DNA of 64,000 nucleotides from Sphingosinicella sp. CPCC 101087 (GTDB lineage Bacteria > Pseudomonadota > Alphaproteobacteria > Sphingomonadales > Sphingomonadaceae), in contig NZ_SBFF01000005.1 in the NCBI RefSeq assembly GCF_004151485.1, positions 219,001-283,000 on the forward strand, in the 5' to 3' direction. How positions within the stretch are numbered: the stretch's first letter is position 1; each line of letters opens with the position of its first letter. A model generated the notes under the pieces. It was not told the DNA's origin and did no database searches. It saw nothing but the letters and a program-made list of their open reading frames with translations. Of this stretch, positions 1-64,000 are shown piece after piece. Position numbers and translations under genes: made by a program.

Positions 1-509
1 GTCCTGGCGCCTGCGGTCAGGCCATAGGCGCTGCCGGCGATGAGGTGGCCCTTCACCCCGCCTTCGACCCACTGCGGCAGATCATCGCCGGAATGGTGCG
101 AAAAGGATGGCGCGATTTCCTCGAGTTCGGTCGGCAGTGCGACCCAGGCCTGGATGCCGTGGATGCGATCGCCGCTTGCCCGCGCGCGCTCCAGCCGCTC
201 GCTGTGCGTGATGCCGCGACCGGCGACCATCCAGTTGACTTCTGCCGGCCTGATGGCTTGTTGGTATCCCAAACTGTCGCGGTGCATGATCTCGCCGGAG
301 AACAGGTAGCTCACCGTCGACAGGCCGATGTGCGGGTGCGGGCGGACGTCGAGACTGCGGTCCGCGCCGGCTGCGATGTCCACCGGGCCCATGTGATCGA
401 AGAAGATGAAGGGGCCGACCATGCGCCGCTTGGCGTACGGCAGCACCCGCCCAACCTCGAAACCGCCGCCGAGGTCGCGGCGCCGCTGATCAATGACCAT
501 CTCGATCAT
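1..509 (-). CDS. Pirin family protein (3' end outside window)
   Basis: About 169 codons are present; the gene runs off the left edge, so the C-terminal part is missing. The N-terminus reads like a pirin/YhaK bicupin: a GGGFEVGRVLPYAKRRMVGPF-like opening, then FFDHMGP, then HPHIGLSTVSYLF, which carries the metal-binding His pair of the first cupin, and later NWMVAGRGITHSER. Pirins are iron-binding cupins, some with quercetinase activity; the substrate here is unknown. The start at 509 has a strong GAGGAG ribosome-binding site. It lies 29 bp downstream of the isochorismatase-fold gene on the same strand, so the two are probably co-transcribed and under the divergent LysR at 1348. Confidence 0.85.
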   Translation of the reverse strand, partial: MIEMVIDQRRRDLGGGFEVGRVLPYAKRRMVGPFIFFDHMGPVDIAAGADRSLDVRPHPHIGLSTVSYLFSGEIMHRDSLGYQQAIRPAEVNWMVAGRGITHSERLERARASGDRIHGIQAWVALPTELEEIAPSFSHHSGDDLPQWVEGGVKGHLIAGSAYGLTAGAR

Positions 510-538
510 GTTCGTTCTCCTCGAGTCACCCGGCTCGA

Positions 539-1201
539 TCAGGCGCCCGCAGTCGGCGTGTCCGGCACCGGCGTGTTGAGCAACTGCTGCTCCCACAGAT
601 AAGCAATGCCGCTGCCGCCGAGGTGCGAAATCATGATCTCGGTCAGCTCTTCGACATGCTCGGTGCGCGCCCAGTCACGCTGCCATTCGCCGGCCAAAGC
701 CATCCAGGTCATCATGTTCACGCCAGCCGCAATCATGCGCTGGATGGCGACCTCGTGAGACTCGACCGTAACCCCGCCCGACGCGTCGGTGATCACGGTT
801 ACGTCCCAGCCTTCGCCGGCGGCCTGGATTGCTGGCATCGCCACGCAGACCTCGGTCCACAGGCCGGCGATGATCAGCTGCTTGCGGCCGGTCGCCTTGA
901 CCAGGTCCACCACCTTGCGGTCCTCCCAGGTGTTCACCCAGGTGTGGTCGATCACTTCCTGATCCGGGAAAACGTCGGTGATCTGCTTGAAGAGAAGACC
1001 GCCACGCGCCGCCAGCACGCTGGTGAGGATCGTGGGGACATTGAAAGCTTTTGCCAGTTTCGCTAGCGCGGCCGTGTTGTTGACTACGGTCTGAGGATCA
1101 TGGCTGCCCAGTCCCGCAAGCTGAAAAGCCTGGTGATCGATCAGAACGAGGACCGAATCCTCAGGACGGAGAAGTGAATCGAGCCCGTTGCGGAAGGTCA
1201 T
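539..1201 (-). CDS. Isochorismatase-fold cysteine hydrolase (YcaC-like)
   Basis: This 220-residue protein has the isochorismatase-like fold. Asp22 in VLVLIDHQ and Cys119 in GLWTEVCVAMP are the expected catalytic Asp and nucleophile. The NTWED segment and the internal MTWMALAGEWQRDW stretch resemble the YcaC-type branch, whose members are often annotated as hydrolases of unknown substrate. The start at 1201 is preceded by AGAGGA. It is the first gene of a probable two-gene operon with the pirin gene, divergent from a LysR gene across 146 bp. That layout suggests LysR control by a small aromatic or electrophilic inducer, which is inference from position only. Confidence 0.85.
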   Translation of the reverse strand: MTFRNGLDSLLRPEDSVLVLIDHQAFQLAGLGSHDPQTVVNNTAALAKLAKAFNVPTILTSVLAARGGLLFKQITDVFPDQEVIDHTWVNTWEDRKVVDLVKATGRKQLIIAGLWTEVCVAMPAIQAAGEGWDVTVITDASGGVTVESHEVAIQRMIAAGVNMMTWMALAGEWQRDWARTEHVEELTEIMISHLGGSGIAYLWEQQLLNTPVPDTPTAGA

Positions 1202-1309
1202 GAAAGTTCCTCTGCTGACGTAGGTTGAACCGGTTTGCGGGAGACACAGGTCGTTTTCGGCGTCGTCTCGGCCATCATTGCCATTCCCACTTTCGCCGGG
1301 GTAGCAGCC

Positions 1310-1342
1310 GTTCCCGATGTGCTGTGTCGCACGATGGGGAAC
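1310..1342. promoter_or_regulatory. Candidate LysR operator (interrupted palindrome)
   Basis: GTTCCC-N3-GTGC-N6-GCAC-N4-GGGAAC forms a two-part dyad in the gap between the divergent isochorismatase-fold and LysR genes. It ends 5 bp before the LysR ATG at 1348. The position suits autoregulation. No binding data exist; this is a reading of symmetry only. Confidence 0.4.
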
Positions 1343-1347
1343 GCCGG

Positions 1348-2229
1348 ATGGATATCGAGGCCTTGCGGACCTTCGTTGAGGTCGCCGATGCGGGCGGCGT
1401 CACACCCGCCGCGCGGCGGCTCGGCATATCCAAGTCGATGGTCAGCCGCCGGCTGCTGCGCCTTGAAACGGAGCTCGGAGTGCAGCTTCTATCCCGGACG
1501 ACAAGGGGGGCTGCGCTGACAGAGGCGGGGGTCACGTTCCGGGACCATGCTGCCAAGGTGTGCGTCGAAATCGACATTGCGAAGGAGGCCATCATGCCGG
1601 CCGGCGAGCTGCGCGGTCGCCTGCGCGTCGCTGCGCCGCTCTCCTTCGGCCCGACCCACTTCGCGGTGGTGCTCGCGGAACTTGCGAAGCGGCATCCGGA
1701 ACTGCACGTCCACGCCTGCTACACCGACCGCTTCGTGGACCTGATTGCGGAAGGGTTCGATTGCGCCATTCGCGTCGGCTTCCTCGCAGACTCCAACCTG
1801 GTCGCGCGGCGCATCGGGCCGATCCAGGCCCTGCTCGTGGCAAGTCCGGACTATATCGCCGAACATGGAGCGCCGGGGACGCCGGAAGAGCTCGTCACCC
1901 ACCAAGCCGTCATGCAGGGCACCGAAAGCTGGCCTTTGACGGTCGATGGCAAGGTCGTCATGGTGAAGCCGCAGGGCCGGTTCAAAGGCGATAACGGCGT
2001 TGCTCTGGTCGCGGCGGCGTTGGCGGGACTTGGCATTGCCGCCCTGCCTGTCGACCTGATCTCCGAGCACCTGGACTCGGGCGCGCTCGTTCCCGTGATG
2101 CCTCGCTATCCTATCCCCGAGATCGGCATCTATGTGGTGCGGCCGCCGGGTCAGCATCCGGCTCGCAAAATCCGGGTGCTCACCGAGATGCTTATCGAAT
2201 GCTTCGGCGGGCAGGCCGCCAAAGGGTAG
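1348..2229 (+). CDS. LysR-family transcriptional regulator
   Basis: This 293-residue protein has the usual LysR layout. An N-terminal winged HTH (MDIEALRTFVEVADAGG, then TPAARRLGISKSMVSRRL, then LLSRTTRGAALTEAG) is followed by a periplasmic-binding-like effector domain from about residue 90. An in-frame upstream start at 1225 exists, but it adds 41 residues with no family match, so I use the ATG at 1348. The protein resembles the branch often divergent from small redox enzymes. It faces the isochorismatase-fold/pirin operon and is its likely regulator; the inducer is unknown. Confidence 0.9.
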   Translation: MDIEALRTFVEVADAGGVTPAARRLGISKSMVSRRLLRLETELGVQLLSRTTRGAALTEAGVTFRDHAAKVCVEIDIAKEAIMPAGELRGRLRVAAPLSFGPTHFAVVLAELAKRHPELHVHACYTDRFVDLIAEGFDCAIRVGFLADSNLVARRIGPIQALLVASPDYIAEHGAPGTPEELVTHQAVMQGTESWPLTVDGKVVMVKPQGRFKGDNGVALVAAALAGLGIAALPVDLISEHLDSGALVPVMPRYPIPEIGIYVVRPPGQHPARKIRVLTEMLIECFGGQAAKG

Positions 2230-2435
2230 AGGCCGCGCGGTGCTGCAAAAGCAGCGTTCCTGATCCGACGACACAGCGTCTCATGATCTGGCGCTACCCC
2301 AGCCCGTGCGGGAATGGCAGTCTTGGGCAACCGCCATAGCCGTCGGTGCGGCCTTATTTTGGCCGCTCCCAACAGCAGCGCACATCCTCGTGGCCACCCG
2401 GTCTTGAGAGTTTTTGGGATCGGGAGGTCTGTAAC

Positions 2436-4178
2436 TTGGCAGAGGCCAGCCTGGGACAGATGATCGGACCGGCTGTGGCGCTCATGGGCGCTGCAGTGGT
2501 TGCGGTGCCCTTGTTCCGGCGGTTCGGTCTCAGCTCGGTGCTCGGCTATTTCGCCGCCGGCCTATTGGTTGGCCCCTCGGTGCTCGGACTCTTCGCCGAT
2601 GCGCAGTCCATCCTTCATTTCTCCGAGCTCGGGGTGGTGATGTTCCTGTTCGTGATCGGACTGGAGCTGCGCCCCTATAAGCTGTGGGCGATGCGCGGCG
2701 AGATCTTCGGCCTCGGCCTCGCTCAGGTTGCGCTGGCGACCCTCGCCTTGTCGCTGACCGGTGCGCTGATCTTCGGCCTGTCGCCGCCGACAGCCTTCGT
2801 CGCCGGTGCGGGCTTCGTCCTCTCATCGACGGCCGTTATCATGTCGGTGCTGCAGGATAGAGGAGAGGCTTCCAGCGGCGAAGGCCGGAAATCGATCGCC
2901 ATCCTCCTGTTCGAGGACCTGATGATCGTACCACTCCTGGCGGTCGTGGCCTTCATGTCGCCGCTGTCGCACGGGCAGATGGTCTGGAAGGACGGCCTCG
3001 TGGCGCTTGCAGCGCTTCTTCTCCTGCTGGGGGTGTCGCGCTGGGGTCTCAATCCATTCTTCGCCCTGCTGGCGCGGGCGCGGGCTCGCGAGGTTTTGAC
3101 GGCCGGCGCCCTGCTCGTGGTCCTGGGCGCGGCGCTGCTGATGGACGCCGTCGGCCTCTCGATGGCGATGGGCGCGTTTCTCGCCGGGGTGATGCTTTCC
3201 AGTTCGAGCTATCGACATCAGATCGAAAGCGACGTCGAGCCATTCCGCGGGCTGTTGATGGGCCTGTTCTTTCTGGCTGTCGGCATGTCCCTCGATCTTT
3301 CCGTCGTCGCAGCTGAATGGCAGCTTCTCATGGCGCTGCTGGCCGCATTCACGATTGCCAAGGGCACCGTGGTCTATGCTGTCGCCCGGCTGTTCAGGAG
3401 TTCCAGCCCCCAGGCGCTGCATCGCACGTCGATGTTCCTGCAGGGTGGCGAATTCGCCTTCGTCCTGTACGCCGCCGCGACCTCCGCCGGTGTGATCGGC
3501 GAACGGGAGAACGCGCTGTTCGCCACGGTCGTCATCCTATCGATGGTGCTAACCCCGCTCCTCATGATTATCGCCGATCGCTCGATCCGGACGGAGGCAT
3601 CGATGGCCGGCATAGATGCCGCACAAAATCTTGCGGGTCGCATTCTTGTCATCGGATTCGGCCGCTTCGGGCAGATCGCGTCGCAGGCGCTTCTGGCAAA
3701 AGGCGTGCACCTCAGCGTTATCGATAACAATCCAGATCGGATTCGCGAGGCCGCGCGATACGGGTTCAAGGTCTTCTTCGGCGACGGTGCCCGGCTCGAC
3801 ACCTTACGCCATTCGGGCGCTCTCGACGCAGACGCGATCATGGTCTGCATCGATGATCCGAAGTCGGCGATGCAGATCGTCGGGCTCGTCCACCACGAAT
3901 TCCCCCAGGCGCGGCTTGTGGTTCGGAGCTACGATCGGGACCACGCCGTGGAGTTGATACGCGCCGGCGTCGACTATCAGATCCGGGAAACGGTCGAGTC
4001 AGCTTATCTGATGGGCGCGGAAGGCCTGCGGGCCCTTGGCTTCGCCGAAGCCGACATAGCAGATGCGGTAGCGGACATCCGCCGCCGGGATGCCGAGCGT
4101 CTGGCTGAGCAGGTCCAGGGCGATGCAATGTCGGGTCTCGACCATATGCTTTTGCAACCGATTGCCGAGCGGCGCTGA
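2436..4178 (+). CDS. CPA2 cation:proton antiporter with RCK domain (KefB/KefC/YbaL type)
   Basis: The 580-residue product has a hydrophobic Na+/H+-exchanger domain (about residues 8-385). A cytoplasmic TrkA-N/RCK nucleotide-binding domain follows from about residue 401 (LVIGFGRFGQIASQ, then IDNNPDRI and FFGDGARLD). Such proteins exchange K+ or Na+ for H+ across the inner membrane, gated by NAD(H) or thiols. I choose TTG at 2436: GGAGGT at 2423-2428 sits 7 bp upstream, and the resulting start aligns with the paralogue at 29321. The open frame reaches back to 2346 and another ATG lies at 2460. A small GNAT gene follows on the same strand. Confidence 0.9.
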   Translation: MAEASLGQMIGPAVALMGAAVVAVPLFRRFGLSSVLGYFAAGLLVGPSVLGLFADAQSILHFSELGVVMFLFVIGLELRPYKLWAMRGEIFGLGLAQVALATLALSLTGALIFGLSPPTAFVAGAGFVLSSTAVIMSVLQDRGEASSGEGRKSIAILLFEDLMIVPLLAVVAFMSPLSHGQMVWKDGLVALAALLLLLGVSRWGLNPFFALLARARAREVLTAGALLVVLGAALLMDAVGLSMAMGAFLAGVMLSSSSYRHQIESDVEPFRGLLMGLFFLAVGMSLDLSVVAAEWQLLMALLAAFTIAKGTVVYAVARLFRSSSPQALHRTSMFLQGGEFAFVLYAAATSAGVIGERENALFATVVILSMVLTPLLMIIADRSIRTEASMAGIDAAQNLAGRILVIGFGRFGQIASQALLAKGVHLSVIDNNPDRIREAARYGFKVFFGDGARLDTLRHSGALDADAIMVCIDDPKSAMQIVGLVHHEFPQARLVVRSYDRDHAVELIRAGVDYQIRETVESAYLMGAEGLRALGFAEADIADAVADIRRRDAERLAEQVQGDAMSGLDHMLLQPIAERR

Positions 4179-4258
4179 GATGACCGGCGCAGAGGCCACC
4201 GGGGGGCTCGCTCGATTATGCTATTGCCGCGGCTGCATACGTTGGAAGGGAAGAAGAA

Positions 4259-4582
4259 ATGAGCGAAGTTCGTGACAATCCGAGCCGCAACAGGTTCGAG
4301 ATCGACCTCGGTGACGGCGCGTTCGCCATTGCCGATTACAACCTTCTGACCGGCAAGATCATGTTCACTCACACGGAAGTCCCGGAAGGTCACGAAGGGG
4401 AAGGCCTCGGCAGCGCGCTGATTCGTGCCGGACTCAGCGCCGCGCGCGAGCGCGGCCTGAAGGTCATCCCGATCTGCCCATTCTTCGCGGCCTACATGCA
4501 AAAGCATTCGGAGGAGCATGATCTGCTCGACAACGCTTGGCGCACCCGCTTTGGCCTGGAACCCTCGGCCGCGACGAACTAG
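4259..4582 (+). CDS. Small GNAT-fold N-acetyltransferase (YidJ/COG2388 type)
   Basis: The 107-residue protein is a minimal acetyltransferase: NRFEIDLGDGAFAIADY, then HTEVPEGHEGEGLGSALIRAGLSAARE (the acetyl-CoA loop, with the G-x-G-x-G/A pattern), then VIPICPFFAAYMQKH. These features match the short GCN5-related family often paired with other genes in operons; substrates are mostly unknown. A purine-rich ribosome-binding site (GGAAGGGAAGAAGA) directly precedes the ATG. It lies 80 bp after the CPA2 antiporter and may be co-transcribed with it. Confidence 0.85.
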   Translation: MSEVRDNPSRNRFEIDLGDGAFAIADYNLLTGKIMFTHTEVPEGHEGEGLGSALIRAGLSAARERGLKVIPICPFFAAYMQKHSEEHDLLDNAWRTRFGLEPSAATN

Positions 4583-4864
4583 TTCAACGGGTCTGCGGCA
4601 CAGCCGCCGGGTACGGGATGGAGTGGCCTTCCGACGTCCCCCGCTTTAGCCCCCCAGAATCGCTGCGCTTCCATGAGCGTGATTCGGTTGGATAGGGATC
4701 TCCTGGCCGACCGCGGACCTCCGCGATCATAAAGGGTTTGCGCCCCGTTTGCGGTCATTCTGGGTTGTCATGGGGCTGCCGTAGGGAAGACGTACGACAC
4801 GGGCCCTGAAAAGCAGACACTCGTTGAATCGTCGGGATATCCAGGCCGTTGGCGCTGAGCTTTG

Positions 4865-5407
4865 CTAGGCGGGCCCCTGGTCTGCCTCTCTGCATTTCGA
4901 GAGAATATCGTCGACGACACGGGCGATCGGCGGAGTAGTGTCAATGCTGATCGCATTTTTCGGAACATCCTCTTTCGTCGCGTACAAACGAGCAATGAGT
5001 TCCCGTTCCTCTGGTTTTCCGCCGAAGTCAGTCGGGTCCAGTGCCACCCGCTCTTCGATCCGCCGATTCATTGTGTCAAAGTCGACTTCCAAGACAAATA
5101 CTCCGTCAAGCAAGTCGATGAATTTTGAAGAATTCCTGGAACTGCCGCAGAAAAAGGTGACGGCTTCATCCTGGTTGGCGATGTAGGCTTTTACTTTCTC
5201 TACATCCCAGATGTGGTGTTTGGATATCCAGACAGCCGTCGGTGTACCGGCCTCCGGAGCTACCGGTAGTCCCGTCTCCGGATCGCCTCGATAGGCTAAT
5301 TCCCGGTCGCCATGAATGGCCTGGTAGCCGCGCCGCTGCAATTCCGTGGCGACTGCCGTCTTGCCGGCGCCTGAAACGCCCTCGATCAAATAGTTTCTAA
5401 TGCCCAT
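4865..5407 (-). CDS. P-loop NTPase, nucleoside-kinase-like
   Basis: The 180-residue protein opens with LIEGVSGAGKTAVATEL, a Walker A loop (GVSGAGKT, residues 10-17). A HGDRELAYRGDPETG segment and an ERVALDPTDFGGKPEERE lid-like region follow. This is the pattern of short AAA_18-type proteins annotated as nucleoside kinases. Phosphoryl transfer to a small acceptor is likely, but the acceptor cannot be named. By eye the base composition is clearly less GC-rich than the flanks, with stretches near 50 percent, and the gene stands alone between two poorly coding gaps. Both points suggest recent acquisition. Confidence 0.75.
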   Translation of the reverse strand: MGIRNYLIEGVSGAGKTAVATELQRRGYQAIHGDRELAYRGDPETGLPVAPEAGTPTAVWISKHHIWDVEKVKAYIANQDEAVTFFCGSSRNSSKFIDLLDGVFVLEVDFDTMNRRIEERVALDPTDFGGKPEERELIARLYATKEDVPKNAISIDTTPPIARVVDDILSKCREADQGPA

Positions 5408-5948
5408 GGCTACTCCGATTGATCGGCCAAGATCGGCGCTTGGCCGTTGCGGCGCAAGATCCCGGTAGCTGGGCTGCTGCGCCTCATGGGCACAGTGGGT
5501 CGGTAGTGGACGCTCATAAAGGGCTGTCTGCGCATCCGCTTCTCATCCCCAGCCTGGAAGCAGACCGTCGGCTACCGACCACTGCCAGACATCCAAGACA
5601 GGCGAAATTCTGCCGTCAGAGCCGCGGCAACGAGATTTCCCAATGATCTGAGTGTCCATTTGTCGCCTGTGGGGCACCACTGCCAGGACTCGCATTGAGA
5701 AGCCAATTTCCGGCACCTGCGCAGACCGTTTCCGACGCACTGCGTTCGGCCAGGGGAAGCGACGGCCGCGCGCAATGGTCGATACGGTCCGTCGAGCGCC
5801 CGACGTGCCGCTCGTGCGCCGTGCGGGGCGGCAAGGCCGTCACGAGCGCGGGCCCAGGCGCGGAGCTTGAACGCGCTTGGGCAACTGCATGAACGAAGGT
5901 CGGGGCGACCGCCGGCAGGGACATTTGCATCATCATGCAGGCGCTGCA
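5408..5948. other. 541-bp gap without an intact gene
   Basis: No open frame here has a convincing product. On the minus strand, 5641-5700 reads ...WCPTGDKWTLRSLGN. This resembles the N-terminal GDKWTL motif of HxlR-family regulators but is not followed by the rest of the domain, so it is at best a remnant. The 3' edge carries the 16-bp tandem repeat described separately. The gap and the lower-GC kinase gene beside it look like a small accessory patch. Confidence 0.5.
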
Positions 5949-5962
5949 TCATGCAGGCGCTG
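5931..5962. repeat. Tandem duplication of a 16-bp unit
   Basis: CATCATGCAGGCGCTG occurs twice back to back (5931-5946 and 5947-5962), followed by a third degenerate partial copy (GTGATGCAG). The repeat spans the stop codon of the GlxA/AraC gene, so the terminal residues HHAAPA and the stop lie within repeat units. Confidence 0.85.
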
Positions 5963-6923
5963 CGTGATGCAGCTCGCGGAACAATATCGGGGAGACACCA
6001 AATCGGCGCTCGAAAGCTTTCGAGAGCCGCGCAGGGGACAGGCCGACCTGAAGGGCGATCGCCTTGAGCGACAAACCCTGCGAAAGTAGCAGCCGAGCGG
6101 CATCGAGCCGGAGCGTCTCAACGAATCGGGCGGGTGTCACCCCGGTCGCGTCGACGAACTTACGATAGAAGCTTCGCTCGCTGAGGCCGGCCCGCGCCGC
6201 GAGGCTGGGGACATCCAAAGCCGCGCTCAAGTTCTCGTGGGCCCAATCGATCAATTCGGCGAACGGGCTGTCTCCTCGCGACTGGGCCGTCAGCAGGGAG
6301 CTGAACTGCGACTGGTAGCCGGGCCGCCGGGCATAAAGGACCAATCGCTTGGCGGCCTGGCTCACGATTGCGGGTCCGACATCCTCGCACGCCATCGCCA
6401 AGGCCATGTCGATTCCGGCCGTTACGCCAGCCGACGTCCATAGCTTTCCATCATTCACATAAAGCGCTTCGGAATCGACCTGTACCGACGGGTAGAGCCT
6501 CGCGAGCCGGGCGCATGCGGCCCAGTGCGTCGCAGCACGCTTTCCGTCCAGAAGTCCGAGCGCCGCCAGCAGAAATGCGCCGGAGCAAACCGACCCGACC
6601 CGCTCGGTCGAGCGCGCGCAGTCGAGGATCCAGCGACTCAGCCGAGGCTCGTCCATCGCAGCCCGTACGTTCCCGGCCTCGGCGCCTGCGATCAGAAGCG
6701 TACCGATCCGGGCCGGGGCTGCCTCCAAGGCGATGCTATGCAGAGCCACCCCACTGGAGCTGCCGATCGGCCCTCCGCTCACAGAGAGCACATTCAGAGC
6801 GTAAAAGGGTTTGCTGCCGGCTTGGCCAAGAACGTGATTGGCAGCATCGAACACGGCAATCGGGCCGGTGGCGTCGAGCAACTCGAAGCCAGGATAGACC
6901 AACAAAGCAACCGTGTGCGTCAT
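5949..6923 (-). CDS. GlxA-type AraC-family regulator (DJ-1/PfpI + AraC HTH)
   Basis: The N-terminal half is a DJ-1/PfpI-like domain: VALLVYPGFELLDATGPIAVF at the start, then RVGSVCSGAFLLAALGLLDGKRAATHW, including the nucleophile-elbow Cys. The C-terminal 100 residues carry two AraC helix-turn-helices (LAARAGLSERSFYRKF and IALQVGLSPARLSKAF). This architecture defines GlxA/FtrA/CdhR-type regulators, many of which sense nitrogenous or aldehyde metabolites. I prefer ATG 6923 (324 residues), which begins at the conserved MTHTVALL. An upstream GTG at 6959 is open, but it overlaps a candidate operator. It is divergent from the membrane-protein gene at 7032. Confidence 0.85.
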   Translation of the reverse strand: MTHTVALLVYPGFELLDATGPIAVFDAANHVLGQAGSKPFYALNVLSVSGGPIGSSSGVALHSIALEAAPARIGTLLIAGAEAGNVRAAMDEPRLSRWILDCARSTERVGSVCSGAFLLAALGLLDGKRAATHWAACARLARLYPSVQVDSEALYVNDGKLWTSAGVTAGIDMALAMACEDVGPAIVSQAAKRLVLYARRPGYQSQFSSLLTAQSRGDSPFAELIDWAHENLSAALDVPSLAARAGLSERSFYRKFVDATGVTPARFVETLRLDAARLLLSQGLSLKAIALQVGLSPARLSKAFERRFGVSPILFRELHHAAPA

Positions 6924-6944
6924 TGGCAGGATCTCGCAGCTTTT

Positions 6945-6958
6945 TGGCATTTCTGCCA
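6945..6958. promoter_or_regulatory. Candidate operator TGGCA-N4-TGCCA
   Basis: A perfect 5+5 dyad lies in the gap between the divergent GlxA-type regulator and the membrane-protein gene. TGGC-containing half-sites are known for several GlxA-like AraC regulators. The assignment is inference from sequence and position. Confidence 0.35.
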
Positions 6959-7031
6959 CATCGGCTTGCGATTACACCTTCAGAATTCAGCCGCAAGCAG
7001 GCCAAAGCTCTGCCAGGCAGGAGTGCTCGCC

Positions 7032-7655
7032 ATGAATTCGTCACGCCAGGGGCTGACGCCCCAACCGCCGTCCGCGGGTCCGACGGCGCCCAACGATGCA
7101 AAGGGCAATATCTCGGCAGCGATCCGTTGGTGGCCGGCCTTGGCGGGACTTGCCTTCGGCCTGTTCGTCGCGCGAGACCTGTTCGACGGCACTGAAAGCG
7201 GAGCCGACCTGGGCGCCATCGTCGCCGCATCGGGGCTTGTCTATCTCGGCGCCGCGGCCCTCCACAGACGGTGGACCGCCTGGCCCGTCTTCTTCCTGTC
7301 GGTTCTCGTCATCGCGGCGGCGAAGACTGCCCGGATCGGTGCCGGCGCGACCTGGATTCTCCTGGGGCTGGCCGGGTTGTTCTTCGCGTGGGGCCTCCTG
7401 CACGATGTGCGTCGCTCCAGCTTCTCGGCCCAGGCGATCGGAATGGCCGTCTTCGGCACGCTGGCTGCCACCGTCTTGGTCCTCGACCACGTGACGGGGG
7501 CCTATCTGGTCGCAGCCGGTCTCTTGCTCCACGCCGCCTGGGACGCCTACCATTTCCGCGCGAACAGGGCCGTGATACGCTCGATGTCCGAATTCTGCTT
7601 CGTGCTCGACATCGCGCTGGCCGCCGCCATCGTGATCACCACATCGGGCGATTGA
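7032..7655 (+). CDS. Hypothetical integral membrane protein
   Basis: I do not recognise the family. The 207-residue product has a polar N-terminus of about 30 residues, then six or seven hydrophobic segments (for example WWPALAGLAFGLFVARDL, LGAIVAASGLVYLGAAAL, ATWILLGLAGLFFAWGLL). A polar patch, HAAWDAYHFRANRAVIRS, lies before the last helix. The longer open frame back to 6525 is antisense to the GlxA gene and lacks family-like sequence, so I use ATG 7032. Because it is divergent from the GlxA-type regulator, it is the likely regulated target. Confidence 0.7.
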   Translation: MNSSRQGLTPQPPSAGPTAPNDAKGNISAAIRWWPALAGLAFGLFVARDLFDGTESGADLGAIVAASGLVYLGAAALHRRWTAWPVFFLSVLVIAAAKTARIGAGATWILLGLAGLFFAWGLLHDVRRSSFSAQAIGMAVFGTLAATVLVLDHVTGAYLVAAGLLLHAAWDAYHFRANRAVIRSMSEFCFVLDIALAAAIVITTSGD

Positions 7656-7814
7656 GGCGGGTCATCACCCCGGCTTTCGAGCGCAAGCCGTTCCGAGTTC
7701 ATCCCGGCTGTGACGGCAGTGCATCGTGCGGATGGCGGTGGTGAAACCCTTCCAGCGCGCGCACACCGAACAAAGGGTTGTTCCCCCACGCGCCGGCAGA
7801 GGTTATCGATCGCC

Positions 7815-9017
7815 ATGCGGCGCGTTCTTCCCCTCGCGATCCTCGTCCTGGCGGCTTGCCAGGCGTCGCCGATCGGGGTCGCCCGCCCGCCGCTGCCCGC
7901 CGGTGCCACTTATGCCTGGGTCACCTTCGATGCCGCCCGACTGGGGGACGGCGAGGCGGCGGGCCTGGCCGACCGCGCCAGCGGGCGGCAGGTTCGCGTC
8001 GAGGATCCGGTGCGGGTGGCCTCCATATCGAAGCTGGTCGTGGCGCTCGGCGTGATGCGGCTGGTGGAGCAGGGCCGTATCGATCTCGACGCCGACGTGT
8101 CGCCCTCGCTCGGCTGGACGCTCCGCAACCCGGCCTATCCCGACGTGCCGATAACGCTGCGAATGCTGCTTTCGCATCGTTCCAGCCTGCAGGATGACGG
8201 CGATGCTTATGTTATCCCGCTCGGCCGGACGGTGCGCGGCGCGGTTTCCGATCCCGCCGCCTTCGACCGCGCCCATCCGCCGGGAAGTCATTTCCGTTAC
8301 GCCAACCTCAACTTCCCGGTCATCGCCTCGGTGCTGGAGAAAGTGACGGGCGAGCGGTTCGATCGACTGATGCACCGGCTGGTCATGGACCCGCTGGGAC
8401 TCGACGCCTGCTTCAACTGGACCATGTGCAGCGACGGCAAGATCGCGCGCGCCGTGACCCTCTACCGCCCCGACGGATCGGTTGCCCTGGACGGGCTCCG
8501 GGGACGGCGGCCCGATTGCCCGGTCTTTCGCGACGGCGCCGGCTGCGATCTCGACGGCTACGCGCTCGGCGCCAATGGCGCTCTGTTCTCGCCTCAGGGA
8601 GGGTTTCGCGCCTCGGTGCTCGACCTGGCGGTGATCGGGCAGCTCCTGCTCAACCGCGGGCGGCACCGGGGCCGGCCTTTCCTGAGCGAGCAGAACATCG
8701 CGGCGATCCTGGGCCCGCTCTGGACCTATGACGGCGCGAACGGCGACACGAGCGAGGGATTCTACTGCGCCTACGGCCTAGCGACGCAAAGCCTGCCGGT
8801 CAGGGTGGCGGGCTGCGACGACGACCTGTTCGGCGACGCCCGGCCAGCCGTCGGTCATGCCGGCGACGCCTATAATCTGAGGTCGGGACTGTGGATCGAC
8901 CCTGAGCGCAAAGTCGGCATCGCCTATTTCGCCGCCAACAACCCGGCGGATCCGCCACGCGGCCGATCGGCCTATCGCGCCGTCGAGGAATGGCTCGCGT
9001 CCAGGATCGGCGACTAA
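7815..9017 (+). CDS. Serine hydrolase lipoprotein, beta-lactamase/class C-like
   Basis: The 400-residue product starts with a lipoprotein signal (LAILVLAAC, lipobox Cys near residue 16). It then has a class C beta-lactamase-like fold: SISK with catalytic Ser70 and Lys73, RYANLNF as the Y-x-N motif, and GHAGDAY as the H-x-G equivalent of KTG. Such proteins are peptidases, esterases or penicillin-binding relatives rather than proven beta-lactamases. The ATG at 7815 has AGAGG upstream; the frame is open back to 7710. Several Cys residues in the middle (CFNWTMC, DCPVF, GAGC) suggest disulfides in an outer-membrane-anchored periplasmic enzyme. Confidence 0.85.
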   Translation: MRRVLPLAILVLAACQASPIGVARPPLPAGATYAWVTFDAARLGDGEAAGLADRASGRQVRVEDPVRVASISKLVVALGVMRLVEQGRIDLDADVSPSLGWTLRNPAYPDVPITLRMLLSHRSSLQDDGDAYVIPLGRTVRGAVSDPAAFDRAHPPGSHFRYANLNFPVIASVLEKVTGERFDRLMHRLVMDPLGLDACFNWTMCSDGKIARAVTLYRPDGSVALDGLRGRRPDCPVFRDGAGCDLDGYALGANGALFSPQGGFRASVLDLAVIGQLLLNRGRHRGRPFLSEQNIAAILGPLWTYDGANGDTSEGFYCAYGLATQSLPVRVAGCDDDLFGDARPAVGHAGDAYNLRSGLWIDPERKVGIAYFAANNPADPPRGRSAYRAVEEWLASRIGD

Positions 9018-9140
9018 AGTCAGGACCTTCTAATCCGGGCGGCAAAAGCCGGCGGGCGCGCCATCCTCAAGGACCGTGAAATCAATCCGTCGAGGCTGCC
9101 CCAAGGGCCAAGCCTCCCGGATCCGCGACGCGGGCTACCC

Positions 9141-9998
9141 TCAGGAAGGATCGTCCAGCCGGAACAGCTTGCGGGCATTTTCGTGGCTGATCATCGCCTT
9201 CTCGGCATCTTCCAGGCCCAGGCGATCCAAGGCGTCGACATTCTGCTCCAGCGAATATTGCGGATAATCGGAGCCCAGCAGCACATGGTCCACGCCGACG
9301 TTGCGGATCGTCCACACGAACTCCTCCTCGAGGGGCGAGTCGGCCACCAGCGCGACGATCGCGGAGATGTCGAAATAGATATTGTCCCCGAACAGGCCTT
9401 CGGCGGTGCGGGCAGCCTTGAGGATATTCCAGAAGCGGAAGTCGAATCCACCCAGATGCGCGAAGATGAACTGCGTGCGCGGTGCCGCAAGGGCGAGATT
9501 GAACAGCTTCTGGCTGTCGCCCGGCAGAACGTTGGCATTGTCCATCAGGACGACGATGCCGACGTCTCCGGCCCGCCTGACCAAGGCGAGGACGCGGGCG
9601 TCGTCGGGATCGAACCGCTGGGTATGCGGATGGATCTTCAGAACCTTCACGCCGGCCGCGGCCACACGCTCGAGCTCCGTCAGCGCCGCCTCCCCGTCAT
9701 AGGGATGGACCGTGGCCACCGGCAGCATGCCCGGGTGCTCGCGCGCGAGCGCAATCAGGGCGTCGTTGTTCGCGCGAATCTCATCGGGCTTCCCCTGCAA
9801 TGCATGGTTCGGGCCGCCGAACCACATGGCGCCGTAGCCGGACACCCGCTGGCCCGTAGCCTCCAGCCGTGCCGAATATTCGCGCGCCGATGTCTCGCCG
9901 CGATGCAGATGGACATGGACGTCGAAGACAGGCTGCGGCGTTGCGGCAGCCTGGGAGCCCATGACAAAGAATGCCGCCAGCAGAGACATAGGGTTCAT
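9141..9998 (-). CDS. Exported amidohydrolase-family (amidohydrolase_2) metalloenzyme
   Basis: After a short signal peptide (SLLAAFFVMGSQAAA) the 285-residue protein shows the TIM-barrel amidohydrolase signature. These are DVHVHLH (H-x-H metal ligands), VLKIHPHTQ on the middle strand, FIFAHLGGFD and HVLLGSDYPQYS with the late Asp. Members hydrolyse or decarboxylate small organic acids; the substrate here is unknown. I choose ATG 9998 because GGAAGG lies just upstream and the signal peptide then starts correctly. It is convergent with the lipoprotein hydrolase, and 258 bp with no visible gene separates it from the LysR gene. Confidence 0.85.
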   Translation of the reverse strand: MNPMSLLAAFFVMGSQAAATPQPVFDVHVHLHRGETSAREYSARLEATGQRVSGYGAMWFGGPNHALQGKPDEIRANNDALIALAREHPGMLPVATVHPYDGEAALTELERVAAAGVKVLKIHPHTQRFDPDDARVLALVRRAGDVGIVVLMDNANVLPGDSQKLFNLALAAPRTQFIFAHLGGFDFRFWNILKAARTAEGLFGDNIYFDISAIVALVADSPLEEEFVWTIRNVGVDHVLLGSDYPQYSLEQNVDALDRLGLEDAEKAMISHENARKLFRLDDPS

Positions 9999-10256
9999 CA
10001 ATCCTTCCACTTGGCCAGGTCGCGGCAAGATCGTGCGTTATGTGCAGCCGAGTGCCGGACCAATCCGTCCAAGGCAAGCGCCAAGCCCCGATCGCGGAGT
10101 GCGGCCGGGCGATCGGCGGCCAAGTACCCGACAGCCGATCTTGGCTCAGCGGAGAAGCGGAGCGGTTGATCGATTCCGTCGAGATGGCGCTGGGCGGTCG
10201 CCCAAGGGCTTGCATCCTCGCCTCCGCCGTTGAGCGGACAATTTCACGCGCTCGGA

Positions 10257-11150
10257 TCATCCGCGATGGCGCAGCGCTTCCACGATCACCGCCAGCGCCG
10301 GCGAGAGCTGACGCCGGCCGGGATAATAGAGGTGATAGCCCGGAAAGGGCGGGCACCAGTCGTCGAGCACGCGAACCAGCTCTCCCGAGTCGAGCTGGGG
10401 CCGGACATAGTCGTCTGGGAGGTAGGCGATGCCCGTACCCTTCAAGGCCGCGATGCGGGCCAGGGCTATGTCGTTGACGACCAGCTGCCCCTCGACACGA
10501 ACATTCAAGGGCCGCCCGTCCTTCTCGAACTCCCACACATAGACCCCGCCATGGGTCGGAAACCTGAGATTGATGCAGTTGTGGCCCGCAAGGTCATGGG
10601 GCGTGCGGGGCCGCGGCCGATCGACGAAATAGGATGGCGCGGAAACCGCCGCCATGCACAAATCGGGGCCGATCCGGACCGCGATCATGTCCTGCGCCAC
10701 CGTCTCGCCGAGGCGAATGCCGGCATCGAAGCCTTCGGCCGCGATATCGACGAAGCCGATATCGACGCTGATCTCGACCCGCAGGTCCGGGTAGTTCGGC
10801 AAGAGTTGGGCGATCCGGGGGAGCAGGATGCTTTCCGAGACATGATCGCCCGCCGTGATCCGGACCGTTCCCGACGGCCTGTCCCTGAATTCGCTCAAGC
10901 CCTCCACCTCCGCCCGAATCTCGTCGAAGTGCGGGCCGATGTTCCGCACCAGCCGCTCGCCGGCTTCGGTCGGGGAGACGCTGCGCGTCGTGCGGGTCAA
11001 CAGCCGTACGCCGAGCCGCTCCTCGAGCTTGCGGATGGCGTGACTGAGTGCCGACGGCGATACGCCGAGCTGCGCCGCCGCCCGGGTGAAGCTCCGTTCC
11101 CGTGCAACGGCCAGGAATGCCACGAGGTGGTCCATGGTTGCACGCGGCAT
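10257..11150 (-). CDS. LysR-family transcriptional regulator
   Basis: This is a typical 297-residue LysR protein. The HTH lies near residues 6-65 (MDHLVAFLAVARERSFTRAA, then LGVSPSALSHAIRKLEERLG, then TRTTRSVSPTEAGE), and a substrate-binding domain follows. AGGATT precedes the ATG at 11150. The gene is divergent across 100 bp from a zinc alcohol dehydrogenase, a common pairing in which the LysR activates the dehydrogenase in response to an aldehyde or oxidant. That role is inferred. Confidence 0.9.
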   Translation of the reverse strand: MPRATMDHLVAFLAVARERSFTRAAAQLGVSPSALSHAIRKLEERLGVRLLTRTTRSVSPTEAGERLVRNIGPHFDEIRAEVEGLSEFRDRPSGTVRITAGDHVSESILLPRIAQLLPNYPDLRVEISVDIGFVDIAAEGFDAGIRLGETVAQDMIAVRIGPDLCMAAVSAPSYFVDRPRPRTPHDLAGHNCINLRFPTHGGVYVWEFEKDGRPLNVRVEGQLVVNDIALARIAALKGTGIAYLPDDYVRPQLDSGELVRVLDDWCPPFPGYHLYYPGRRQLSPALAVIVEALRHRG

Positions 11151-11250
11151 TGCTGAATCCTGCTCAATACTTCATGCGCATTCTAGCGCCTAATCCAAGC
11201 CCCGCGCGCGCCTAAATTGCAGGCCGCATCCGGTGCTGAAGGAAATATCC

Positions 11251-12303
11251 ATGGTCACGAAAGCCTATGGCGCGCAGGCGGCCGACAAGCGGCTGGAGCC
11301 GATGGACGTCGTCCGCCGCGAGCCCGGCCCGCGGGACGTCCAGATCGATATCCTATATTGCGGCGTCTGCCATTCGGACCTGCACCAGGTACGTTCCGAA
11401 TGGGCGGGCACGCTTTACCCGTGCGTCCCGGGCCATGAGATCGTCGGCCACGTGAGCGCGGTCGGCCGCGCGGTCACGGCCTTCAAGGCGGGCGACACGG
11501 TCGGCGTCGGCTGCATGGTCGACAGCTGCCAGCATTGCGCGTCCTGCGCCGAGGGGCTGGAGCAATATTGCGAGACGGGGAACACGCTGACCTACAACTC
11601 GCCCTCGCCGGACGCGCCGGGGCACACGCTCGGCGGCTATTCGCAACGGATCGTCGTCGACGAGAAGTTCGTGCTGAGAATCACCCATTCCGAGGCACAG
11701 CTCGCCGCCGCGGCTCCCCTGCTGTGTGCCGGAATCACCACCTGGTCGCCGCTGCGCCACTGGGAGGCGGGGCCCGGCAAGAAGGTGGGCATCGTCGGGA
11801 TCGGCGGCCTCGGCCATATGGGCGTCAAGCTTGCCCGCGCCATGGGCGCCCATGTCGTCGCCTTCACCACGTCCGAGAGCAAGCGCCGGGATGCGCTGGA
11901 CCTGGGCGCGAACGACGTGATCGTCTCGAGGAACGCGAATGAGATGGCCGAGCACGCCGCCTCCTTCGACTTCATCCTCGATACGGTCGGCGCCAGCCAC
12001 GATCTCGACCCCTATCTGGATCTGCTGAAGCGCGACGGAACCCTCTGCCTCGTCGGAGCGCCGGAGCATCCGCATCCCTCACCCGGCGTCTTCGGTCTCA
12101 TCATGGGGCGAAAGGCGATTGCCGGCTCCACGATCGGCGGCATCGCCGAGACGCAGGAGATGCTCGATTTCTGCGCGCAGCACGGGATCGTCGCCGACGT
12201 CGAGATGATCCCGATCCAGAAGATCGAGGAAGCCTATGAGCGGATGCAGCGCAGCGACGTGAGATATCGCTTCGTGATCGACAGTGCGACGCTCGCGGCT
12301 TGA
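11251..12303 (+). CDS. Zinc-dependent NAD(P) alcohol dehydrogenase (CAD/YahK type)
   Basis: The 351-residue product is a medium-chain dehydrogenase. CGVCHSDLH and PGHEIVGHV carry the catalytic zinc Cys and His-Glu, and CQHCASCAEGLEQYC the four structural-zinc cysteines. The Rossmann motif GIGGLGHMGVKLA is followed by AFTTSESKR, which suits NADP. It matches the cinnamyl-alcohol-dehydrogenase-like branch that reduces aldehydes. The start at 11251 has GAAGGA 8 bp upstream; a GTG at 11233 is in frame but less likely. The divergent LysR at 11150 is the probable regulator. Confidence 0.92.
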   Translation: MVTKAYGAQAADKRLEPMDVVRREPGPRDVQIDILYCGVCHSDLHQVRSEWAGTLYPCVPGHEIVGHVSAVGRAVTAFKAGDTVGVGCMVDSCQHCASCAEGLEQYCETGNTLTYNSPSPDAPGHTLGGYSQRIVVDEKFVLRITHSEAQLAAAAPLLCAGITTWSPLRHWEAGPGKKVGIVGIGGLGHMGVKLARAMGAHVVAFTTSESKRRDALDLGANDVIVSRNANEMAEHAASFDFILDTVGASHDLDPYLDLLKRDGTLCLVGAPEHPHPSPGVFGLIMGRKAIAGSTIGGIAETQEMLDFCAQHGIVADVEMIPIQKIEEAYERMQRSDVRYRFVIDSATLAA

Positions 12304-12336
12304 GACGAAGGAGCGAAGGAGGCCTCGTCCGCCGCG

Positions 12337-14729
12337 TCATTCATAGCGAAGGGCGCGGGCCGGCTTTTGCCGGGCCACCAGCCAGGTCTGGCCTCCGACG
12401 CAGACCAGAGCGATGCCGAGCGCGACGAGGCCTGCCGCCGGAAAGATCCAGGCGCGCAGCGGCACATGGTAGGCGAAACCGTTCAGCCATTCCCGCATGG
12501 CCCACCAGGCAACCGGCCAGGCCAGCAGATTGGCCCAGAGCACCGGCCGGCCGAGCTGCCATAGCAGCAGCATGAGCACCTGATCGGTTCGCGCGCCGAG
12601 CGCCTTTCGAATGCCTATCTCCTTCGTCCGACGCTCGGCCGCGGAGATCGAGAGCGCCACCAGGCCGAGGCAGGCGAGAAAGGCCGCCACGCCCGCAAAG
12701 ATCGCGAACAGCCGGGTGCTTCGCACGAGCTCCCGGTAGAGATTTTCGAGATGCTCGTCGACGAACGCCCGATCGATCGGCTCAGGGTTCCCCGTCGCCC
12801 GCCAGAGCCGGTCGACAGCGGCGAGCGTCTCGGGGATTTCGCGGCCCGCGAGCCTGATCGTGACCAGTCCCTCGGTGCCGGGGTGGAACGGGCGGGCGAG
12901 GTAGAGGGTCGGCTTGATCGGGGATTCGACCGAGTAAAAGGCGAAATCCGGCACGACGGCGACGATTTCGGCGCGGATGTCCGGGCCCGCACGGTCCCGC
13001 GGGACGGGCAGCACCTGGCCGATCGCCTCGCGAGGCGAGGCATAGCCGAACCGCCCGGCCGCGGCTTCGTTGATGACGATCCTCGAGACAATTTCCTCGC
13101 CGTCCGCCGGCAGCGCGGCCAGCGAACCGGCCACGGGCGCTATGTGCAGGAGCGCGAAGTTCGAGGGAAGCATCGACACCATGTCGGCGGCCACGCGCTG
13201 GCCGCGGACCTCGACGAAGCCGAATATGGCTCCGGTCAGCAATTCCCTCCCGCTGCAGGACACGGCCTCGACGCCGGGCAACCTGGCCACCTCCTGACGA
13301 AAGCCGACCGGGCACGGCGCCGTCACGGTCAGCACCTGGTCGACATCCGCGCGCAGCGCCTCGTCCATGGCGTAGAGGCGCTGCTGATAGACGACGGCCA
13401 TGGCGATGATCAGGGCAATGAGGATCGCGAACTGCGCGGTCACGAGGGCATTTCGAACCAGTCCACGGCCCCGCTCGGGCACGATCTCGTTCTTCAGAAC
13501 CGCAATGGGCGGGAGCGAGGACAGCAACAGGGCAGGATAGAAGCCGGCGAGCAGCCCAAGCAGCAGCACGGCCAGCAGCAGCCAGAGGATCAATGCCGGC
13601 TCTTCCACATAGTCGAACCTCGCATGGGAATCGAGGAACGCGTTGACCGCGGGGAGCAGCAACTCGACCGCGGCGGCAGCCAGGCACGCGGCGATGGAGA
13701 CGGTCGCGACCGCCTCGCCCACGAACTGCACGGCGATCTGGCCGCGGCTGGCCCCGCACGCCTTGCGAATGCCTATCTCACGCCTGCGGCGCATCGAAAG
13801 GGCGACGCTGAGATTGATGAAGTTGGCCACCGCGATGAAGAGGATCAGGGCGGCAACCAGACTGCCGATCTCGACCCGTTCACGCGCGTCCGGATGAAAG
13901 CCCTCGTGGAGCGCGATCCGGTCGATCCGGACCAGCTCCATCGCATATGCCTCGCGCATGAATGGCGGAAGCAGGCCCATGACGAGGGCGTTCAGCCGCG
14001 CCTCGACCTGGTCGGGCGACGCCCCGGGCCGCAACGCCAGATAAGTGCGGACGCCGATCGAGAATGCGTCCGCACTTGCGGCGACCTCGCGGGTGAGCGG
14101 CGAGCGCGCCGCGAGAGCGGAGGCGAAGATGCCGCTTTCGAGATCGGTCGCGTTGGCCGGAAGGTCGGCGAGGACCGCCCGCAGCACCATCGGACTGCCC
14201 GCGACCTGGATGGCCTCACCCACGGGATCGTCTCGGCCGAAATGCCGTAGCGCCTCGCTTCGCGTCATGACGATTCCGTCGGGGCGGCCGAGGGCCGTGG
14301 CGAGATTTCCGTGGAGCACGGGAAGGCGCAGCACGTCGAAGACGTTCGGATCGGCCCAGTAGATCGGCGCCCTGGTCGCGTTCCCCTCACGCCGAAGCTC
14401 CACTTCCTCCGGGGCAAGGCGCGTCGCCGCCGCGACGTCGGGGTTGGCGTTGGCGAGCAGCGCCGCGCCTTCATTGCTGCTTTGATCGTAGTTCGGCGGC
14501 ATACCGGGCGCGCTCAGCACCGACGCGCCCAGGTAGATGCGGTCGTTCCCCGGGACGAAATCGTTGAAGCCGAATGCGTCGCGCGCGACGAGCGCCATCA
14601 GGATCGCTCCCGTCAGGCCGATGGCCAGTCCGAGGATCGAGATGGCCGAGAGCAAGCGCGTGGCCTTCAGGTTGCGGACAAAGGCGACGGCATAATGCCG
14701 GGTCGCCGCAAAGGCCCTGCCGCGGCCGG

Positions 14730-14733
<4 letters not shown>
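12337..14733 (-). CDS. ABC transporter permease, duplicated MacB/FtsX type
   Basis: The 798-residue permease consists of two MacB-like halves. Each half has a leading membrane helix, a large periplasmic core domain and an FtsX domain of three helices. The duplication is visible in the repeated cytoplasmic motif REIGIRKACGAS (mid protein) and KEIGIRKALGAR (near the C-terminus). This is the mechanotransmission-type exporter family that moves peptides, lipoproteins or antibiotics, or drives periplasmic processes. The start overlaps the stop of the ATPase gene (GTGA), so the two are translationally coupled. No membrane-fusion adaptor gene lies beside them. Confidence 0.9.
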
Positions 14734-15401
<668 letters not shown>

Positions 15402-15570
15402 CGTCACCTTACCGCTCATTGACGGGGCGGAGCGATTGTAGCGGCAATCGGTCTGCAGAAAAAACGTGTTGATTCATGAGCTTAAACCCGGTCGTCGGAA
15501 GCGTTGCACCAGTCGATGTCCGGATACGGACATATTGAACGGCAGCGCGCGACGCGGCTACGATCGAGTC

Positions 15571-16110
15571 GTGGAGCAGCTGAACGCCATATTGGTCATC
15601 GACGACGATCGCGACGTGCTGGAGGCGGCTCAGCTCGCTTTGTCTCCCTATAGCGCCCGCATCGACACCAGCCTGTCCCCCGACGGGGTCGCCGGCCTGC
15701 TTGCATCGACGGAATATGACTGCGTCCTGCTCGACATGAACTATGGCGCGGGCCGGAGAGGCGGGGCCGAAGGCATGACGGTGCTCGGTCAGCTAAAGGC
15801 GGCCGATCCGACGCTGGGCGTGGTCCTGATGACGGCCTATGGCGCCATCTCGCTGGCCGTCGAGGGTCTCAAGCTCGGCGCCGACGATTTCCTGCTGAAG
15901 CCGTGGCGCAACAAGAGCCTGGTGGATTCGGTGCGCCGGGCGGCCGAGCGGACGCGATCCGCACGCGAACTTGCGACCCTGGACGACCTCGAACGCTCCG
16001 CGATCGCGCGCGCGCTCGGCCGCCACGAGGGCAATATCGCCCAGGCGGCGAGCGCGCTGGGCCTCAGCCGGCCGGCGCTCTATCGCCGGATGGCCAAGCA
16101 TGGCCTCTAG
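15571..16110 (+). CDS. Response regulator, receiver + Fis HTH (no AAA+ domain)
   Basis: The 179-residue protein has a receiver domain (ILVIDDDRDVLEAA, phospho-acceptor Asp55 in LLDMNYG, TAYG, KPW). A short linker leads to a Fis-type HTH (IARALGRHEGNIAQAASALGLSRPALYRRM). The receiver resembles those of NtrC-like regulators linked to FtsX-type ABC exporters, but the sigma-54-interacting AAA+ module is absent. That gives a PrrA/ActR-like layout. GTG 15571 matches the domain start; the ORF is open to 15466. It overlaps the kinase gene by 11 bp and diverges from the ABC operon. Confidence 0.85.
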   Translation: MEQLNAILVIDDDRDVLEAAQLALSPYSARIDTSLSPDGVAGLLASTEYDCVLLDMNYGAGRRGGAEGMTVLGQLKAADPTLGVVLMTAYGAISLAVEGLKLGADDFLLKPWRNKSLVDSVRRAAERTRSARELATLDDLERSAIARALGRHEGNIAQAASALGLSRPALYRRMAKHGL

Positions 16111-17317
16111 GCCGCTGGCGTTTCCCGACCTCCTCTCCGCCGCCGGATGGCGCTTTCTCGTCGCGGCATGCCTGGTGGCCGCGCTCGTCCAGATGATCGC
16201 GGGGCGGCATTACGCCACGGCGCTGGTGTTCGGCGCCGCTTTGGGGCTGACCCTCTTCGATGCGTGGCGACTGGCGGGACGCCGCGCCAATGCACGCGCC
16301 GACGGTCCGACCGGGGGGATCGATACGGCGCGGCGGCTCGACCGGGCGCTCGCGCTGCTCGACGCGGTGACCGTCGCCTTGTTCGCGCTCGACCCCGACG
16401 GGCGAGTCCGTTTCGCCAACCGCGCGGCGCGCGCGCTTGCCGGCTTCGAGGTCGCGCGATTGCAGGACATCCCCCTCCTGGGCGCTTCCGGAGCGAGCCG
16501 CATCCTCTCTTTGCCGCCAGGAGGACGCCAGCTCATCTCGCTCGTCGACGGTCGATCCATGCTCGTCTGGGTCGGCACTGTTTCGGCGCCCGGAGAAGGC
16601 CCGCAGCGCCTGGTGTCGATGCAGGCGGTCGCCGGCGAGCTCGACGCCGTGCAGGTGGGCGCCTGGCACAGAATGACGCGCGTGCTGGCTCATGAGATGA
16701 TGAATTCGCTGACTCCGATCGCCTCGATTTCGGAAAGTCTCTCGCGTTGGGCGAAGGAGGCCGATGTGCGACCGGAAATTGCGAGCGGCGTCGCGACGAT
16801 CGCGCGGCGGGGCCAGCATCTCATGCGCTTCGTGGAGCGCTATCGCGCGGTCGTCGACCTGCCCCAACCGGAGCTGGCAGAGATCGGCCTCGCCGCCTTC
16901 CTGGCCGATATCGAGCGCCTGGTCGGCGGGGAGCTGCGACAGCGCGGAATCGACTTTGCCGTAGAGCCGGCCGAACCCGGCTGGCACGTCCGCGCCGATC
17001 CCGGGATGATCGAGCAAGCCGTGCTGAACCTGATCAAGAATGCCGCGGATGCCGTCGCTGCAACCCCGGAGGCGAGAATTCGACTGGGATGCACCCGCGC
17101 CGGCGGTCTGGTCATCCTATCGGTCAGCGACAATGGCATCGGGGTGCCGCAGGACCAGCTCGAGGAAATATTCGTCCCCTTCTACACCACCAAGAATGAA
17201 GGGGCCGGCATCGGCCTCACGCTTTCCCGCCAGATCGCCCTGGCCCATGGCGGCCGGCTGACGGCCCGGCCCGCCAGCGATAAGGGAACGATTTTCGACC
17301 TGGTCCTCGCCGGATAG
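16100..17317 (+). CDS. Sensor histidine kinase
   Basis: The 405-residue kinase has two N-terminal membrane helices (about residues 14-55) and a PAS-like region (ALFALDPDGRVRFANRAARALAG). The phospho-acceptor His198 lies in VLAHEMMNSLTPI. The HATPase_c domain shows N (VLNLIKNAADAV), G1 (DNGIGV) and G2 (GAGIGLTLSRQI) boxes. The ATG at 16100 lies inside the 3' end of the response-regulator gene, implying coupled synthesis. With that regulator it forms a two-component system. By position it probably senses an envelope signal and controls the divergent ABC exporter. Confidence 0.88.
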   Translation: MASRPLAFPDLLSAAGWRFLVAACLVAALVQMIAGRHYATALVFGAALGLTLFDAWRLAGRRANARADGPTGGIDTARRLDRALALLDAVTVALFALDPDGRVRFANRAARALAGFEVARLQDIPLLGASGASRILSLPPGGRQLISLVDGRSMLVWVGTVSAPGEGPQRLVSMQAVAGELDAVQVGAWHRMTRVLAHEMMNSLTPIASISESLSRWAKEADVRPEIASGVATIARRGQHLMRFVERYRAVVDLPQPELAEIGLAAFLADIERLVGGELRQRGIDFAVEPAEPGWHVRADPGMIEQAVLNLIKNAADAVAATPEARIRLGCTRAGGLVILSVSDNGIGVPQDQLEEIFVPFYTTKNEGAGIGLTLSRQIALAHGGRLTARPASDKGTIFDLVLAG

Positions 17318-17371
17318 CCGCAACGGTGACTCCAGGACGAACCGCCTGCTCGATGCCGCGAGAGAGAGTGT

Positions 17372-18052
17372 TCAGTCGCTCGGCCTGGCCCAGCGGCTGG
17401 GGCTGGTGCCCGTGAGGGAGCGGAAGCTGCGGGTGAAATGCGCCTGGTCGGCGAAGCCGCAATCGATCGCGACCTGGGCCAGCGGGCGGCCCGAGGTGAC
17501 CTGTGCGAGGGCATGGAGGGTCCGGATGCGCGCGCGAAATGCCGCCGGCGTGATGCCATAAGCGCGGCGAAAGCCGCGGCTGACACTTTCCGGGCGCAGT
17601 CCCGCGCCGATCGCCCATCGGTCCAGAGCCAAACCGGGGTCGCGCCGGAGATCCTCGGCCAGCCGGTCGGGCCAGTCGAGCGTCTGCGCGGGCCGCAACT
17701 CGAGCTCGGATTCGAGCCGCGCGGCCGCGGCGCAGACGTCGCGCTCCGCAAGCCGGGCAATCGCGTCGGGATCGCGCACGCTGCCGAGCGGCATCGAGAC
17801 GGGGGCCCGCCAGGGCAGCACCAGGACCTCGGCGCCGATCCTGTTCACCTGATCGAGGTGCGATTCATAGGCGCCGTGCAGGATGACGTCGCCGGGGCGA
17901 ACATGCATGCGGCCGCGATCACCGGCCTCCAGATAGTTTCCGGCGAGCACGACCGCCGCGAAGGCAACGTCGTGCCTGTGGCGTCCCAGTTGCTCGCAGG
18001 CCTGGTGGCGCAATCGGCCGATTTCCGTGCGAGCAACCCATTCGCATGTCAT
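17372..18052 (-). CDS. AraC-family transcriptional regulator
   Basis: The 226-residue protein has a small cupin-like N-terminus (RHRHDVAFAAVVLAGNYLEAGDRG, then RPGDVILHGAYESH). A C-terminal pair of HTH motifs follows (DRWAIGAGLRPESVSRGFRRAYG and LAQVAIDCGFADQAHFTRSFRSLTG, the classical second AraC helix). The frame is open to 18145, but GAAGG lies 8 bp before the ATG at 18052, so I use that start. It diverges from the M61 peptidase gene over 110 bp and may control that operon. Confidence 0.85.
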   Translation of the reverse strand: MTCEWVARTEIGRLRHQACEQLGRHRHDVAFAAVVLAGNYLEAGDRGRMHVRPGDVILHGAYESHLDQVNRIGAEVLVLPWRAPVSMPLGSVRDPDAIARLAERDVCAAAARLESELELRPAQTLDWPDRLAEDLRRDPGLALDRWAIGAGLRPESVSRGFRRAYGITPAAFRARIRTLHALAQVTSGRPLAQVAIDCGFADQAHFTRSFRSLTGTSPSRWARPSD

Positions 18053-18162
18053 CGCCGCACCCTTCTGCCGCCCGTGCGCGAGGTCAAGTGCGTTCAAGAC
18101 GGCCGCCCGGCGGACGGCTAAGCGGGCGCACGACTTTGCGAGCATGACTTGACCGATCCGTG

Positions 18163-20100
18163 ATGCCCCTTCCGATTCCTTCCCAAGCCGTCGTCCGCCT
18201 GCTGCTTGCGCGCGCTTTGGCGATCGCGCTCTTCCTTGCCGCGGCTGCGCCGGCCGCGGCCGTGCCGGCGGCGGGCGAGCCCGTGCAGATGACGCTCGAG
18301 GTCGATGCCCGCGACGTGCTGCGCGGTATCCAGCATGCGCGGATCGTGATGCCGGTACGTCCCGGTCCCTTACGGCTCGCTTACCCGAAATGGGTCCCGG
18401 GCGAGCACAGGCCGAACGGCCCGATCACCCAGCTCGTGAACCTGCGGATCATGGCGGCGGATCGGGCGCTGGCCTGGCGGCGCGATCCGCGCGAGCCCTT
18501 CGCCTTCCATGTCGATGTGCCGCAGGGGGCGACGGAAGTCGAGATCCGCTTCGACTATCTCTCCCCGGCGAAGCGGTTCGGCGCCGGCTTCGGCAAGACT
18601 CCCAACGTCACGCCGAGCCTTGCCTTCGTGCTGTTCAACCACCTGCTGCTCTATCCCGCCGGTGCGCGTGCGGACGAGGTGCGGGTCGAGGCGCGCTTGC
18701 GTATTCCCGACGGGTGGGAAGCCGACGGCGCCTTGCCCCTGGCGCGAACGGGTGACGGCGCGTTGGAGCTTCCGGAGACCAGCCTTTCGACCCTGGTCGA
18801 TTCACCCGTCCTCGCAGGGGCGCTCCTGCGCAAGATTCCCCTGCCGAACCACAGTTTCGCCGCGCGCCTGACCCTCGCCGCCGAATCGCCCGACGATCTC
18901 GAGCCCGGCCGGGAGGCGCCGCAGGCGCTCGGCAGGCTGGTGGACGAGGCTCGGCGGCTGGTGGGCGGCGTGACGGCGGAAGATTATGTCTGGCTCGTCG
19001 CGATGAGCGATTCGCTCAGCCATGACGGGCTGGAGCATCGCCAATCCGCCGATATCCGCGCCGCACCCGGCTTCCTTCGCGATCCGCGCCAGCGCTACCG
19101 GTGGACCGTCCTGCCGCATGAGCTGTTCCACGCCTGGAACGGAAAGTTCCGGCGTCCAAGCGGGATGACGACGGCCAACTTCCAGGAGGCCACGTCCGAC
19201 GAATTGCTCTGGGTCTATGAAGGGCTGACCCGCTATTATGGCGACATCGTCCTGCCGACGCGCAGCGGCCTGGTCTCGCGTGCGCAGACAATCGACTATC
19301 TCGCTTATGTCGGTGCGCAGGTGGAGCGCGGCAGGCCCGGGCGCGCCTGGCGCAGCCTCGCGGACACGGCGGCGGCGGTCCCGGCTTTCGCGGACGCACC
19401 GTTCGAGGGCACGGCCACGCGGCGCGGCGCCGATTATTACAACGAAATGCTGCTGGTCTGGCTCGAAGCCGACATGCTCATCCGCACGCGCAGCCGGGGC
19501 CGTCGCTCGCTCGACGATTTCTGCCGCCGCTTTCTCGCCCGGCAGGCCGGCGACCCGGCGGTGGCGCCTTATACGCGCGCCGACGTCGTACGCGCCCTGC
19601 GCTCGGTGGAGGCGCTGGACTGGGACGCCTTCTTCAGGGCGCGGGTCGATGCGGTGGCTCCGCCCGTGCCGCTCGCCGGCCTGGCGGCCGCAGGCTGGAC
19701 GCTCGATTATGACGATTCGGCCAACCCGTTCCTGGACGACGTCGAGAACGGATCGGGTAACTACGACCTTTCCACCTCGCTCGGCATCTGGATATCCGCC
19801 GACGGGGAGGTTCGGGACGTGGTGCCCGGCTCCCCCGCATTCGAGGCCGCCATCGCGCCCGGAGCAAGGATCCTGGAGATAGACGGGCAGCGATGGTCGA
19901 TCGATGCCGCGCGCGAACGAATCCTTGCCGGGCGCACCGGCACGCGGCCGCTGCGGCTGCGCGTCCGATCGGGGCCCCTCGAACGCGTCGTCGATATTCT
20001 CTATCGTGGCGGGCTGCAGATACCGCATCTGCGGCGTGCACCGGGGACGGAGGACGGGCTTTCCCGTATCCTGGCCCCGCTCGCCGCCACGCCGCATTGA
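18163..20100 (+). CDS. M61 (glycyl aminopeptidase-like) metallopeptidase with PDZ domain
   Basis: The 645-residue protein starts with a signal peptide (ALAIALFLAAAAPAAAVPA). It has an N-terminal M61 beta domain, then the zinc site HELFH at residues 319-323 with Glu353 (LWVYEGLTRYYG) as third ligand. A C-terminal PDZ-like region follows (LGIWISADGEVRDVVPGSPAFEAAIAPGARI). M61 enzymes are exported aminopeptidases with a preference for Gly or Ala. A GTG three bases earlier is an alternative start. The serine-hydrolase gene follows after 34 bp on the same strand, suggesting a two-gene peptide- or ester-processing operon. Confidence 0.9.
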   Translation: MPLPIPSQAVVRLLLARALAIALFLAAAAPAAAVPAAGEPVQMTLEVDARDVLRGIQHARIVMPVRPGPLRLAYPKWVPGEHRPNGPITQLVNLRIMAADRALAWRRDPREPFAFHVDVPQGATEVEIRFDYLSPAKRFGAGFGKTPNVTPSLAFVLFNHLLLYPAGARADEVRVEARLRIPDGWEADGALPLARTGDGALELPETSLSTLVDSPVLAGALLRKIPLPNHSFAARLTLAAESPDDLEPGREAPQALGRLVDEARRLVGGVTAEDYVWLVAMSDSLSHDGLEHRQSADIRAAPGFLRDPRQRYRWTVLPHELFHAWNGKFRRPSGMTTANFQEATSDELLWVYEGLTRYYGDIVLPTRSGLVSRAQTIDYLAYVGAQVERGRPGRAWRSLADTAAAVPAFADAPFEGTATRRGADYYNEMLLVWLEADMLIRTRSRGRRSLDDFCRRFLARQAGDPAVAPYTRADVVRALRSVEALDWDAFFRARVDAVAPPVPLAGLAAAGWTLDYDDSANPFLDDVENGSGNYDLSTSLGIWISADGEVRDVVPGSPAFEAAIAPGARILEIDGQRWSIDAARERILAGRTGTRPLRLRVRSGPLERVVDILYRGGLQIPHLRRAPGTEDGLSRILAPLAATPH

Positions 20101-20134
20101 AATCCGCCGTCCAGGCCAGCCCGGGGAGCCGACG

Positions 20135-21817
20135 ATGACCTATCCGCTCAACCGCCGATCCTTTCTGGCGCATGCCGCCGGGACAGCGGCCGGTCTTGTC
20201 GGGAGCGGCGCCGTCCAGGCCCGCCTGGTTCCGGGGTTGGCCGAACTGATCGATGCCGAGCGGGCCGCCGTGCGGGAAGGAATGGCCGAAGGGGGGATCG
20301 GCGCCGCCGCCATCTGCCTCGTCCATCAGGGCAGGACCCTCTGGATGGAAGGCTTCGGCCGCACGCCGGGAGGGCCCGTCGGGCCCGACACGATCTTCAG
20401 CATCCAATCGACGTCGAAGAATTTCACCGCGGTGGCGGTGCTGCTGGCCGTGCAGGAGGGCCTGCTCGACCTCGACGCGCCGATCACCCGCTATCTGCCC
20501 GATTTCTCGGTGAACAGCCGCTTCGAGCCGGCGCCGCAGGACCGGATCACCTTACGCCTGCTGCTGAGCAACCGCGCCGGGTTCACCCACGAGGCGCCGG
20601 TAGGCAACAATTACGAGCCGGCGGCACCCAGCTTCGAGGCGCACATCCGCAGCATCTCCCAGACCTGGCTGCGCTTCCCGGTGGGCGAGCGCTATCGCTA
20701 TTCCAACCTGGGCTACGATCTGGCCGGCCATATCCTTGAGCGGAAGGCGGGCCTGGCTTATGCCGAGTGGCTTCGCCGCAAGCTGTTCCAGCCGCTCGGC
20801 ATGCGCGACAGCACCGCCGATCCGGCGGTCTATTCCAAGGTCGCGAACCGCGCCGTCGGCACCCAAGGCGGGCATGCGCAGGTGCCGCTGGTGACGCCGC
20901 TCGTCGCCTCGGGCGGCGTCTACACCAGCGCCCGCGACATGGCCGCCTACGCGGCCTTCCATCTCGGGGGAGGAGAGTGGCAGGGGCGGCAAATCCTCGC
21001 GCCCGAGCTTTGGGCCGAGATGCACGGCTTCGGCCTCGGCGGCGACTATGGCCTCGGCGTCATGCGCAGCGAGCTGCGCTACGGCTCGACGCCGGTCCGG
21101 GTCCTGCACCACCGCGGCGGCGGCTTCGGTTTCGGCTGCAACTTCGTCTACTGCCCCGAGGCCGAGCTCGGCTGGGCCGCCCTCTTCAACCGCCCCGCAT
21201 CGGCGGGCTATCGCTTCGGCACCCGGCTCATCGAGCGGCTGCTCGCCGCCCGCTTCGGGGAACGCATAGCCCGGCTGCCGGCCGCGGCCCTCGCCCCGAT
21301 CCGGCCTCTCGCCGCCCAGGCGCAGGCGCTGGTCGGAACCTATGTCGGGCGGAACGTGCGTGCGCAGATCAGCGAGTCCGGCGGCCAGCTGCGCTTCAGC
21401 CAGGATGAAGCCGGGACGCCCAACCCGCTGGGCGTGACCGCGCCCGACGCGTTGTTCACCGTCAAGGAGGATGGCGAGACCGTCACCTACCGCTATCATC
21501 CCTCCACCGCGGCGCTCCCCGCGCATCTCGAATGTTCCGAAGGGGAAGCGAGCCTCGACTATAATGACGGGCCGAACGACCCGCCTGGGCCCGACCGTCC
21601 CGAATGGGACCGCCACGTCGGACGGTACCGGGTCGATCAGTGGGGCAAGCCTGCCATGGAGATCACGATCGAACGGCGTCGCGGCTATCTCTACCTCAAT
21701 GCTATCCGCCTCATCGTCGAGCCGGAGCCGGGACTGTTCTTCACGAGCGATGGTGAAGCCGTCGACTTCCGCTCCCCCGTCCCGACATGGCGCAACCTGC
21801 TGCTCCGCCGCGTCTAG
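20135..21817 (+). CDS. Serine hydrolase, class C beta-lactamase-like, Tat-exported
   Basis: The N-terminus (NRRSFLAHAAGTAAGLVG) is a twin-arginine signal. The catalytic domain has STSK (Ser92, Lys95), RYSNLGY as Y-x-N, and HHRGGGFGF as the H-x-G triad. After about residue 390 a further domain resembles the C-terminal lipocalin-like part found in D-aminopeptidase/esterase relatives (LVGTYVGRNVRAQI, then HVGRYRVDQWGKP). The product has 560 residues. ATG 20135 has GGGGAG upstream; the longer frame from 19904 lies inside the M61 gene. It is likely a periplasmic peptidase or esterase working with the upstream M61 enzyme. Confidence 0.87.
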   Translation: MTYPLNRRSFLAHAAGTAAGLVGSGAVQARLVPGLAELIDAERAAVREGMAEGGIGAAAICLVHQGRTLWMEGFGRTPGGPVGPDTIFSIQSTSKNFTAVAVLLAVQEGLLDLDAPITRYLPDFSVNSRFEPAPQDRITLRLLLSNRAGFTHEAPVGNNYEPAAPSFEAHIRSISQTWLRFPVGERYRYSNLGYDLAGHILERKAGLAYAEWLRRKLFQPLGMRDSTADPAVYSKVANRAVGTQGGHAQVPLVTPLVASGGVYTSARDMAAYAAFHLGGGEWQGRQILAPELWAEMHGFGLGGDYGLGVMRSELRYGSTPVRVLHHRGGGFGFGCNFVYCPEAELGWAALFNRPASAGYRFGTRLIERLLAARFGERIARLPAAALAPIRPLAAQAQALVGTYVGRNVRAQISESGGQLRFSQDEAGTPNPLGVTAPDALFTVKEDGETVTYRYHPSTAALPAHLECSEGEASLDYNDGPNDPPGPDRPEWDRHVGRYRVDQWGKPAMEITIERRRGYLYLNAIRLIVEPEPGLFFTSDGEAVDFRSPVPTWRNLLLRRV

Positions 21818-22025
21818 AGCTCACCACGGGCGGCTTGCCCCGCTCCGGGTAACCGATGCTGCGCCGTGTCGGCGAGCGGAGCGGTTGAACGCCTCGAGCG
21901 CGGCCGAAGGGATGCGCCGGGCGTGATGCGGCTTTCGTGCATCACGGCGGAATGGGCGTGAAAGTCGGAAGTCGTCGAACTAAAGCTCGTTCGGTCGCCA
22001 GGCGCGACCATAGACTGGAAGCGCT

Positions 22026-22916
22026 CTAGGCGGCCACCAAGGCATTTTCCCGAACGGTCCTGATGTCGCGGACCGGCGGCAGTCCGAACATCCGGCCATA
22101 TTCGCGGGTGAATTGCGAAACGCTCTCATAGCCGACGGCGAACGCCGCGCTGCTCGCGCTCCTCCCTTCCGACAGCATCAGCCGCCGCGCCTCGATCAGG
22201 CGCAGATGCTTCTGAAACTGCAGCGGCGAGAGCGAGGTCACGGCGCGGAAGTGCTGGTGGAATGAAGAGGGGCTCATTCCGGCCGCCCCTGCCAGCCGCT
22301 CGACCCGGAGCGGCTTCGCATATTCGGCGCGCAGGATGGCGACGGCGCGCGCCACGCGACGCACATGGCCGTCCGGCCAGCCGAGATGACGGATCGCCGT
22401 CCCATGCCGACCCGTCAGCAGCCAGTAGTGCATTTCCCGGACGAGCTGGGTCTGGAGCACCGGCACCGACGCCGGGCGGTCGAGCAGCCGCATCAGCCGC
22501 AGCGCCGCATCGGCGACCTCGCTGTCGGTAGGATCGACCCGCACCGGTGCATGGTCCGCCACGAATTCGGGCTTCATCTCCGCCGCCAGCTCGGCGAGAA
22601 CCGCCGGATCGAGCTCCAGGACCAGCGAGTAATAAGGCGCGGCGGGGCTCGCCCGCGTGATCCGGCTCACCGTCGGCACATCCGCGGTGACCAGCAGCGA
22701 ATCGCCGGCGGAAAAGGCAAATTCCCGCGTTCCCATCGTGACATGCTTGCTGCCCTGCACGACCAGGCAGACCAGCGGCCGGAAGACGTCGTGCAGGAGC
22801 CCGCTCGGCAGGCTCGCGCGCACGGTGAACAGGCCCGGGATCGGCGTGGGCGCGATGCCGTTCGAGTCGGCATGGGCGTCAGCATAGCGGCTGACGGCGG
22901 TGAGCAGGCCGGTCAT
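22026..22916 (-). CDS. AraC-family transcriptional regulator (AraC_N type)
   Basis: The 296-residue protein has the AraC_N cupin-like domain (SGLLHDVFRPLVCLVVQGSKHVTMG, then AGDSLLVTADVPTVSRI). The C-terminal HTH pair is VERLAGAAGMSPSSFHQHFRAVT and SASSAAFAVGYESVSQFTREYGRMFG. The open frame continues to 23858 but is then antisense to the SDR gene; ATG 22916 is the family start. It diverges from the SDR gene across 135 bp, a very common AraC/SDR arrangement in proteobacteria, and probably activates it. Confidence 0.9.
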   Translation of the reverse strand: MTGLLTAVSRYADAHADSNGIAPTPIPGLFTVRASLPSGLLHDVFRPLVCLVVQGSKHVTMGTREFAFSAGDSLLVTADVPTVSRITRASPAAPYYSLVLELDPAVLAELAAEMKPEFVADHAPVRVDPTDSEVADAALRLMRLLDRPASVPVLQTQLVREMHYWLLTGRHGTAIRHLGWPDGHVRRVARAVAILRAEYAKPLRVERLAGAAGMSPSSFHQHFRAVTSLSPLQFQKHLRLIEARRLMLSEGRSASSAAFAVGYESVSQFTREYGRMFGLPPVRDIRTVRENALVAA

Positions 22917-23051
22917 GGCTCCGTATCTACGCCTTCGCGGCGGCGGCGCCCAGCCCCTTCGTAGGATCAGGCAAAAAACGGACAGGACCCGGCAACACCG
23001 GCCGGCGTCGCTGCGGCATATCGTGGGCATCAACCCAAGAGGAGGCTGAAC

Positions 23052-23807
23052 ATGACCAAGATTGCTCTCGTCACCGGTGCCAGCCGCGGCCTCGGCCGCA
23101 ACACCGCGCTCAGCATCGCCCGCCGCGGCGGCGACGTGATCATCACCTATCACAGCCGCTCGGACGAGGCCGATGCGGTGGTCGCGGAAGTTCAGGCCAT
23201 GGGCCGCAAGGCGGTCGCCCTGCAGCTCGACACCGGCGATGTCGGCGCCTTCGCGGCCTTCGCCGACCGGCTGCGCGGCGCACTCTCCGAGATGTGGCAG
23301 CGCGACAGCTTCGATCACCTCGTCAACAATGCCGGACATGGCGACTATGCCTTGATCGCTGAGACCAGCGAGGCGCAGTTCGACCGGCTGGTCGACGTCC
23401 ACTTCAAAGGGGTGTTCTTTCTGACGCAGGCGCTGCTGCCGCTGATCGCGGACGGCGGCCGGATCGTGAACCTGTCGACCGGCCTCACCCGCATCACCTA
23501 TCCCGGCTATGCCGCTTACTCGGCCGTGAAGGGGGCGGTCGAAGTGCTCACCCGCTATATGGCGAAGGAGCTGGGGGCGCGCGGAATTGCCGTCAATACG
23601 GTGGCGCCGGGCGCGATCGAGACGGATTTCGGCGGCGGCGTGGTGCGCGACAATCCGGAGCTCAACGAGCAGTTTGCCGCGCTCACGGCGCTCGGCCGCG
23701 TCGGCCTGCCGGACGATATCGGGCCGATGATCGCGGGCCTGCTGTCGGAAGACAATCGCTGGGTGAATGCGCAGCGGATCGAGGTTTCCGGCGGCCAGGG
23801 CCTCTAA
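23052..23807 (+). CDS. Short-chain dehydrogenase/reductase
   Basis: The 251-residue classical SDR has the cofactor motif TGASRGLGRN near residues 8-17, NNAG in LVNNAGHGDY, and the catalytic Tyr156/Lys160 in YAAYSAVKG. ITYHSRSDEADAVV after the second strand suits NADP(H). The C-terminus (RWVNAQRIEVSGGQGL) is that of FabG-like enzymes. The substrate is unknown. A strong AGAGGAGG ribosome-binding site precedes the ATG. The divergent AraC gene is the likely regulator, and a perfect 14-bp hairpin follows the stop. Confidence 0.92.
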   Translation: MTKIALVTGASRGLGRNTALSIARRGGDVIITYHSRSDEADAVVAEVQAMGRKAVALQLDTGDVGAFAAFADRLRGALSEMWQRDSFDHLVNNAGHGDYALIAETSEAQFDRLVDVHFKGVFFLTQALLPLIADGGRIVNLSTGLTRITYPGYAAYSAVKGAVEVLTRYMAKELGARGIAVNTVAPGAIETDFGGGVVRDNPELNEQFAALTALGRVGLPDDIGPMIAGLLSEDNRWVNAQRIEVSGGQGL

Positions 23808-23825
23808 CCAGGCAGCGGACTCGAG

Positions 23826-23861
23826 CGGGTGCTGGCGGAGATTGTTTTCCGCCAGCACCCG
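23826..23861. terminator. Bidirectional hairpin between convergent genes
   Basis: CGGGTGCTGGCGGA and TCCGCCAGCACCCG form a perfect 14-bp stem around an 8-nt loop. It lies between the 3' ends of the SDR gene and the convergent LysR gene. There is no long T-run, so it may act in both directions or protect 3' ends. Confidence 0.65.
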
Positions 23862-23892
23862 TGGCCATAAGCGGCGCCCCGCAGCCCGCTAT

Positions 23893-24783
23893 TTATCTGA
23901 GCCGTTCCGCGAGGAAGTCGACGAAGACGCGAACGCGCGCCGGCGTGTTGGCGCCGCCGACGAACACCGCGTGAATGGATTCAACGTCGCCGGGATTGTA
24001 CGCCTCCAGAAGCGGAACGAGCCGGCCGGCCGCGATTTCATCGGCCACGCTGAAGACGCCGACCCGAGTGACGCCGACGCCTGCGGCCGCAAGCTGACCC
24101 AGCGTCTCGCCGTTATTCGCCTCGATGCTGCCCTTCACCGACAGCGAGAAGTCCTGCCCGTCCTTGCGGAACGGCCAGGTCGGCTCGGCGCGACGGAAGT
24201 TGAAGTTCAGGCAATTGTGCCGGTGCAGATCCTCCGGCACCCGCGGCTCGCCGTGCCGCGCCAGATAATCGGGGGAGGCGACGATGACGCGGCGGCTCTC
24301 GCCCAGCTTGCGCGCGGTCAATGGGCTGTCGGCCAAGGGGCCGAACCGGATCGCGACGTCCGCCTGTCCGGCGGCGATGTCGACCAGCGCATCGCTGAGG
24401 CCGATATCGACGAGGATATGCGGATGGCGGCGGACGAATGCGCCGAGCAGCGGCACCACGCATAGCCGTCCGTGCGCCTGGGCGGCGCTTACCCGCAGAC
24501 GGCCGCGGGGAGCACCCTGGTCCGCAATCGCCTGCTCGGCATCGTCGAGATCTGCGAGGATCCGGCGGGCCATGCCGAGATAGGCCTGGCCCTCCGCCGT
24601 CAGGGTCAGCGCCCGCGTCGTGCGCAGCAGCAGCCGCACGCCCAGTCGCGCCTCGATCCGATCGATAGTGCGGCTGACCGCCGACGGGGTGAGATCGAGC
24701 GCGCGCCCGGCGGCGGAGAAGCTGCCATGCATGACCACCGCCGCAAACACCTCCAGCGCCCGCGCGCGATCAGCTCCATTCAT
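23893..24783 (-). CDS. LysR-family transcriptional regulator
   Basis: This is a 296-residue LysR protein with an N-terminal HTH (ALEVFAAVVMHGSFSAAGRALDLTPSAVSRTIDRIEARLG, then LLRTTRALTLTAEGQ). The C-terminal effector domain includes LVDIGLSDALVDIAAGQADVAIRFG, typical of the group that controls reductase/efflux pairs. It diverges from the aldo-keto reductase and MFS genes across 102 bp, and a TCTTTG-N9-CAAAGA dyad lies right beside its start. Probable role: autoregulation and control of the reductase-efflux operon. Confidence 0.9.
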   Translation of the reverse strand: MNGADRARALEVFAAVVMHGSFSAAGRALDLTPSAVSRTIDRIEARLGVRLLLRTTRALTLTAEGQAYLGMARRILADLDDAEQAIADQGAPRGRLRVSAAQAHGRLCVVPLLGAFVRRHPHILVDIGLSDALVDIAAGQADVAIRFGPLADSPLTARKLGESRRVIVASPDYLARHGEPRVPEDLHRHNCLNFNFRRAEPTWPFRKDGQDFSLSVKGSIEANNGETLGQLAAAGVGVTRVGVFSVADEIAAGRLVPLLEAYNPGDVESIHAVFVGGANTPARVRVFVDFLAERLR

Positions 24784-24785
24784 TG

Positions 24786-24806
24786 TCTTTGCTCTCGATT
24801 CAAAGA
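24786..24806. promoter_or_regulatory. Candidate LysR operator TCTTTG-N9-CAAAGA
   Basis: A perfect 6+6 dyad lies 2 bp upstream of the LysR ATG. It contains a T-N11-A core (T at 24790, A at 24802), the general LysR recognition pattern. It sits between the divergent LysR and aldo-keto reductase genes. Confidence 0.5.
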
Positions 24807-24885
24807 TACTTCGCCTGAGCAGCCGCTACACGGCAGCAGCTTCGACGTCCATCTGTGCGCCGGGATAGAAATCGAAAGGCGCGTC

Positions 24886-25920
24886 ATGGAATATCGGCAA
24901 TTGGGATCGTCGGGGCTGCGAGTTCCGGCGCTCAGCTTCGGCACCGGCACGTTCGGCGGAAAGGGGCCGCTGTTCAGCGCCTGGGGTCAGAGCGATGCAC
25001 GCGAGGCGCGGCGGCTGATCGACATCTGTCTCGATGCCGGCATCACCCTGTTCGACACGGCCGACGTCTATTCCAACGGGGCGTCGGAAGAGGTGCTGGG
25101 TGCGGCCCTCGAAGGGCGGCGCGACGCGGTGCTCATCTCCACCAAGACCGGCCTGCCGATGGGCGACGGTCCGCAGGACTGGGGCGTTTCGCGATCTCGC
25201 CTGATCCGTGCCGTCGACGATTCGCTCCGGCGGCTGGGCACCGGCCATATCGACCTGCTCCAGCTTCACGCCTTCGACGCCTCGACCCCGGTCGAGGAAC
25301 TGCTGGCGACGCTGGACGCGCTGATCTCGAGCGGCAAGGTCCGCCACGCCGGCGTGTCCAATTATCCCGGCTGGCAGCTGATGAAGGCGCAGGCCGCCGC
25401 CGATCGCCACGGCTGGCCGCGCTTCGTCGCGCATCAAGTCTATTATTCGCTGATCGGGCGCGCCTACGAGACCGAGCTGATGCCGCTTGCCGCCGACCAG
25501 GGCATCGGCGCGCTGGTCTGGAGCCCGCTCGGCTGGGGGCGGCTTACGGGCAGGATCGGTCGGGGACGCCCGATACCCGAAGGAAGCCGCCTCCACGAGA
25601 CCGAGGCGTTCGCGCCACCGGTTGAGGAGGAGCGACTCTATCGCGTAATCGACGCGCTCGAGACCGTGGCGGCGGAGACGGGCAGGCGAGTGCCGCAGGT
25701 CGCGATCAACTGGCTCCTGCAGCGTCCGACCGTGTCATCGGTCATCATCGGCGCCCGAAACGAGGAACAGCTGCGGGAGAATCTCGGTGCGGTCGGCTGG
25801 ACGCTGACGGCGGAACAGATGGCTGCCCTCGACGCGGCGAGCGACACGCTGCCGCCTTATCCCCACACGCCCTACCGCCAGCAGGAGGGCTTCGCCCGCC
25901 TGAACCCGGCGCTGGTCTGA
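24886..25920 (+). CDS. Aldo/keto reductase
   Basis: The 344-residue protein has the AKR barrel signature. It opens LGSSGLRVPALSFGTGTFGG, the catalytic Asp-Tyr segment is FDTADVYSNGASEE, and a catalytic Lys lies in STKTGLPMGDG. HIDLLQLHAFD and VSSVIIGARNEEQLRENL form part of the NADP site. It resembles the YajO/tas-like branch that reduces aldehydes or ketones. ATG 24886 gives the canonical MEYRQLGSSGL start; the ORF is open upstream to 24472 inside the LysR region. An MFS efflux gene follows after 14 bp, so they are one operon. Confidence 0.92.
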   Translation: MEYRQLGSSGLRVPALSFGTGTFGGKGPLFSAWGQSDAREARRLIDICLDAGITLFDTADVYSNGASEEVLGAALEGRRDAVLISTKTGLPMGDGPQDWGVSRSRLIRAVDDSLRRLGTGHIDLLQLHAFDASTPVEELLATLDALISSGKVRHAGVSNYPGWQLMKAQAAADRHGWPRFVAHQVYYSLIGRAYETELMPLAADQGIGALVWSPLGWGRLTGRIGRGRPIPEGSRLHETEAFAPPVEEERLYRVIDALETVAAETGRRVPQVAINWLLQRPTVSSVIIGARNEEQLRENLGAVGWTLTAEQMAALDAASDTLPPYPHTPYRQQEGFARLNPALV

Positions 25921-25934
25921 TCCGGGGCTTCATC

Positions 25935-27116
25935 ATGAAGATCAATCCTGCGCTCGTCGCCTTGGCCGTCGGCGCGTTCGGAATCGGGGTGACGGAGTTC
26001 GCGCCGATGGGACTGGTTCCGGTGATCGCCAGCGACCTGGATGTGTCGATCCCGGCGGCCGGGCTGCTCGTCAGCGCCTATGCGCTCGGCGTGGTGATCG
26101 GCGCGCCGCTGATGACGCTGACCACCGGCCGGGTGCCGCGCCGAACCTTGCTGATCGGGCTGGCCGGCATCTTCACGCTGGGCAATCTGCTATCGGCGGT
26201 GTCGACCGGCTATGGCATGCTGCTCGCGGCGCGGATCGTCACCTCATTCAACCATGGCGCCTTTTTCGGCGTCGGCTCGATCGTGGCGGCGAGCCTCGTC
26301 CCGCCGCACCGCCGAGCGGGCGCAGTCGCGGCGATGTTCATGGGGCTGACGATCGCCAACGTCGTCGGCGTCCCGCTGGCGACCTGGGCCGGGGAGCATC
26401 TCGGCTGGCGCGCCGCTTTCTGGGGCATCGCCGCGCTCGGGCTGGCGACGATGGCCGCGCTTCGGCTGACGCTGCCGGACCTTCCAGCTCCGCCGGGTGC
26501 CAATGCGATGGCGGAGTTGCGCGTGCTGCGACGCGGGCCGGTCGTGGCTGCCCTGGCCCTGACGGTGGTCGGATCGAGCGCCATGTTCACCGTGTTCACC
26601 TACGTCACGCCGATCCTGCGGGAGGTGACCCACGCATCTCTGGGTTTCGTCACCGCGATGCTGGTAACCTTCGGAATCGGCCTCACGGCGGGCAATTGGC
26701 TCGGCGGCCGGTTTGCCGATCGTTCGATCGACCGGACCCTGATCGTCACACTGGCGTCCCTCTCCGCCGTCCTGCTCGCTTTCGCGGCGCTGATGCCGCA
26801 TGCGACACCGACCGCGATCATCGTCTTCCTGTGGGGCGTGGCGAGCTTCGCGCTGGTGCCGCCGCTCCAGCTGCGCGTGATGACCGCGGCTGCCGACGCG
26901 CCGAACTTGGCCTCGTCGGTGAACATCGGCGCATTCAACCTCGGCAACGCGCTTGGCGCGGCGCTGGGCGGCGGAGTGATAGCCGCGGGGCTGGGCTATC
27001 CTGCCGTCGCTCTGGCGGGCGCCGCCACGTCGATGCTCGGCCTGGCCGCGGTGCTGCTGGCACGACGCCCATCCGCAGTGCAGCCGAAACGGCTGCTCTG
27101 CCGGGATGCGGGATGA
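25935..27116 (+). CDS. MFS transporter, DHA1/AraJ-like
   Basis: The 393-residue permease has about 12 membrane helices. The N-terminus GAFGIGVTEFAPMGLVPVIASDL and the loop LTTGRVPRRTLL (motif A-like) match the AraJ/YdhP branch of drug:H+ antiporter family 1. A second motif-A-like loop (GGRFADRSIDRT) begins the second half. It is probably an inner-membrane exporter of small drugs, sugars or the product of the upstream reductase. It is co-transcribed with that gene under the divergent LysR. Confidence 0.9.
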   Translation: MKINPALVALAVGAFGIGVTEFAPMGLVPVIASDLDVSIPAAGLLVSAYALGVVIGAPLMTLTTGRVPRRTLLIGLAGIFTLGNLLSAVSTGYGMLLAARIVTSFNHGAFFGVGSIVAASLVPPHRRAGAVAAMFMGLTIANVVGVPLATWAGEHLGWRAAFWGIAALGLATMAALRLTLPDLPAPPGANAMAELRVLRRGPVVAALALTVVGSSAMFTVFTYVTPILREVTHASLGFVTAMLVTFGIGLTAGNWLGGRFADRSIDRTLIVTLASLSAVLLAFAALMPHATPTAIIVFLWGVASFALVPPLQLRVMTAAADAPNLASSVNIGAFNLGNALGAALGGGVIAAGLGYPAVALAGAATSMLGLAAVLLARRPSAVQPKRLLCRDAG

Positions 27117-27212
27117 GCAGAGAAGGAACGAGTCGGCTCGCAACTCGAGGCGGGCCACGGGAAGGCGAGCTCGCGAGGAACTCAGATCCGCGTCATCGAA
27201 GCGCGATGCTTC

Positions 27213-27977
27213 TCAACGCTGGGGGATGCGCATTTCCTGACCGGAGCTCTGGCGTTCGAGATGGAGATAACGCTGATTGAAGTCGCCGACCTGGCGAAGG
27301 CGCTCCCAATCGGGAAAGCTGACGTTGCGCTTGCTGCGCTTGATCAGTCCGTCGGCCTCGAGGCCCTTGAGGACGCGGTTCACATGGACCGGCGTGAGCC
27401 CGAGCGCGTCGGCGAGCTGCTCCTGAGTCATCGGCAGCTCGTAGCCGTTCCGACCGGCCACGCCCTCGGCTTCCAGCCGCAGGGCAAATTCGCACAGGAC
27501 ATGGGCCATCCTGGTCCGTGCATTCCGGCGACCCACGTTCAACACCCATTCGCGGAAGATGGAGGCTTCCACCAGAATCTTGATCAGAATCGCATGGGCA
27601 ATGGCCGCCCGGGAGCGCACGATCTCCTGAATGGCGCCGCGGGGGATGAAGGCGACGTCGCCGCGCGTCAGCATCTGGACGCTGTGATCGGCGACCTCGA
27701 GAAACGAATTCTGGAAATCCGTCGCGTCGCCCGGAATGTGGATCGCGATGATCTGCCTGTCGCCGTCGCCGGTGAGCTTCTGGCGGTAAGCAAATCCGGA
27801 CACGAGCACGCCGCACCGGTCCGGCGGGTCGCCTTCCCGGACGGTGTAGGTCGAAGGCTCGAGAGTCTTCAGGGTATAGGGAAGCGCCAGGATGGCCTGG
27901 CGATCCTCCTCGCCGAGGGGCGTGCGAACTTCCAGGTTTGCAAGCAGGGGTGCGAGGGGGTTTTTGGCGTTGGTCAC
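27213..27977 (-). CDS. Crp/Fnr-family transcriptional regulator
   Basis: The 254-residue protein has a cNMP-binding-like beta roll (YTVREGDPPDRCGVLVSGFAYRQKL, then IIAIHIPGDATDFQ, then RGDVAFIPRGAI) and a long dimer helix. The C-terminal winged HTH is ELPMTQEQLADALGLTPVHVNRVLKGLEADGLI. There is no N-terminal Cys cluster, so it is not an iron-sulfur Fnr. It resembles the Crp-like proteins of alphaproteobacteria that respond to stress or unknown ligands. The start is GTG 27977 with GGGAG upstream. A broken DUF6894 gene follows divergently; these two families often neighbour each other. Confidence 0.9.
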   Translation of the reverse strand: MTNAKNPLAPLLANLEVRTPLGEEDRQAILALPYTLKTLEPSTYTVREGDPPDRCGVLVSGFAYRQKLTGDGDRQIIAIHIPGDATDFQNSFLEVADHSVQMLTRGDVAFIPRGAIQEIVRSRAAIAHAILIKILVEASIFREWVLNVGRRNARTRMAHVLCEFALRLEAEGVAGRNGYELPMTQEQLADALGLTPVHVNRVLKGLEADGLIKRSKRNVSFPDWERLRQVGDFNQRYLHLERQSSGQEMRIPQR

Positions 27978-28220
27978 GATAGCTCCCGAAGCAAGGGCGG
28001 GAGCACGCTCATCTCTCAGTCGCCAAAGCCCGGTTAACCCATCAGCGATAGGGTCATCCTAACATCTCGGTGTCGGATTAACATAACATGTGACAGGTTA
28101 TCCCTGAATATCATGGCTTTAGCTGCTCGACGGGACTATGTGACCCGGATCGTCGATCTCACCGTGAGGGCGTCGACGGCTGAGAGACCTGCGCGCTCCC
28201 GCCCATCCGCCGGAGCGACC

Positions 28221-28474
28221 ATGACCATCTACTATTTTCATCTTCGGGACGGCGACGACATCCTCCTCGATCCGAAGGACGGGAGTTCGACTCGCGGGAG
28301 GCGCTCCAACGCGAGACGCTGAAGGAGGCGCGCTCGATCATCAGCAACGATGCGCTCGAAGGAAATGTGAACCTCAGCTACCATCTCGACGTCGAGGACG
28401 CGTTCGGAAATGTCGTCCACCGTCTCCCGTTCGAGGATGCCGTGAAGGTCATTCGGGGAGATGCGGCCGGCTGA
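28221..28474 (+). pseudogene. DUF6894-type small protein, frameshifted
   Basis: The frame starts MTIYYFHLRDGDDILLDPK, a DUF6894-like N-terminus, and then runs into an early stop at 28322. The +2 frame continues from about 28275 as GREFDSREALQRETLKEARSI, then LSYHLDVEDAFGNVVHRLPFEDAV, ending with TGA at 28472-28474. Restoring one base near 28274 (GATCCGAAGG to GATCCGGAAGG) gives an uninterrupted 84-residue protein of the expected length and composition. Either the gene is newly inactivated or the assembly lost one G. The function of the family is unknown. Confidence 0.75.
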
Positions 28475-28546
28475 GGCTCAGCTCCGCGGCAGCAAGCGGA
28501 CGCCGATTCCCGCCTGCGTTCGATCCACCAGGCAGGGCATCATGCC

Positions 28547-29089
28547 TCAGCGTGCCGGCTCGCCCAGATCCTTGCTGACGAGGACGAGGCCGGGATCGCC
28601 AGGATAAGGCTCTACCCGGAAGCCCATGTCCGCCTCGACCGCCAGCGCCTGCCGATTCTCACGGCTTTCGACCGATTCGATGCGCTTGATGCCGCGCCTC
28701 GCGGCATAGCGGGCGAGATGATCGAGCAGGGCCCAGCCGATGCCGCGATTCTTGTAGCCGGCATCGAGCGAGATGGCGACTTCCGCCCGCTGCAGGCCGG
28801 GATCGGCCGCCAGCATCGCGGTTCCGATCGGCTTGTCCCCGTCGAAGGCGAGGAAATTCTCGCTTCGGTCGTGATCGACCGCCACGAGGCGTTCGAGCAG
28901 GGCATGGCCGACTTCTCCGACGCCGGTGAGAAAGCGGAAGCGGCGGTCTTCCGGCGATACCTGCTTGAAAAGGTCGGCCAGGAGCGGCTCGTCGTCCGGA
29001 CGCGCCGGCCGCACCCGGAAGCTGAAGTCCTTCCATGTGGTCAGGGTCGTCTCGGCGTCCAGGCCGGCGACGGGTGTTGCGTCGGTCAT
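28547..29089 (-). CDS. GNAT N-acetyltransferase (Pat-like catalytic domain)
   Basis: The 180-residue protein contains FRVRPARPDDEPLLADLFKQVSPEDRRFRFL. This opening is characteristic of the acetyltransferase domain of Pat-type protein acetyltransferases and relatives. The acetyl-CoA loop follows (GYKNRGIGWALLDHLARYAARRG), then RIESVESRENRQALAVEADMGFRV. There is no acyl-CoA-synthetase-like partner domain, so it is a stand-alone GNAT. ATG 29089 is chosen over the open frame to 29338, which would cross the divergent antiporter start. It lies head-to-head with the CPA2 gene at 29321. Confidence 0.85.
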   Translation of the reverse strand: MTDATPVAGLDAETTLTTWKDFSFRVRPARPDDEPLLADLFKQVSPEDRRFRFLTGVGEVGHALLERLVAVDHDRSENFLAFDGDKPIGTAMLAADPGLQRAEVAISLDAGYKNRGIGWALLDHLARYAARRGIKRIESVESRENRQALAVEADMGFRVEPYPGDPGLVLVSKDLGEPAR

Positions 29090-29320
29090 CGGCTCATCCT
29101 CCTCATCTCGCCCCACGACCGAGCGAACCGATGCGCGGGCGCGTCGTTCCCTCCGCCCTGGCGGGCTTCCGCCTGTCCGCAGAGTCGAGATGAAGCCAGC
29201 GGCGCGGGGCAGAAGCGGATGATTGCGCGCCCCGAGCGGGCGCCTGCGCGGGTTACGCCTTGCGTCGAAGCTCCAGGCTGGACAACCATGGCCAGGCAAT
29301 AGCCGGGAGGTGAGGGCGAG

Positions 29321-31108
29321 ATGGCCGTTGAAGCCCATGGCATCGATCTTGTGCCGATCATCGCGCTTCTCGGGGCGGCGATCGTCGCCGCACCCTTGTT
29401 CCAGCGTCTGGGGCTCGGCTCGGTGCTAGGCTACCTCGCGGCGGGCGTCGTCATCGGCCCGTTCGGAATCGGGCTCGTCACCGAGCCCGCGCAATTGCTG
29501 CAGATCGCCGAGCTCGGCGTGGTGATGTTCCTCTTCCTGATCGGCCTCGAAATGCGCCCCTCGCGACTGTGGAGCCTGCGCAGCGAGATATTCGGCCTCG
29601 GTCTCGCGCAGGTCGTCCTGTGCGGACTGCTGCTGACCGGAGTCGGCGTCGCAACCGGTTTTCCGGTCGCGTCCTCGTTCGTCGCCGGCGCCGGCTTCGT
29701 CCTCACCTCGACGGCGATCGTGATGCGCCTGCTCGAGGAAAGGCGCGAGCTGGCGACCCCGGCAGGACAGCGCATCGTCTCGATCCTGCTGCTCGAGGAC
29801 CTGGCCATCGTGCCCCTGCTCGCCGTCACCGCCTTCCTCGCGCCAATCGCGTCCGGCAACGAGGCGCAAGGCGACCTGGACCTGCACGCGATCGGAATCG
29901 GGACGCTGGCGATCGTCGGGCTCGTGATTGCCGGCCGATATCTGCTCAACCCGCTGTTCCGGCTGCTCGCCAACGTGCCGGCGCGGGAGGTCATGACCGC
30001 GGCCGCCCTGCTCGTCGTCCTGGGCTCGGCCTGGGCGATGCAGCTCGGCGGCCTGTCGATGGCGATGGGCGCCTTTCTCGCCGGCGTGCTGCTGTCGGAA
30101 TCGATCTTCCGCCACCAGCTCGAGGCGGACGTCGAGCCGTTCCGGGGAATATTGCTCGGCCTGTTCTTCCTGGCCGTCGGAATGTCGCTCGACCTCGGCG
30201 TGGTCGCCGGCAACTGGGCGATGATCCTGTTCTACGTGGCGGCCTACATGATCCTCAAGGCGCTCGCCATCTACGCGATCGCCCGCCTGTTCCGCTCGCC
30301 GCACGACGAGGCCCTCTATCGCGCCGTCGTCATGGCGCAGGGCGGAGAGTTCGCCTTCGTCCTCTATTCGGCGGCGCTCGCGGCCGGGATCATCAGCGGC
30401 GAGGAGAATGCGATACTGACCGCGATCATCATCGTCTCGATGGTCCTGACCCCGCTCGCCATGGCTATCCTCAAGCGTGTTCAGCGGTCCGGACCGGAGC
30501 AGGCACCGGCCGGCGAGATTCCGCCCGGCCTGCACCCCAGCGCGCTGGTGATCGGCTTCGGCCGCGTCGGCCAGATTGCGAGCCAGTTCCTCCTCGCCCG
30601 CGGCCACGAAGTCTCGATCATCGACACCGACATCGAGGTGATCGACGTCGCCCGGGAGTTCGACTTCAAGGTCTATTATGGCGACGGCACCCGGCTCGAC
30701 ATCCTGGAGGCGGCCGGTGTCGGCCATTGCGCGATCGCGCTCGTGTGCGTCGACGACGTCGAGGCGACGACGCGGATCGTGCGCCTGATCAAGGACGAGT
30801 TTCCCCAGGTCCCCGTCCTGGTGCGCGCCAACGACCGCCGCCACGCGCTCGACCTCATCCGTGCCGAGGCCGACTTCCATATCCGCGAGACGTTCGAATC
30901 GGCGCTGCGCCTGGGCGAGAAGGCGATCGAGATGCTGGGGGCCAAGCCGGAGGAGATCGCCGCTTATGGCGAACGCATCCGCGCGCGCGACCGGCAGCGG
31001 ACCGCGGTGGAGCTGGAGGGCGGACATCTCGCCGCGCGCGGCCTGTTCAGCGGGCGGGCCGACCAGGCCGCCATCGACCTGAGAGCGGAACCCAGCCGGG
31101 AGATCTGA
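29321..31108 (+). CDS. CPA2 cation:proton antiporter with RCK domain (second copy)
   Basis: The 595-residue protein is a clear paralogue of the gene at 2436. It shows the same order of a hydrophobic exchanger domain (IIALLGAAIVAAPLFQRLGLGSVLGYLAAG, then LGVVMFLFLIGLEM) and an RCK domain from about residue 407 (IGFGRVGQIASQFLLARGHEVSIID). The C-terminal tail is longer than in the first copy. Expected role: K+ or Na+ extrusion coupled to H+ entry, controlled by nucleotide binding. GGAGG lies just upstream of the ATG. A ChrA-type transporter gene follows after 69 bp. Confidence 0.92.
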   Translation: MAVEAHGIDLVPIIALLGAAIVAAPLFQRLGLGSVLGYLAAGVVIGPFGIGLVTEPAQLLQIAELGVVMFLFLIGLEMRPSRLWSLRSEIFGLGLAQVVLCGLLLTGVGVATGFPVASSFVAGAGFVLTSTAIVMRLLEERRELATPAGQRIVSILLLEDLAIVPLLAVTAFLAPIASGNEAQGDLDLHAIGIGTLAIVGLVIAGRYLLNPLFRLLANVPAREVMTAAALLVVLGSAWAMQLGGLSMAMGAFLAGVLLSESIFRHQLEADVEPFRGILLGLFFLAVGMSLDLGVVAGNWAMILFYVAAYMILKALAIYAIARLFRSPHDEALYRAVVMAQGGEFAFVLYSAALAAGIISGEENAILTAIIIVSMVLTPLAMAILKRVQRSGPEQAPAGEIPPGLHPSALVIGFGRVGQIASQFLLARGHEVSIIDTDIEVIDVAREFDFKVYYGDGTRLDILEAAGVGHCAIALVCVDDVEATTRIVRLIKDEFPQVPVLVRANDRRHALDLIRAEADFHIRETFESALRLGEKAIEMLGAKPEEIAAYGERIRARDRQRTAVELEGGHLAARGLFSGRADQAAIDLRAEPSREI

Positions 31109-31177
31109 TCACGCACGCGCAGGCGGGCGGGAGAAACCGCTTAGACGCGCTGGTTGCGCGATGGTAGGCGGCCAGGG

Positions 31178-32587
31178 ATGACCGCACCGGAATCGCCCGA
31201 GCGCTCCGCCGCCGACTCCGACCCCGGTTCGGCCATTCCCTTGTCCGAGGCGGTCCGCGTGTGGGCGCGGGTCGCGGCGCTGAGCTTCGGCGGGCCGGCC
31301 GGGCAGATCGCGGTGATGCACCGGATCCTGGTCGAGGAGAAAAAATGGATCGGCGAGGCGCGCTTCCTGCACGCGCTCAACTTCTGCATGCTGCTGCCGG
31401 GGCCGGAAGCGCAGCAGCTCGCCACCTATGTCGGCTGGTTGCTGCACCGGACGCGCGGCGGCCTCATCGCCGGCACCCTGTTCGTGCTGCCGGGGCTGCT
31501 CGCGATCATGGCCCTGTCCTGGCTCTACGCCGCTTATGGCGATGTCGGTGCGGTCGAGGCCTTCTTCTTCGGCCTCAAGGCGGCGGTGATCGCGATCGTG
31601 CTCGAGGCGGTCCGGCGGATCGGGCGCCGTGCCCTGGCCAACAAGGTCATGTGGAGCATCGCCGCGGCCGCCTTCGCGGCGATCTTCTTCCTCGGCGTGC
31701 CCTTCCCGCTCATCGTCCTCGCCGCCGCGGCGATCGGCTATGCCGGCGGCCGTTCCGGCGCCCGAGCCTTCGCGGCCGGCGGCGCTGGTCATGGCGGCGA
31801 GACGGGAGGCGGCGTGCTCGACCGGGAGACGGTGCTGGGGGAGGATATACCCGATCATGCGCGACCCACGTTCGGCTGGTCGCTCCGGGTTGCCGGCATC
31901 CTGCTGGCGCTATGGCTGGGGCCGGTCGTGCTCCTTGCCGCCTGGCTGGGGCCGGACCATGTCTTCGCCCGCATCTCGATCTTCTTCTCCCAGATGGCGG
32001 TCGTGACCTTCGGCGGCGCCTATGCGGTGCTCGCTTATGTGGCGCAGCAGGCGGTCGAGACGTTCGGATGGCTGGAGCCGGGCGAGATGCTCGACGGCCT
32101 CGGCATGGCGGAGACGACGCCGGGGCCCCTGATCATGGTCACCCAGTTCGTCGGCTTCATGGGGGCGTATCGTGGCGCGACCGGCCTTTCGCCGATGGTC
32201 GCGGGGACGCTGGGCGGCCTGCTGACGACCTGGGTCACGTTCGTGCCCTGCTTTCTCTGGATCTTTCTCGGCGCGCCCTTTGTCGAGCGGCTGCGCGGCA
32301 ATCGCGCGCTGGCGGCGGCGCTGGCGACGGTGACTGCGGCCGTCGTGGGCGTGATCCTCAACCTGGGCCTCTGGTTCGCGCTGCACAGCCTGTTTCGCGA
32401 GGTACGAGCGGTGGAACGCGGACCGTTCGATTTCGACCTGCCCGTGCCCGCCTCGATCGACGTGGCCTCGGCGGTGCTGACACTTGCCGCGCTGCTGGCG
32501 GTGTTCAAGTTCAGGATCGGCACGGGCTGGGTGCTTGCCGGCTGCGCCGCCGGCGGGATAGCCTGGCGGGCGGCGACGGGTGGATGA
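31178..32587 (+). CDS. ChrA-family chromate-type transporter (long, two CHR domains)
   Basis: The 469-residue membrane protein has two CHR halves. The first has ALSFGGPAGQIAVMHRILVEEKKWIGEARFLHALNFCMLLPGPEAQQLATYVG; the second has VVTFGGAYAVLAYVAQQAV, then MLDGLGMAETTPGPLIMVTQFVGF. The repeated FGG and PGP motifs are diagnostic. In the family such proteins expel chromate using membrane potential or sulfate, but many homologues carry unknown anions, and no chrB-like gene lies nearby. A charged Gly-rich linker (FAAGGAGHGGETGGG) separates the halves. ATG 31178 fits best; an in-frame start at 31154 is weaker. Confidence 0.9.
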   Translation: MTAPESPERSAADSDPGSAIPLSEAVRVWARVAALSFGGPAGQIAVMHRILVEEKKWIGEARFLHALNFCMLLPGPEAQQLATYVGWLLHRTRGGLIAGTLFVLPGLLAIMALSWLYAAYGDVGAVEAFFFGLKAAVIAIVLEAVRRIGRRALANKVMWSIAAAAFAAIFFLGVPFPLIVLAAAAIGYAGGRSGARAFAAGGAGHGGETGGGVLDRETVLGEDIPDHARPTFGWSLRVAGILLALWLGPVVLLAAWLGPDHVFARISIFFSQMAVVTFGGAYAVLAYVAQQAVETFGWLEPGEMLDGLGMAETTPGPLIMVTQFVGFMGAYRGATGLSPMVAGTLGGLLTTWVTFVPCFLWIFLGAPFVERLRGNRALAAALATVTAAVVGVILNLGLWFALHSLFREVRAVERGPFDFDLPVPASIDVASAVLTLAALLAVFKFRIGTGWVLAGCAAGGIAWRAATGG

Positions 32588-32611
32588 ACCGTGTGCAGGC
32601 AAGGAGCGACG

Positions 32612-33283
32612 ATGACAGCAGGATTATTCGGTAAGGGACCACGCAGCGGCGCGGCTGCCCATTTGTTGCGCTGGGCGACCGCGGCAGCCTGGCTCGCCGC
32701 CGCGCCGGCCCTGGCGCAGCAGCAGCCCGGCGGGTCCAATGCCAGCGCCGGTATTTACCGACTGCCTTATGCCGATGGCACCACGGTCAAGATATTCGAC
32801 GATTTCGTCTCGCATCGCCCGGTCGGCCGAATCGATTTCTATGCCGTCGAGGGCGAAGCCCCGTACCGCGTCGTGGCCGCCGCCGCCGGCCGGATCATGG
32901 CGATCCAGGACGGCCATAGCGAGCAGCAATCAGGACGGGCGGCGTCGGAATGCCGCAACAACTATGTCTGGATCGCCCACCCGAACGGGGAGTGGACCAC
33001 CTATTCGCATCTCGCTCATGGATCGGTCACCGGCCGGGCAGGGCGCAAGGTGGGCGATCTGGTGGAGGCGGGCGCCTATCTGGGGGATGAAGGTGCGGTC
33101 GGCTGCGCAATGCTCGACCATGTCCATTTCGAGGTCGCCGTTCCGGATCCGTCGTCGCCGATCGACGCCGGGGGCTTCCTCAACGACAATCGCGACGGTC
33201 GGCGCGAGCGGAATCCCCGCTTCTGCAGCGTCGAGGGGGAGCATGTCGAAAAGGACCAGGTCTATCGCGCGGGGCCGTGCTGA
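32612..33283 (+). CDS. M23-family (LytM-type) metallopeptidase, exported
   Basis: The 223-residue protein has a signal peptide (LRWATAAAWLAAAPALAQ). The LytM zinc site is visible: H-x6-D in SHRPVGRIDFYA and the H-x-H of DHVHFEV, with the YSHL strand between. Family members cut peptidoglycan peptide bridges or act as inactive activators; here all metal ligands appear present. Cys residues at ECRNN, GCAM, FCSV and the C-terminus suggest disulfides. AAGGAG precedes the ATG. It is 24 bp after the ChrA gene on the same strand, but the functional link is unclear. Confidence 0.85.
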   Translation: MTAGLFGKGPRSGAAAHLLRWATAAAWLAAAPALAQQQPGGSNASAGIYRLPYADGTTVKIFDDFVSHRPVGRIDFYAVEGEAPYRVVAAAAGRIMAIQDGHSEQQSGRAASECRNNYVWIAHPNGEWTTYSHLAHGSVTGRAGRKVGDLVEAGAYLGDEGAVGCAMLDHVHFEVAVPDPSSPIDAGGFLNDNRDGRRERNPRFCSVEGEHVEKDQVYRAGPC

Positions 33284-33304
33284 GCGGGGAAGGCCCGCCC
33301 CGGG

Positions 33305-35041
33305 TCAAAGGCCGAACACCTTGAGCGCCGCGTCGCCGAGGCCCCTGAGGCCGCGGCCCCAGATGCTGCCCTTGTGGCCTTCGCGCGGCATCTCCTCATA
33401 GAGGTAGAAGCCGGGGCCGCCATCGAAGCTGTCGTTGAACAACTCCTGCCTGCCGAGCAGATAGGCGCCGAACGCTTCGCTGCGTCGCACCGAATAGAGC
33501 AAGCCGGCGCTGAAGCCGATCGTCGCCGCCTGGTTGATGCCGCGGCCGGCGCGAGCGGGCTCGAGCCGCACCCCCCGCGTGCCCTGGACGATCAATGTGC
33601 AGGGGCCGTGGAACACGAGATAGCGGAATTGCAGGGTCAGCCAGGCCGAGAGGTAAGCGAGCCGCCAGTGGCGGGTGATGCGCACGGGACGGCCCAGCGG
33701 CTGGACGATCCCGCGCAGCGCCCGCGGACGCAGCACCATTGCGGACCCGTCTGCGATCGCGACCAGGCCGATCTCGGCGAGCGGATCGCCCGTCGCCGAC
33801 GCGAGAACGAAATCCGGGTCGCGCGAGCGGATCCGGACCAGGGCGACCAATCCGGAGGCCAGGCTGCTCAGCGGCATCGACCAGCTGAGCAGCCATTGGG
33901 TTGCCTTCGCCGCATGGTGGGGGGTGCTCTGCACCGCCTCCGGCGCCACCAGGAGCTCGCATGCCCCGTCGATCGGGATGTGCTGGGAGACGGAAGGGGC
34001 GGAGGATCGCGCGGACACGTCGCCGCGCTCGTCCGGAACCAGGCGGATGGGGGGGCGGCGGGCGGCGAGCGGGGCGACGACGAAGTAGAGGAAAGCCTTG
34101 ATCAGGATCGGGCCGAAGATCGCCGCCGCGAGGATGACGAGCGCGGTCGGCAGCGTCTCGACGATCGGCCGCCGGATCCAAGCGACCCAATTGCCGCGCG
34201 CCGCCCTTTCGACCGCCTCGGCTCGGGCGGCGAGCGCCGCCTGTTGAGTCTCGAAGGCGGCGGCGGCGTCCTCGGCCACGGCATCGGCGGCGCGGATCGC
34301 GCGCCTCGCCTGATCGATCGCCGCTATCTCCGCTCGTGCCCGCCGATTTTCGGCCAGCGCCGCGCCGCGTTGCGCGCGCGCAGCCTGCAACGCTCGATAG
34401 TTGCGGCAGCCGAAGGTGGGCGCGGCATTGCGGCAGATGAAATTGCGCGGGCCGGCGAGGGCACGGCGGTCGAACGCCTCCGCCCGCTCCCGCGCCGCGG
34501 ACCAGCGCGCATAGCTGGCATGAAGGCGTTGCTCCGCCTCTGCCCGTCGCGTCGCCAGGTCCTGGCGCCGTTGGCGGGCCGAGCCGGCGGCAAGGAGGCC
34601 GTCGATATAGCGCCGCTCGCGCTCGAGCAGGGCGATCTCGGCACCCGCCCTGAAATGGGCGAATATCCGGTCGGAATCGCCGGACGCGGCGGCCAAGGCG
34701 AGCGCGCGGCCGCTCAGCTTCTCGGCCTGTCGGGCGGAGATGGCCGGGCCGATCGCGGCGCGCCGGGCGCGCAGCCGCGCCTCCGGCTGGTCCGCGAGCG
34801 CGGCCGTCGCCTTTTCGGCCTCCGCGGCTCGATCGCGCGCATAGGCCTCGAACGCGGCCCGGGCGTCTGCATAGGCCGCCTGCTGCTCGGGCAGCGCTCG
34901 CGCCGCCGCATATTGGGTTTCAAGCCAGGCTTTCGCCGGCGGCAGCGCATATCGCCCGGCGATCAGCACGAGGACGATCAGGGCTAGCGCCAGCAGGTGT
35001 CTGACGATCCAGACGAGGACGTTACGGCCGAGGTTCAGCAC
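33305..35041 (-). CDS. Unknown coiled-coil membrane protein
   Basis: I do not recognise the family with confidence. The 578-residue protein has one membrane helix at residues 9-28, then about 250 residues of Ala/Arg/Glu-rich coiled coil. A single Cys-pair insertion (CRNAAPTFGC) lies within it. One or two membrane helices follow (TLPTALVILAAAIFGPILIKAFLYFVVAPLAA), then a 230-residue globular C-terminus rich in beta segments (VLRPRALRGIVQPLG, LVFHGPCTLIVQGTRG, GPGFYLYEEMP). The last region vaguely recalls AIM24-like beta domains; this is a guess. The start is GTG 35041 with GAGG 8 bp upstream. Confidence 0.75.
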   Translation of the reverse strand: MLNLGRNVLVWIVRHLLALALIVLVLIAGRYALPPAKAWLETQYAAARALPEQQAAYADARAAFEAYARDRAAEAEKATAALADQPEARLRARRAAIGPAISARQAEKLSGRALALAAASGDSDRIFAHFRAGAEIALLERERRYIDGLLAAGSARQRRQDLATRRAEAEQRLHASYARWSAARERAEAFDRRALAGPRNFICRNAAPTFGCRNYRALQAARAQRGAALAENRRARAEIAAIDQARRAIRAADAVAEDAAAAFETQQAALAARAEAVERAARGNWVAWIRRPIVETLPTALVILAAAIFGPILIKAFLYFVVAPLAARRPPIRLVPDERGDVSARSSAPSVSQHIPIDGACELLVAPEAVQSTPHHAAKATQWLLSWSMPLSSLASGLVALVRIRSRDPDFVLASATGDPLAEIGLVAIADGSAMVLRPRALRGIVQPLGRPVRITRHWRLAYLSAWLTLQFRYLVFHGPCTLIVQGTRGVRLEPARAGRGINQAATIGFSAGLLYSVRRSEAFGAYLLGRQELFNDSFDGGPGFYLYEEMPREGHKGSIWGRGLRGLGDAALKVFGL

Positions 35042-35173
35042 GCGCGCGACCTCAGCGCCTTCTCCCGCTGTTGCGCAAGCCCAAGCGGAAATACGGGTGG
35101 AAATCAGCGACCTGCGAGCACCTGAAAGCTGCAGGGACTGCAGCCGGTCGGAACTTTATCTGCGAAGGGCCGG

Positions 35174-35539
35174 TCAGCGGCCGCCCTGGGGCCCGAAATG
35201 CCCGCGCGGTATCGGCTTTCGGCCGGCCGCCGTCAGCATCTCGAGCGTCGCGGGATGAAGCGGGTTGGCGAACTCGAAGCCGGCCTTCCCGTCCTTGATC
35301 CACACCAGTTTGCAATTTTGCGGCTCGAGGCCGGGAAGCTTGAGCCACGCGTGGCTGCCCGGCTCGAGTCCGAGTTCGCCCTGAGCCATGAACCCGCCGG
35401 TGGAGAGGTTGAGCACGTCGATTTCCGTGAGACGCGCGCCCGGATCGCGCAGGCGTGCGGCGAGATTCACGACGCGTCGTTCGGCCTTGCGTCCTTCGGG
35501 AGTGGGAAGGATTGCCAGCTGTCCCTTGGTCACGTGCAT
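35174..35539 (-). CDS. PilZ-domain protein
   Basis: The 121-residue protein carries a PilZ-like core. ERRVVNLAARLRDPGARLTEIDVLNLSTGGFMAQGE contains the R-x(n)-R and D/N-x-S-x-x-G elements of cyclic-di-GMP binding. LKLPGLEPQNCKLVWIKDGKAGFEFANPL completes the barrel. The first arginine pair (EGRKAERR) is present, so ligand binding is plausible. ATG 35539 has GAGAGGAGC directly upstream; the frame is open to 35602. It is a single-gene unit next to the L,D-transpeptidase, from which it diverges. Confidence 0.85.
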   Translation of the reverse strand: MHVTKGQLAILPTPEGRKAERRVVNLAARLRDPGARLTEIDVLNLSTGGFMAQGELGLEPGSHAWLKLPGLEPQNCKLVWIKDGKAGFEFANPLHPATLEMLTAAGRKPIPRGHFGPQGGR

Positions 35540-35671
35540 GCTCCTCTCGGCGCGTCGGTGCGGCGCCGCCGCTGCCGCTCTAGCCAGCGAACCTCTAAAC
35601 AAGGCTTAAACGAAACCCTCCTTCCTGTCCGAGCGTTGGGCCTGCGTAACATCCTGTAGTTCGGAGTATTT

Positions 35672-37201
35672 GTGAGAGTATCAGTATTGGCAGCGCTGCT
35701 GCTTTCCGTTGCCGCGTGCGGCAGTGTCGGTGGCGGCGGCGATGGCGGCGAGGGCGTGGCCGCAGTGCAGCCGAGCCGGGTGACCGAGTCGGATCTTCGC
35801 GCCGCGATTTCCGATCCACGCCTGACCCGATTTTACGAGGCGCGCGCGTGGCAACCGGCCTGGAACCAGCAAAGCGCGGCCGCGCTCGTCGATGCGATCG
35901 GCGCGGCGGGCCGCCACGCCCTCGATCCGAACCAATTTCTCGCGTCGGCGGCTCGGTCCGAGGCGCCGGCGGCGCGCGAGGCGGGGTTGAGCCTCGCCGC
36001 CCTGACCTATGCCGAGGCGTTGGCGCGCGGACGGACCGACCCGAAACGGCTTCGTCCCGATTATACCATGGATCGACCGGATCCCGACCTTGCCGCCGGG
36101 CTCAACCAGGCGCTGGAGCAGGGCAATGTCGGCGAGTGGCTGGAAGGCCTCGCACCCCAGGACGAGGAATATCGCTTGCTCTCCGAAACCTATGTCGCGG
36201 CGGCGCGCCAGGCGGCGGGGGAGGGGCTCGAACAGATCCCGGCCGGGGACACGATCAGCGCCGGCGGTTCCGATCCGCGTGTGCCGGCGATCGCCACGGC
36301 CTTGCGGCGGGGCGGCTACCTGCCCGCTCAGCCCGAGGGACAGGCACAACCCGGGCCGGAATATGGCGGCGAGCTGGTCGAAGCCGTGCGCCGGCTGCAG
36401 GACGATCACGGCCTCGAACCCTCCGGCGAGATCGACGAGGCCACGCTCGAGGCGCTCAATCGCAGCGCGTTCGACCGAGCGCGAATTCTGGCGGTCAATC
36501 TAGAGCGTCGGCGCTGGCTACCGCGCCAAGCCTCGGCCTTGCGGATCGACGTCAACATTCCTGCCGCCACGCTCCAATATTGGCGCGACGGACAGCTCGT
36601 CGACCAACGTCGGGTGATCGTCGGCCAACCGGGCAACGAGACCCCCCAGCTCGCCTCCCCGATTTTCCGCCTGGTGGCCAATCCGACCTGGACCGTGCCG
36701 GAATCGATCGCCGAGGAAGAGATATTGCCCAAGGGTGCGTCCTATCTCAGGCGCAACAACATGACGATGCGCGACGGGATGATCGTCCAGGAGCCCGGGC
36801 CAACCAATTCGCTTGGCGAGGTCAAATTCGACATGCGCAACGACCTGGCCATCTATCTCCATGACACGCCGGCCAAGACGCTGTTCGAACAGGATCGCCG
36901 GCAGTTGAGCCATGGCTGCGTGCGCGTACACGACGCGCTCGGCTTCGCGGCGATGCTCGCCGAACAGGAGGGTGTGAGCGCCGACTGGCGCAAGGCGGTG
37001 GCCACCGGCGAGGAGACCTTCGTGCCGCTGCCGCGCGAGATTCCGGTGCGGCTGCTCTATCACAGCGCGTTCGTGGAAGGCGGCCGGATCCGCTTCCGCC
37101 CCGACCCGTACGGGTTCGACGAGGATGTTGCGGAGGCGCTCGGGCTGCCGGCGCGGCCGCGGCCGCAGCCCGCCGAGCATATCGGCGACGTCGGACCCTG
37201 A
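35672..37201 (+). CDS. L,D-transpeptidase, YcbB/LdtD-like lipoprotein
   Basis: The 509-residue protein begins with a lipobox (LLLSVAACG). It has a YcbB-type N-terminal region, then a peptidoglycan-binding segment (LVEAVRRLQDDHGLEPSGEIDEATLEALN). The YkuD catalytic domain has the motif SHGCVRVHD with nucleophile Cys416 and the upstream His in YLHDTPAKTLFEQD. It would make 3-3 peptidoglycan cross-links or attach proteins. The start is GTG 35672, five bases after GGAG. The gene stands alone and diverges from the PilZ gene. Confidence 0.92.
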   Translation: MRVSVLAALLLSVAACGSVGGGGDGGEGVAAVQPSRVTESDLRAAISDPRLTRFYEARAWQPAWNQQSAAALVDAIGAAGRHALDPNQFLASAARSEAPAAREAGLSLAALTYAEALARGRTDPKRLRPDYTMDRPDPDLAAGLNQALEQGNVGEWLEGLAPQDEEYRLLSETYVAAARQAAGEGLEQIPAGDTISAGGSDPRVPAIATALRRGGYLPAQPEGQAQPGPEYGGELVEAVRRLQDDHGLEPSGEIDEATLEALNRSAFDRARILAVNLERRRWLPRQASALRIDVNIPAATLQYWRDGQLVDQRRVIVGQPGNETPQLASPIFRLVANPTWTVPESIAEEEILPKGASYLRRNNMTMRDGMIVQEPGPTNSLGEVKFDMRNDLAIYLHDTPAKTLFEQDRRQLSHGCVRVHDALGFAAMLAEQEGVSADWRKAVATGEETFVPLPREIPVRLLYHSAFVEGGRIRFRPDPYGFDEDVAEALGLPARPRPQPAEHIGDVGP

Positions 37202-37427
37202 GGGCCGCCGCGCTGGCATCCGACGGCTCCGTCTCCCTGCCGGGCCGCCGCTGCGGTACCGGGCGGCGCGAGGATCCAATGTACTGCTCCTCGGCCGCCG
37301 GAGCCCGGCCCCGCTATCCACACGGCATATCCCACACGGTGGCGCACCAACGGAACGGCGCCGTCGCATCGCCGGTTGAATCGCCAGGGATGTCTCCCCG
37401 GTTTGTGCAGGACTCAAGGAGGACTCA

Positions 37428-38156
37428 ATGGCTGAGAATCGCTATGGCGGCCGTCGCGACGACTGGCGCCAACGCGGAAGCTCGATCTTCTCGGACGACC
37501 ATGACGACCGGCCGCGCCGCGACCGCGCCGGGAGCGGCCGACGCGGCGAAGAGCGTGGATTTTTCGAGCGTGCCGGCGACGAGGTGCGTAGCTGGTTCGG
37601 CGACGGGGAAGCGGAGCGCCGCCGAGAACGGGACATGCGACGCGACGAAAGCCAGTCGGCCTTCGGGGGGCGCGACAACGGCTGGCGCAGCGGCGCCCCT
37701 TCGATCCGTACGCCCTACGGCGGCTTCGGCACTTCCGACTATACCGGCGGTGGAGATTTCGATCGGGATCAAGGCGATTACGGTCGGCGCGACCCTGGCG
37801 GACGCAGCGGCTTCACCGGACGCTCTCACTGGGACGACACGTACCGGCGCTGGCGGGATCAGCAGATCGAGCAGCTCGACCGCGAATATGCGGAATATTG
37901 CCGCGAGCGCCAGCAGCAGTTCGACCAGGACTTCGACAGCTGGCGTCGCAGCCGAGTGACAGAGCGCGGCGCTGCGGGATCCGGGATGCCGTCCGCAGGG
38001 GCGACTCCGGACGCTGCTGCCATCAGCACGGGCGGAGGAAGCGCCTCGGCGGACCGTGCGAGCACGGGAAGCAGCGACAGCGGCGGAACGACGGCGGCGG
38101 GCGAAAGCGACGCCGCCCCGTCGACCAGCGGCCGTTCGGGCCGCGCCCGCGGCTGA
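37428..38156 (+). CDS. SWFGD-domain protein, low complexity
   Basis: The 242-residue protein is rich in Arg, Asp, Gly and Ser. It contains RGFFERAGDEVRSWFGDGEAERRRERDMRRDE, the SWFGD motif region found in small sphingomonad and related proteins. A helical segment follows (WDDTYRRWRDQQIEQLDREYAEYCRERQQQFDQDFDSWRR), then a Ser/Thr/Gly tail. It lacks a signal peptide or membrane helix. The function is unknown; the family is often next to PRC-barrel or stress genes. AAGGAGG precedes the ATG. The PRC-barrel gene follows after 34 bp, so they are probably one operon. Confidence 0.8.
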   Translation: MAENRYGGRRDDWRQRGSSIFSDDHDDRPRRDRAGSGRRGEERGFFERAGDEVRSWFGDGEAERRRERDMRRDESQSAFGGRDNGWRSGAPSIRTPYGGFGTSDYTGGGDFDRDQGDYGRRDPGGRSGFTGRSHWDDTYRRWRDQQIEQLDREYAEYCRERQQQFDQDFDSWRRSRVTERGAAGSGMPSAGATPDAAAISTGGGSASADRASTGSSDSGGTTAAGESDAAPSTSGRSGRARG

Positions 38157-38190
38157 CGCCGCGGCGACGATCGTCACGAAGGAGGATCAG

Positions 38191-38820
38191 ATGGCCGAAT
38201 ATGGCAGATATGGCGAGATCGACTATTCGAACCGCGAACGCGAACTTGAACGCGATGAGGAACGGGGACGCGGCCGGACCAGCATGTTCGGCGGCCGCGG
38301 CTCGAGCGAGCGCGCTTATCGGGAGGAACCCCGACGCGGCTATGGCGAAGAGGAGATGCGGCGCGGCTACGGCGGCAGCCGAAGCTCGGCCTGGGACCGC
38401 GACAGCCGCTACGGACGCGGCTGGGACCGGGACGAGCGCTATTACGGCTATGACGACTATCATCAGGGCCTTCCGATCGACGAGACAAGCCGGCTGATCG
38501 CGTCGAACAAGGTCGAGGGCACGCCGGTCTACGGCCGGGAAGGCGAGCGGCTCGGTACGATCTACAACTTCATGGTCGACAAGATCACCGGCCAGGTCGA
38601 ATATGCGGTGATGAGCTATGGGGGCTTTCTCGGGCTCGGGCAGCGCTATTTCCCGCTGCCCTGGCGGATGCTCGACTATGACACGCGCGAAGGCGGTTAC
38701 CGCATCGACATGGTCGATCGCGACCTCGAGCGGGCGCCGAGCTTCACCCGCGAAAGCGAGCCGCGATTCAGCCGCGAATATAGCCGCCGGGTACATGATT
38801 ATTACGGCCTGAACTATTGA
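38191..38820 (+). CDS. PRC-barrel domain protein
   Basis: The 209-residue protein has an Arg/Glu/Gly/Tyr-rich N-terminal half with repeated RGYG and RYGRG patterns. The PRC-barrel follows: LIASNKVEGTPVYGREGERLGTIYNFMVDKITGQVEYAVMSYGGFLGLGQRYFPLPWRML. The barrel matches short alphaproteobacterial PRC proteins. The C-terminus ends EYSRRVHDYYGLNY. PRC barrels bind small ligands or partner proteins; the role here is unknown. AAGGAGG lies 5 bp upstream of the ATG. It shares an operon and the RD-rich composition style with the SWFGD gene. Confidence 0.85.
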   Translation: MAEYGRYGEIDYSNRERELERDEERGRGRTSMFGGRGSSERAYREEPRRGYGEEEMRRGYGGSRSSAWDRDSRYGRGWDRDERYYGYDDYHQGLPIDETSRLIASNKVEGTPVYGREGERLGTIYNFMVDKITGQVEYAVMSYGGFLGLGQRYFPLPWRMLDYDTREGGYRIDMVDRDLERAPSFTRESEPRFSREYSRRVHDYYGLNY

Positions 38821-38827
38821 TGCCTGA

Positions 38828-38854
38828 CGGCCCTGTCTTCGCCGGGCAGGGCCG
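38828..38854. terminator. Hairpin after PRC-barrel gene
   Basis: CGGCCCTG and CAGGGCCG form a perfect 8-bp stem with an 11-nt loop, 8 bp after the PRC-barrel stop. No T-run follows, so intrinsic termination is possible but not certain. Confidence 0.4.
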
Positions 38855-39076
38855 CTGAGGCGACCGGCCGGCCGTCTGCGGTCGGATGGAGCGAGGCGCA
38901 TCGGCCCCGCCGACCGTCTCGTGCGAGCGAGAAAGGCGTGCGGCCCGTGCGTGGCCGAGGCTGGCGGGCCATGCCGGCCGAACGCGAAACGCCTCCCGCC
39001 GGATCATCCGGGACACGGCGCTTTCCCGAACGGGAAGAAACGGGCTAGATGGCGCGCCTGGGCCGGGAGATGGGAC

Positions 39077-39520
39077 ATGGGGATTCGCAAGACAGCCGCT
39101 TCGGTGCTGGCGCCGCTGGCGCTGCTCGCCTGCATCCAGTCGGCCGCGGCGGCGACGATCGAAGTGACCAAATCGCCGCATTGCGGTTGCTGCAATCAGT
39201 GGATCGAATATCTGCGGCATGAGGGTTTCGAGGTTCGGGTGACCGATGCCGAGGATGTCACGCCCGCCGCCCGTCGGCTGGGCGTGCCCGACGAGCTTCG
39301 CTCGTGCCATACCGCGTCCGTCGAAGGCTATGCGATCGAAGGTCATGTCCCCGCCGCCGACATCCGGCGGCTGCTCGCCGAGCGCCCCGAAGCCGCCGGG
39401 ATCGCGGTTCCGGGCATGCCGATCGGCTCGCCAGGGATGGAGCAGGGCGACGCCCGGCAGCCTTATTCCACTATCCTGTTCGACCGGAACGGACGGCGCG
39501 AGGTCTTCGCGCGGCACTAG
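39077..39520 (+). CDS. DUF411 metal-binding protein, exported
   Basis: The 147-residue protein has a signal peptide (TAASVLAPLALLACIQSAAAA), then TIEVTKSPHCGCCNQWIEYLRHEGFEV. The CGCC pair is the DUF411 hallmark. ELRSCHTASVEGYAIEGHVPAADIRRLL and GIAVPGMPIGSPGMEQGD with Met-rich loops complete the family pattern. DUF411 proteins are often found with copper-resistance genes and are presumed periplasmic copper binders. Here no cop genes are adjacent. The neighbour on the other side is a convergent PepSY protein. Confidence 0.88.
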   Translation: MGIRKTAASVLAPLALLACIQSAAAATIEVTKSPHCGCCNQWIEYLRHEGFEVRVTDAEDVTPAARRLGVPDELRSCHTASVEGYAIEGHVPAADIRRLLAERPEAAGIAVPGMPIGSPGMEQGDARQPYSTILFDRNGRREVFARH

Positions 39521-39545
39521 GATTTCGACTTCGTTCTTCCGGTCG

Positions 39546-40295
39546 TCAGGCCTGTCCGCCTGATCCGACGATGCTCGAACCGGAAGAGGCGCGGGCGCGC
39601 CGGCGCCGGCGCCAGGCGGTGTAGCCGAGGCGGCGGGGAAGCATGACCAGGCCGCTGATCACGACGACCAGGCCGAGCAGCGTCGCCGCGACCAGCAGGG
39701 GCGAGTTGAAGTCCTCATGGGTACGCCAGTCCATGACGTGCAGGCCCCAGAGAAAGTCGTAGACCCGCCATAGGGTCGAGCGGCGGGCGGTGACCGCCCC
39801 GGTATCGGCCGCGACATAGAGCGAGCGCGCCGCGCGGTCTTGAAAATCGACCCGCCAGGCCGGCAGAGGCCCGCGATACTCGGTCGAGTTCTCCGCTACG
39901 CGCTCGACCATGGAAGCGCGGAGTTCGCCGGCATGGTCCGCTTCGGCGATGCGGGCCGCGGCGTCCATAGGCAGCGGCGAGAGGCGTTGGCCGGTGGCGA
40001 GATCGTAGAGGCGGGGCCGGCTCTCTCCGGCGGCGATCAGCGCCACGGGCCGGCCGAGCAAGTTTCGTATTTCGATCCGCTCTCCGGTCACGCCGGCCGA
40101 GCCGAGCCGGAGCAGGCCGTCCGCGGCGGTGCCGAACGGCACCGGCTCCGCTTGTGCCGGGGCGATCGCATGCTCGCTGCGCACCCGCTCGATCGGAAAG
40201 GCGGCGAAGAACAGGCCGCTCACGAACCAGAAGAGGATCTGGATCGCCATCAGCAGCGCCAGCCACCGATGGATCTTCGCCCACAAAGCGCTCAT
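39546..40295 (-). CDS. PepSY-associated membrane protein
   Basis: The 249-residue protein has an N-terminal membrane helix (KIHRWLALLMAIQILFWFVSGLFFAAFPI). A periplasmic PepSY-like region follows (PRLYDLATGQRLSPLPMDAAARIAE, then WRVDFQDRAARSLYVAADTGAVTARRS). A C-terminal helix (LLVAATLLGLVVVISGLVML) leads into a basic tail. PepSY-TM proteins often support metal or redox functions at the membrane. The longer open frame to 40967 is antisense to maiA; ATG 40295 is the sensible start. It converges with the DUF411 gene. Confidence 0.85.
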   Translation of the reverse strand: MSALWAKIHRWLALLMAIQILFWFVSGLFFAAFPIERVRSEHAIAPAQAEPVPFGTAADGLLRLGSAGVTGERIEIRNLLGRPVALIAAGESRPRLYDLATGQRLSPLPMDAAARIAEADHAGELRASMVERVAENSTEYRGPLPAWRVDFQDRAARSLYVAADTGAVTARRSTLWRVYDFLWGLHVMDWRTHEDFNSPLLVAATLLGLVVVISGLVMLPRRLGYTAWRRRRRARASSGSSIVGSGGQA

Positions 40296-40352
40296 GCCTT
40301 TCTCCCTCGCCCGAGCGTAGCGGGGCGTCGACCGCGCCGCTATGCTGAAGCG

Positions 40353-41003
40353 ATGATCCAGCCGACGCTCTATGACTATCACCGCTCCTCGGCCTGCTAC
40401 CGGGTGCGTATCGCGCTCAATCTCAAAGGCGTCCCATACCAGGCGATGACAGTGAACCTGCTCGACAATGCGCAGACGTCCGAAGCCTATCGCGCGCGCA
40501 ATCCGCAGGGCCTCGTGCCGATGCTCGAGTCCGACGGGCTGCGGCTGACCCAGAGCCTCGCCATCATCGACTGGCTGGAATCGACCCGTCCCGATCCGCC
40601 GCTCGCGCCGGCCGATCCGGCCGATCGCGCCCATGTCCTGGCCATGGCGCTGACCGTCGCTTGCGACATCCACCCGCTCAACAATCTTCGTGTGCTCAAA
40701 TATCTCGCGGGACCGCTCGGCCAGGAGCAGACGGTCCGGGACCAGTGGTACCGGCACTGGATCAGCGAAGGACTTCCGGCGCTCGAGGCCATGGCGGCGC
40801 CGAAAGCGGGCGCCTTCCTGTTCGGCGACGATCCGACGTTGGCCGACATCTGCCTGGTGCCGCAGCTCTACAATGCCCGCCGCTTCGAGGTCCCGCTCGA
40901 CGAATACCCGACGCTGCTGCGAGCGGAAGCCTCGGCATCGAAGCTGGAGGCGTTCCGGGCCGCCCATCCCGACCGGGTCGCGCCTGCGGCAGCGAGCCGC
41001 TAG
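40353..41003 (+). CDS. maiA: Maleylacetoacetate isomerase (zeta-class GST)
   Basis: The 216-residue protein has the zeta-class glutathione-binding loop SSACYRVRIALNLKG. NPQGLVPMLESDGLRLTQSLAIIDWLE (the G-site Gln/Ser) and the C-terminal domain DIHPLNNLRVLKYL, then GDDPTLADICLVPQLYNARRF, follow. It would isomerise maleylacetoacetate to fumarylacetoacetate using glutathione in tyrosine/homogentisate breakdown, or act on maleylpyruvate. No fumarylacetoacetase or dioxygenase gene is in the window. The class II aldolase gene follows after 30 bp. Confidence 0.88.
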   Translation: MIQPTLYDYHRSSACYRVRIALNLKGVPYQAMTVNLLDNAQTSEAYRARNPQGLVPMLESDGLRLTQSLAIIDWLESTRPDPPLAPADPADRAHVLAMALTVACDIHPLNNLRVLKYLAGPLGQEQTVRDQWYRHWISEGLPALEAMAAPKAGAFLFGDDPTLADICLVPQLYNARRFEVPLDEYPTLLRAEASASKLEAFRAAHPDRVAPAAASR

Positions 41004-41033
41004 AAAGGGGAAAATCGACTCGGGAGAGGAAGC

Positions 41034-41849
41034 ATGGGACGTGTCGAAGCGATCAGCCGCGGCATGGACGAGATCAGTCCGCTGGCGTCGGTGGAGATTC
41101 CTTCACTCGAGGGGAAGGTGAGCGAGTCGGAATGGAAGATCCGAGTCGATCTCGCCGCCGCTTACCGGCTCGTTGCCCATTATGGCTGGGACGACCTCGT
41201 CTTCACCCATCTGTCGGCTCGGGTGCCGGGCCCCGAACATCATTTCCTGCTCAATCCCTATAATTTGATGTTCGAGGAGGTAACCGCCTCGAGCCTGGTC
41301 AAGGTCGGAATGGACGGGCTTCCGGTCGAACCGACCGCGTTCATCACCAACCCGGCCGGCTTCACCATCCATTCGGCGATACACATGGCGCGGCCGGACG
41401 CGCAGGCGGTGATCCACCTCCATACGCCGCACGGCCAGGCCGTGTCCGCCCATGGCGACGGCCTGATGCCGCTTACCCAGACAGCGATGCTGATCCGGGA
41501 CGAGGTCGCCTATCACGACTATGAAGGCGTCGCCGTCGATCTGGACGAACGCGAGCGGATCATCGCCGATCTCGGCGACAAGGGCGCGATGCTGCTGCGT
41601 AACCACGGCACTCTGGCGGTGGGAGAGACGGTCGGCGAGGCCTTCCTGCGGATCTACTTCCTGGAGCGCGCCTGCCAGGCGCAGATCCTCGCCCTTTCGG
41701 CCGGCGACAATCTCAACAATCCGCCGCAGGGGTCGCCCGAAGTCACGGCCCAGCAGGGCAAGATGGGCCTGAAGCTCGCCGCCGGCGCGCTCGCCTGGCC
41801 CGCGCTGCTGCGCAAGGCCTATCGGCTCGATCCCAGCTTCGCGACCTGA
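41034..41849 (+). CDS. Class II aldolase/adducin-family protein
   Basis: The 271-residue protein matches the FucA/adducin fold. It shows RVDLAAAYRLVAHYGWDDLVFTHLSARVPG, the zinc-ligand pair in VIHLHTPHG and the C-terminal HGTLAVGETVGEAFLRIYFLERACQAQI with the third His. Members are aldolases, dehydratases or decarboxylases; this hydrolase-like branch is common in sphingomonads and has no assigned substrate. It is 30 bp downstream of maiA on the same strand. It converges with the MFS gene of the catabolic divergon. Confidence 0.88.
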   Translation: MGRVEAISRGMDEISPLASVEIPSLEGKVSESEWKIRVDLAAAYRLVAHYGWDDLVFTHLSARVPGPEHHFLLNPYNLMFEEVTASSLVKVGMDGLPVEPTAFITNPAGFTIHSAIHMARPDAQAVIHLHTPHGQAVSAHGDGLMPLTQTAMLIRDEVAYHDYEGVAVDLDERERIIADLGDKGAMLLRNHGTLAVGETVGEAFLRIYFLERACQAQILALSAGDNLNNPPQGSPEVTAQQGKMGLKLAAGALAWPALLRKAYRLDPSFAT

Positions 41850-41934
41850 TTGCGATGCGGGCGGCCTACTCGGCGCGAACTGCGCATAAGGCGCGAGGAA
41901 TGGATGAGCTTCCGCGGGGGAGCACGCCGGCCCG

Positions 41935-43218
41935 CTAGCCGCGATACCAGTCTTTCGAGAGGCGGGTTGCGGCGGCGAAGTAGAGGATGGCGCTGAGCAG
42001 GTAGAAAGCGAGACCGTAGAGGATCGAGTAGCGCAGCGATTCGGCGCCGTAGGTCGAGGCGATCCGGTCCGACATGAAGCCGAGGATGTAGATTCCGAAG
42101 CCGATCCCGATCAGGTTGTTGATGAAGAGGAAGCTGGCGCTCGCGGTCGCCCGCATGTTCGGCGGGACGATGTGCTGAACGGCGGCGATCACGGGGCCGA
42201 GCCAGGCCAGAGCGAGCATCTGCCCGACGGCAAACAGGATCCAGGCGACGCCGAGCGACGGCGCCAGCACGCCCACGGCGAAGACCGGCGCGGCGACGAG
42301 GAAGGAGACGGCCGGAATCAAGGCGTAGCTCGCCGGGCGGTCCGGCCCCGTGCGGTCGGCGAACCAGCCGCCGAGCCACGTCCCCGCCATCCCGCCGACC
42401 AGCACGATCGAGCCGTAGAACCAGCCGACCTCCGACAGGTCGAGCCCGAAGCTGCGGCTGAAGAAGGAAGGCAGCCAGAAGATCAGGCCATAGCCCATGA
42501 TCGAGCCGGAGGCGGCGCCGAACGACAGCAGCCAGAAGCTCGGCAGGGTCGCGAGCCGCTTCGCGACGACGGGGAAGGGCGGGGCGGCCTCGCTCGCTTT
42601 GCCGTCGGCCGTGTCGAATCCTCCGCGCACCGGCTCGCGGATCCCGAGCCTGACCAGCAGCGCCGCCGGAAGGCCGGCCAGTCCGACGATGATGAAGGCC
42701 CAGCGCCAGTCGAGATAATCGCCGATCCAGCCGCCGAAGAAGACGCCCATCGCCGAACCCAGCGGAATTCCAAGGGAGAAGAATGCCAGCGCCCGACCCC
42801 GCTTCGCCTTCGGAAAATAGTCCGAGATGAGGGCGTAAGAGGGGGCCACGCCCCCCGCCTCGCCGACGCCGACGCCCATTCGGGCGAGGAAAAGCTGCCA
42901 GAAATTCTGCGCGAGCCCGCACGCCGCGGTGAACAGGCTCCACAGCGCTACCGAGAAAGCGATGATCTTGACCCGGCTCCTGCGGTCGGCCAGCCAGGCG
43001 ATCGGGATGGCGAGGCCGCTGTAGAAGAGCGCGAAGGCGATCCCGCCCATCAGGCCGAGCTGCCGGTCGGTGAGGCCCAGCTCGGCCTGGATCGGCACCG
43101 CCAGGACACCGATGATCTGGCGGTCGATGAAGTTGAAGATGTAGGCGAGGAGCAGGATGAGGAGGACGCGCCCGCCGCCCGGGTTCGCCGTCACGTTCCC
43201 GCTCCCCTGGTTCGTCAC
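41935..43218 (-). CDS. MFS transporter, Spinster-like
   Basis: The 427-residue carrier has 12 predicted helices. The opening LLLAYIFNFIDRQIIGVLAVPIQAELGLTDRQLGLMGG is typical of the Spinster-type MFS proteins frequent in sphingomonad catabolic clusters. ARMGVGVGEAGGVAPSYALISDYFPKAKRGRALA is the family's central loop. Probable role: proton-coupled import of a breakdown product or substrate across the inner membrane. The start is GTG 43218, only 3 bp after the TonB receptor stop. It is therefore third in the hydrolase-TonB receptor-MFS operon. Confidence 0.92.
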   Translation of the reverse strand: MTNQGSGNVTANPGGGRVLLILLLAYIFNFIDRQIIGVLAVPIQAELGLTDRQLGLMGGIAFALFYSGLAIPIAWLADRRSRVKIIAFSVALWSLFTAACGLAQNFWQLFLARMGVGVGEAGGVAPSYALISDYFPKAKRGRALAFFSLGIPLGSAMGVFFGGWIGDYLDWRWAFIIVGLAGLPAALLVRLGIREPVRGGFDTADGKASEAAPPFPVVAKRLATLPSFWLLSFGAASGSIMGYGLIFWLPSFFSRSFGLDLSEVGWFYGSIVLVGGMAGTWLGGWFADRTGPDRPASYALIPAVSFLVAAPVFAVGVLAPSLGVAWILFAVGQMLALAWLGPVIAAVQHIVPPNMRATASASFLFINNLIGIGFGIYILGFMSDRIASTYGAESLRYSILYGLAFYLLSAILYFAAATRLSKDWYRG

Positions 43219-43221
43219 GCC

Positions 43222-45471
43222 CTAGAACCTCACTTCGCCGGTCAGGGTGACCGTTCGCGGCGGGCCATAGAAGGCGACGATCGAGTTGCCAAACAGGGCG
43301 CCCGGAAAGTTGTAGCCGCCGATGCGATAGCGCTCGTCGGCGAGGTTCCGGCCGACCAGCGAGACCTGGTAGCGCTCGTTCGCCGAGGTCCAAACCAGGG
43401 CCGCGTCGACCAGCGTGTAGCCGTCCTCGTCGAGGAGGGCGTTGGGGACCTCGAACTGCTGATATTCGGACCGGTAGGAGACCGACGGCGTGAAGCTGAT
43501 CGTTCCCGCTCCGCCCAGGTCGTGGCGCCAGGTCGGCGAGACGGCGAAGGAGAATTCAGGCGTGTTCTGGAAGTCCCAGATGTCCGAGACGTCGACCTCC
43601 TGCTGCGTCACCGGATCGAAGGTGATCACGCGCTTGAAGTCCGCATTGATGTAGCCCAGCATCGCCGAGACCGAGAAATTGTCGGTGACGTTCGCCCGCG
43701 CCTCCGCCTCAAAGCCGAAGATCCGCGAATCGGCAGCATTGTTGACGAAGCTCGCCACGTTCGCGCCGACCGGCACCTGAACGGTGACCTGCTGGTCGCG
43801 ATAGTCGGAGTAGAAGCCGGCCAGGCTGAAATAGAGGGCTCGGTCCAGGGCATAGGCCTTCAGGCCGATTTCGTAGGCGTCGACCGTCTCCGGATCGTAG
43901 CCGTTCACCGTTTCGGGTGTGAGCGATGCGTCGCCGCGCATGTCGAATCCGCCGGATTTATAGCCGCGCGAGTAAGAAGCGTAGACGGTCACGTCGGGCG
44001 TCGGCAGGTAGGAGATGCTCGCGCGGGGCGTGAACTCGGCATCGTTGCGGGTGTTGGTATAGTCGGTGTTGAGCACCACCGGCACCGCTGCCTCGTTTCC
44101 GAAGAAGGGGCTGCGCAGACCGGCAAAGGTCTGACGCAGGACGGTCCCGCGACGGCGATCGTCGGTGTAGCGGCCGCCGAGAGAGACCCGCCACTGGTCG
44201 GAAAGGTTGTAGCTGAAATCGGCGAAAGCGGCGAGGCTGCGGGTATCGACGCTGCCGGCCGTGAAGATGGTGAGTCCGGCATTGCCGAGCACCGTATCGA
44301 AGGCGCCGGCGGCATGGCCGTCCAGATAATAGACGCCGGCGACCCCCTGGAGCCGATCGCCTTCGTAGACGATCTGGAATTCCTGGCTGACCTGGTCGTC
44401 CTCGTAGAAGGCCGGAATGTCGAGGATCGGCTGCGGCGTGCCGTCGAAATCGATATTCCCTTCCGTCTCGCCGTCGCGATAGGCGCTGATCGATTTCAAG
44501 GTGACCTGGTCGGTCACGTTCCATTCCGCCGTGAGCGAGATGCCGCGGGTCTCGACCTCGTTGGGATCGCCCGCGCCGGCGCGCGTGTCATATTCGTCCG
44601 CCGGCGGCTCGAAATCGGGGAGCCCGGCATTGCCGACGACCCGATGGCCGTGGCGGGCGTTGGACCTGTCGCGGATCCAGTCGCCGGCGAGCCGGAAGAA
44701 CAGGTTGGAGGTCGGCGCGAACTCGATGGAAGCGCGGGCGGCAAGCACGTTCTTGTCGTAATGCTCGTTGCCGGTGTTGAGGTTTTCGCCGAAACCGTCG
44801 CGCTGCAGCCAGGCGACGGCGCCGCCGACGCTGAGCGTATCGCTGACCGGCGCGGTGATCGAGCCTACCAGGTCGATCTGGTCGTAGGTGCCGTAAGCGG
44901 CGCGCACGCGTCCGCCGAACTCGTTGCCGAGGCGGCGGGTGACATATTTGACCGCTCCGCCGATCGTGTTGCGGCCGTAGAGCGTACCCTGCGGGCCGCG
45001 CAGCACCTCGATCCGCTCGACGTCGAAAATGTCGAGAACGGCAGCCTGGGGACGGGCAACGTAGACGTCGTCGAGATAGAGGCCGACGCCGGGCTCGAAG
45101 CCCCAGAGGGGGTCCTGCTGGCCGACGCCGCGGATGAAGCCGATCAGGGTGGAGTTGGAGCCGCGGGCGATCTGGAGCGTGGTGTTTGGCGTGCTCTGCA
45201 TCACCGCGGTGAGGTCGACCGCGCCCTGATCCTCGAGCGTCTCGCCGTCCAGCGAAGTGACGGAGATCGGGACGTCCTGGAGGCTTTCTGCGCGACGCCG
45301 GGCGGTGACGAGGATCTCCTCCCCGCCGCCCTCCTCGATTCCGGCGGCATTGGCGGCCGCGACCTGTTCCTCGTCGCTCACCTGGGCGTGGAGCGGCGCA
45401 GCGGCGGCAGCGAAGGCGACGACAGCGCCCCCGACCTTCAGGCCGTTCAGCAGACGTGACGATGTGGACAT
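43222..45471 (-). CDS. TonB-dependent outer-membrane receptor
   Basis: The 749-residue receptor has a signal peptide (VVAFAAAAAPLHAQ). The TonB-box-like EEILVTARRRAESLQDVPISVTSL leads into the plug (LRGPQGTLYGRNTIGGAVKYVT) and a 22-strand barrel ending in the aromatic C-terminus (GPPRTVTLTGEVRF). It is of the sphingomonad FecA/IroN-like catabolic type rather than a clear siderophore receptor. GGGAGGAAGCC precedes the ATG at 45471. The hydrolase gene lies 11 bp upstream and the MFS gene 3 bp downstream. Confidence 0.93.
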   Translation of the reverse strand: MSTSSRLLNGLKVGGAVVAFAAAAAPLHAQVSDEEQVAAANAAGIEEGGGEEILVTARRRAESLQDVPISVTSLDGETLEDQGAVDLTAVMQSTPNTTLQIARGSNSTLIGFIRGVGQQDPLWGFEPGVGLYLDDVYVARPQAAVLDIFDVERIEVLRGPQGTLYGRNTIGGAVKYVTRRLGNEFGGRVRAAYGTYDQIDLVGSITAPVSDTLSVGGAVAWLQRDGFGENLNTGNEHYDKNVLAARASIEFAPTSNLFFRLAGDWIRDRSNARHGHRVVGNAGLPDFEPPADEYDTRAGAGDPNEVETRGISLTAEWNVTDQVTLKSISAYRDGETEGNIDFDGTPQPILDIPAFYEDDQVSQEFQIVYEGDRLQGVAGVYYLDGHAAGAFDTVLGNAGLTIFTAGSVDTRSLAAFADFSYNLSDQWRVSLGGRYTDDRRRGTVLRQTFAGLRSPFFGNEAAVPVVLNTDYTNTRNDAEFTPRASISYLPTPDVTVYASYSRGYKSGGFDMRGDASLTPETVNGYDPETVDAYEIGLKAYALDRALYFSLAGFYSDYRDQQVTVQVPVGANVASFVNNAADSRIFGFEAEARANVTDNFSVSAMLGYINADFKRVITFDPVTQQEVDVSDIWDFQNTPEFSFAVSPTWRHDLGGAGTISFTPSVSYRSEYQQFEVPNALLDEDGYTLVDAALVWTSANERYQVSLVGRNLADERYRIGGYNFPGALFGNSIVAFYGPPRTVTLTGEVRF

Positions 45472-45482
45472 GGCTTCCTCCC

Positions 45483-46313
45483 TCAGATGTTCGTGGCTTG
45501 CGTGGTGCGGAGGTTCTCCGCAAAGGCTCGCAGCGTGCGGTTGAACAGGTCCGGCTCCTCCAGATGCGGAGCATGGCCGGAGCGATCGAAGCGGACGGCC
45601 CGGGCCTCCGGAAGAGCCGCGACGAGATGGTCCGCGGTGTCCTCTCCATAGAGGCTGGAGCGGGCACCGTGGGCGATCAGTGTGGGATGGCGGATCCCGC
45701 GCAGCAGCGCGCGGACGTCCTGACCGACCAGCGACTCCCAGAGCGCGGCAATGGTAGCCGGATCGTTTCGCGCGAATTCGGCGCTCGCATAGGCGGCCAG
45801 CTCCCGGGTTCCCTCGGCGCTCGGATCGGCGAAGATGGCCTGCCCCGCGGCGGCGGCGAAGCTGGCGAAGTCGGCGCGGATCGCGGCCGTGCGCGCGGCG
45901 CACGCCTCGGCGGAGAGGCCGAGGTCCCATTCCTCGTCGTTGAGCACGCGCGCGGTCATGTCGACCACCACCGCACCGGCGAAGCGGCCGGCGGCGGCGC
46001 CGGCGAGGACGTGCCAGAGTATGGTGGCGCCGAGCGACCAGCCGAGGCCGATCGTTCCGTGGAGATCGAGCGCCTCGACCAGGCCGGAGACATCGGCGGC
46101 GATCCGCTCGATGGTTGGCCGCTCGCCGGGACGCGCCGAGGCGCCATGGCCGCGAAGGTCGATGCGGATCAGGCGGAAATGGTCCGCGAGCGCGGTCTGT
46201 TCACGAAAGAAGCCGCCATGGGCCATGAGCCCGTGCAGCAGCACGAGCGGGATGCCGCGGCCTTCGTCGCGATAGCAGATACGCGCCCCGTCCGATGCGA
46301 TGAACGACCTCAA
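45483..46313 (-). CDS. Alpha/beta hydrolase
   Basis: The 276-residue enzyme has the fold landmarks LVLLHGLMAHGGFFREQ (oxyanion), DLRGHGASARPG, the nucleophile elbow GLGWSLGATILW and the catalytic His in DRSGHAPHLEEP. It resembles esterases or C-C hydrolases of aromatic catabolism. The frame is open to 46502, with ATGs at 46373 and 46394. I choose TTG 46313 because GGGAGAGG sits just before it, homologues start near RSFIASDGARI, and the upstream ATGs fall inside the palindromic operator. It is first gene of the operon feeding the TonB receptor and MFS genes. Confidence 0.85.
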   Translation of the reverse strand: MRSFIASDGARICYRDEGRGIPLVLLHGLMAHGGFFREQTALADHFRLIRIDLRGHGASARPGERPTIERIAADVSGLVEALDLHGTIGLGWSLGATILWHVLAGAAAGRFAGAVVVDMTARVLNDEEWDLGLSAEACAARTAAIRADFASFAAAAGQAIFADPSAEGTRELAAYASAEFARNDPATIAALWESLVGQDVRALLRGIRHPTLIAHGARSSLYGEDTADHLVAALPEARAVRFDRSGHAPHLEEPDLFNRTLRAFAENLRTTQATNI

Positions 46314-46368
46314 ACCCTCTCCCCCGCCGCGCCTTTCGGTTCGGGCGCCGACCCGCCGTCCCTTGCCT

Positions 46369-46397
46369 AACATGAAAGTTGAGTCAATGTTCATGTT
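46369..46397. promoter_or_regulatory. 29-bp near-perfect palindrome, likely TetR operator
   Basis: AACATGAA-AG-TTGA-G-TCAA-TG-TTCATGTT is concentric around base 46383, and 12 of 14 base pairs match. It is AT-rich in a GC-rich region. It lies between the TTG start of the hydrolase operon and the TetR gene at 46553. Size, symmetry and location fit a TetR dimer-of-dimers site controlling both directions. Binding by the neighbouring TetR is inference. Confidence 0.75.
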
Positions 46398-46552
46398 GAT
46401 TGCCCGACGACATTGATCGGCCGGTGTTGCGGCCCTGCAGCAGCTAGGGGGATGGCCAGGCGGGCGCTTGGCCTTCGCCTTGCGCAAGCCGAACCGGCGC
46501 ACGCTTGCGCAAAGCTGAAAGCCGGTTCAGTTTCTATGCCGGGAGGAAATGC

Positions 46553-47170
46553 ATGAACGATCTCGGCCAGGCGGCCGTCTCGGCCGAAAAGGCGCCGCGC
46601 ACCGAGCGAGGGCGCCGGACCGTGCGCAAGCTGCTCGAGGCGGCTGCGCAGGAGTTTGGCGAGCGGGGTTTCCACGAAGCGGCGATCACCGGGATAACCG
46701 CCCGCGCCGGTGTCGCGCTCGGCACCTTCTACACCTATTTCGGGAGCAAGGAGGAACTGTTCCGGGCCTTGGTCCGCGACATGAGCGACGCGGTGCGTGC
46801 CCATGTCGCCGAAGCCGTGGCCGGAGCGCCCGACCGCCTGGCGGCGGAGCGGATCGGCCTCGCCGCCTTCATTTCCTTCGTGCGGCGGCATCCCGAGCTG
46901 TACCGGATCATCGAGGAGGCGCAGTTCGTCGCCGAGGACGTCTACCGCGAGCATTATCTGACCTTCGTCGACGGCTATGGCCGCAACCTGGCCGCTGCGC
47001 GCGAACGAGGCGAGATTTCAGATGGCCCGGACGAGCTTCGCGCCTGGGCGCTGATCGGCATGAGCGTGTTTCTGGGCATGCGCTACGGAATCTGGAAGCC
47101 CGACCATACGCCCGAGCAGGTCGCCGACATGGCGATCGATCTCGTTTCCGAGGGCCTGAGGAAGAGATGA
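46553..47170 (+). CDS. TetR/AcrR-family transcriptional regulator
   Basis: The 205-residue protein has the TetR HTH (RRTVRKLLEAAAQEFGERGFHEAAITGITARAGVALGTFYTYFGSKEELFRALV) and an all-helical ligand domain (IGLAAFISFVRRHPELYRIIEEAQFVAEDVYREHYLTF). GGGAGGAAA lies just before the ATG at 46553. It sits between the palindrome and the acyl-CoA ligase gene and faces the hydrolase operon. It most likely represses both until an acyl-CoA or acid ligand appears. The ligand is unknown. Confidence 0.92.
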   Translation: MNDLGQAAVSAEKAPRTERGRRTVRKLLEAAAQEFGERGFHEAAITGITARAGVALGTFYTYFGSKEELFRALVRDMSDAVRAHVAEAVAGAPDRLAAERIGLAAFISFVRRHPELYRIIEEAQFVAEDVYREHYLTFVDGYGRNLAAARERGEISDGPDELRAWALIGMSVFLGMRYGIWKPDHTPEQVADMAIDLVSEGLRKR

Positions 47171-47222
47171 GGGCGGCGCTCGTCTTCGCGGCCGATCGCG
47201 CCGTCGCCTCGGGCGTCTCGGG

Positions 47223-48788
47223 ATGACCGACGATCTTCCCGATCTGCTCGCCAAGCGGGCGGAACTGAGCCCGGGCAAGGTGGCGCTCGAGGAGTTGGGG
47301 TCGGGGCGGTCGCGCACCTATGCCGAGCTCGACGAGCGGGCCGGGCGCGTGGCAACGCTGATGGCCGCCCGCGGCGTCGGCAAGGGCGACCGGGTCGCTT
47401 TGCTCTGCCGAAACCGGATCGAGTTTTTCGAGCTGCTGTTCGGCTGTGCCCGGCTGGGAGCGGTGCTGGTTCCGCTGAACTGGCGCATGCCCCCGGCGGA
47501 GCTCGACGGCCTGATCGCCGACGCCGAGCCCCGGATTCTGGTCCATGGCGCGAGCGACGCGCAGACGGCGGCCCGGCTCTCCGATCCGCTGCCGCGGATC
47601 GGGCTGGACGAGGACTACGAACGGCTCATCGCGGCGGCATCGCCGGGCGGGCACCGGACGCGCTGGCCGGCGCGGTCCACCTGGTATCTCATCTACACGT
47701 CGGGAACGACCGGAAAGCCGAAGGGGGTGATCTACACCTACCGCATGGCTCTCGCCAATTACGTCAATATCGGATCGTGCATCGACCTCAGATCGACGGA
47801 CCGCACCGTCTGCTTCCTGCCGCTCTTCCATACCGCCGGAATCAACCTGCACGCGCTTCCGGTGCTCATTGCCGGCGGGAAGGTGCGCCTGCTCGAGACC
47901 TTCGACGCGGAAGCGCTGGTGGCGCTGATCGAGGCGCGCGAGGTCGACGCCCTGTTCGCCGTGCCCACCGTCTATTCGGCGCTGCTCGACCATCCCCGCT
48001 TCCCTGCTGCGCCGCTCGACTCGGTTCGGCACTGGGGCTGCGGCGGCGCACCGCTTCCGAACGCCCTGGTCGAGCGCTATCGCGACCTGGGGATCAGGGT
48101 ATGCAACGGCATGGGGATGACCGAGACAGGCCCCACCGCCTTCCTGCTCGACCCCGCCGACGCCTGGGACCGGATCGGGTCAGTGGGCAAGCCGCAACTC
48201 CTGTGCAGCGTCCGCATCGTCGACGCGCAGGGAGATGACGTGCCGGACGGCGAGGTCGGCGACCTCCTGTTCTCGGGGCCCGGCGTCACCCCGGGCTATT
48301 GGCGCAACGAAGCGGCGACCCGCGCCGCCTTCACCCCGGACGGCTGGCTGCGCTCGGGCGATCTCGCCCGGCGCGACGCCGACGGCTTCTATCATGTCGC
48401 CGGCCGCCGCAAGGAGATGTTCATCTCCGGCGGCGAGAACGTCTATCCGATCGAGGTGGAGAATGTGCTCGCCGCCCATCCAGCGGTGGCCGACGCCGCC
48501 GTGATCGCCGCGGCCGACCCGAAATGGGGCGAGGTCGGCCGCGCGTTCGTCCAGCTCGCGCGCGGCGGGCGGACCGATGCGGTCGAGCTCGCCGCCTTCT
48601 GCCGCGAGCGGCTGGCGCCCTACAAGGTCCCGCGCCGGTTCGACTTCGTCGAGGATTTCCCGCGCACATCCGCCGGCAAGATCCAGAAGCATCTGCTGGG
48701 ACAGGAGACGGCCGAAGGCGGCGGCCGCGGAGAGCCGGTGCCCGGCCGGACCGATATGCCCAGCCCGGCCCAGGCCTCGTCACGTTGA
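47223..48788 (+). CDS. AMP-forming acyl-CoA ligase
   Basis: The 521-residue enzyme has the AMP-binding P-loop YTSGTTGKPKG starting at Tyr158. GMGMTETGPTAF is the A5-like region, then comes DGWLRSGDLARRDADGFYHVAGRRKEMFISGGENVYPIEVE, and the late Lys lies in RTSAGKIQKHLL. This is the long-chain/aryl CoA ligase superfamily. It would activate a carboxylic acid with ATP and CoA; the chain type cannot be told from sequence. It is 52 bp downstream of the TetR gene and is probably the second target of the palindrome. Confidence 0.92.
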   Translation: MTDDLPDLLAKRAELSPGKVALEELGSGRSRTYAELDERAGRVATLMAARGVGKGDRVALLCRNRIEFFELLFGCARLGAVLVPLNWRMPPAELDGLIADAEPRILVHGASDAQTAARLSDPLPRIGLDEDYERLIAAASPGGHRTRWPARSTWYLIYTSGTTGKPKGVIYTYRMALANYVNIGSCIDLRSTDRTVCFLPLFHTAGINLHALPVLIAGGKVRLLETFDAEALVALIEAREVDALFAVPTVYSALLDHPRFPAAPLDSVRHWGCGGAPLPNALVERYRDLGIRVCNGMGMTETGPTAFLLDPADAWDRIGSVGKPQLLCSVRIVDAQGDDVPDGEVGDLLFSGPGVTPGYWRNEAATRAAFTPDGWLRSGDLARRDADGFYHVAGRRKEMFISGGENVYPIEVENVLAAHPAVADAAVIAAADPKWGEVGRAFVQLARGGRTDAVELAAFCRERLAPYKVPRRFDFVEDFPRTSAGKIQKHLLGQETAEGGGRGEPVPGRTDMPSPAQASSR

Positions 48789-49002
48789 TTGACTTTTAAC
48801 CGTTTCGCCCCCACATGGCCTCCAGCGAGGCGTCATGCAGCGTGAACAGGCGGCCTGCCCCGGATCCGTTCCGGGGGTCAACCGCCCCGGCTCCGCTTCG
48901 TATTCCAACGGCTTTCCCTTTTCACGCGGGTCAGCAGAACCCGCTGCGTTCCGCGCGCCATTCCGGCTGCGTGGATGCCGCACATGAGTGAGTTACCAGA
49001 CC

Positions 49003-50316
49003 ATGTCATTCCAGACTCTCGGGCTGTCGCAGCCCGTCCTCCAGGCGCTTGCCGCGAAGAATTATTCGCAGGCGACGCCGATCCAGATCCAGGCAATCCC
49101 GACCCTCCTGAAGGGCCGTGACCTGCTCGGCATCGCCCAGACCGGCACCGGCAAGACGGCGGCCTTCATGCTGCCTTCGATCGACCGGCTGCGGGCCACC
49201 AACCAGCGCGCCGGACCGCGGGCCTGCCGGATGCTCGTCCTCGCCCCGACCCGTGAGCTCGCCAGCCAGATCGCCGAGAGCGCCAGGGCCTACGGCCAGT
49301 TCTCGCAGATGCGCGTGGCGACCGTCTTCGGCGGCACCTCGATCGGCAAGAACCGCCAGGACGTCGCGCGCGGCGTCGATGTCCTCGTCGCCACGCCGGG
49401 CCGGCTGATCGACCTGGTGGAGCAGGGCTATCTGACGCTCCGCGAGGTGGAGATCCTCGTCCTCGACGAGGCCGACCAGATGCTCGACCTGGGTTTCATC
49501 CACGCGCTCAAGCAGATCGTCAAAATGGTTCCGGCCAAGCGCCAGACGCTGTTCTTCTCGGCTACCATGCCGAAGGCGATCAGCGAGCTCGCATCCCGCT
49601 TTCTTACCGATCCCGCCGAAGTGCGGGTGGCGCCCGCCGCCACCACCGCCGAGCGGGTCAACCAATATGTGAGCTTCGTCTCCCAGGCCGAGAAGCAGGC
49701 GCTGCTGACGATGATGATCCGCCTCGGCTTTTCGGAGAAGGGGTCGATGGAGCGCGTGCTCGTCTTCACCCGCACCAAGCATGGCGCCGACCGCGTCGTG
49801 AAGCTGCTCGCCGCCAGCGGAATCGCCGCAAACGCGATCCACGGCAATAAGAGCCAGCCGCAGCGCGAGCGTGCCCTGGCCGCATTCAAGTCCGGCGAGA
49901 TCCGGATCCTGGTGGCGACCGACATCGCCGCGCGCGGCATCGACGTGTCGGGGGTCAGCCATGTGATCAATTTCGAGCTGCCCAACGTCGCCGAGCAATA
50001 TGTCCACCGGATCGGTCGCACCGCCCGGGCGGGCGCGACCGGAGCCGCCGTCGCCTTCTGCGCCGAGGATGAGCGCGCCTATCTGCGCGACATCGAGAAG
50101 CTTACGCGCCAGAAGATCGAGGTGGTTCCGCTGCCGGCGAATTTCGCTGCCGAGGCGGCCCGCATCAAGGCGATCCGGCCGGCCGTGCCGCTGCGCGAGG
50201 AGCGGTCGCCGCGACAGGACGAGCGACGTCCCCGTCGTCCGCACGGACAGCGCGGCCGCTATGCGTCGGCGGTGAAGCCGACGGGCGGCGGCCGGAGGCG
50301 CGCCTCGCGCGGCTGA
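49003..50316 (+). CDS. DEAD-box RNA helicase, RhlE-like
   Basis: The 437-residue helicase has every motif: Q motif (FQTLGLSQPVLQALAAKNYSQATPIQ), I (AQTGTGKT), Ia (PTRELASQ), II (DEAD), III (SAT) and VI (HRIGRTARAG). An Arg-rich C-terminal tail (RRPRRPHGQRGRYA) resembles RhlE. It unwinds short RNA duplexes in ribosome assembly and RNA decay. I use ATG 49003; GTG 48988 is also in frame. A 214-bp leader containing GCGGGT-N6-ACCCGC-like pairing precedes it, which would allow cold-responsive leader control, but this is not shown. Confidence 0.92.
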   Translation: MSFQTLGLSQPVLQALAAKNYSQATPIQIQAIPTLLKGRDLLGIAQTGTGKTAAFMLPSIDRLRATNQRAGPRACRMLVLAPTRELASQIAESARAYGQFSQMRVATVFGGTSIGKNRQDVARGVDVLVATPGRLIDLVEQGYLTLREVEILVLDEADQMLDLGFIHALKQIVKMVPAKRQTLFFSATMPKAISELASRFLTDPAEVRVAPAATTAERVNQYVSFVSQAEKQALLTMMIRLGFSEKGSMERVLVFTRTKHGADRVVKLLAASGIAANAIHGNKSQPQRERALAAFKSGEIRILVATDIAARGIDVSGVSHVINFELPNVAEQYVHRIGRTARAGATGAAVAFCAEDERAYLRDIEKLTRQKIEVVPLPANFAAEAARIKAIRPAVPLREERSPRQDERRPRRPHGQRGRYASAVKPTGGGRRRASRG

Positions 50317-50496
50317 CCGCGCAGCGGGGCGCTTCCCCTTGTCAGACAGGCGCTTCCCTGCTAACGGGCGCGCCTACGCTGCGGGGAACTGCTTCGCGGC
50401 GAAGCCATATTTTGTACGATAGACTATATCTTCACGGGCGCCGGACGCTGGTGCCCAGCGACAACTCATTTGGATAAGGAAGAGTGGCCACCCTTT

Positions 50497-50703
50497 ATGC
50501 AGATCATCGTTCGCGATAACAATGTCGACCAGGCGCTGCGCGCCTTGAAGAAAAAGCTGCAGCGCGAGGGCGTGTACCGCGAGATGAAGCTGAGGCGCCA
50601 TTACGAGAAGCCGTCGGAGAAGCGCGCCCGCGAGCGCGCCGCTGCGATCCGGCGCGCCCGCAAGCTCGAGCGCAAGCGGGCGGAGCGCGACGGCGTCCGC
50701 TGA
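50497..50703 (+). CDS. rpsU: 30S ribosomal protein S21
   Basis: The 68-residue protein begins [22 protein letters not shown] and continues [26 protein letters not shown], then ends in a basic helix. It matches alphaproteobacterial S21, which binds the 30S platform near the anti-Shine-Dalgarno end of 16S rRNA. A longer in-frame start at 50470 is not conserved in the family. The gene has a strong intrinsic terminator 34 bp downstream. The FKBP gene that follows is typical of sphingomonads. Confidence 0.97.
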
Positions 50704-50736
50704 GGCGACGCCCGGCTTCATTGCTTGGCTTAATGT

Positions 50737-50774
50737 ACGGGCGGCGATAGATCATCGCCGCCCGTTCTTTTTCT
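50737..50774 (+). terminator. Rho-independent terminator of rpsU
   Basis: A-CGGGCGGCGAT / ATCGCCGCCCG-T forms a perfect 12-bp stem with a 5-nt loop (AGATC), followed directly by TTCTTTTTCT. It lies 34 bp after the rpsU stop and 10 bp before the FKBP start. Confidence 0.92.
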
Positions 50775-50784
50775 GGGGGTCCCG

Positions 50785-51378
50785 ATGTCCGTCACCGCCG
50801 TGCCGATTCGCCCGCTTGCCCGCGGCTCCGTGCTCAAGCTCTGGATCGGGCTCCTGGTCCTAGCGCTGGCCGCGGGGGCCATGGCGTGGATCGGCACCAG
50901 CGGCCAGCAGGTGATCACCACCGAATCCGGCCTGCGCTATCGAGTCGTCGAGGAAGGAACCGGCCCGACCGTCACCCCGGCAGACTTGGTCGCCCTTCGC
51001 TATCAGCTGCGCAAGGAGGACGGCACGCTCATCCAGGACAGCGACGACACCGGCCAGCCCTTCGTCACCGGGACGGAGGGCGTCTTCCCCGGCTTCGCCG
51101 AAGGCCTGCAGCTGATGCAGGCGGGCGGCCGCTACATATTGTGGCTCCCGCCGGGGCAGCATGTGCAGCAGGCGATGCCGCCGGGCGCGCCCTTCACGCC
51201 CGAGGATACGTTGGTTTTCGAGATCGAGGTCCTCCAGATCGCCCCCGGCATGGCGGCGATGCAGCAGATGATGGGCCCGCCGGGCGCAGGTCCGGAAGGC
51301 GGAGCGCCGGATGGCGCCGGGCCGCCGCCGGGCGGTGCCGGCGGGACCCCGGAAGGGCCGGCGGGGACAAACCCGTAA
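50785..51378 (+). CDS. FKBP-type peptidyl-prolyl isomerase, membrane-anchored
   Basis: The 197-residue protein has one N-terminal anchor helix (LKLWIGLLVLALAAGAMAWIG) and an FKBP domain (ITTESGLRYRVVEEGTGPTVTPADLVALRYQL, then FPGFAEGLQLMQAGGRYILWLPPGQ, then LVFEIEVLQI). A disordered Gly/Pro/Met tail follows. It would catalyse proline isomerisation in the periplasm. GGGG lies 5 bp before the ATG. Because the rpsU terminator is just upstream, expression probably relies on read-through or its own promoter, and no clear promoter is visible. Confidence 0.9.
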   Translation: MSVTAVPIRPLARGSVLKLWIGLLVLALAAGAMAWIGTSGQQVITTESGLRYRVVEEGTGPTVTPADLVALRYQLRKEDGTLIQDSDDTGQPFVTGTEGVFPGFAEGLQLMQAGGRYILWLPPGQHVQQAMPPGAPFTPEDTLVFEIEVLQIAPGMAAMQQMMGPPGAGPEGGAPDGAGPPPGGAGGTPEGPAGTNP

Positions 51379-51536
51379 AGGCGCGAGCCGACCCTGCATT
51401 TTCCCTGAGTCTGGAACCCGCCAGGCGCGGACGGCCGATCGGCGGTAACGGAAAGCCTCGCTTCAACGCGCCGCAAGGCTCGATGCGAAGTGCGTCGCAC
51501 GCCCTCGTCCAATGACCTTCCCTCCGGAGGGATGGC

Positions 51537-52634
51537 TCAGATAGCGGCCGCCGGTTCGTTCGGCCCTTCCGGCCCCTCCGCTTCCTCATGATCGTCGACG
51601 GATTTCTGCTCGAGGGCCGCCTTGAGCATGGCGACCAGGGGATCGGCGAGCGCGAGGCCGAGCAGGCCGAACAGGGCGCCGAAGATGAGCTGGGCGCCGA
51701 GCACGAGGGCGGGCGCGAGGTCGACCGTCTTGCGGGCGACGTAGGGGACGATCAGATAGCCATCGACGACCTGGACGATGGCGTAGACGGCAATGGCCCA
51801 GATTCCGGTCTGGAAGCCCGCGCTGAAGCCGACCAGCACGATCAGCACGCCCGAGATGATCGCGCCGATATTGGGCAGGAAGGCGAGCAGCCCGGTCAGC
51901 AGGCCGAGCAGCGCCGCCATCGGTACGCCGCCGACGGTCAGCAGGACCCATGTGCCGATTCCCTCGACCGCCATGCCGAGCAGCCGTCCCGCCATCAGCC
52001 GCCGCAGCGTACTGCCGACCCGGTCCGACGTGCGGTAGAAGCGCTCGCGCGTTTCGCTCGGCAGCATCCACGCGATGCCCCGTTCGTAGAGGTTGGGCTC
52101 GGCGGCGATGAAGAGGCCGATGACGACGATCATGACCAGATTGGTCAGTCCGCCCAGGGCGGTGCTGACCGCCGACGTGAGCCGTCCGAGCGAACTCAGG
52201 GCCTGCTGCATCAGCTGCTGCGGCTCGATCGACCGGACGCCGAGACCGTAGGTGGCGCCGATTTCCAGCAGGCGACTGATCTGGTCGGCGATGATGTCGC
52301 GAAGGGTGGCCGCCTGCGCGGCGAGCTGCACGCCCGCCAGCCATACCGTGCCGGCGAGGAAGGCGAGCGCCGCCAGAGCGACGATCAGCAGCCGCCAGCC
52401 GCGGGCGATCGGCAACACCCGCCCGAGCAGCCGCGTACCGCCGTCGAGGATCGCCGCGAAAACGATCCCGCCGAAGATGAGGAGCAGGGGCTGGGCGAGG
52501 AAGATGATGGCGAGGATCGCCAAGCCCATGGCGAACCAGACACTAGCTCGCTTGAGCTCGTGACGGATCAGCGGATCGCGCAGTTCCGACGGCCCCAGCG
52601 GCTGCGAGCCGGCCGGAGACGCCTCGTCCTTCAC
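51537..52634 (-). CDS. AI-2E family (PF01594) permease
   Basis: The 365-residue membrane protein has about eight helices and the family's long central loop (ATLRDIIADQISRLLEIGATYGLG). The second half has GLTNLVMIVVIGLFIAAEPNLYERGIAWMLP, then GVPMAALLGLLTGLLAFLPNIGAIISGVLIV and DGYLIVPYVARKTVDLAPALVL. AI-2E proteins include TqsA-like exporters and Na+/H+ carriers; the substrate here is unknown. Its GTG start overlaps the lepB stop (GTGA), so it is the last gene of the pyrE-to-lepB run. Confidence 0.9.
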   Translation of the reverse strand: MKDEASPAGSQPLGPSELRDPLIRHELKRASVWFAMGLAILAIIFLAQPLLLIFGGIVFAAILDGGTRLLGRVLPIARGWRLLIVALAALAFLAGTVWLAGVQLAAQAATLRDIIADQISRLLEIGATYGLGVRSIEPQQLMQQALSSLGRLTSAVSTALGGLTNLVMIVVIGLFIAAEPNLYERGIAWMLPSETRERFYRTSDRVGSTLRRLMAGRLLGMAVEGIGTWVLLTVGGVPMAALLGLLTGLLAFLPNIGAIISGVLIVLVGFSAGFQTGIWAIAVYAIVQVVDGYLIVPYVARKTVDLAPALVLGAQLIFGALFGLLGLALADPLVAMLKAALEQKSVDDHEEAEGPEGPNEPAAAI

Positions 52635-53557
52635 CGCGCCTCGGCTGCGGGCTCGATCCGATCGGGATGGAGCGAGCTGCCGGCGCGGCCGCCGCGGAGC
52701 GCCGTGAACCAGCTGATCGGATTGAAATAGCTCGAACTGCCGTCCAGCGAGAAGGTGATGAACTCGGCGCGGCCGCCGACATTCTCCCAGGGAACCGGCC
52801 CGCCCAGGCCCTGCTCGCGGGTCGGAAAGCGGCTGTCCGCGCTATGGTCCCGATTGTCGCCCATCAGGAAGACGTGACCCGGCGGGATGGTGGTGCGGGG
52901 AAAATCGTCCCCGGGGGAGTAGCCGACGTCGATCGTGTCGTAGAAGCGGCCATTGGGGAGATGTTCGCGAACGATCGGCAGCCGGCAATACATGCGCCCG
53001 TCCTCGCCGCGCACGAGATGGTTGCTGAAGCCGTCCGGTGTGCAGGGCAGGTTGGCGTCGACCGGGAACATGGCGGGCGGCCGCGGCTCGTGGCGCAGCT
53101 GCTGCCCGTTCAGATAGACGTCGCCCTCGATCAGCTCGATCGTGTCGCCCGGCAGGCCGATCACCCGCTTGATATAGTCGGAATTCTGACCCGGCGGCGT
53201 GGCGATGACGATGTCGCCGCGCTCGGGCATCCGGCCCCACAGCCGGCCCTCCGTAGGCGGGAAGATGTGGAAGGAAGGCGAAACCCAGGACCAGCCATAG
53301 GGATATTTGCTCACCACCAGCCGGTCCCCCTTCAGCAGCACCGGCATCATCGATTCCGACGGGATGTAGAAGGGCTTCGCGATGAAGCTGTGGAAGGCGA
53401 GCACGGCCAGGATGAGCCAGAAGATCGCCTTGATCTCCGCCCACCAGTCGGTGCCCTTCCTCGCCGGTCTTGTCGTGTCGGCGGGCGGCGATTCGCTCGG
53501 TTCGCGCGGATCCCCGGGGGCGGTGTCGGCCGCGTCGATGCGGTCGCGATCGGTCAA
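52631..53557 (-). CDS. lepB: Signal peptidase I
   Basis: The 308-residue protein has an N-terminal anchor near residues 42-60. The catalytic Ser69 lies in PSESMMP, Lys130 in [12 protein letters not shown], and [14 protein letters not shown] is box E. It cleaves signal peptides from exported proteins. The start is a rare TTG at 53557 that overlaps the acpS stop (TTGA), with GAGGAG just upstream inside acpS. The AI-2E gene then overlaps its own stop. Translation of acpS, lepB and the permease is therefore probably coupled. Confidence 0.95.
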
Positions 53558-53967
53558 GTTAAACGCTCCTCGGACTCGGCGGTGATGACGACGACGGCCA
53601 GCGCGAACGGGTGGTCGTCGGTCATCGTGAGATGGATGCGAGCGACGTGGCCCGCCGGGGTGATGGCGTCAAGCCTCTCGCGCGCGCCGCCGGTCAGCTC
53701 CAGCGTCGGCTGGCCCGAAGGCAGGTTGACCACCCCTATGTCGCGCATGAAGACGCCGCGCTTGAAGCCGGTGCCGACCGCCTTCGAGAATGCTTCCTTG
53801 GCCGCGAAGCGCTTGGCGTAGGTGCCCGCCCGGGTGAACGGCCGCCGCTCCGCCCTTGCGCGTTCCGCGTCGGTGAAGACGCGGGCGATGAAGCGATCTC
53901 CGAACCGTACGAGCGACTTCTGGATCCGCTCGATATTGCACAGGTCCGAGCCGAGGCCGATGATCAT
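53554..53967 (-). CDS. acpS: Holo-[acyl-carrier-protein] synthase
   Basis: The 137-residue protein shows [12 protein letters not shown] with metal-binding Asp8 and [14 protein letters not shown] with Glu58, at the same positions as in E. coli AcpS. It moves 4'-phosphopantetheine from CoA to acyl carrier protein. GGAG lies 6 bp before the ATG at 53967. The gene is separated from pdxJ by a palindromic repeat element and overlaps lepB at its end. The gene order pdxJ-acpS-lepB is conserved in alphaproteobacteria. Confidence 0.95.
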
Positions 53968-53984
53968 GACGGCTCCGACAGGCC

Positions 53985-54067
53985 GTCACCCCAGCGAAAG
54001 CTGGGGCCCAAGCTGAGTCCGTGTGGGATGATGCGGGCGCATGGATCCCGGCTTTCGCTGGGACGAC
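53985..54067. repeat. Intergenic palindromic element (REP/BIME-like)
   Basis: An 83-bp element lies between pdxJ and acpS. One end folds as CCCCAGC-GAAA-GCTGGGG; the other as CCCGGC-TTTC-GCTGGG with one G-T pair. The ends are inverted copies: GTCACCCCAGCGAAAGC against the reverse complement GTCGTCCCAGCGAAAGC (15 of 17). Similar elements are common in sphingomonad genomes. Here it would be part of the pdxJ-acpS transcript. Confidence 0.8.
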
Positions 54068-54082
54068 GGAAAAGGAGGCGCC

Positions 54083-54814
54083 TCAACCCCGTGCCTCGTC
54101 CATCAGCGCACGCATCTGCGCGACGCTCGCCTCGAGGCCGGTAAAGATCGCCTCGCCGATCAGGAAATGTCCGATATTGAGCTCGGCGATCTGCGGGATG
54201 GCGGCGACCGGCGCGACATTCTCGAAGGTGAGGCCGTGTCCGGCATGGGGCTCGATGCCGTTCCTCACCGCAAGCGCGGCGGCGTCGGCGATACGACGCA
54301 GCTCCGCCGCGCGCGCTTCGCCGTCGACATGAGCATAGCGGCCGGTGTGGAATTCCACGACCGGCGCACCGAGGCGCATCGCCGCCTCCACCTGCGCCGG
54401 ATCGGGTTCTATGAACAGGCTGACGCGGACGCCTGCGGCACCGAGCCGATCCACGTAATAAGCGAGCTGGTCGTGCTGCCCCGCCGCGTCGAGACCGCCT
54501 TCCGTGGTCCGCTCTTCCCTCTTCTCGGGCACGATGCAGGCGGCGTGCGGGCGGTGGCGCAGCGCGATGTCGAGCATCTCCCCGGTCGCCGCCATTTCGA
54601 GGTTGAGCGGTATTTGCAGCTTCGCCATCAGCCGGTCGATATCCGCGTCCGTGATGTGGCGCCGGTCCTCGCGCAGATGAGCGGTGATTCCGTCGGCGCC
54701 GGCCGCCGCGGCGGCGAAGGCGGCGCGGACCGGATCGGGATGATCGCCGCCGCGCGCGTTCCTTATGGTCGCGACATGGTCGATATTGACCCCCAGGCGG
54801 AGGTGGGCCGACAT
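54083..54814 (-). CDS. pdxJ: Pyridoxine 5'-phosphate synthase
   Basis: The 243-residue protein opens [24 protein letters not shown], the PdxJ phosphate-binding signature. Next come [18 protein letters not shown] and the C-terminal [33 protein letters not shown]. It condenses 3-amino-2-oxopropyl phosphate with 1-deoxyxylulose 5-phosphate in vitamin B6 synthesis. The start lies 6 bp after the pyrE stop. An 83-bp palindromic element separates it from acpS. Confidence 0.97.
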
Positions 54815-54820
54815 TCTCGA

Positions 54821-55405
54821 TCAGGCCGCCTTGCGGCTTCCCGGCTTCACCGCCGGGATGTCCGCCAGCTCCGGCGGCAGGGCGTCTGCGGGATAGGTCG
54901 GGACCGTGACCGTCGCCAGGGTGAAGAAGGGACGGCCGAGGTCGGCCGCGCCGGCCGACCGATCGACCAGGGCCGCTGCCGCGACGACCTCGCCGCCCGC
55001 GGCCTCCACCGCCTCGATCGCTTCGCGGGACGAGAGGCCGGTGGTGACGACGTCCTCGACGAGCAGGACCTTCTGGCCCGGCCGGACCTCGAAGCCGCGC
55101 CGAAGCTCGAAGCGGCCGGTGGGACGTTCGACGAAGATCGCCTCCACGCCGAGCGCCCGTCCCATTTCGTGACCGATGATCACGCCGCCCATCGCCGGAG
55201 AGACGACCAGCTCGATCTGGCTGCGCAGATCGCGCGGGATCGAAGCGGCCAGCGCCGTCGCCAGCCGCGAAGCCCGCATCGGATCCATCAGGACCCGAGC
55301 GCATTGCAGGTAGCGGCTGCTGTGCAGCCCCGAGGACAGGATGAAATGCCCTTCGAGCAGCGCGCCGGCGGCGCGGAATTCCGCGAGGACTTCCTCTTCG
55401 TTCAT
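54821..55405 (-). CDS. pyrE: Orotate phosphoribosyltransferase
   Basis: The 194-residue enzyme has [18 protein letters not shown] (orotate/PRPP pocket), [27 protein letters not shown] and the PRPP-binding loop [21 protein letters not shown]. It makes orotidine 5'-phosphate in pyrimidine synthesis. The frame is open to 55465, but ATG 55405 ([10 protein letters not shown]) is the family start. It is first in the minus-strand run with pdxJ, acpS, lepB and the AI-2E gene, and shares the 297-bp upstream gap with the cox cluster. Confidence 0.96.
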
Positions 55406-55606
55406 TGCGCTTCCCGGATCATGGCCCGCCGACCGCCTGATAGGGAAGCCACCGCCGCGCATCAAGCGTCCAGGATCCGTGCCCGACCCGGCCCGCGCGA
55501 ATCGGCGTTGCGCGAAAAAATCCCCAAGATTTCATGGATGTGCAGTGGGAATCCCGCTAGAAACCGGGCGCTTTTCCCCCTTGCCGCATAAGGCGGCGCA
55601 ACATGC

Positions 55607-55635
55607 TTGAGGGACGGGAGGAGCCTGCCTATAAG
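55607..55635 (+). promoter_or_regulatory. Sigma-70-like promoter for the cox cluster
   Basis: TTGAGG at 55607-55612 and TATAAG at 55630-55635 are exactly 17 bp apart, 69 bp before the ctaC start, in the gap between divergent pyrE and ctaC. The match is good for this GC-rich background. Confidence 0.65.
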
Positions 55636-55704
55636 GCGCCCCGTCGCGCCGGCCCGGCGCTCGAATCCACCTGCCGTATTCGCCTGCGGCTCACAGGGGT
55701 TTAG

Positions 55705-56847
55705 ATGAGAACGCTTTTCAAGCTCTTCGCCATTGCCGCTGCCCTGGGGCTCGCCCCGGCTGCGGCGCTAGGCCAGGCTGCCGCGCCGACTCAGGCGCCG
55801 CCGGCCCTCCAGCCGGCCGCAACGCCGACCGACTCGATCAGCGCCCAGTCGCAGGCCCAGCCGGCGCAGCCGGAGCAGTCGAGCGATCCCGCTTTGGCCC
55901 CGACCATCTCGACCGAGGAACCGAGCGACGCCCAGGTGGCCGAGTCGGTCACCTTCGCCAGCTCTGCCCGGTCCGAGATCGGCGTGGGCCAGCCCGACGG
56001 CCGGGCGGCGCTCCAGGACCAGTTCACGCCGATCGGCGAGGAAGCGGCCTGGTTCCACAACGTCATCCTGATGCCGGCCATCACGGCCATCACGCTGCTG
56101 GTCCTGGTCCTGCTCGCCTGGGTGATCATCCGCTATCGCCGCGCCGCCAATCCGACGCCGTCGCGCACCACCCACAACACGCTTCTCGAAGTGGCGTGGA
56201 CGCTGGTGCCGGTGCTCATCCTGGTGGTGATCGCGGTGCCTTCGATCCGGCTGCTCGCCCACCAGTATTCGCCGCCCCAGGCGGACATCACGGTCAAGGC
56301 GATCGGCAACCAATGGTATTGGGAGTATGAATATCCCGATCTTGGCGTCCAGCTCGTCTCCAACATGCTCGAGGACGAGCAGGCCCAGGCCCGCGGCGAG
56401 CCGCGCCAGCTCGCGGTCGACGAGCGGATGGTGGTTCCGGCCGGAGCGACGGTGAAGGTGATCGTCACGTCGAACGACGTCATCCACGCCTGGGGAGTCC
56501 CGGCCTTCTGGACCAAGATCGACGCGGTTCCCGGAAGGCTGAACGAGACCTGGTTCAAGACGGACCGGCCCGGCATCTATTACGGCGTCTGCTACGAGCT
56601 TTGCGGCGTGCGTCACGGCTATATGCCTATCGCCGTCGAGGTCGTCCCGCCCGAGCAGTTCGCGGCCTGGGTCGCCTCCAAGGGCGGTACCATGCCCGGC
56701 GCGGCTCCCGCCCAACCGGCAGCCGCGGCGCAGCCGGCGGTCGCGGCCGGTGAGGCCACCGAGGCGACGCCCGCTCCCTCCAATACCGTCGAAGCTCCGG
56801 CGCAGCAGGCGCCGGTGCTCTCGCGCGAAAGCACCCAGACCGAATAA
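55705..56847 (+). CDS. ctaC: Cytochrome c oxidase subunit II
   Basis: The 380-residue protein has a signal peptide, a long Ala/Pro/Gln-rich linker and two membrane helices (about residues 125-190). The CuA site is complete: His261, Cys296, Glu298, Cys300 and His304, in HAWGVPAFWTK and YELCGVRHGYMP. QWYWEYEYPD is the electron-entry aromatic patch. The C-terminal Ala/Pro tail is also longer than usual. It accepts electrons from cytochrome c. GGGG lies upstream, and ctaD follows after 15 bp. Confidence 0.96.
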   Translation: MRTLFKLFAIAAALGLAPAAALGQAAAPTQAPPALQPAATPTDSISAQSQAQPAQPEQSSDPALAPTISTEEPSDAQVAESVTFASSARSEIGVGQPDGRAALQDQFTPIGEEAAWFHNVILMPAITAITLLVLVLLAWVIIRYRRAANPTPSRTTHNTLLEVAWTLVPVLILVVIAVPSIRLLAHQYSPPQADITVKAIGNQWYWEYEYPDLGVQLVSNMLEDEQAQARGEPRQLAVDERMVVPAGATVKVIVTSNDVIHAWGVPAFWTKIDAVPGRLNETWFKTDRPGIYYGVCYELCGVRHGYMPIAVEVVPPEQFAAWVASKGGTMPGAAPAQPAAAAQPAVAAGEATEATPAPSNTVEAPAQQAPVLSRESTQTE

Positions 56848-56862
56848 GGCGGCCAGACAGAT

Positions 56863-58536
56863 ATGACCGACACCACCGCTAACGCCGCCCATTTCGAGGC
56901 CAGCGCAAGCCACGCGCATCACGATGCGGACCACAAGCCGGGCTTCTTCGCTCGCTGGTTCATGTCGACCAACCACAAGGATATCGGGACGCTCTACCTG
57001 ATCTTCGCGATCATCGCGGGGATCATCGGCGGCACCATTTCCGGCCTGATGCGCTGGGAGCTGGCCGAACCCGGCATCCAGTATCTCGAAGCCTGGGCGG
57101 GTGTCATGAGTCCCGGCGCGACCTTCGACGAAGGCCTCCATCTGTGGAACGTGCTGATCACGGCGCATGGCCTCATCATGGTGTTCTTCATGGTGATGCC
57201 GGCGATGATCGGCGGATTCGGCAACTGGTTCGTCCCGCTCATGATCGGCGCGCCCGACATGGCCTTCCCGCGGATGAACAACATCTCCTTCTGGCTGCTG
57301 CCGCCGGCCTTCATCATGCTCCTGGGCTCGGCCTTCGTTCCCGGCGGCAACGGCCTCGGCGCGGGCGTCGGCTGGACGGTCTATGCGCCGCTGTCGACCA
57401 GCGGATCGAGCGGACCCGCGGTCGACATGGCGATCTTCGCGCTCCACCTTGCGGGCGCCTCGTCGATCCTCGGCGCTATCAACTTCATCACCACCATCTT
57501 CAACATGCGGGCGCCGGGCATGACCCTGCACAAGATGCCGCTGTTCGTCTGGTCGGTGCTGGTCACCGCCTTCCTGCTGCTGCTGGCGCTGCCGGTGCTG
57601 GCCGGCGCGATCACCATGCTGCTGACCGACCGCAACTTCGGCACCCACTTCTTCGACGCGGCGGGCGGAGGCGACCCGGTCCTCTACCAGCACCTGTTCT
57701 GGTTCTTCGGCCATCCCGAGGTCTACATCATGATCCTGCCGGGCTTCGGCATGATCAGCCACATCGTCGCCACGTTCAGCCGCAAGCCGGTGTTCGGCTA
57801 TCTCGGCATGGCCTATGCGATGGTCGCGATCGGCGTGATCGGCTTCGTCGTGTGGGCGCACCACATGTTCACGGTCGGCATGGACGTGAACACCAAGATG
57901 TACTTCACGGCGGCCACGATGGTGATCGCGGTGCCGACCGGCATCAAGATCTTCAGCTGGATCGCCACCATGTGGGGCGGCTCGCTGACCTTCCAGACGC
58001 CGATGCTGTGGGCGCTGGGCTTTATCTTCATGTTCACCGTGGGCGGCGTCACCGGCGTCGTGCTCGCCAATGGCGGCATCGACACCTACATGCACGACAC
58101 CTATTATGTGGTGGCCCACTTCCACTATGTGCTGTCGCTCGGAGCCGTCTTCTCGCTGTTCGCGGGCTGGTACTACTGGTTCGGCAAGATGTGGGGCCGG
58201 CAGTATAACGAGTTTCTCGGTCAGCTCCATTTCTGGCTGTTCTTCGTCGGCGTGAACATCGTCTTCTTCCCGATGCACTTCCTCGGAATGGACGGCATGC
58301 AGCGGCGCGTGCCCGATTATACCGACGCGTTCGCGTCCTGGAACGAGATCGTCTTCTACGGCTTCCTGCTGGTGATCGCCGGCATGGCGGTGTTCTTCAT
58401 CAACATCTTCTGGTCGCTGTTCGCGGGCAAGAAGATGCCGGACAATCCGTGGGGCGAGGGGGCGACGACGCTGGAATGGACCCTGTCCAGCCCGCCGCCG
58501 TTCCACCAGTTCGAGACGCTGCCGAAGATCGACTGA
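56863..58536 (+). CDS. ctaD: Cytochrome c oxidase subunit I (aa3)
   Basis: The 557-residue protein has 12 membrane helices and all catalytic ligands: His284 cross-linked to Tyr288 in GHPEVY, the CuB pair His333-His334, and heme ligands His419 and His421 in [13 protein letters not shown] carries the K-channel Lys. It reduces O2 to water and pumps protons. The numbering is 8 above the Paracoccus protein, consistent with a longer N-terminus. It follows ctaC by 15 bp; a 114-bp gap with two hairpins leads to ctaB. Confidence 0.98.
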
Positions 58537-58545
58537 TCGCGTGTG

Positions 58546-58634
58546 CCCTCCCGTCCGCGGGAGGGGAAAGGGGGCTGAGAAGGCATGGCGGCACGCATGC
58601 CCACCCCTGCATCCCCTCCCGCTCGCGGGCGGGG
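58546..58634. repeat. Paired intergenic hairpins between ctaD and ctaB
   Basis: Hairpin one is CCCTCCCG-TCCG-CGGGAGGG (58546-58565, perfect). Hairpin two is CCCCTCCCG-CTCG-CGGGCGGGG (58613-58634, one mismatch). The two share the CCCTCCCG core and frame a 47-bp spacer, as in palindromic intergenic repeats. The second ends 3 bp before AGGAAA, the ctaB ribosome-binding region, so it may also affect ctaB translation or transcript processing. Confidence 0.75.
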
Positions 58635-58650
58635 AGGAAAAGAGCAAAGA

Positions 58651-59559
58651 ATGACGACGACGACCGCAACCCCCCGGACGCTTCCTGCCGAATGGCGGGA
58701 CTTCGTCGAATTGACCAAGCCGAAGGTGATGCGCCTGGTGGTGTTCACCGGCCTGTGCGGTCTGCTCGCCGCGCCGGTGACGATGCACCCCGTCCTCGCC
58801 TTCACCGCCGTCTTGTGCATCGCCCTGGGCGCCGGCGCGGCGGGGGCGCTCAATCAATGGTACGAGTCCGACATCGACGCGGTGATGAAGCGCACCCGGT
58901 CGCGGCCGTTGCCGGCAGGACGAATGGACCGCGAATCCGCTCTGCATTTCGGAGTCGGGCTGGGGATCTTCTCGGTCCTGCTGATGGGATTGGCGACCAA
59001 CTGGTTCGCCGCCGGCGTGCTCGCCGTCTCCATCCTGTTCTATGTCCTGGTCTATACGGTGTGGCTGAAGCGCCGCACGCCGCAGAACATCGTCATCGGC
59101 GGCGCCGCCGGCGCCTTTCCACCCCTGGTGGGCTGGGCCGCGGCGACCGGCCAGGCGGACCTGCTCCCCTTGCTCCTGTTCGCCATCGTCTTCCTGTGGA
59201 CGCCGCCGCATTTCTGGGCGCTGTCGATGTTCGTCCGCTCTGACTATGCGAAAGCGGGCGTGCCGATGCTGCCGGTGGTCGCCGGCGTGGGGGCGACGCG
59301 CGTGCAGATCGTGCTCTACAGCCTGCCGATGGCGGCGGCCGCGGTGGCGCCCTGGCCGCTCGGCCTTGCCGGCGCGGTCTACGGTCTCGCCGCCGTGGCG
59401 TTCAGCCTGATCTTCCTCGCGCTCGCGTTCAGGGTGCTCGTCAACCGTTCCGCCGAGCCGGCGGAGATGAAGCCGGAGAAGCAGCTCTTCGCTTTCTCGA
59501 TCCTGTATCTCTTCGTGCTGTTCGGCGCGCTCGTCGCCGACAAGCTGCTGATGCCATGA
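58651..59559 (+). CDS. ctaB: Protoheme IX farnesyltransferase
   Basis: The 302-residue protein is a UbiA-fold prenyltransferase. [15 protein letters not shown] starts the first helix; [23 protein letters not shown] is the first Asp-rich site; and [24 protein letters not shown] follows. It makes heme O, the precursor of heme A for subunit I. ATG 58651 is used; an open frame begins at 58585 inside the hairpin region. The stop overlaps the ATG of the 44-residue ORF. Confidence 0.95.
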
Positions 59560-59690
59560 GCGCGCCCGACCCCGACACCGACGAGATCCGCCGACGTCAG
59601 CGCGCCCGAGCGATCGTGATGGGGCTGGCGCTGGGCGGCTTCGTCATCCTGCTCTATTTCATCACCATTGCGAGGATGGGCGCACAATGA
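59556..59690 (+). CDS. 44-residue single-helix protein in the cox cluster
   Basis: The reading frame overlaps the ctaB stop (ATGA) and its own stop overlaps the ctaG start (ATGA). The product starts [19 protein letters not shown] and then has one membrane helix ([20 protein letters not shown]), ending RMGAQ. Small single-helix proteins (CoxF-like) sit between ctaB and ctaG in many alphaproteobacteria and are thought to help oxidase assembly. The double overlap supports real translation. Confidence 0.85.
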
Positions 59691-60241
59691 GGGCGGATGT
59701 CGCGCATCGGAACGGCCGGACCGCCGCGATCGCGGCGCTCATCGCCATAGCCATGGTCGGCCTCGCCTTCGCGAGCGTGCCGCTCTACCGGATCTTCTGC
59801 CAAGTCACCGGCTTCGCCGGGACGACCCAGCGCGCCGAGGCCGATGCCGTGCCCGGCGCGGTCGGGCGGATGATCAGCGTGCGCTTCGACGCCAATACCT
59901 CGTCGGCTTTGCCCTGGACGTTCGAACCGGTCGACACGCACCGCCGCGTCGCCATCGGGGCGCGCAACATCGCGCTCTACACGGCGCGCAACGAATCGGA
60001 CCGGCCGGTCACCGGCACGGCGACGTTCAACGTGACCCCGACCCAGGCGGGGCAATATTTCTCGAAGATCCAGTGCTTCTGCTTCACCGAGCAGACCCTG
60101 TCGCCGGGCCAGGAAGTGCGCATGCCGGTGATCTTCTTCGTCGACCCGGCGATCCTGGACGATCCGGACGCGCGCGACATCAGCGAGATCACCCTTTCCT
60201 ACACCTTTTACCCCGTGGACCAGCCCGAGGCTGGCAGCTAG
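59687..60241 (+). CDS. ctaG: Cytochrome c oxidase assembly protein CtaG (Cox11)
   Basis: The 184-residue protein has one N-terminal membrane helix (AALIAIAMVGLAFASVPLYRIFCQVTGFAG), with the copper-binding Cys at the end of the helix. IQCFCFTEQTLSPGQE carries the CFCF pair of Cox11. It delivers copper to CuB of subunit I. It is fused translationally with the small upstream ORF by a 4-bp overlap. The ctaE gene follows after 60 bp. Confidence 0.96.
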   Translation: MRADVAHRNGRTAAIAALIAIAMVGLAFASVPLYRIFCQVTGFAGTTQRAEADAVPGAVGRMISVRFDANTSSALPWTFEPVDTHRRVAIGARNIALYTARNESDRPVTGTATFNVTPTQAGQYFSKIQCFCFTEQTLSPGQEVRMPVIFFVDPAILDDPDARDISEITLSYTFYPVDQPEAGS

Positions 60242-60301
60242 AGACCTTCACCGCCGGGCGGCGGCCGCCGACCCGCTGAAAGAGAGAATAGGGACGTAAG
60301 A

Positions 60302-61117
60302 ATGGCCGGAGCGAAGAACCATCCCTACCACATCCTACCGCCCAGCGTGTGGCCGCTGGTCGGCTCCGTGTCGGCGCTGGTGTTGTTCGGCGGGCTCGTC
60401 ATGTGGATGCACGACAATCCGTTCGGCACCTACCTGTTCTTCGCCGGCGTCCTCGGCGTGATCTTCACGATGTTCAGCTGGTGGGCCGACGTGATCCGGG
60501 AGGCGCATTCGGGCGATCACACGCCGATCGTCCAGCTCCACCTGCGCTACGGCATGATCCTGTTCATCGCTTCCGAAGTGATGTTCTTCGTCGCCTGGTT
60601 CTGGGCCTATTTCAACGCAGCGCTCTTTCCGCCGGAGGTCGATGCCGTCGGCGGGGTCTGGCCGCCCGAGGGCATGCATGTCATGGACCCGTTCGGCTGG
60701 CCGCTGCTCAACACCCTGATCCTGCTCTGCTCGGGGACGACCGTCACCTGGGCGCACCATTCGCTGATCCACGGCGACCGGCGCGGCCTCATCAACGGTC
60801 TGTGGGCGACGATCGGGCTCGGCGTCATCTTCACCGGCGTTCAGGCCTACGAGTATCTGCACGCGCCGTTCGGCTTCACCGACAACATCTACACGTCGGC
60901 CTTCTACATGGCGACGGGCTTCCACGGCGCCCATGTCATCATCGGCACGATCTTCCTGATCGTCTGCCTGGCGCGCGCCTACAAGGGACACTTCACCCCG
61001 ACCCAGCATTTCGGCTTCGAGGCGGCCGCCTGGTATTGGCATTTCGTCGACGTCGTCTGGCTGTTCCTGTTCCTGTGCATCTATATCTGGGGCGGCTGGG
61101 GCGCCGAATATCACTAA
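60302..61117 (+). CDS. ctaE: Cytochrome c oxidase subunit III
   Basis: The 271-residue protein has seven membrane helices, starting [33 protein letters not shown]. The signature blocks are [50 protein letters not shown] and [21 protein letters not shown]. Subunit III stabilises the oxidase core and supports proton uptake. It closes the oxidase part of the cluster; a terminator follows 33 bp later. Confidence 0.97.
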
Positions 61118-61150
61118 GCTTCGCCGCGGGCTTCGGCCGGTGAAAATTCC

Positions 61151-61182
61151 GGGGCTCCTGCTGGGAAGCAGGGGCCCCTTTT
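61151..61182 (+). terminator. Rho-independent terminator after ctaE
   Basis: GGGGCTCCTGCT-GGGA-AGCAGGGGCCCC forms a 12-bp stem with one G-T pair, followed by TTTT, between ctaE and the DUF983 gene. It would separate the oxidase genes from DUF983-SURF1, at least in part. Confidence 0.8.
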
Positions 61183-61197
61183 CCCATATGCAAGCCC

Positions 61198-61569
61198 ATG
61201 GATACTGACATCCGGCCGCTCGCAACGGCGCTGCGGGGCGGCTGCCCGCGCTGCGGCAATAGCGGCCTGTTCGCCGGCCTCGTCACCTTCGCGCCCCGAT
61301 GCCGTGCCTGCGGGCTGGACTTCCAGTCCTTCAACGTCGGCGACGGCCCGGCTGCTTTCCTGATCTTCATCGTCGGCGGCATAGTCGTCGCGCTCGCCAT
61401 CCTGACCGAGCTCTCCGCATCGCCGCCCTGGTGGATCCATGTCCTGCTCTGGCTGCCGCTCACAATCGTGCTGACGCTGAGTCTGCTGCGGCTTTCCAAG
61501 GCGGCCCTGCTCGCGCTCGAATATCGCCATCGCGCGCGCGAGGGACGAATCAAGCGGGAGGAATCGTGA
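61198..61569 (+). CDS. DUF983 family protein
   Basis: The 123-residue protein has a zinc-ribbon-like start (GGCPRCGNSGLFAG, then FAPRCRACGLDFQSFNVGDGPAAFLIFIVGG). Two membrane helices and a basic tail follow. DUF983 genes almost always sit between ctaE and surf1 in alphaproteobacteria, so a role in oxidase assembly or copper handling is likely but unproven. The gene ends in a GTGA overlap with the SURF1 gene. Confidence 0.9.
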   Translation: MDTDIRPLATALRGGCPRCGNSGLFAGLVTFAPRCRACGLDFQSFNVGDGPAAFLIFIVGGIVVALAILTELSASPPWWIHVLLWLPLTIVLTLSLLRLSKAALLALEYRHRAREGRIKREES

Positions 61570-62174
61570 AGCGAATCCCGATCGTCGCGACGCTCCTGGT
61601 CGCCGCCGCGGTGGCGACCATGATCGGCCTTGGCTTCTGGCAGCTCCAGCGCGCCGAATGGAAGGACCGAATGCTCGCCGATTATGCCGCCGCCGCGGCC
61701 CTTCCGGCCCTCGACCTCGATCCGTTGCTGGCGCGGGGTAGCGCGGACCTGCCGACGCTCGCTTTCCGGCGGGTTCTGGTCACCTGCCGGGCGCGGGATG
61801 CGGCGCCGGACCTTCGCGGCGGTCGCAGCCGAAACGATCAGGGTGCCGGCGGCTACAGCTATTTCGTGCCGTGCCGCCCCGGAGCGCAGGGTCTCGCCGG
61901 GCGCCTGGTGGTCAACGCCGGCTGGTCGCCGCTTCCCGACGATCGCCGGAGGATCACGCTGGACGGAATCGTGGCCGGGACTCTGGGCTCGGCCGAGGCG
62001 GAGGGGCCGATCGTGCTCACCAGCGCCTCCGCCGTGCCGCCGCTCGTGCCGAGCGCTTCGCCCACGATCGAGCAGATCCCCAACAATCACCTCGCCTACG
62101 CCTCTCAATGGTTCTTCTTCGCGGCGGCGGCGGCGGCGATCTACTGGCTCGCGCTCCGGCGGCGGGGGGGCTGA
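61566..62174 (+). CDS. SURF1 family oxidase assembly protein
   Basis: The 202-residue protein has two flanking membrane helices: VATLLVAAAVATMIGLGFWQLQRAEWKDRML at the N-terminus and HLAYASQWFFFAAAAAAIYWLALRRR at the C-terminus. The SURF1 core with GLGFWQLQR and NNHLAYASQWFF is visible. It assists heme A insertion into subunit I. It is shorter than most SURF1 proteins in the periplasmic loop. The start is GTG 61566 with GGGAGGAAT just upstream, overlapping the DUF983 stop. Confidence 0.9.
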   Translation: MKRIPIVATLLVAAAVATMIGLGFWQLQRAEWKDRMLADYAAAAALPALDLDPLLARGSADLPTLAFRRVLVTCRARDAAPDLRGGRSRNDQGAGGYSYFVPCRPGAQGLAGRLVVNAGWSPLPDDRRRITLDGIVAGTLGSAEAEGPIVLTSASAVPPLVPSASPTIEQIPNNHLAYASQWFFFAAAAAAIYWLALRRRGG

Positions 62175-62259
62175 CCGTCCTCGGTCCCCTGCGGTTCCGG
62201 CCGAAGCAGACGCTAGCATCCTTGCAGCCCTCCCTCCCGCATCCTAGGTGGGAGCGCTC

Positions 62260-63486
62260 ATGATGCACCTTACCGTCCTGGCGAACGGCCTTTGCGTCGC
62301 GTCCCGCCGCATGCCCAGCGTGGAGACCGTCGCGGTGGGCCTCTATGCCGATGCCGGATCGCGCCACGAGCCGGCGCGGGTCAATGGCGTCGCCCATCTT
62401 TTCGAGCATATGCTGTTCAAGGGCGCGGGCGGCCGATCGGCGCGGGAGATCAGCGAAGCGATCGAGGATGTCGGCGGCGACCTCAACGCCGCGACCGACC
62501 GTGAGGGAACGAGCTTTACCGCGTCGCTGCTGGCCGAGCATCTCCCACTGGGGATAGAGCTCCTTTCCGACATGGTGCTGCACCCGCATTTCGATTCCAC
62601 GGAGCTGGAACGCGAGAAGGAGGTGGTGCTGCAGGAGCTCGCCGAGGCCCGCGACACGCCCTCGGACATCATCTTCGACGAACTCTGGGCCGCCGCCTTT
62701 CCCGATCAGCCGATCGGCCGGTCGGTTCTGGGCGACGAAGCGAGCATCGCCGCGATCACGGCCGACGACCTCCACCAATGGCGCGGCGGCCTGTATCGCA
62801 GCGGCAGCCTCTATCTCGTGGCTGCGGGCAAGGTCGATCATGATACGCTGGTCCGGCTTGCGGAAAAGCATTTCGCCGGTCTTCCCGAAGGCGTGATCGA
62901 TGCGGCCGAACCTGCGCGGTTCGCCGGCGGCCGCCGCACCGGCCGGACGCGTGCCGATCAGGCTCACCTCGCATCGGCTTATGCGGGTCCGGCGCAGACC
63001 GACCCGGATTATTATGCCGCGCGCCTGTTTGCCGACCTGGTCGGCGGCGGAGCCTCGTCGCGCCTGTTCCAGGCGGTCCGTGAGGATCGCGGGATGGCTT
63101 ATTCGGTATGGGCGTCGCTCCATCCCTATCGCGATACCGGAATCTTCCATGTCTACGCCGCGACGGCCCGGCGCGAGGCGGCCGCGGCCGCGGCCCTGAT
63201 CGAGGAGGTGGTCGCCGAAGCGGTCGAAGGCGCAACGCCGCGCGAGCTCGAACGCGCCCGCATGCAGGCCAAGGCAGGGCTGCTCATGTCGCTGGAAAGC
63301 AGCTGGGGGCAGGCCGCCTATGTCGCCCGGCAGCTCTCGGTCCACGGTCGCCTGGTCGAGCCCGCCGAGGTGGTTCGCGACCTCGAGCGGGTGACGCTGG
63401 ACCAGGTGCGGGCGGCGGGCGCGCGGATGCTCGCCGGTCCGCGTGCGAGCGCCACGATCGGCCTGCCCGCGGTCCGGGCCGCGTGA
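62260..63486 (+). CDS. M16-family zinc peptidase
   Basis: The 408-residue protein has the inverted zinc motif HLFEHMLFKG (HxxEH) with the downstream Glu in EKEVVLQELAEARD. The second lobe has GGGASSRLFQAVREDRGMAYSVWASL, the typical R/Y substrate-binding block. It resembles the cytosolic processing-peptidase-like (PqqL/MPP) family in alphaproteobacteria. Two ATGs (62260 and 62263) follow GGGAG. The stop overlaps the methyltransferase start (GTGA). In related genomes a thrC gene often lies between SURF1 and this gene, but not here. Confidence 0.92.
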   Translation: MMHLTVLANGLCVASRRMPSVETVAVGLYADAGSRHEPARVNGVAHLFEHMLFKGAGGRSAREISEAIEDVGGDLNAATDREGTSFTASLLAEHLPLGIELLSDMVLHPHFDSTELEREKEVVLQELAEARDTPSDIIFDELWAAAFPDQPIGRSVLGDEASIAAITADDLHQWRGGLYRSGSLYLVAAGKVDHDTLVRLAEKHFAGLPEGVIDAAEPARFAGGRRTGRTRADQAHLASAYAGPAQTDPDYYAARLFADLVGGGASSRLFQAVREDRGMAYSVWASLHPYRDTGIFHVYAATARREAAAAAALIEEVVAEAVEGATPRELERARMQAKAGLLMSLESSWGQAAYVARQLSVHGRLVEPAEVVRDLERVTLDQVRAAGARMLAGPRASATIGLPAVRAA

Positions 63487-64000
63487 CCTTCTCTTTATTG
63501 GTCGCCGAGCCCTGGGCCGACTACGCCCTGGTCGATTCCGGCCATGGCCGGAAGCTCGAGCGCTACGGATCCTATCGATTCATCCGGCCCGAGCCGCAGG
63601 CGATGTGGGCGCCCGCCGCGGACGACTGGGATGCCGACGGCGAGTTCGTGCCGGGATCGGACGAGGAAGGCGGCGGCCGCTGGCAGTTCGCCCGCCCGGT
63701 GCCTCGCGAAGGCTGGAATCTGGGCTGGGAGGAGGTTCGCTTCCGGGCCCAGTGCACGCCTTTCCGTCATCTCGCATTCTTTCCCGACATGGCGCCGCAA
63801 TGGGCATGGATGCGCGAGCGGCTCGGCGCAGGCCCGTCGGGGCAGGCCGAGGCGCTGAACCTGTTCGGCTATACCGGCGTGGGGACGCTGGCCATGGCGG
63901 CCGCCGGCGCGCGGCTGGTCCATGTCGATGCGTCGAAGAAGTCGGTCGAGGCGGGCAAGGCCAATGCCGCCTTGTCGGGCATGGCGGACCGGCCGATCCG
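63483..64000 (+). CDS. Class I SAM-dependent methyltransferase (truncated at window edge)
   Basis: The first 172 codons are present. The N-terminal region resembles the RlmI-like group (LLVAEPWADYALVDSGHGRKLERYGSYRFIRPEPQAMW, then FRHLAFFPDMAPQWAWM). The SAM site follows: LNLFGYTGVGTLAMAAAGARLVHVDASKKSVEAGKANAAL. It probably methylates rRNA. GTG 63483 overlaps the M16 stop by 4 bp. The 3' end lies beyond 64000. Confidence 0.85.
   Translation, partial: MTFSLLVAEPWADYALVDSGHGRKLERYGSYRFIRPEPQAMWAPAADDWDADGEFVPGSDEEGGGRWQFARPVPREGWNLGWEEVRFRAQCTPFRHLAFFPDMAPQWAWMRERLGAGPSGQAEALNLFGYTGVGTLAMAAAGARLVHVDASKKSVEAGKANAALSGMADRPI

Follow-up and report, generated by a model that had tools for sequence, protein, structure and literature searches.

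The locus raises the question of whether the 29-bp palindrome AACATGAAAGTTGAGTCAATGTTCATGTT (O1) is an operator of the TetR-family regulator encoded beside it and, if so, which other genes would share that control. O1 lies in a 64,000-nucleotide stretch of DNA, referred to here as the window, with the plus-strand gene tetR (product P0001) on one side and three closely spaced minus-strand genes on the other, as a preliminary description had located it. That description proposed regulation by the adjacent TetR protein. Sequence comparison supports this interpretation and adds a predicted second operator (O2), a probable two-unit anatomy of O1, a predicted regulon, and a link to the archaeal regulator FadR_Sa. 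O1 and O2 are very probably operators of P0001 with the regulon set out below, and the palindrome, isolated at first, becomes part of a small regulon whose predicted targets can be named.

The palindrome and its neighboring genes

A direct count reproduced the coordinates of O1, its center at 46383, and the 12 of 14 symmetric pairs reported earlier, and the noted AT richness was likewise borne out (31% GC in O1 versus 67% in the 64-kb window). As bare symmetry, O1 is weakly beyond chance: five 29-mers of the window, O1 included, show 12 or more of 14 pairs in symmetry, versus 0 to 3 (mean, 0.9) in each of 20 dinucleotide shuffles of the window. The others lie at 5944–5972, 8153–8181, 35943–35971, and 50737–50765. 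A genome-wide search for the 29-mer had been set beforehand as a check. The 4.70-Mb genome that contains the window has a single copy of the full 29-mer, and no second copy of the degenerate form was found there at up to three mismatches; at this tolerance, the contrary case named earlier, in which the palindrome recurs in many unrelated intergenic regions, was not seen in this genome.

The hydrolase, TonB-dependent receptor (TBDR), and MFS transporter genes nearly abut on the minus strand to the left of O1 (Table 1). Their close spacing suggests that they form one transcript, in line with the three-gene operon of the preliminary description. The hydrolase gene probably starts at TTG 46313, which is preceded by GGGGGAGAGGG and lies 55 bp from O1, an arrangement found alike in locus L001 of Sphingosinicella terrae. 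Because this TTG with its GGGGGAGAGGG is favored, the upstream in-frame ATGs are unlikely starts, as had been claimed, although their position within the palindrome, given earlier as the reason, does not exclude them by itself. On the other side of O1, the product of the gene that follows tetR resembles fatty-acid coenzyme A (CoA) ligases. The pentamer CTTGC is found immediately to the left of both O1 (46362–46366) and O2 (46504–46508), likewise in several relatives, and might serve as a −35-like element oriented toward tetR.

Table 1. Genes and predicted operator sites around O1 (positions in the window)
Feature	Position	Strand	Basis
MFS transporter	41935..43218	-	PF07690, 183 bits
TonB-dependent receptor (TBDR)	43222..45471	-	PF00593 and PF07715
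Alpha/beta hydrolase, probable TTG start 46313	45483..46313	-	PF00561, 71 bits; start predicted
O1, predicted double operator before the hydrolase-TBDR-MFS genes	46369..46397		12/14 pairs; motif conservation; unique in the genome at up to 3 mismatches
O1 unit A, 22 bp, core TGA-N8-TCA	46369..46390		2 mismatches to unit consensus
O1 unit B, 22 bp, core TGA-N8-TCA	46376..46397		1 mismatch to unit consensus
O2, predicted single operator	46512..46533		Exact unit; ends 19 bp before the tetR ATG
tetR, P0001, 205 aa, FadR_Sa-like TetR-family regulator	46553..47170	+	PF00440, 55 bits (cut-off, 24); FadR_Sa, E = 9.2e-32; fold search
Acyl-CoA ligase (AMP-binding)	47223..48788	+	PF00501, 302 bits; 3' of tetR in hydrolase-type loci

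Conservation of the sites and probable two-unit anatomy of O1

Relatives of P0001 were confirmed in 151 stretches, the best 80 of which were taken as loci and, together with the window's own locus, gave a set of 81. Within this set (own plus the best 80 of 151), an O1-type motif scoring above 12 bits was present no more than 400 bp from the tetR start in 78 of 81 loci and absent near tetR in L002, L005, and L006; the match in L003 sits at the O2 position. Likewise, 78 of the 81 loci have a TBDR homologue on the opposite strand. The hydrolase gene is found in 16, and the ligase gene comes after tetR in the hydrolase-type loci. A matrix made from 27 distinct sites of other loci recovered a site upstream of tetR in 15/15 of the hydrolase-type loci tested, with none of 200 shuffles per region scoring as high as the real regions; left out of this test were L002 (the 16th hydrolase-type locus, which lacks the site), L003, L005, L006, and L061.

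As a conserved element, O1 is therefore strongly beyond chance. By symmetry alone, a window of this kind should contain about one such 29-mer, which is the point in favor of reading O1 as a chance palindrome, an RNA hairpin, or a terminator. With conservation above all shuffles, and with no terminator-like site found in a scan of positions 46200 to 46650, we consider this reading extremely improbable. The scan also found no promoter.

The conserved bases point to a composite structure. Across 67 distinct O1-type sites, the invariant positions include G6, G13, C17, and C24 of the 29-mer, which belong to two TGA-N8-TCA cores, the second shifted by 7 bp relative to the first. A simple unit is 22 bp long, with the consensus AANNTGAANNNNNNTTCANNTT, and two such units at this offset span the full site (22 + 7 = 29). 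An exact unit, overlooked in the preliminary description, forms O2, and a unit occupies the equivalent position before tetR in same-genus relatives too. Both G/C pairs, each with a spacing of 11, are invariant in 67/67 distinct O1-type sites, which were collected with a seed pattern that contained those G/C bases and tolerated 3 mismatches. At 22 sites of the second type, upstream of a CoA-transferase gene (scoA; see below), the G and C of the unit are present in 22/22, and the second pair is complete in 2/22 on the left and 3/22 on the right. Because the second G/C pair is invariant in O1-type sites and rarely complete at scoA, O1 looks double, and O2 and the scoA sites look single, to judge from these sequences.

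O1 could instead be a single long operator, with one dimer placed centrally on the 29-bp dyad. The 12/14 symmetry is indeed about 46383, and neither of the 22-bp units of O1 matches the consensus perfectly. A single long operator is nonetheless unlikely: both tetR and scoA have solitary 22-bp units, and the difference in the G/C pairs between O1-type and scoA sites, read with the content of the seed in mind, also argues against it. Occupation of O1 by two dimers is the likely alternative.

In the genome that contains the window, two units are exact, O2 and one at C1:121239–121260. Units with one mismatch occur at four more places, O1 unit B among them. Two of these were rejected as targets: C1:114076 lacks the core G, and C8:22056 has no clear gene behind it. 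Weak matches mean little, because up to two mismatches yield 26 places in this genome versus 9 for a reversed-pattern control.

Predicted regulon and its distribution among relatives

The predicted regulon extends outside the window to CoA-transferase and 3-hydroxybutyrate dehydrogenase genes. The exact unit at C1:121239 lies 56 bp before a gene for CoA-transferase subunit A, whose product matches TIGR02429 with 230 bits (cut-off, 128), and at C40:160015–160036 a one-mismatch unit extends over the start codon of a gene for 3-hydroxybutyrate dehydrogenase (bdh; product, TIGR01963, 374 bits versus a cut-off of 307), the start codon itself supplying part of the match. TIGR02429 spans both ScoA (3-oxoacid) and PcaI (3-oxoadipate) proteins; we infer the name scoA for the CoA-transferase gene because the dehydrogenase gene is also among the targets. 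The breadth of that model would equally accommodate an aromatic pathway with a PcaI-like CoA-transferase for 3-oxoadipate and a PcaD-like hydrolase, and the top NCBIfam matches of the hydrolase are PcaD models. Their scores of 92 to 94 bits fall far under the cut-offs of 256 to 390, and a TBDR and a dehydrogenase target are not known to be part of the PcaI/PcaD pathway, which leaves the aromatic pathway a minor and quite improbable alternative.

The co-occurrence of site and regulator was analyzed in 60 genomes, comprising the window's own, 25 of the same genus, 10 of the same family, and 24 of the same order. Exact units were present in 30/60 genomes and tetR in 30/60. Any exact site was found in 25/30 genomes with tetR versus 5/30 without; for sites located at a regulon gene, the counts were 25/30 and 0/30. 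Fisher tests of this co-occurrence take no account of shared ancestry. The loci of sites outside tetR-bearing genomes were queried with the named regulon proteins, L131 and the loci of genome G011 without the dehydrogenase tblastn. The tetR-bearing genomes among the 60 that lack an exact unit are G019, G026, G034, G035, and G047; in G026, tetR is preceded by a unit with one mismatch, and the best unit in the 7-kb tetR region of G019 has 4 mismatches. The reversed-pattern control matched in 4/60 genomes and in 0/26 of the same genus.

Together with the motif at 78 of the 81 tetR loci, this co-occurrence supports O1 as a predicted operator of the adjacent TetR protein. A different regulator might read the motif, given that P0001 matches six other proteins of its own genome with E values of 1e-6 to 1e-10. 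That the site co-occurs with tetR, and precedes tetR itself across genera, makes such a regulator very unlikely. On this comparative evidence, we hold with high confidence that P0001 would bind the sites.

The 26 same-genus genomes, which are not independent of one another, contain 40 exact sites in 22 genomes. Sixteen of the sites are at scoA, 13 at tetR, 1 at a relocated hydrolase operon, 1 at bdh, and 9 elsewhere, all of the last in G011. A scoA site with up to two mismatches lies 53 to 61 bp before the start in 21/22 same-genus tetR-bearing genomes that have the gene. The scoA gene of G018 lacks such a site, G021 gives no match for the gene, and no site at this tolerance was found at scoA in the three same-genus genomes without tetR (0/3; G008, G010, and G016). 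At bdh, a unit with at most one mismatch overlapping the start codon occurs in G000, G005, and G018 only, versus at least 4 mismatches in the other bdh rows; the bdh upstream regions of L271 and L278, which lack an initial start codon, are not soundly comparable. The scoA/bdh comparison omits L253 (a second CoA-transferase copy in G005, 64% identical) and L276 (bdh of G004, matching from residue 51 only). A start-overlapping unit at bdh was seen at L174 and L138.

Two same-genus genomes depart from the usual arrangement. In G009, ∼620 kb separate the hydrolase-TBDR-MFS genes from tetR, and these genes still have units, which are in tandem and overlapping at L162:3984–4022; one is an exact match, and the other has a single mismatch. 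This genome is a natural experiment for the site staying with the uptake genes. G011 has ten exact units (L164 to L173), one at tetR and nine elsewhere, outside the known regulon genes. The extra sites were considered as copies of one repeat, an explanation that was rejected because their flanks differ; they possibly reflect an expansion of the regulon. At L165 and L173, the sites are near genes for another type of MFS transporter.

Beyond the genus, a unit search that allowed TGAR, run on 30 of the genomes that supplied the 80 loci, matched in 22/30 genomes versus 3/30 for the reversed control. Sites at scoA outside the genus were found in three Nitrospirillum genomes, a Hyphomonadaceae metagenome-assembled genome (MAG), and G085. 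A relaxed examination of scoA (30 loci in 29 genomes, leaving out 10 weaker gene matches without a locus) added G062, G068, and G082, with G060 doubtful; the other 20 of the 29 genomes, Sphingopyxis included, had no scoA site with up to two mismatches. In five Sphingopyxis genomes, the second site precedes an MFS gene whose product is 45 to 48% identical to that of the window. The sites in G009, Nitrospirillum, Sphingopyxis, and the others indicate that the predicted operator tends to remain with uptake and CoA-transferase genes despite changed gene order.

The regulator, a proposed circuit, and known systems

P0001 has a TetR_N helix-turn-helix domain, and its structural model (pLDDT, 92.2) has nine helices in an all-helical TetR-type fold; TetR-family structures fill the matches listed in a fold search with this model. 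The best solved relative by sequence is FadR_Sa, aligned over residues 13 to 198, followed by a next match at E = 2.1e-12. FadR_Sa chains also occupy ranks 1 to 7 of the fold search, with TM scores of 0.83 to 0.85 to the best three, and are followed by other fatty-acid regulators, including Bacillus FadR and FasR. P0001 and FadR_Sa share 56 of 177 aligned residues. Gly57, Tyr60, and Tyr62, equivalent to the DNA-contacting Gly48, Tyr51, and Tyr53 of FadR_Sa, are invariant in 81/81 homologues (own plus the best 80 of 151). In the same set, position 46, equivalent to the dimer-dimer contact Asn37, is S, T, or A in 80/81 and N in 1, and position 56, equivalent to Tyr47, is L, I, or M. The NCBIfam models for FasR, FadR, and PsrA score P0001 at 54, 39, and 35 bits, far under their cut-offs of 330, 200, and 300, and an ScbR-like name was rejected (NF041196, 65 bits versus a cut-off of 150).

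In the available portions of its description (PMC6449355), FadR_Sa of Sulfolobus acidocaldarius (PDB 6EL2 and 6EN8) is an acyl-CoA-responsive archaeal repressor of a lipase and beta-oxidation gene cluster. The region between its gene and a divergently oriented esterase gene contains two sites. Some of its operators take one dimer and others two, the second dimer being explained by a G and a C spaced 11 positions apart. By analogy with this solved repressor, P0001 probably represses rather than activates, and O2 would fit, with 19 bp between its end and the tetR ATG. Activation, at scoA at least, would be suggested by the scoA unit, whose end directly precedes a conserved CTTGA, potentially a −35 element; we regard it as unlikely against the repressor analogy and the place of O2.

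On the best reading, P0001 would be a FadR-like repressor that governs the uptake of esters and the use of ketone bodies. As a bacterial relative of FadR_Sa, P0001 would bind as one dimer per 22-bp AANNTGAANNNNNNTTCANNTT unit with its TGA-N8-TCA core, so that O2 and the scoA site, with one unit each, would take one dimer, and O1, with two units 7 bp apart before the hydrolase-TBDR-MFS genes, would take two. Ligand-free P0001 would repress tetR with the acyl-CoA ligase gene, the uptake genes, and the scoA-like gene, as well as the 3-hydroxybutyrate dehydrogenase gene in its own species and two relatives. An acyl-CoA derived from the imported ester would then release P0001; we lean toward an acyl-CoA as the inducer.

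The substrate is the less certain part. The joint targets, namely, the hydrolase, TBDR, MFS, ligase, dehydrogenase, and CoA-transferase genes, are the sole basis for proposing a 3-hydroxybutyrate ester or oligomer, and an ester of 3-hydroxybutyrate or acetoacetate is put forward tentatively. The main rival is that P0001 is a general fatty-acyl-CoA sensor and the substrate an ordinary lipid ester, to which we give somewhat under an even chance. FadR_Sa and other long-chain acyl-CoA regulators head the fold search, the ligase is similar to fatty-acid CoA ligases, and the lipase and beta-oxidation targets described for FadR_Sa (PMC6449355, in part) point the same way. The further predicted targets of P0001 are instead a CoA-transferase and a 3-hydroxybutyrate dehydrogenase, and no beta-oxidation gene was recognized at the sites examined. 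A more speculative proposal, doubtful as a whole, is that a FadR_Sa-like regulator runs, from single- and double-dimer operators, an entire outer-membrane-to-acetyl-CoA route for 3-hydroxybutyrate esters or oligomers. The steps would be TonB-dependent import, hydrolysis, inner-membrane transport, activation, 3-hydroxybutyrate dehydrogenase, and 3-oxoacid CoA-transferase. If true, this would be a TBDR uptake route for the breakdown products of PHB, under a type of regulator common to an archaeon and Proteobacteria.

The proposed circuit is testable and not exotic. It hints at a function, ester or ketone-body use, for the TBDR found beside the regulator in 78 of the 81 loci (own plus the best 80 of 151). 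Among the matches listed in a search of full-text literature, with subscription papers and preprints outside its scope, no earlier description of such a TetR circuit was recognized. PheR was considered as a parallel for a TetR regulator beside a TBDR and rejected, being an IclR-family protein according to the accessible part of its source (PMC13273656).

Among known systems, the bacterial regulators FadR, FasR, PsrA, and FadP, the last listed as beta-proteobacterial in the part of PMC5343134 that was available, resemble P0001 in fold, but the NCBIfam models of FasR, FadR, and PsrA match it far below cut-off. The operators of QacR have two overlapping inverted repeats, as cited in the accessible text of PMC6449355, and overlapping inverted repeats are present in O1 too, where they are known from sequence. 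The 7-bp offset is that of O1, with QacR's own offset outside the comparison. Dimer-of-dimers operators of the QacR type are bound on opposite faces, and QacR differs in ligand class as well. FadR_Sa differs in being archaeal, in Asn37 and Tyr47, which are not conserved in the relatives of P0001, and in its targets, which in the portions of its description at hand are lipases and beta-oxidation genes, whereas those predicted for P0001 are TBDR, MFS, CoA-transferase, and dehydrogenase genes. It is nevertheless alike in the retained equivalents of Gly48, Tyr51, and Tyr53 and, as far as that description extends, in the divergent arrangement with two intergenic sites and in the 11-position G/C spacing, a comparison of spacing and not of motif letters. 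P0001 and its predicted sites would offer a bacterial test case for the one-dimer/two-dimer switch of FadR_Sa.
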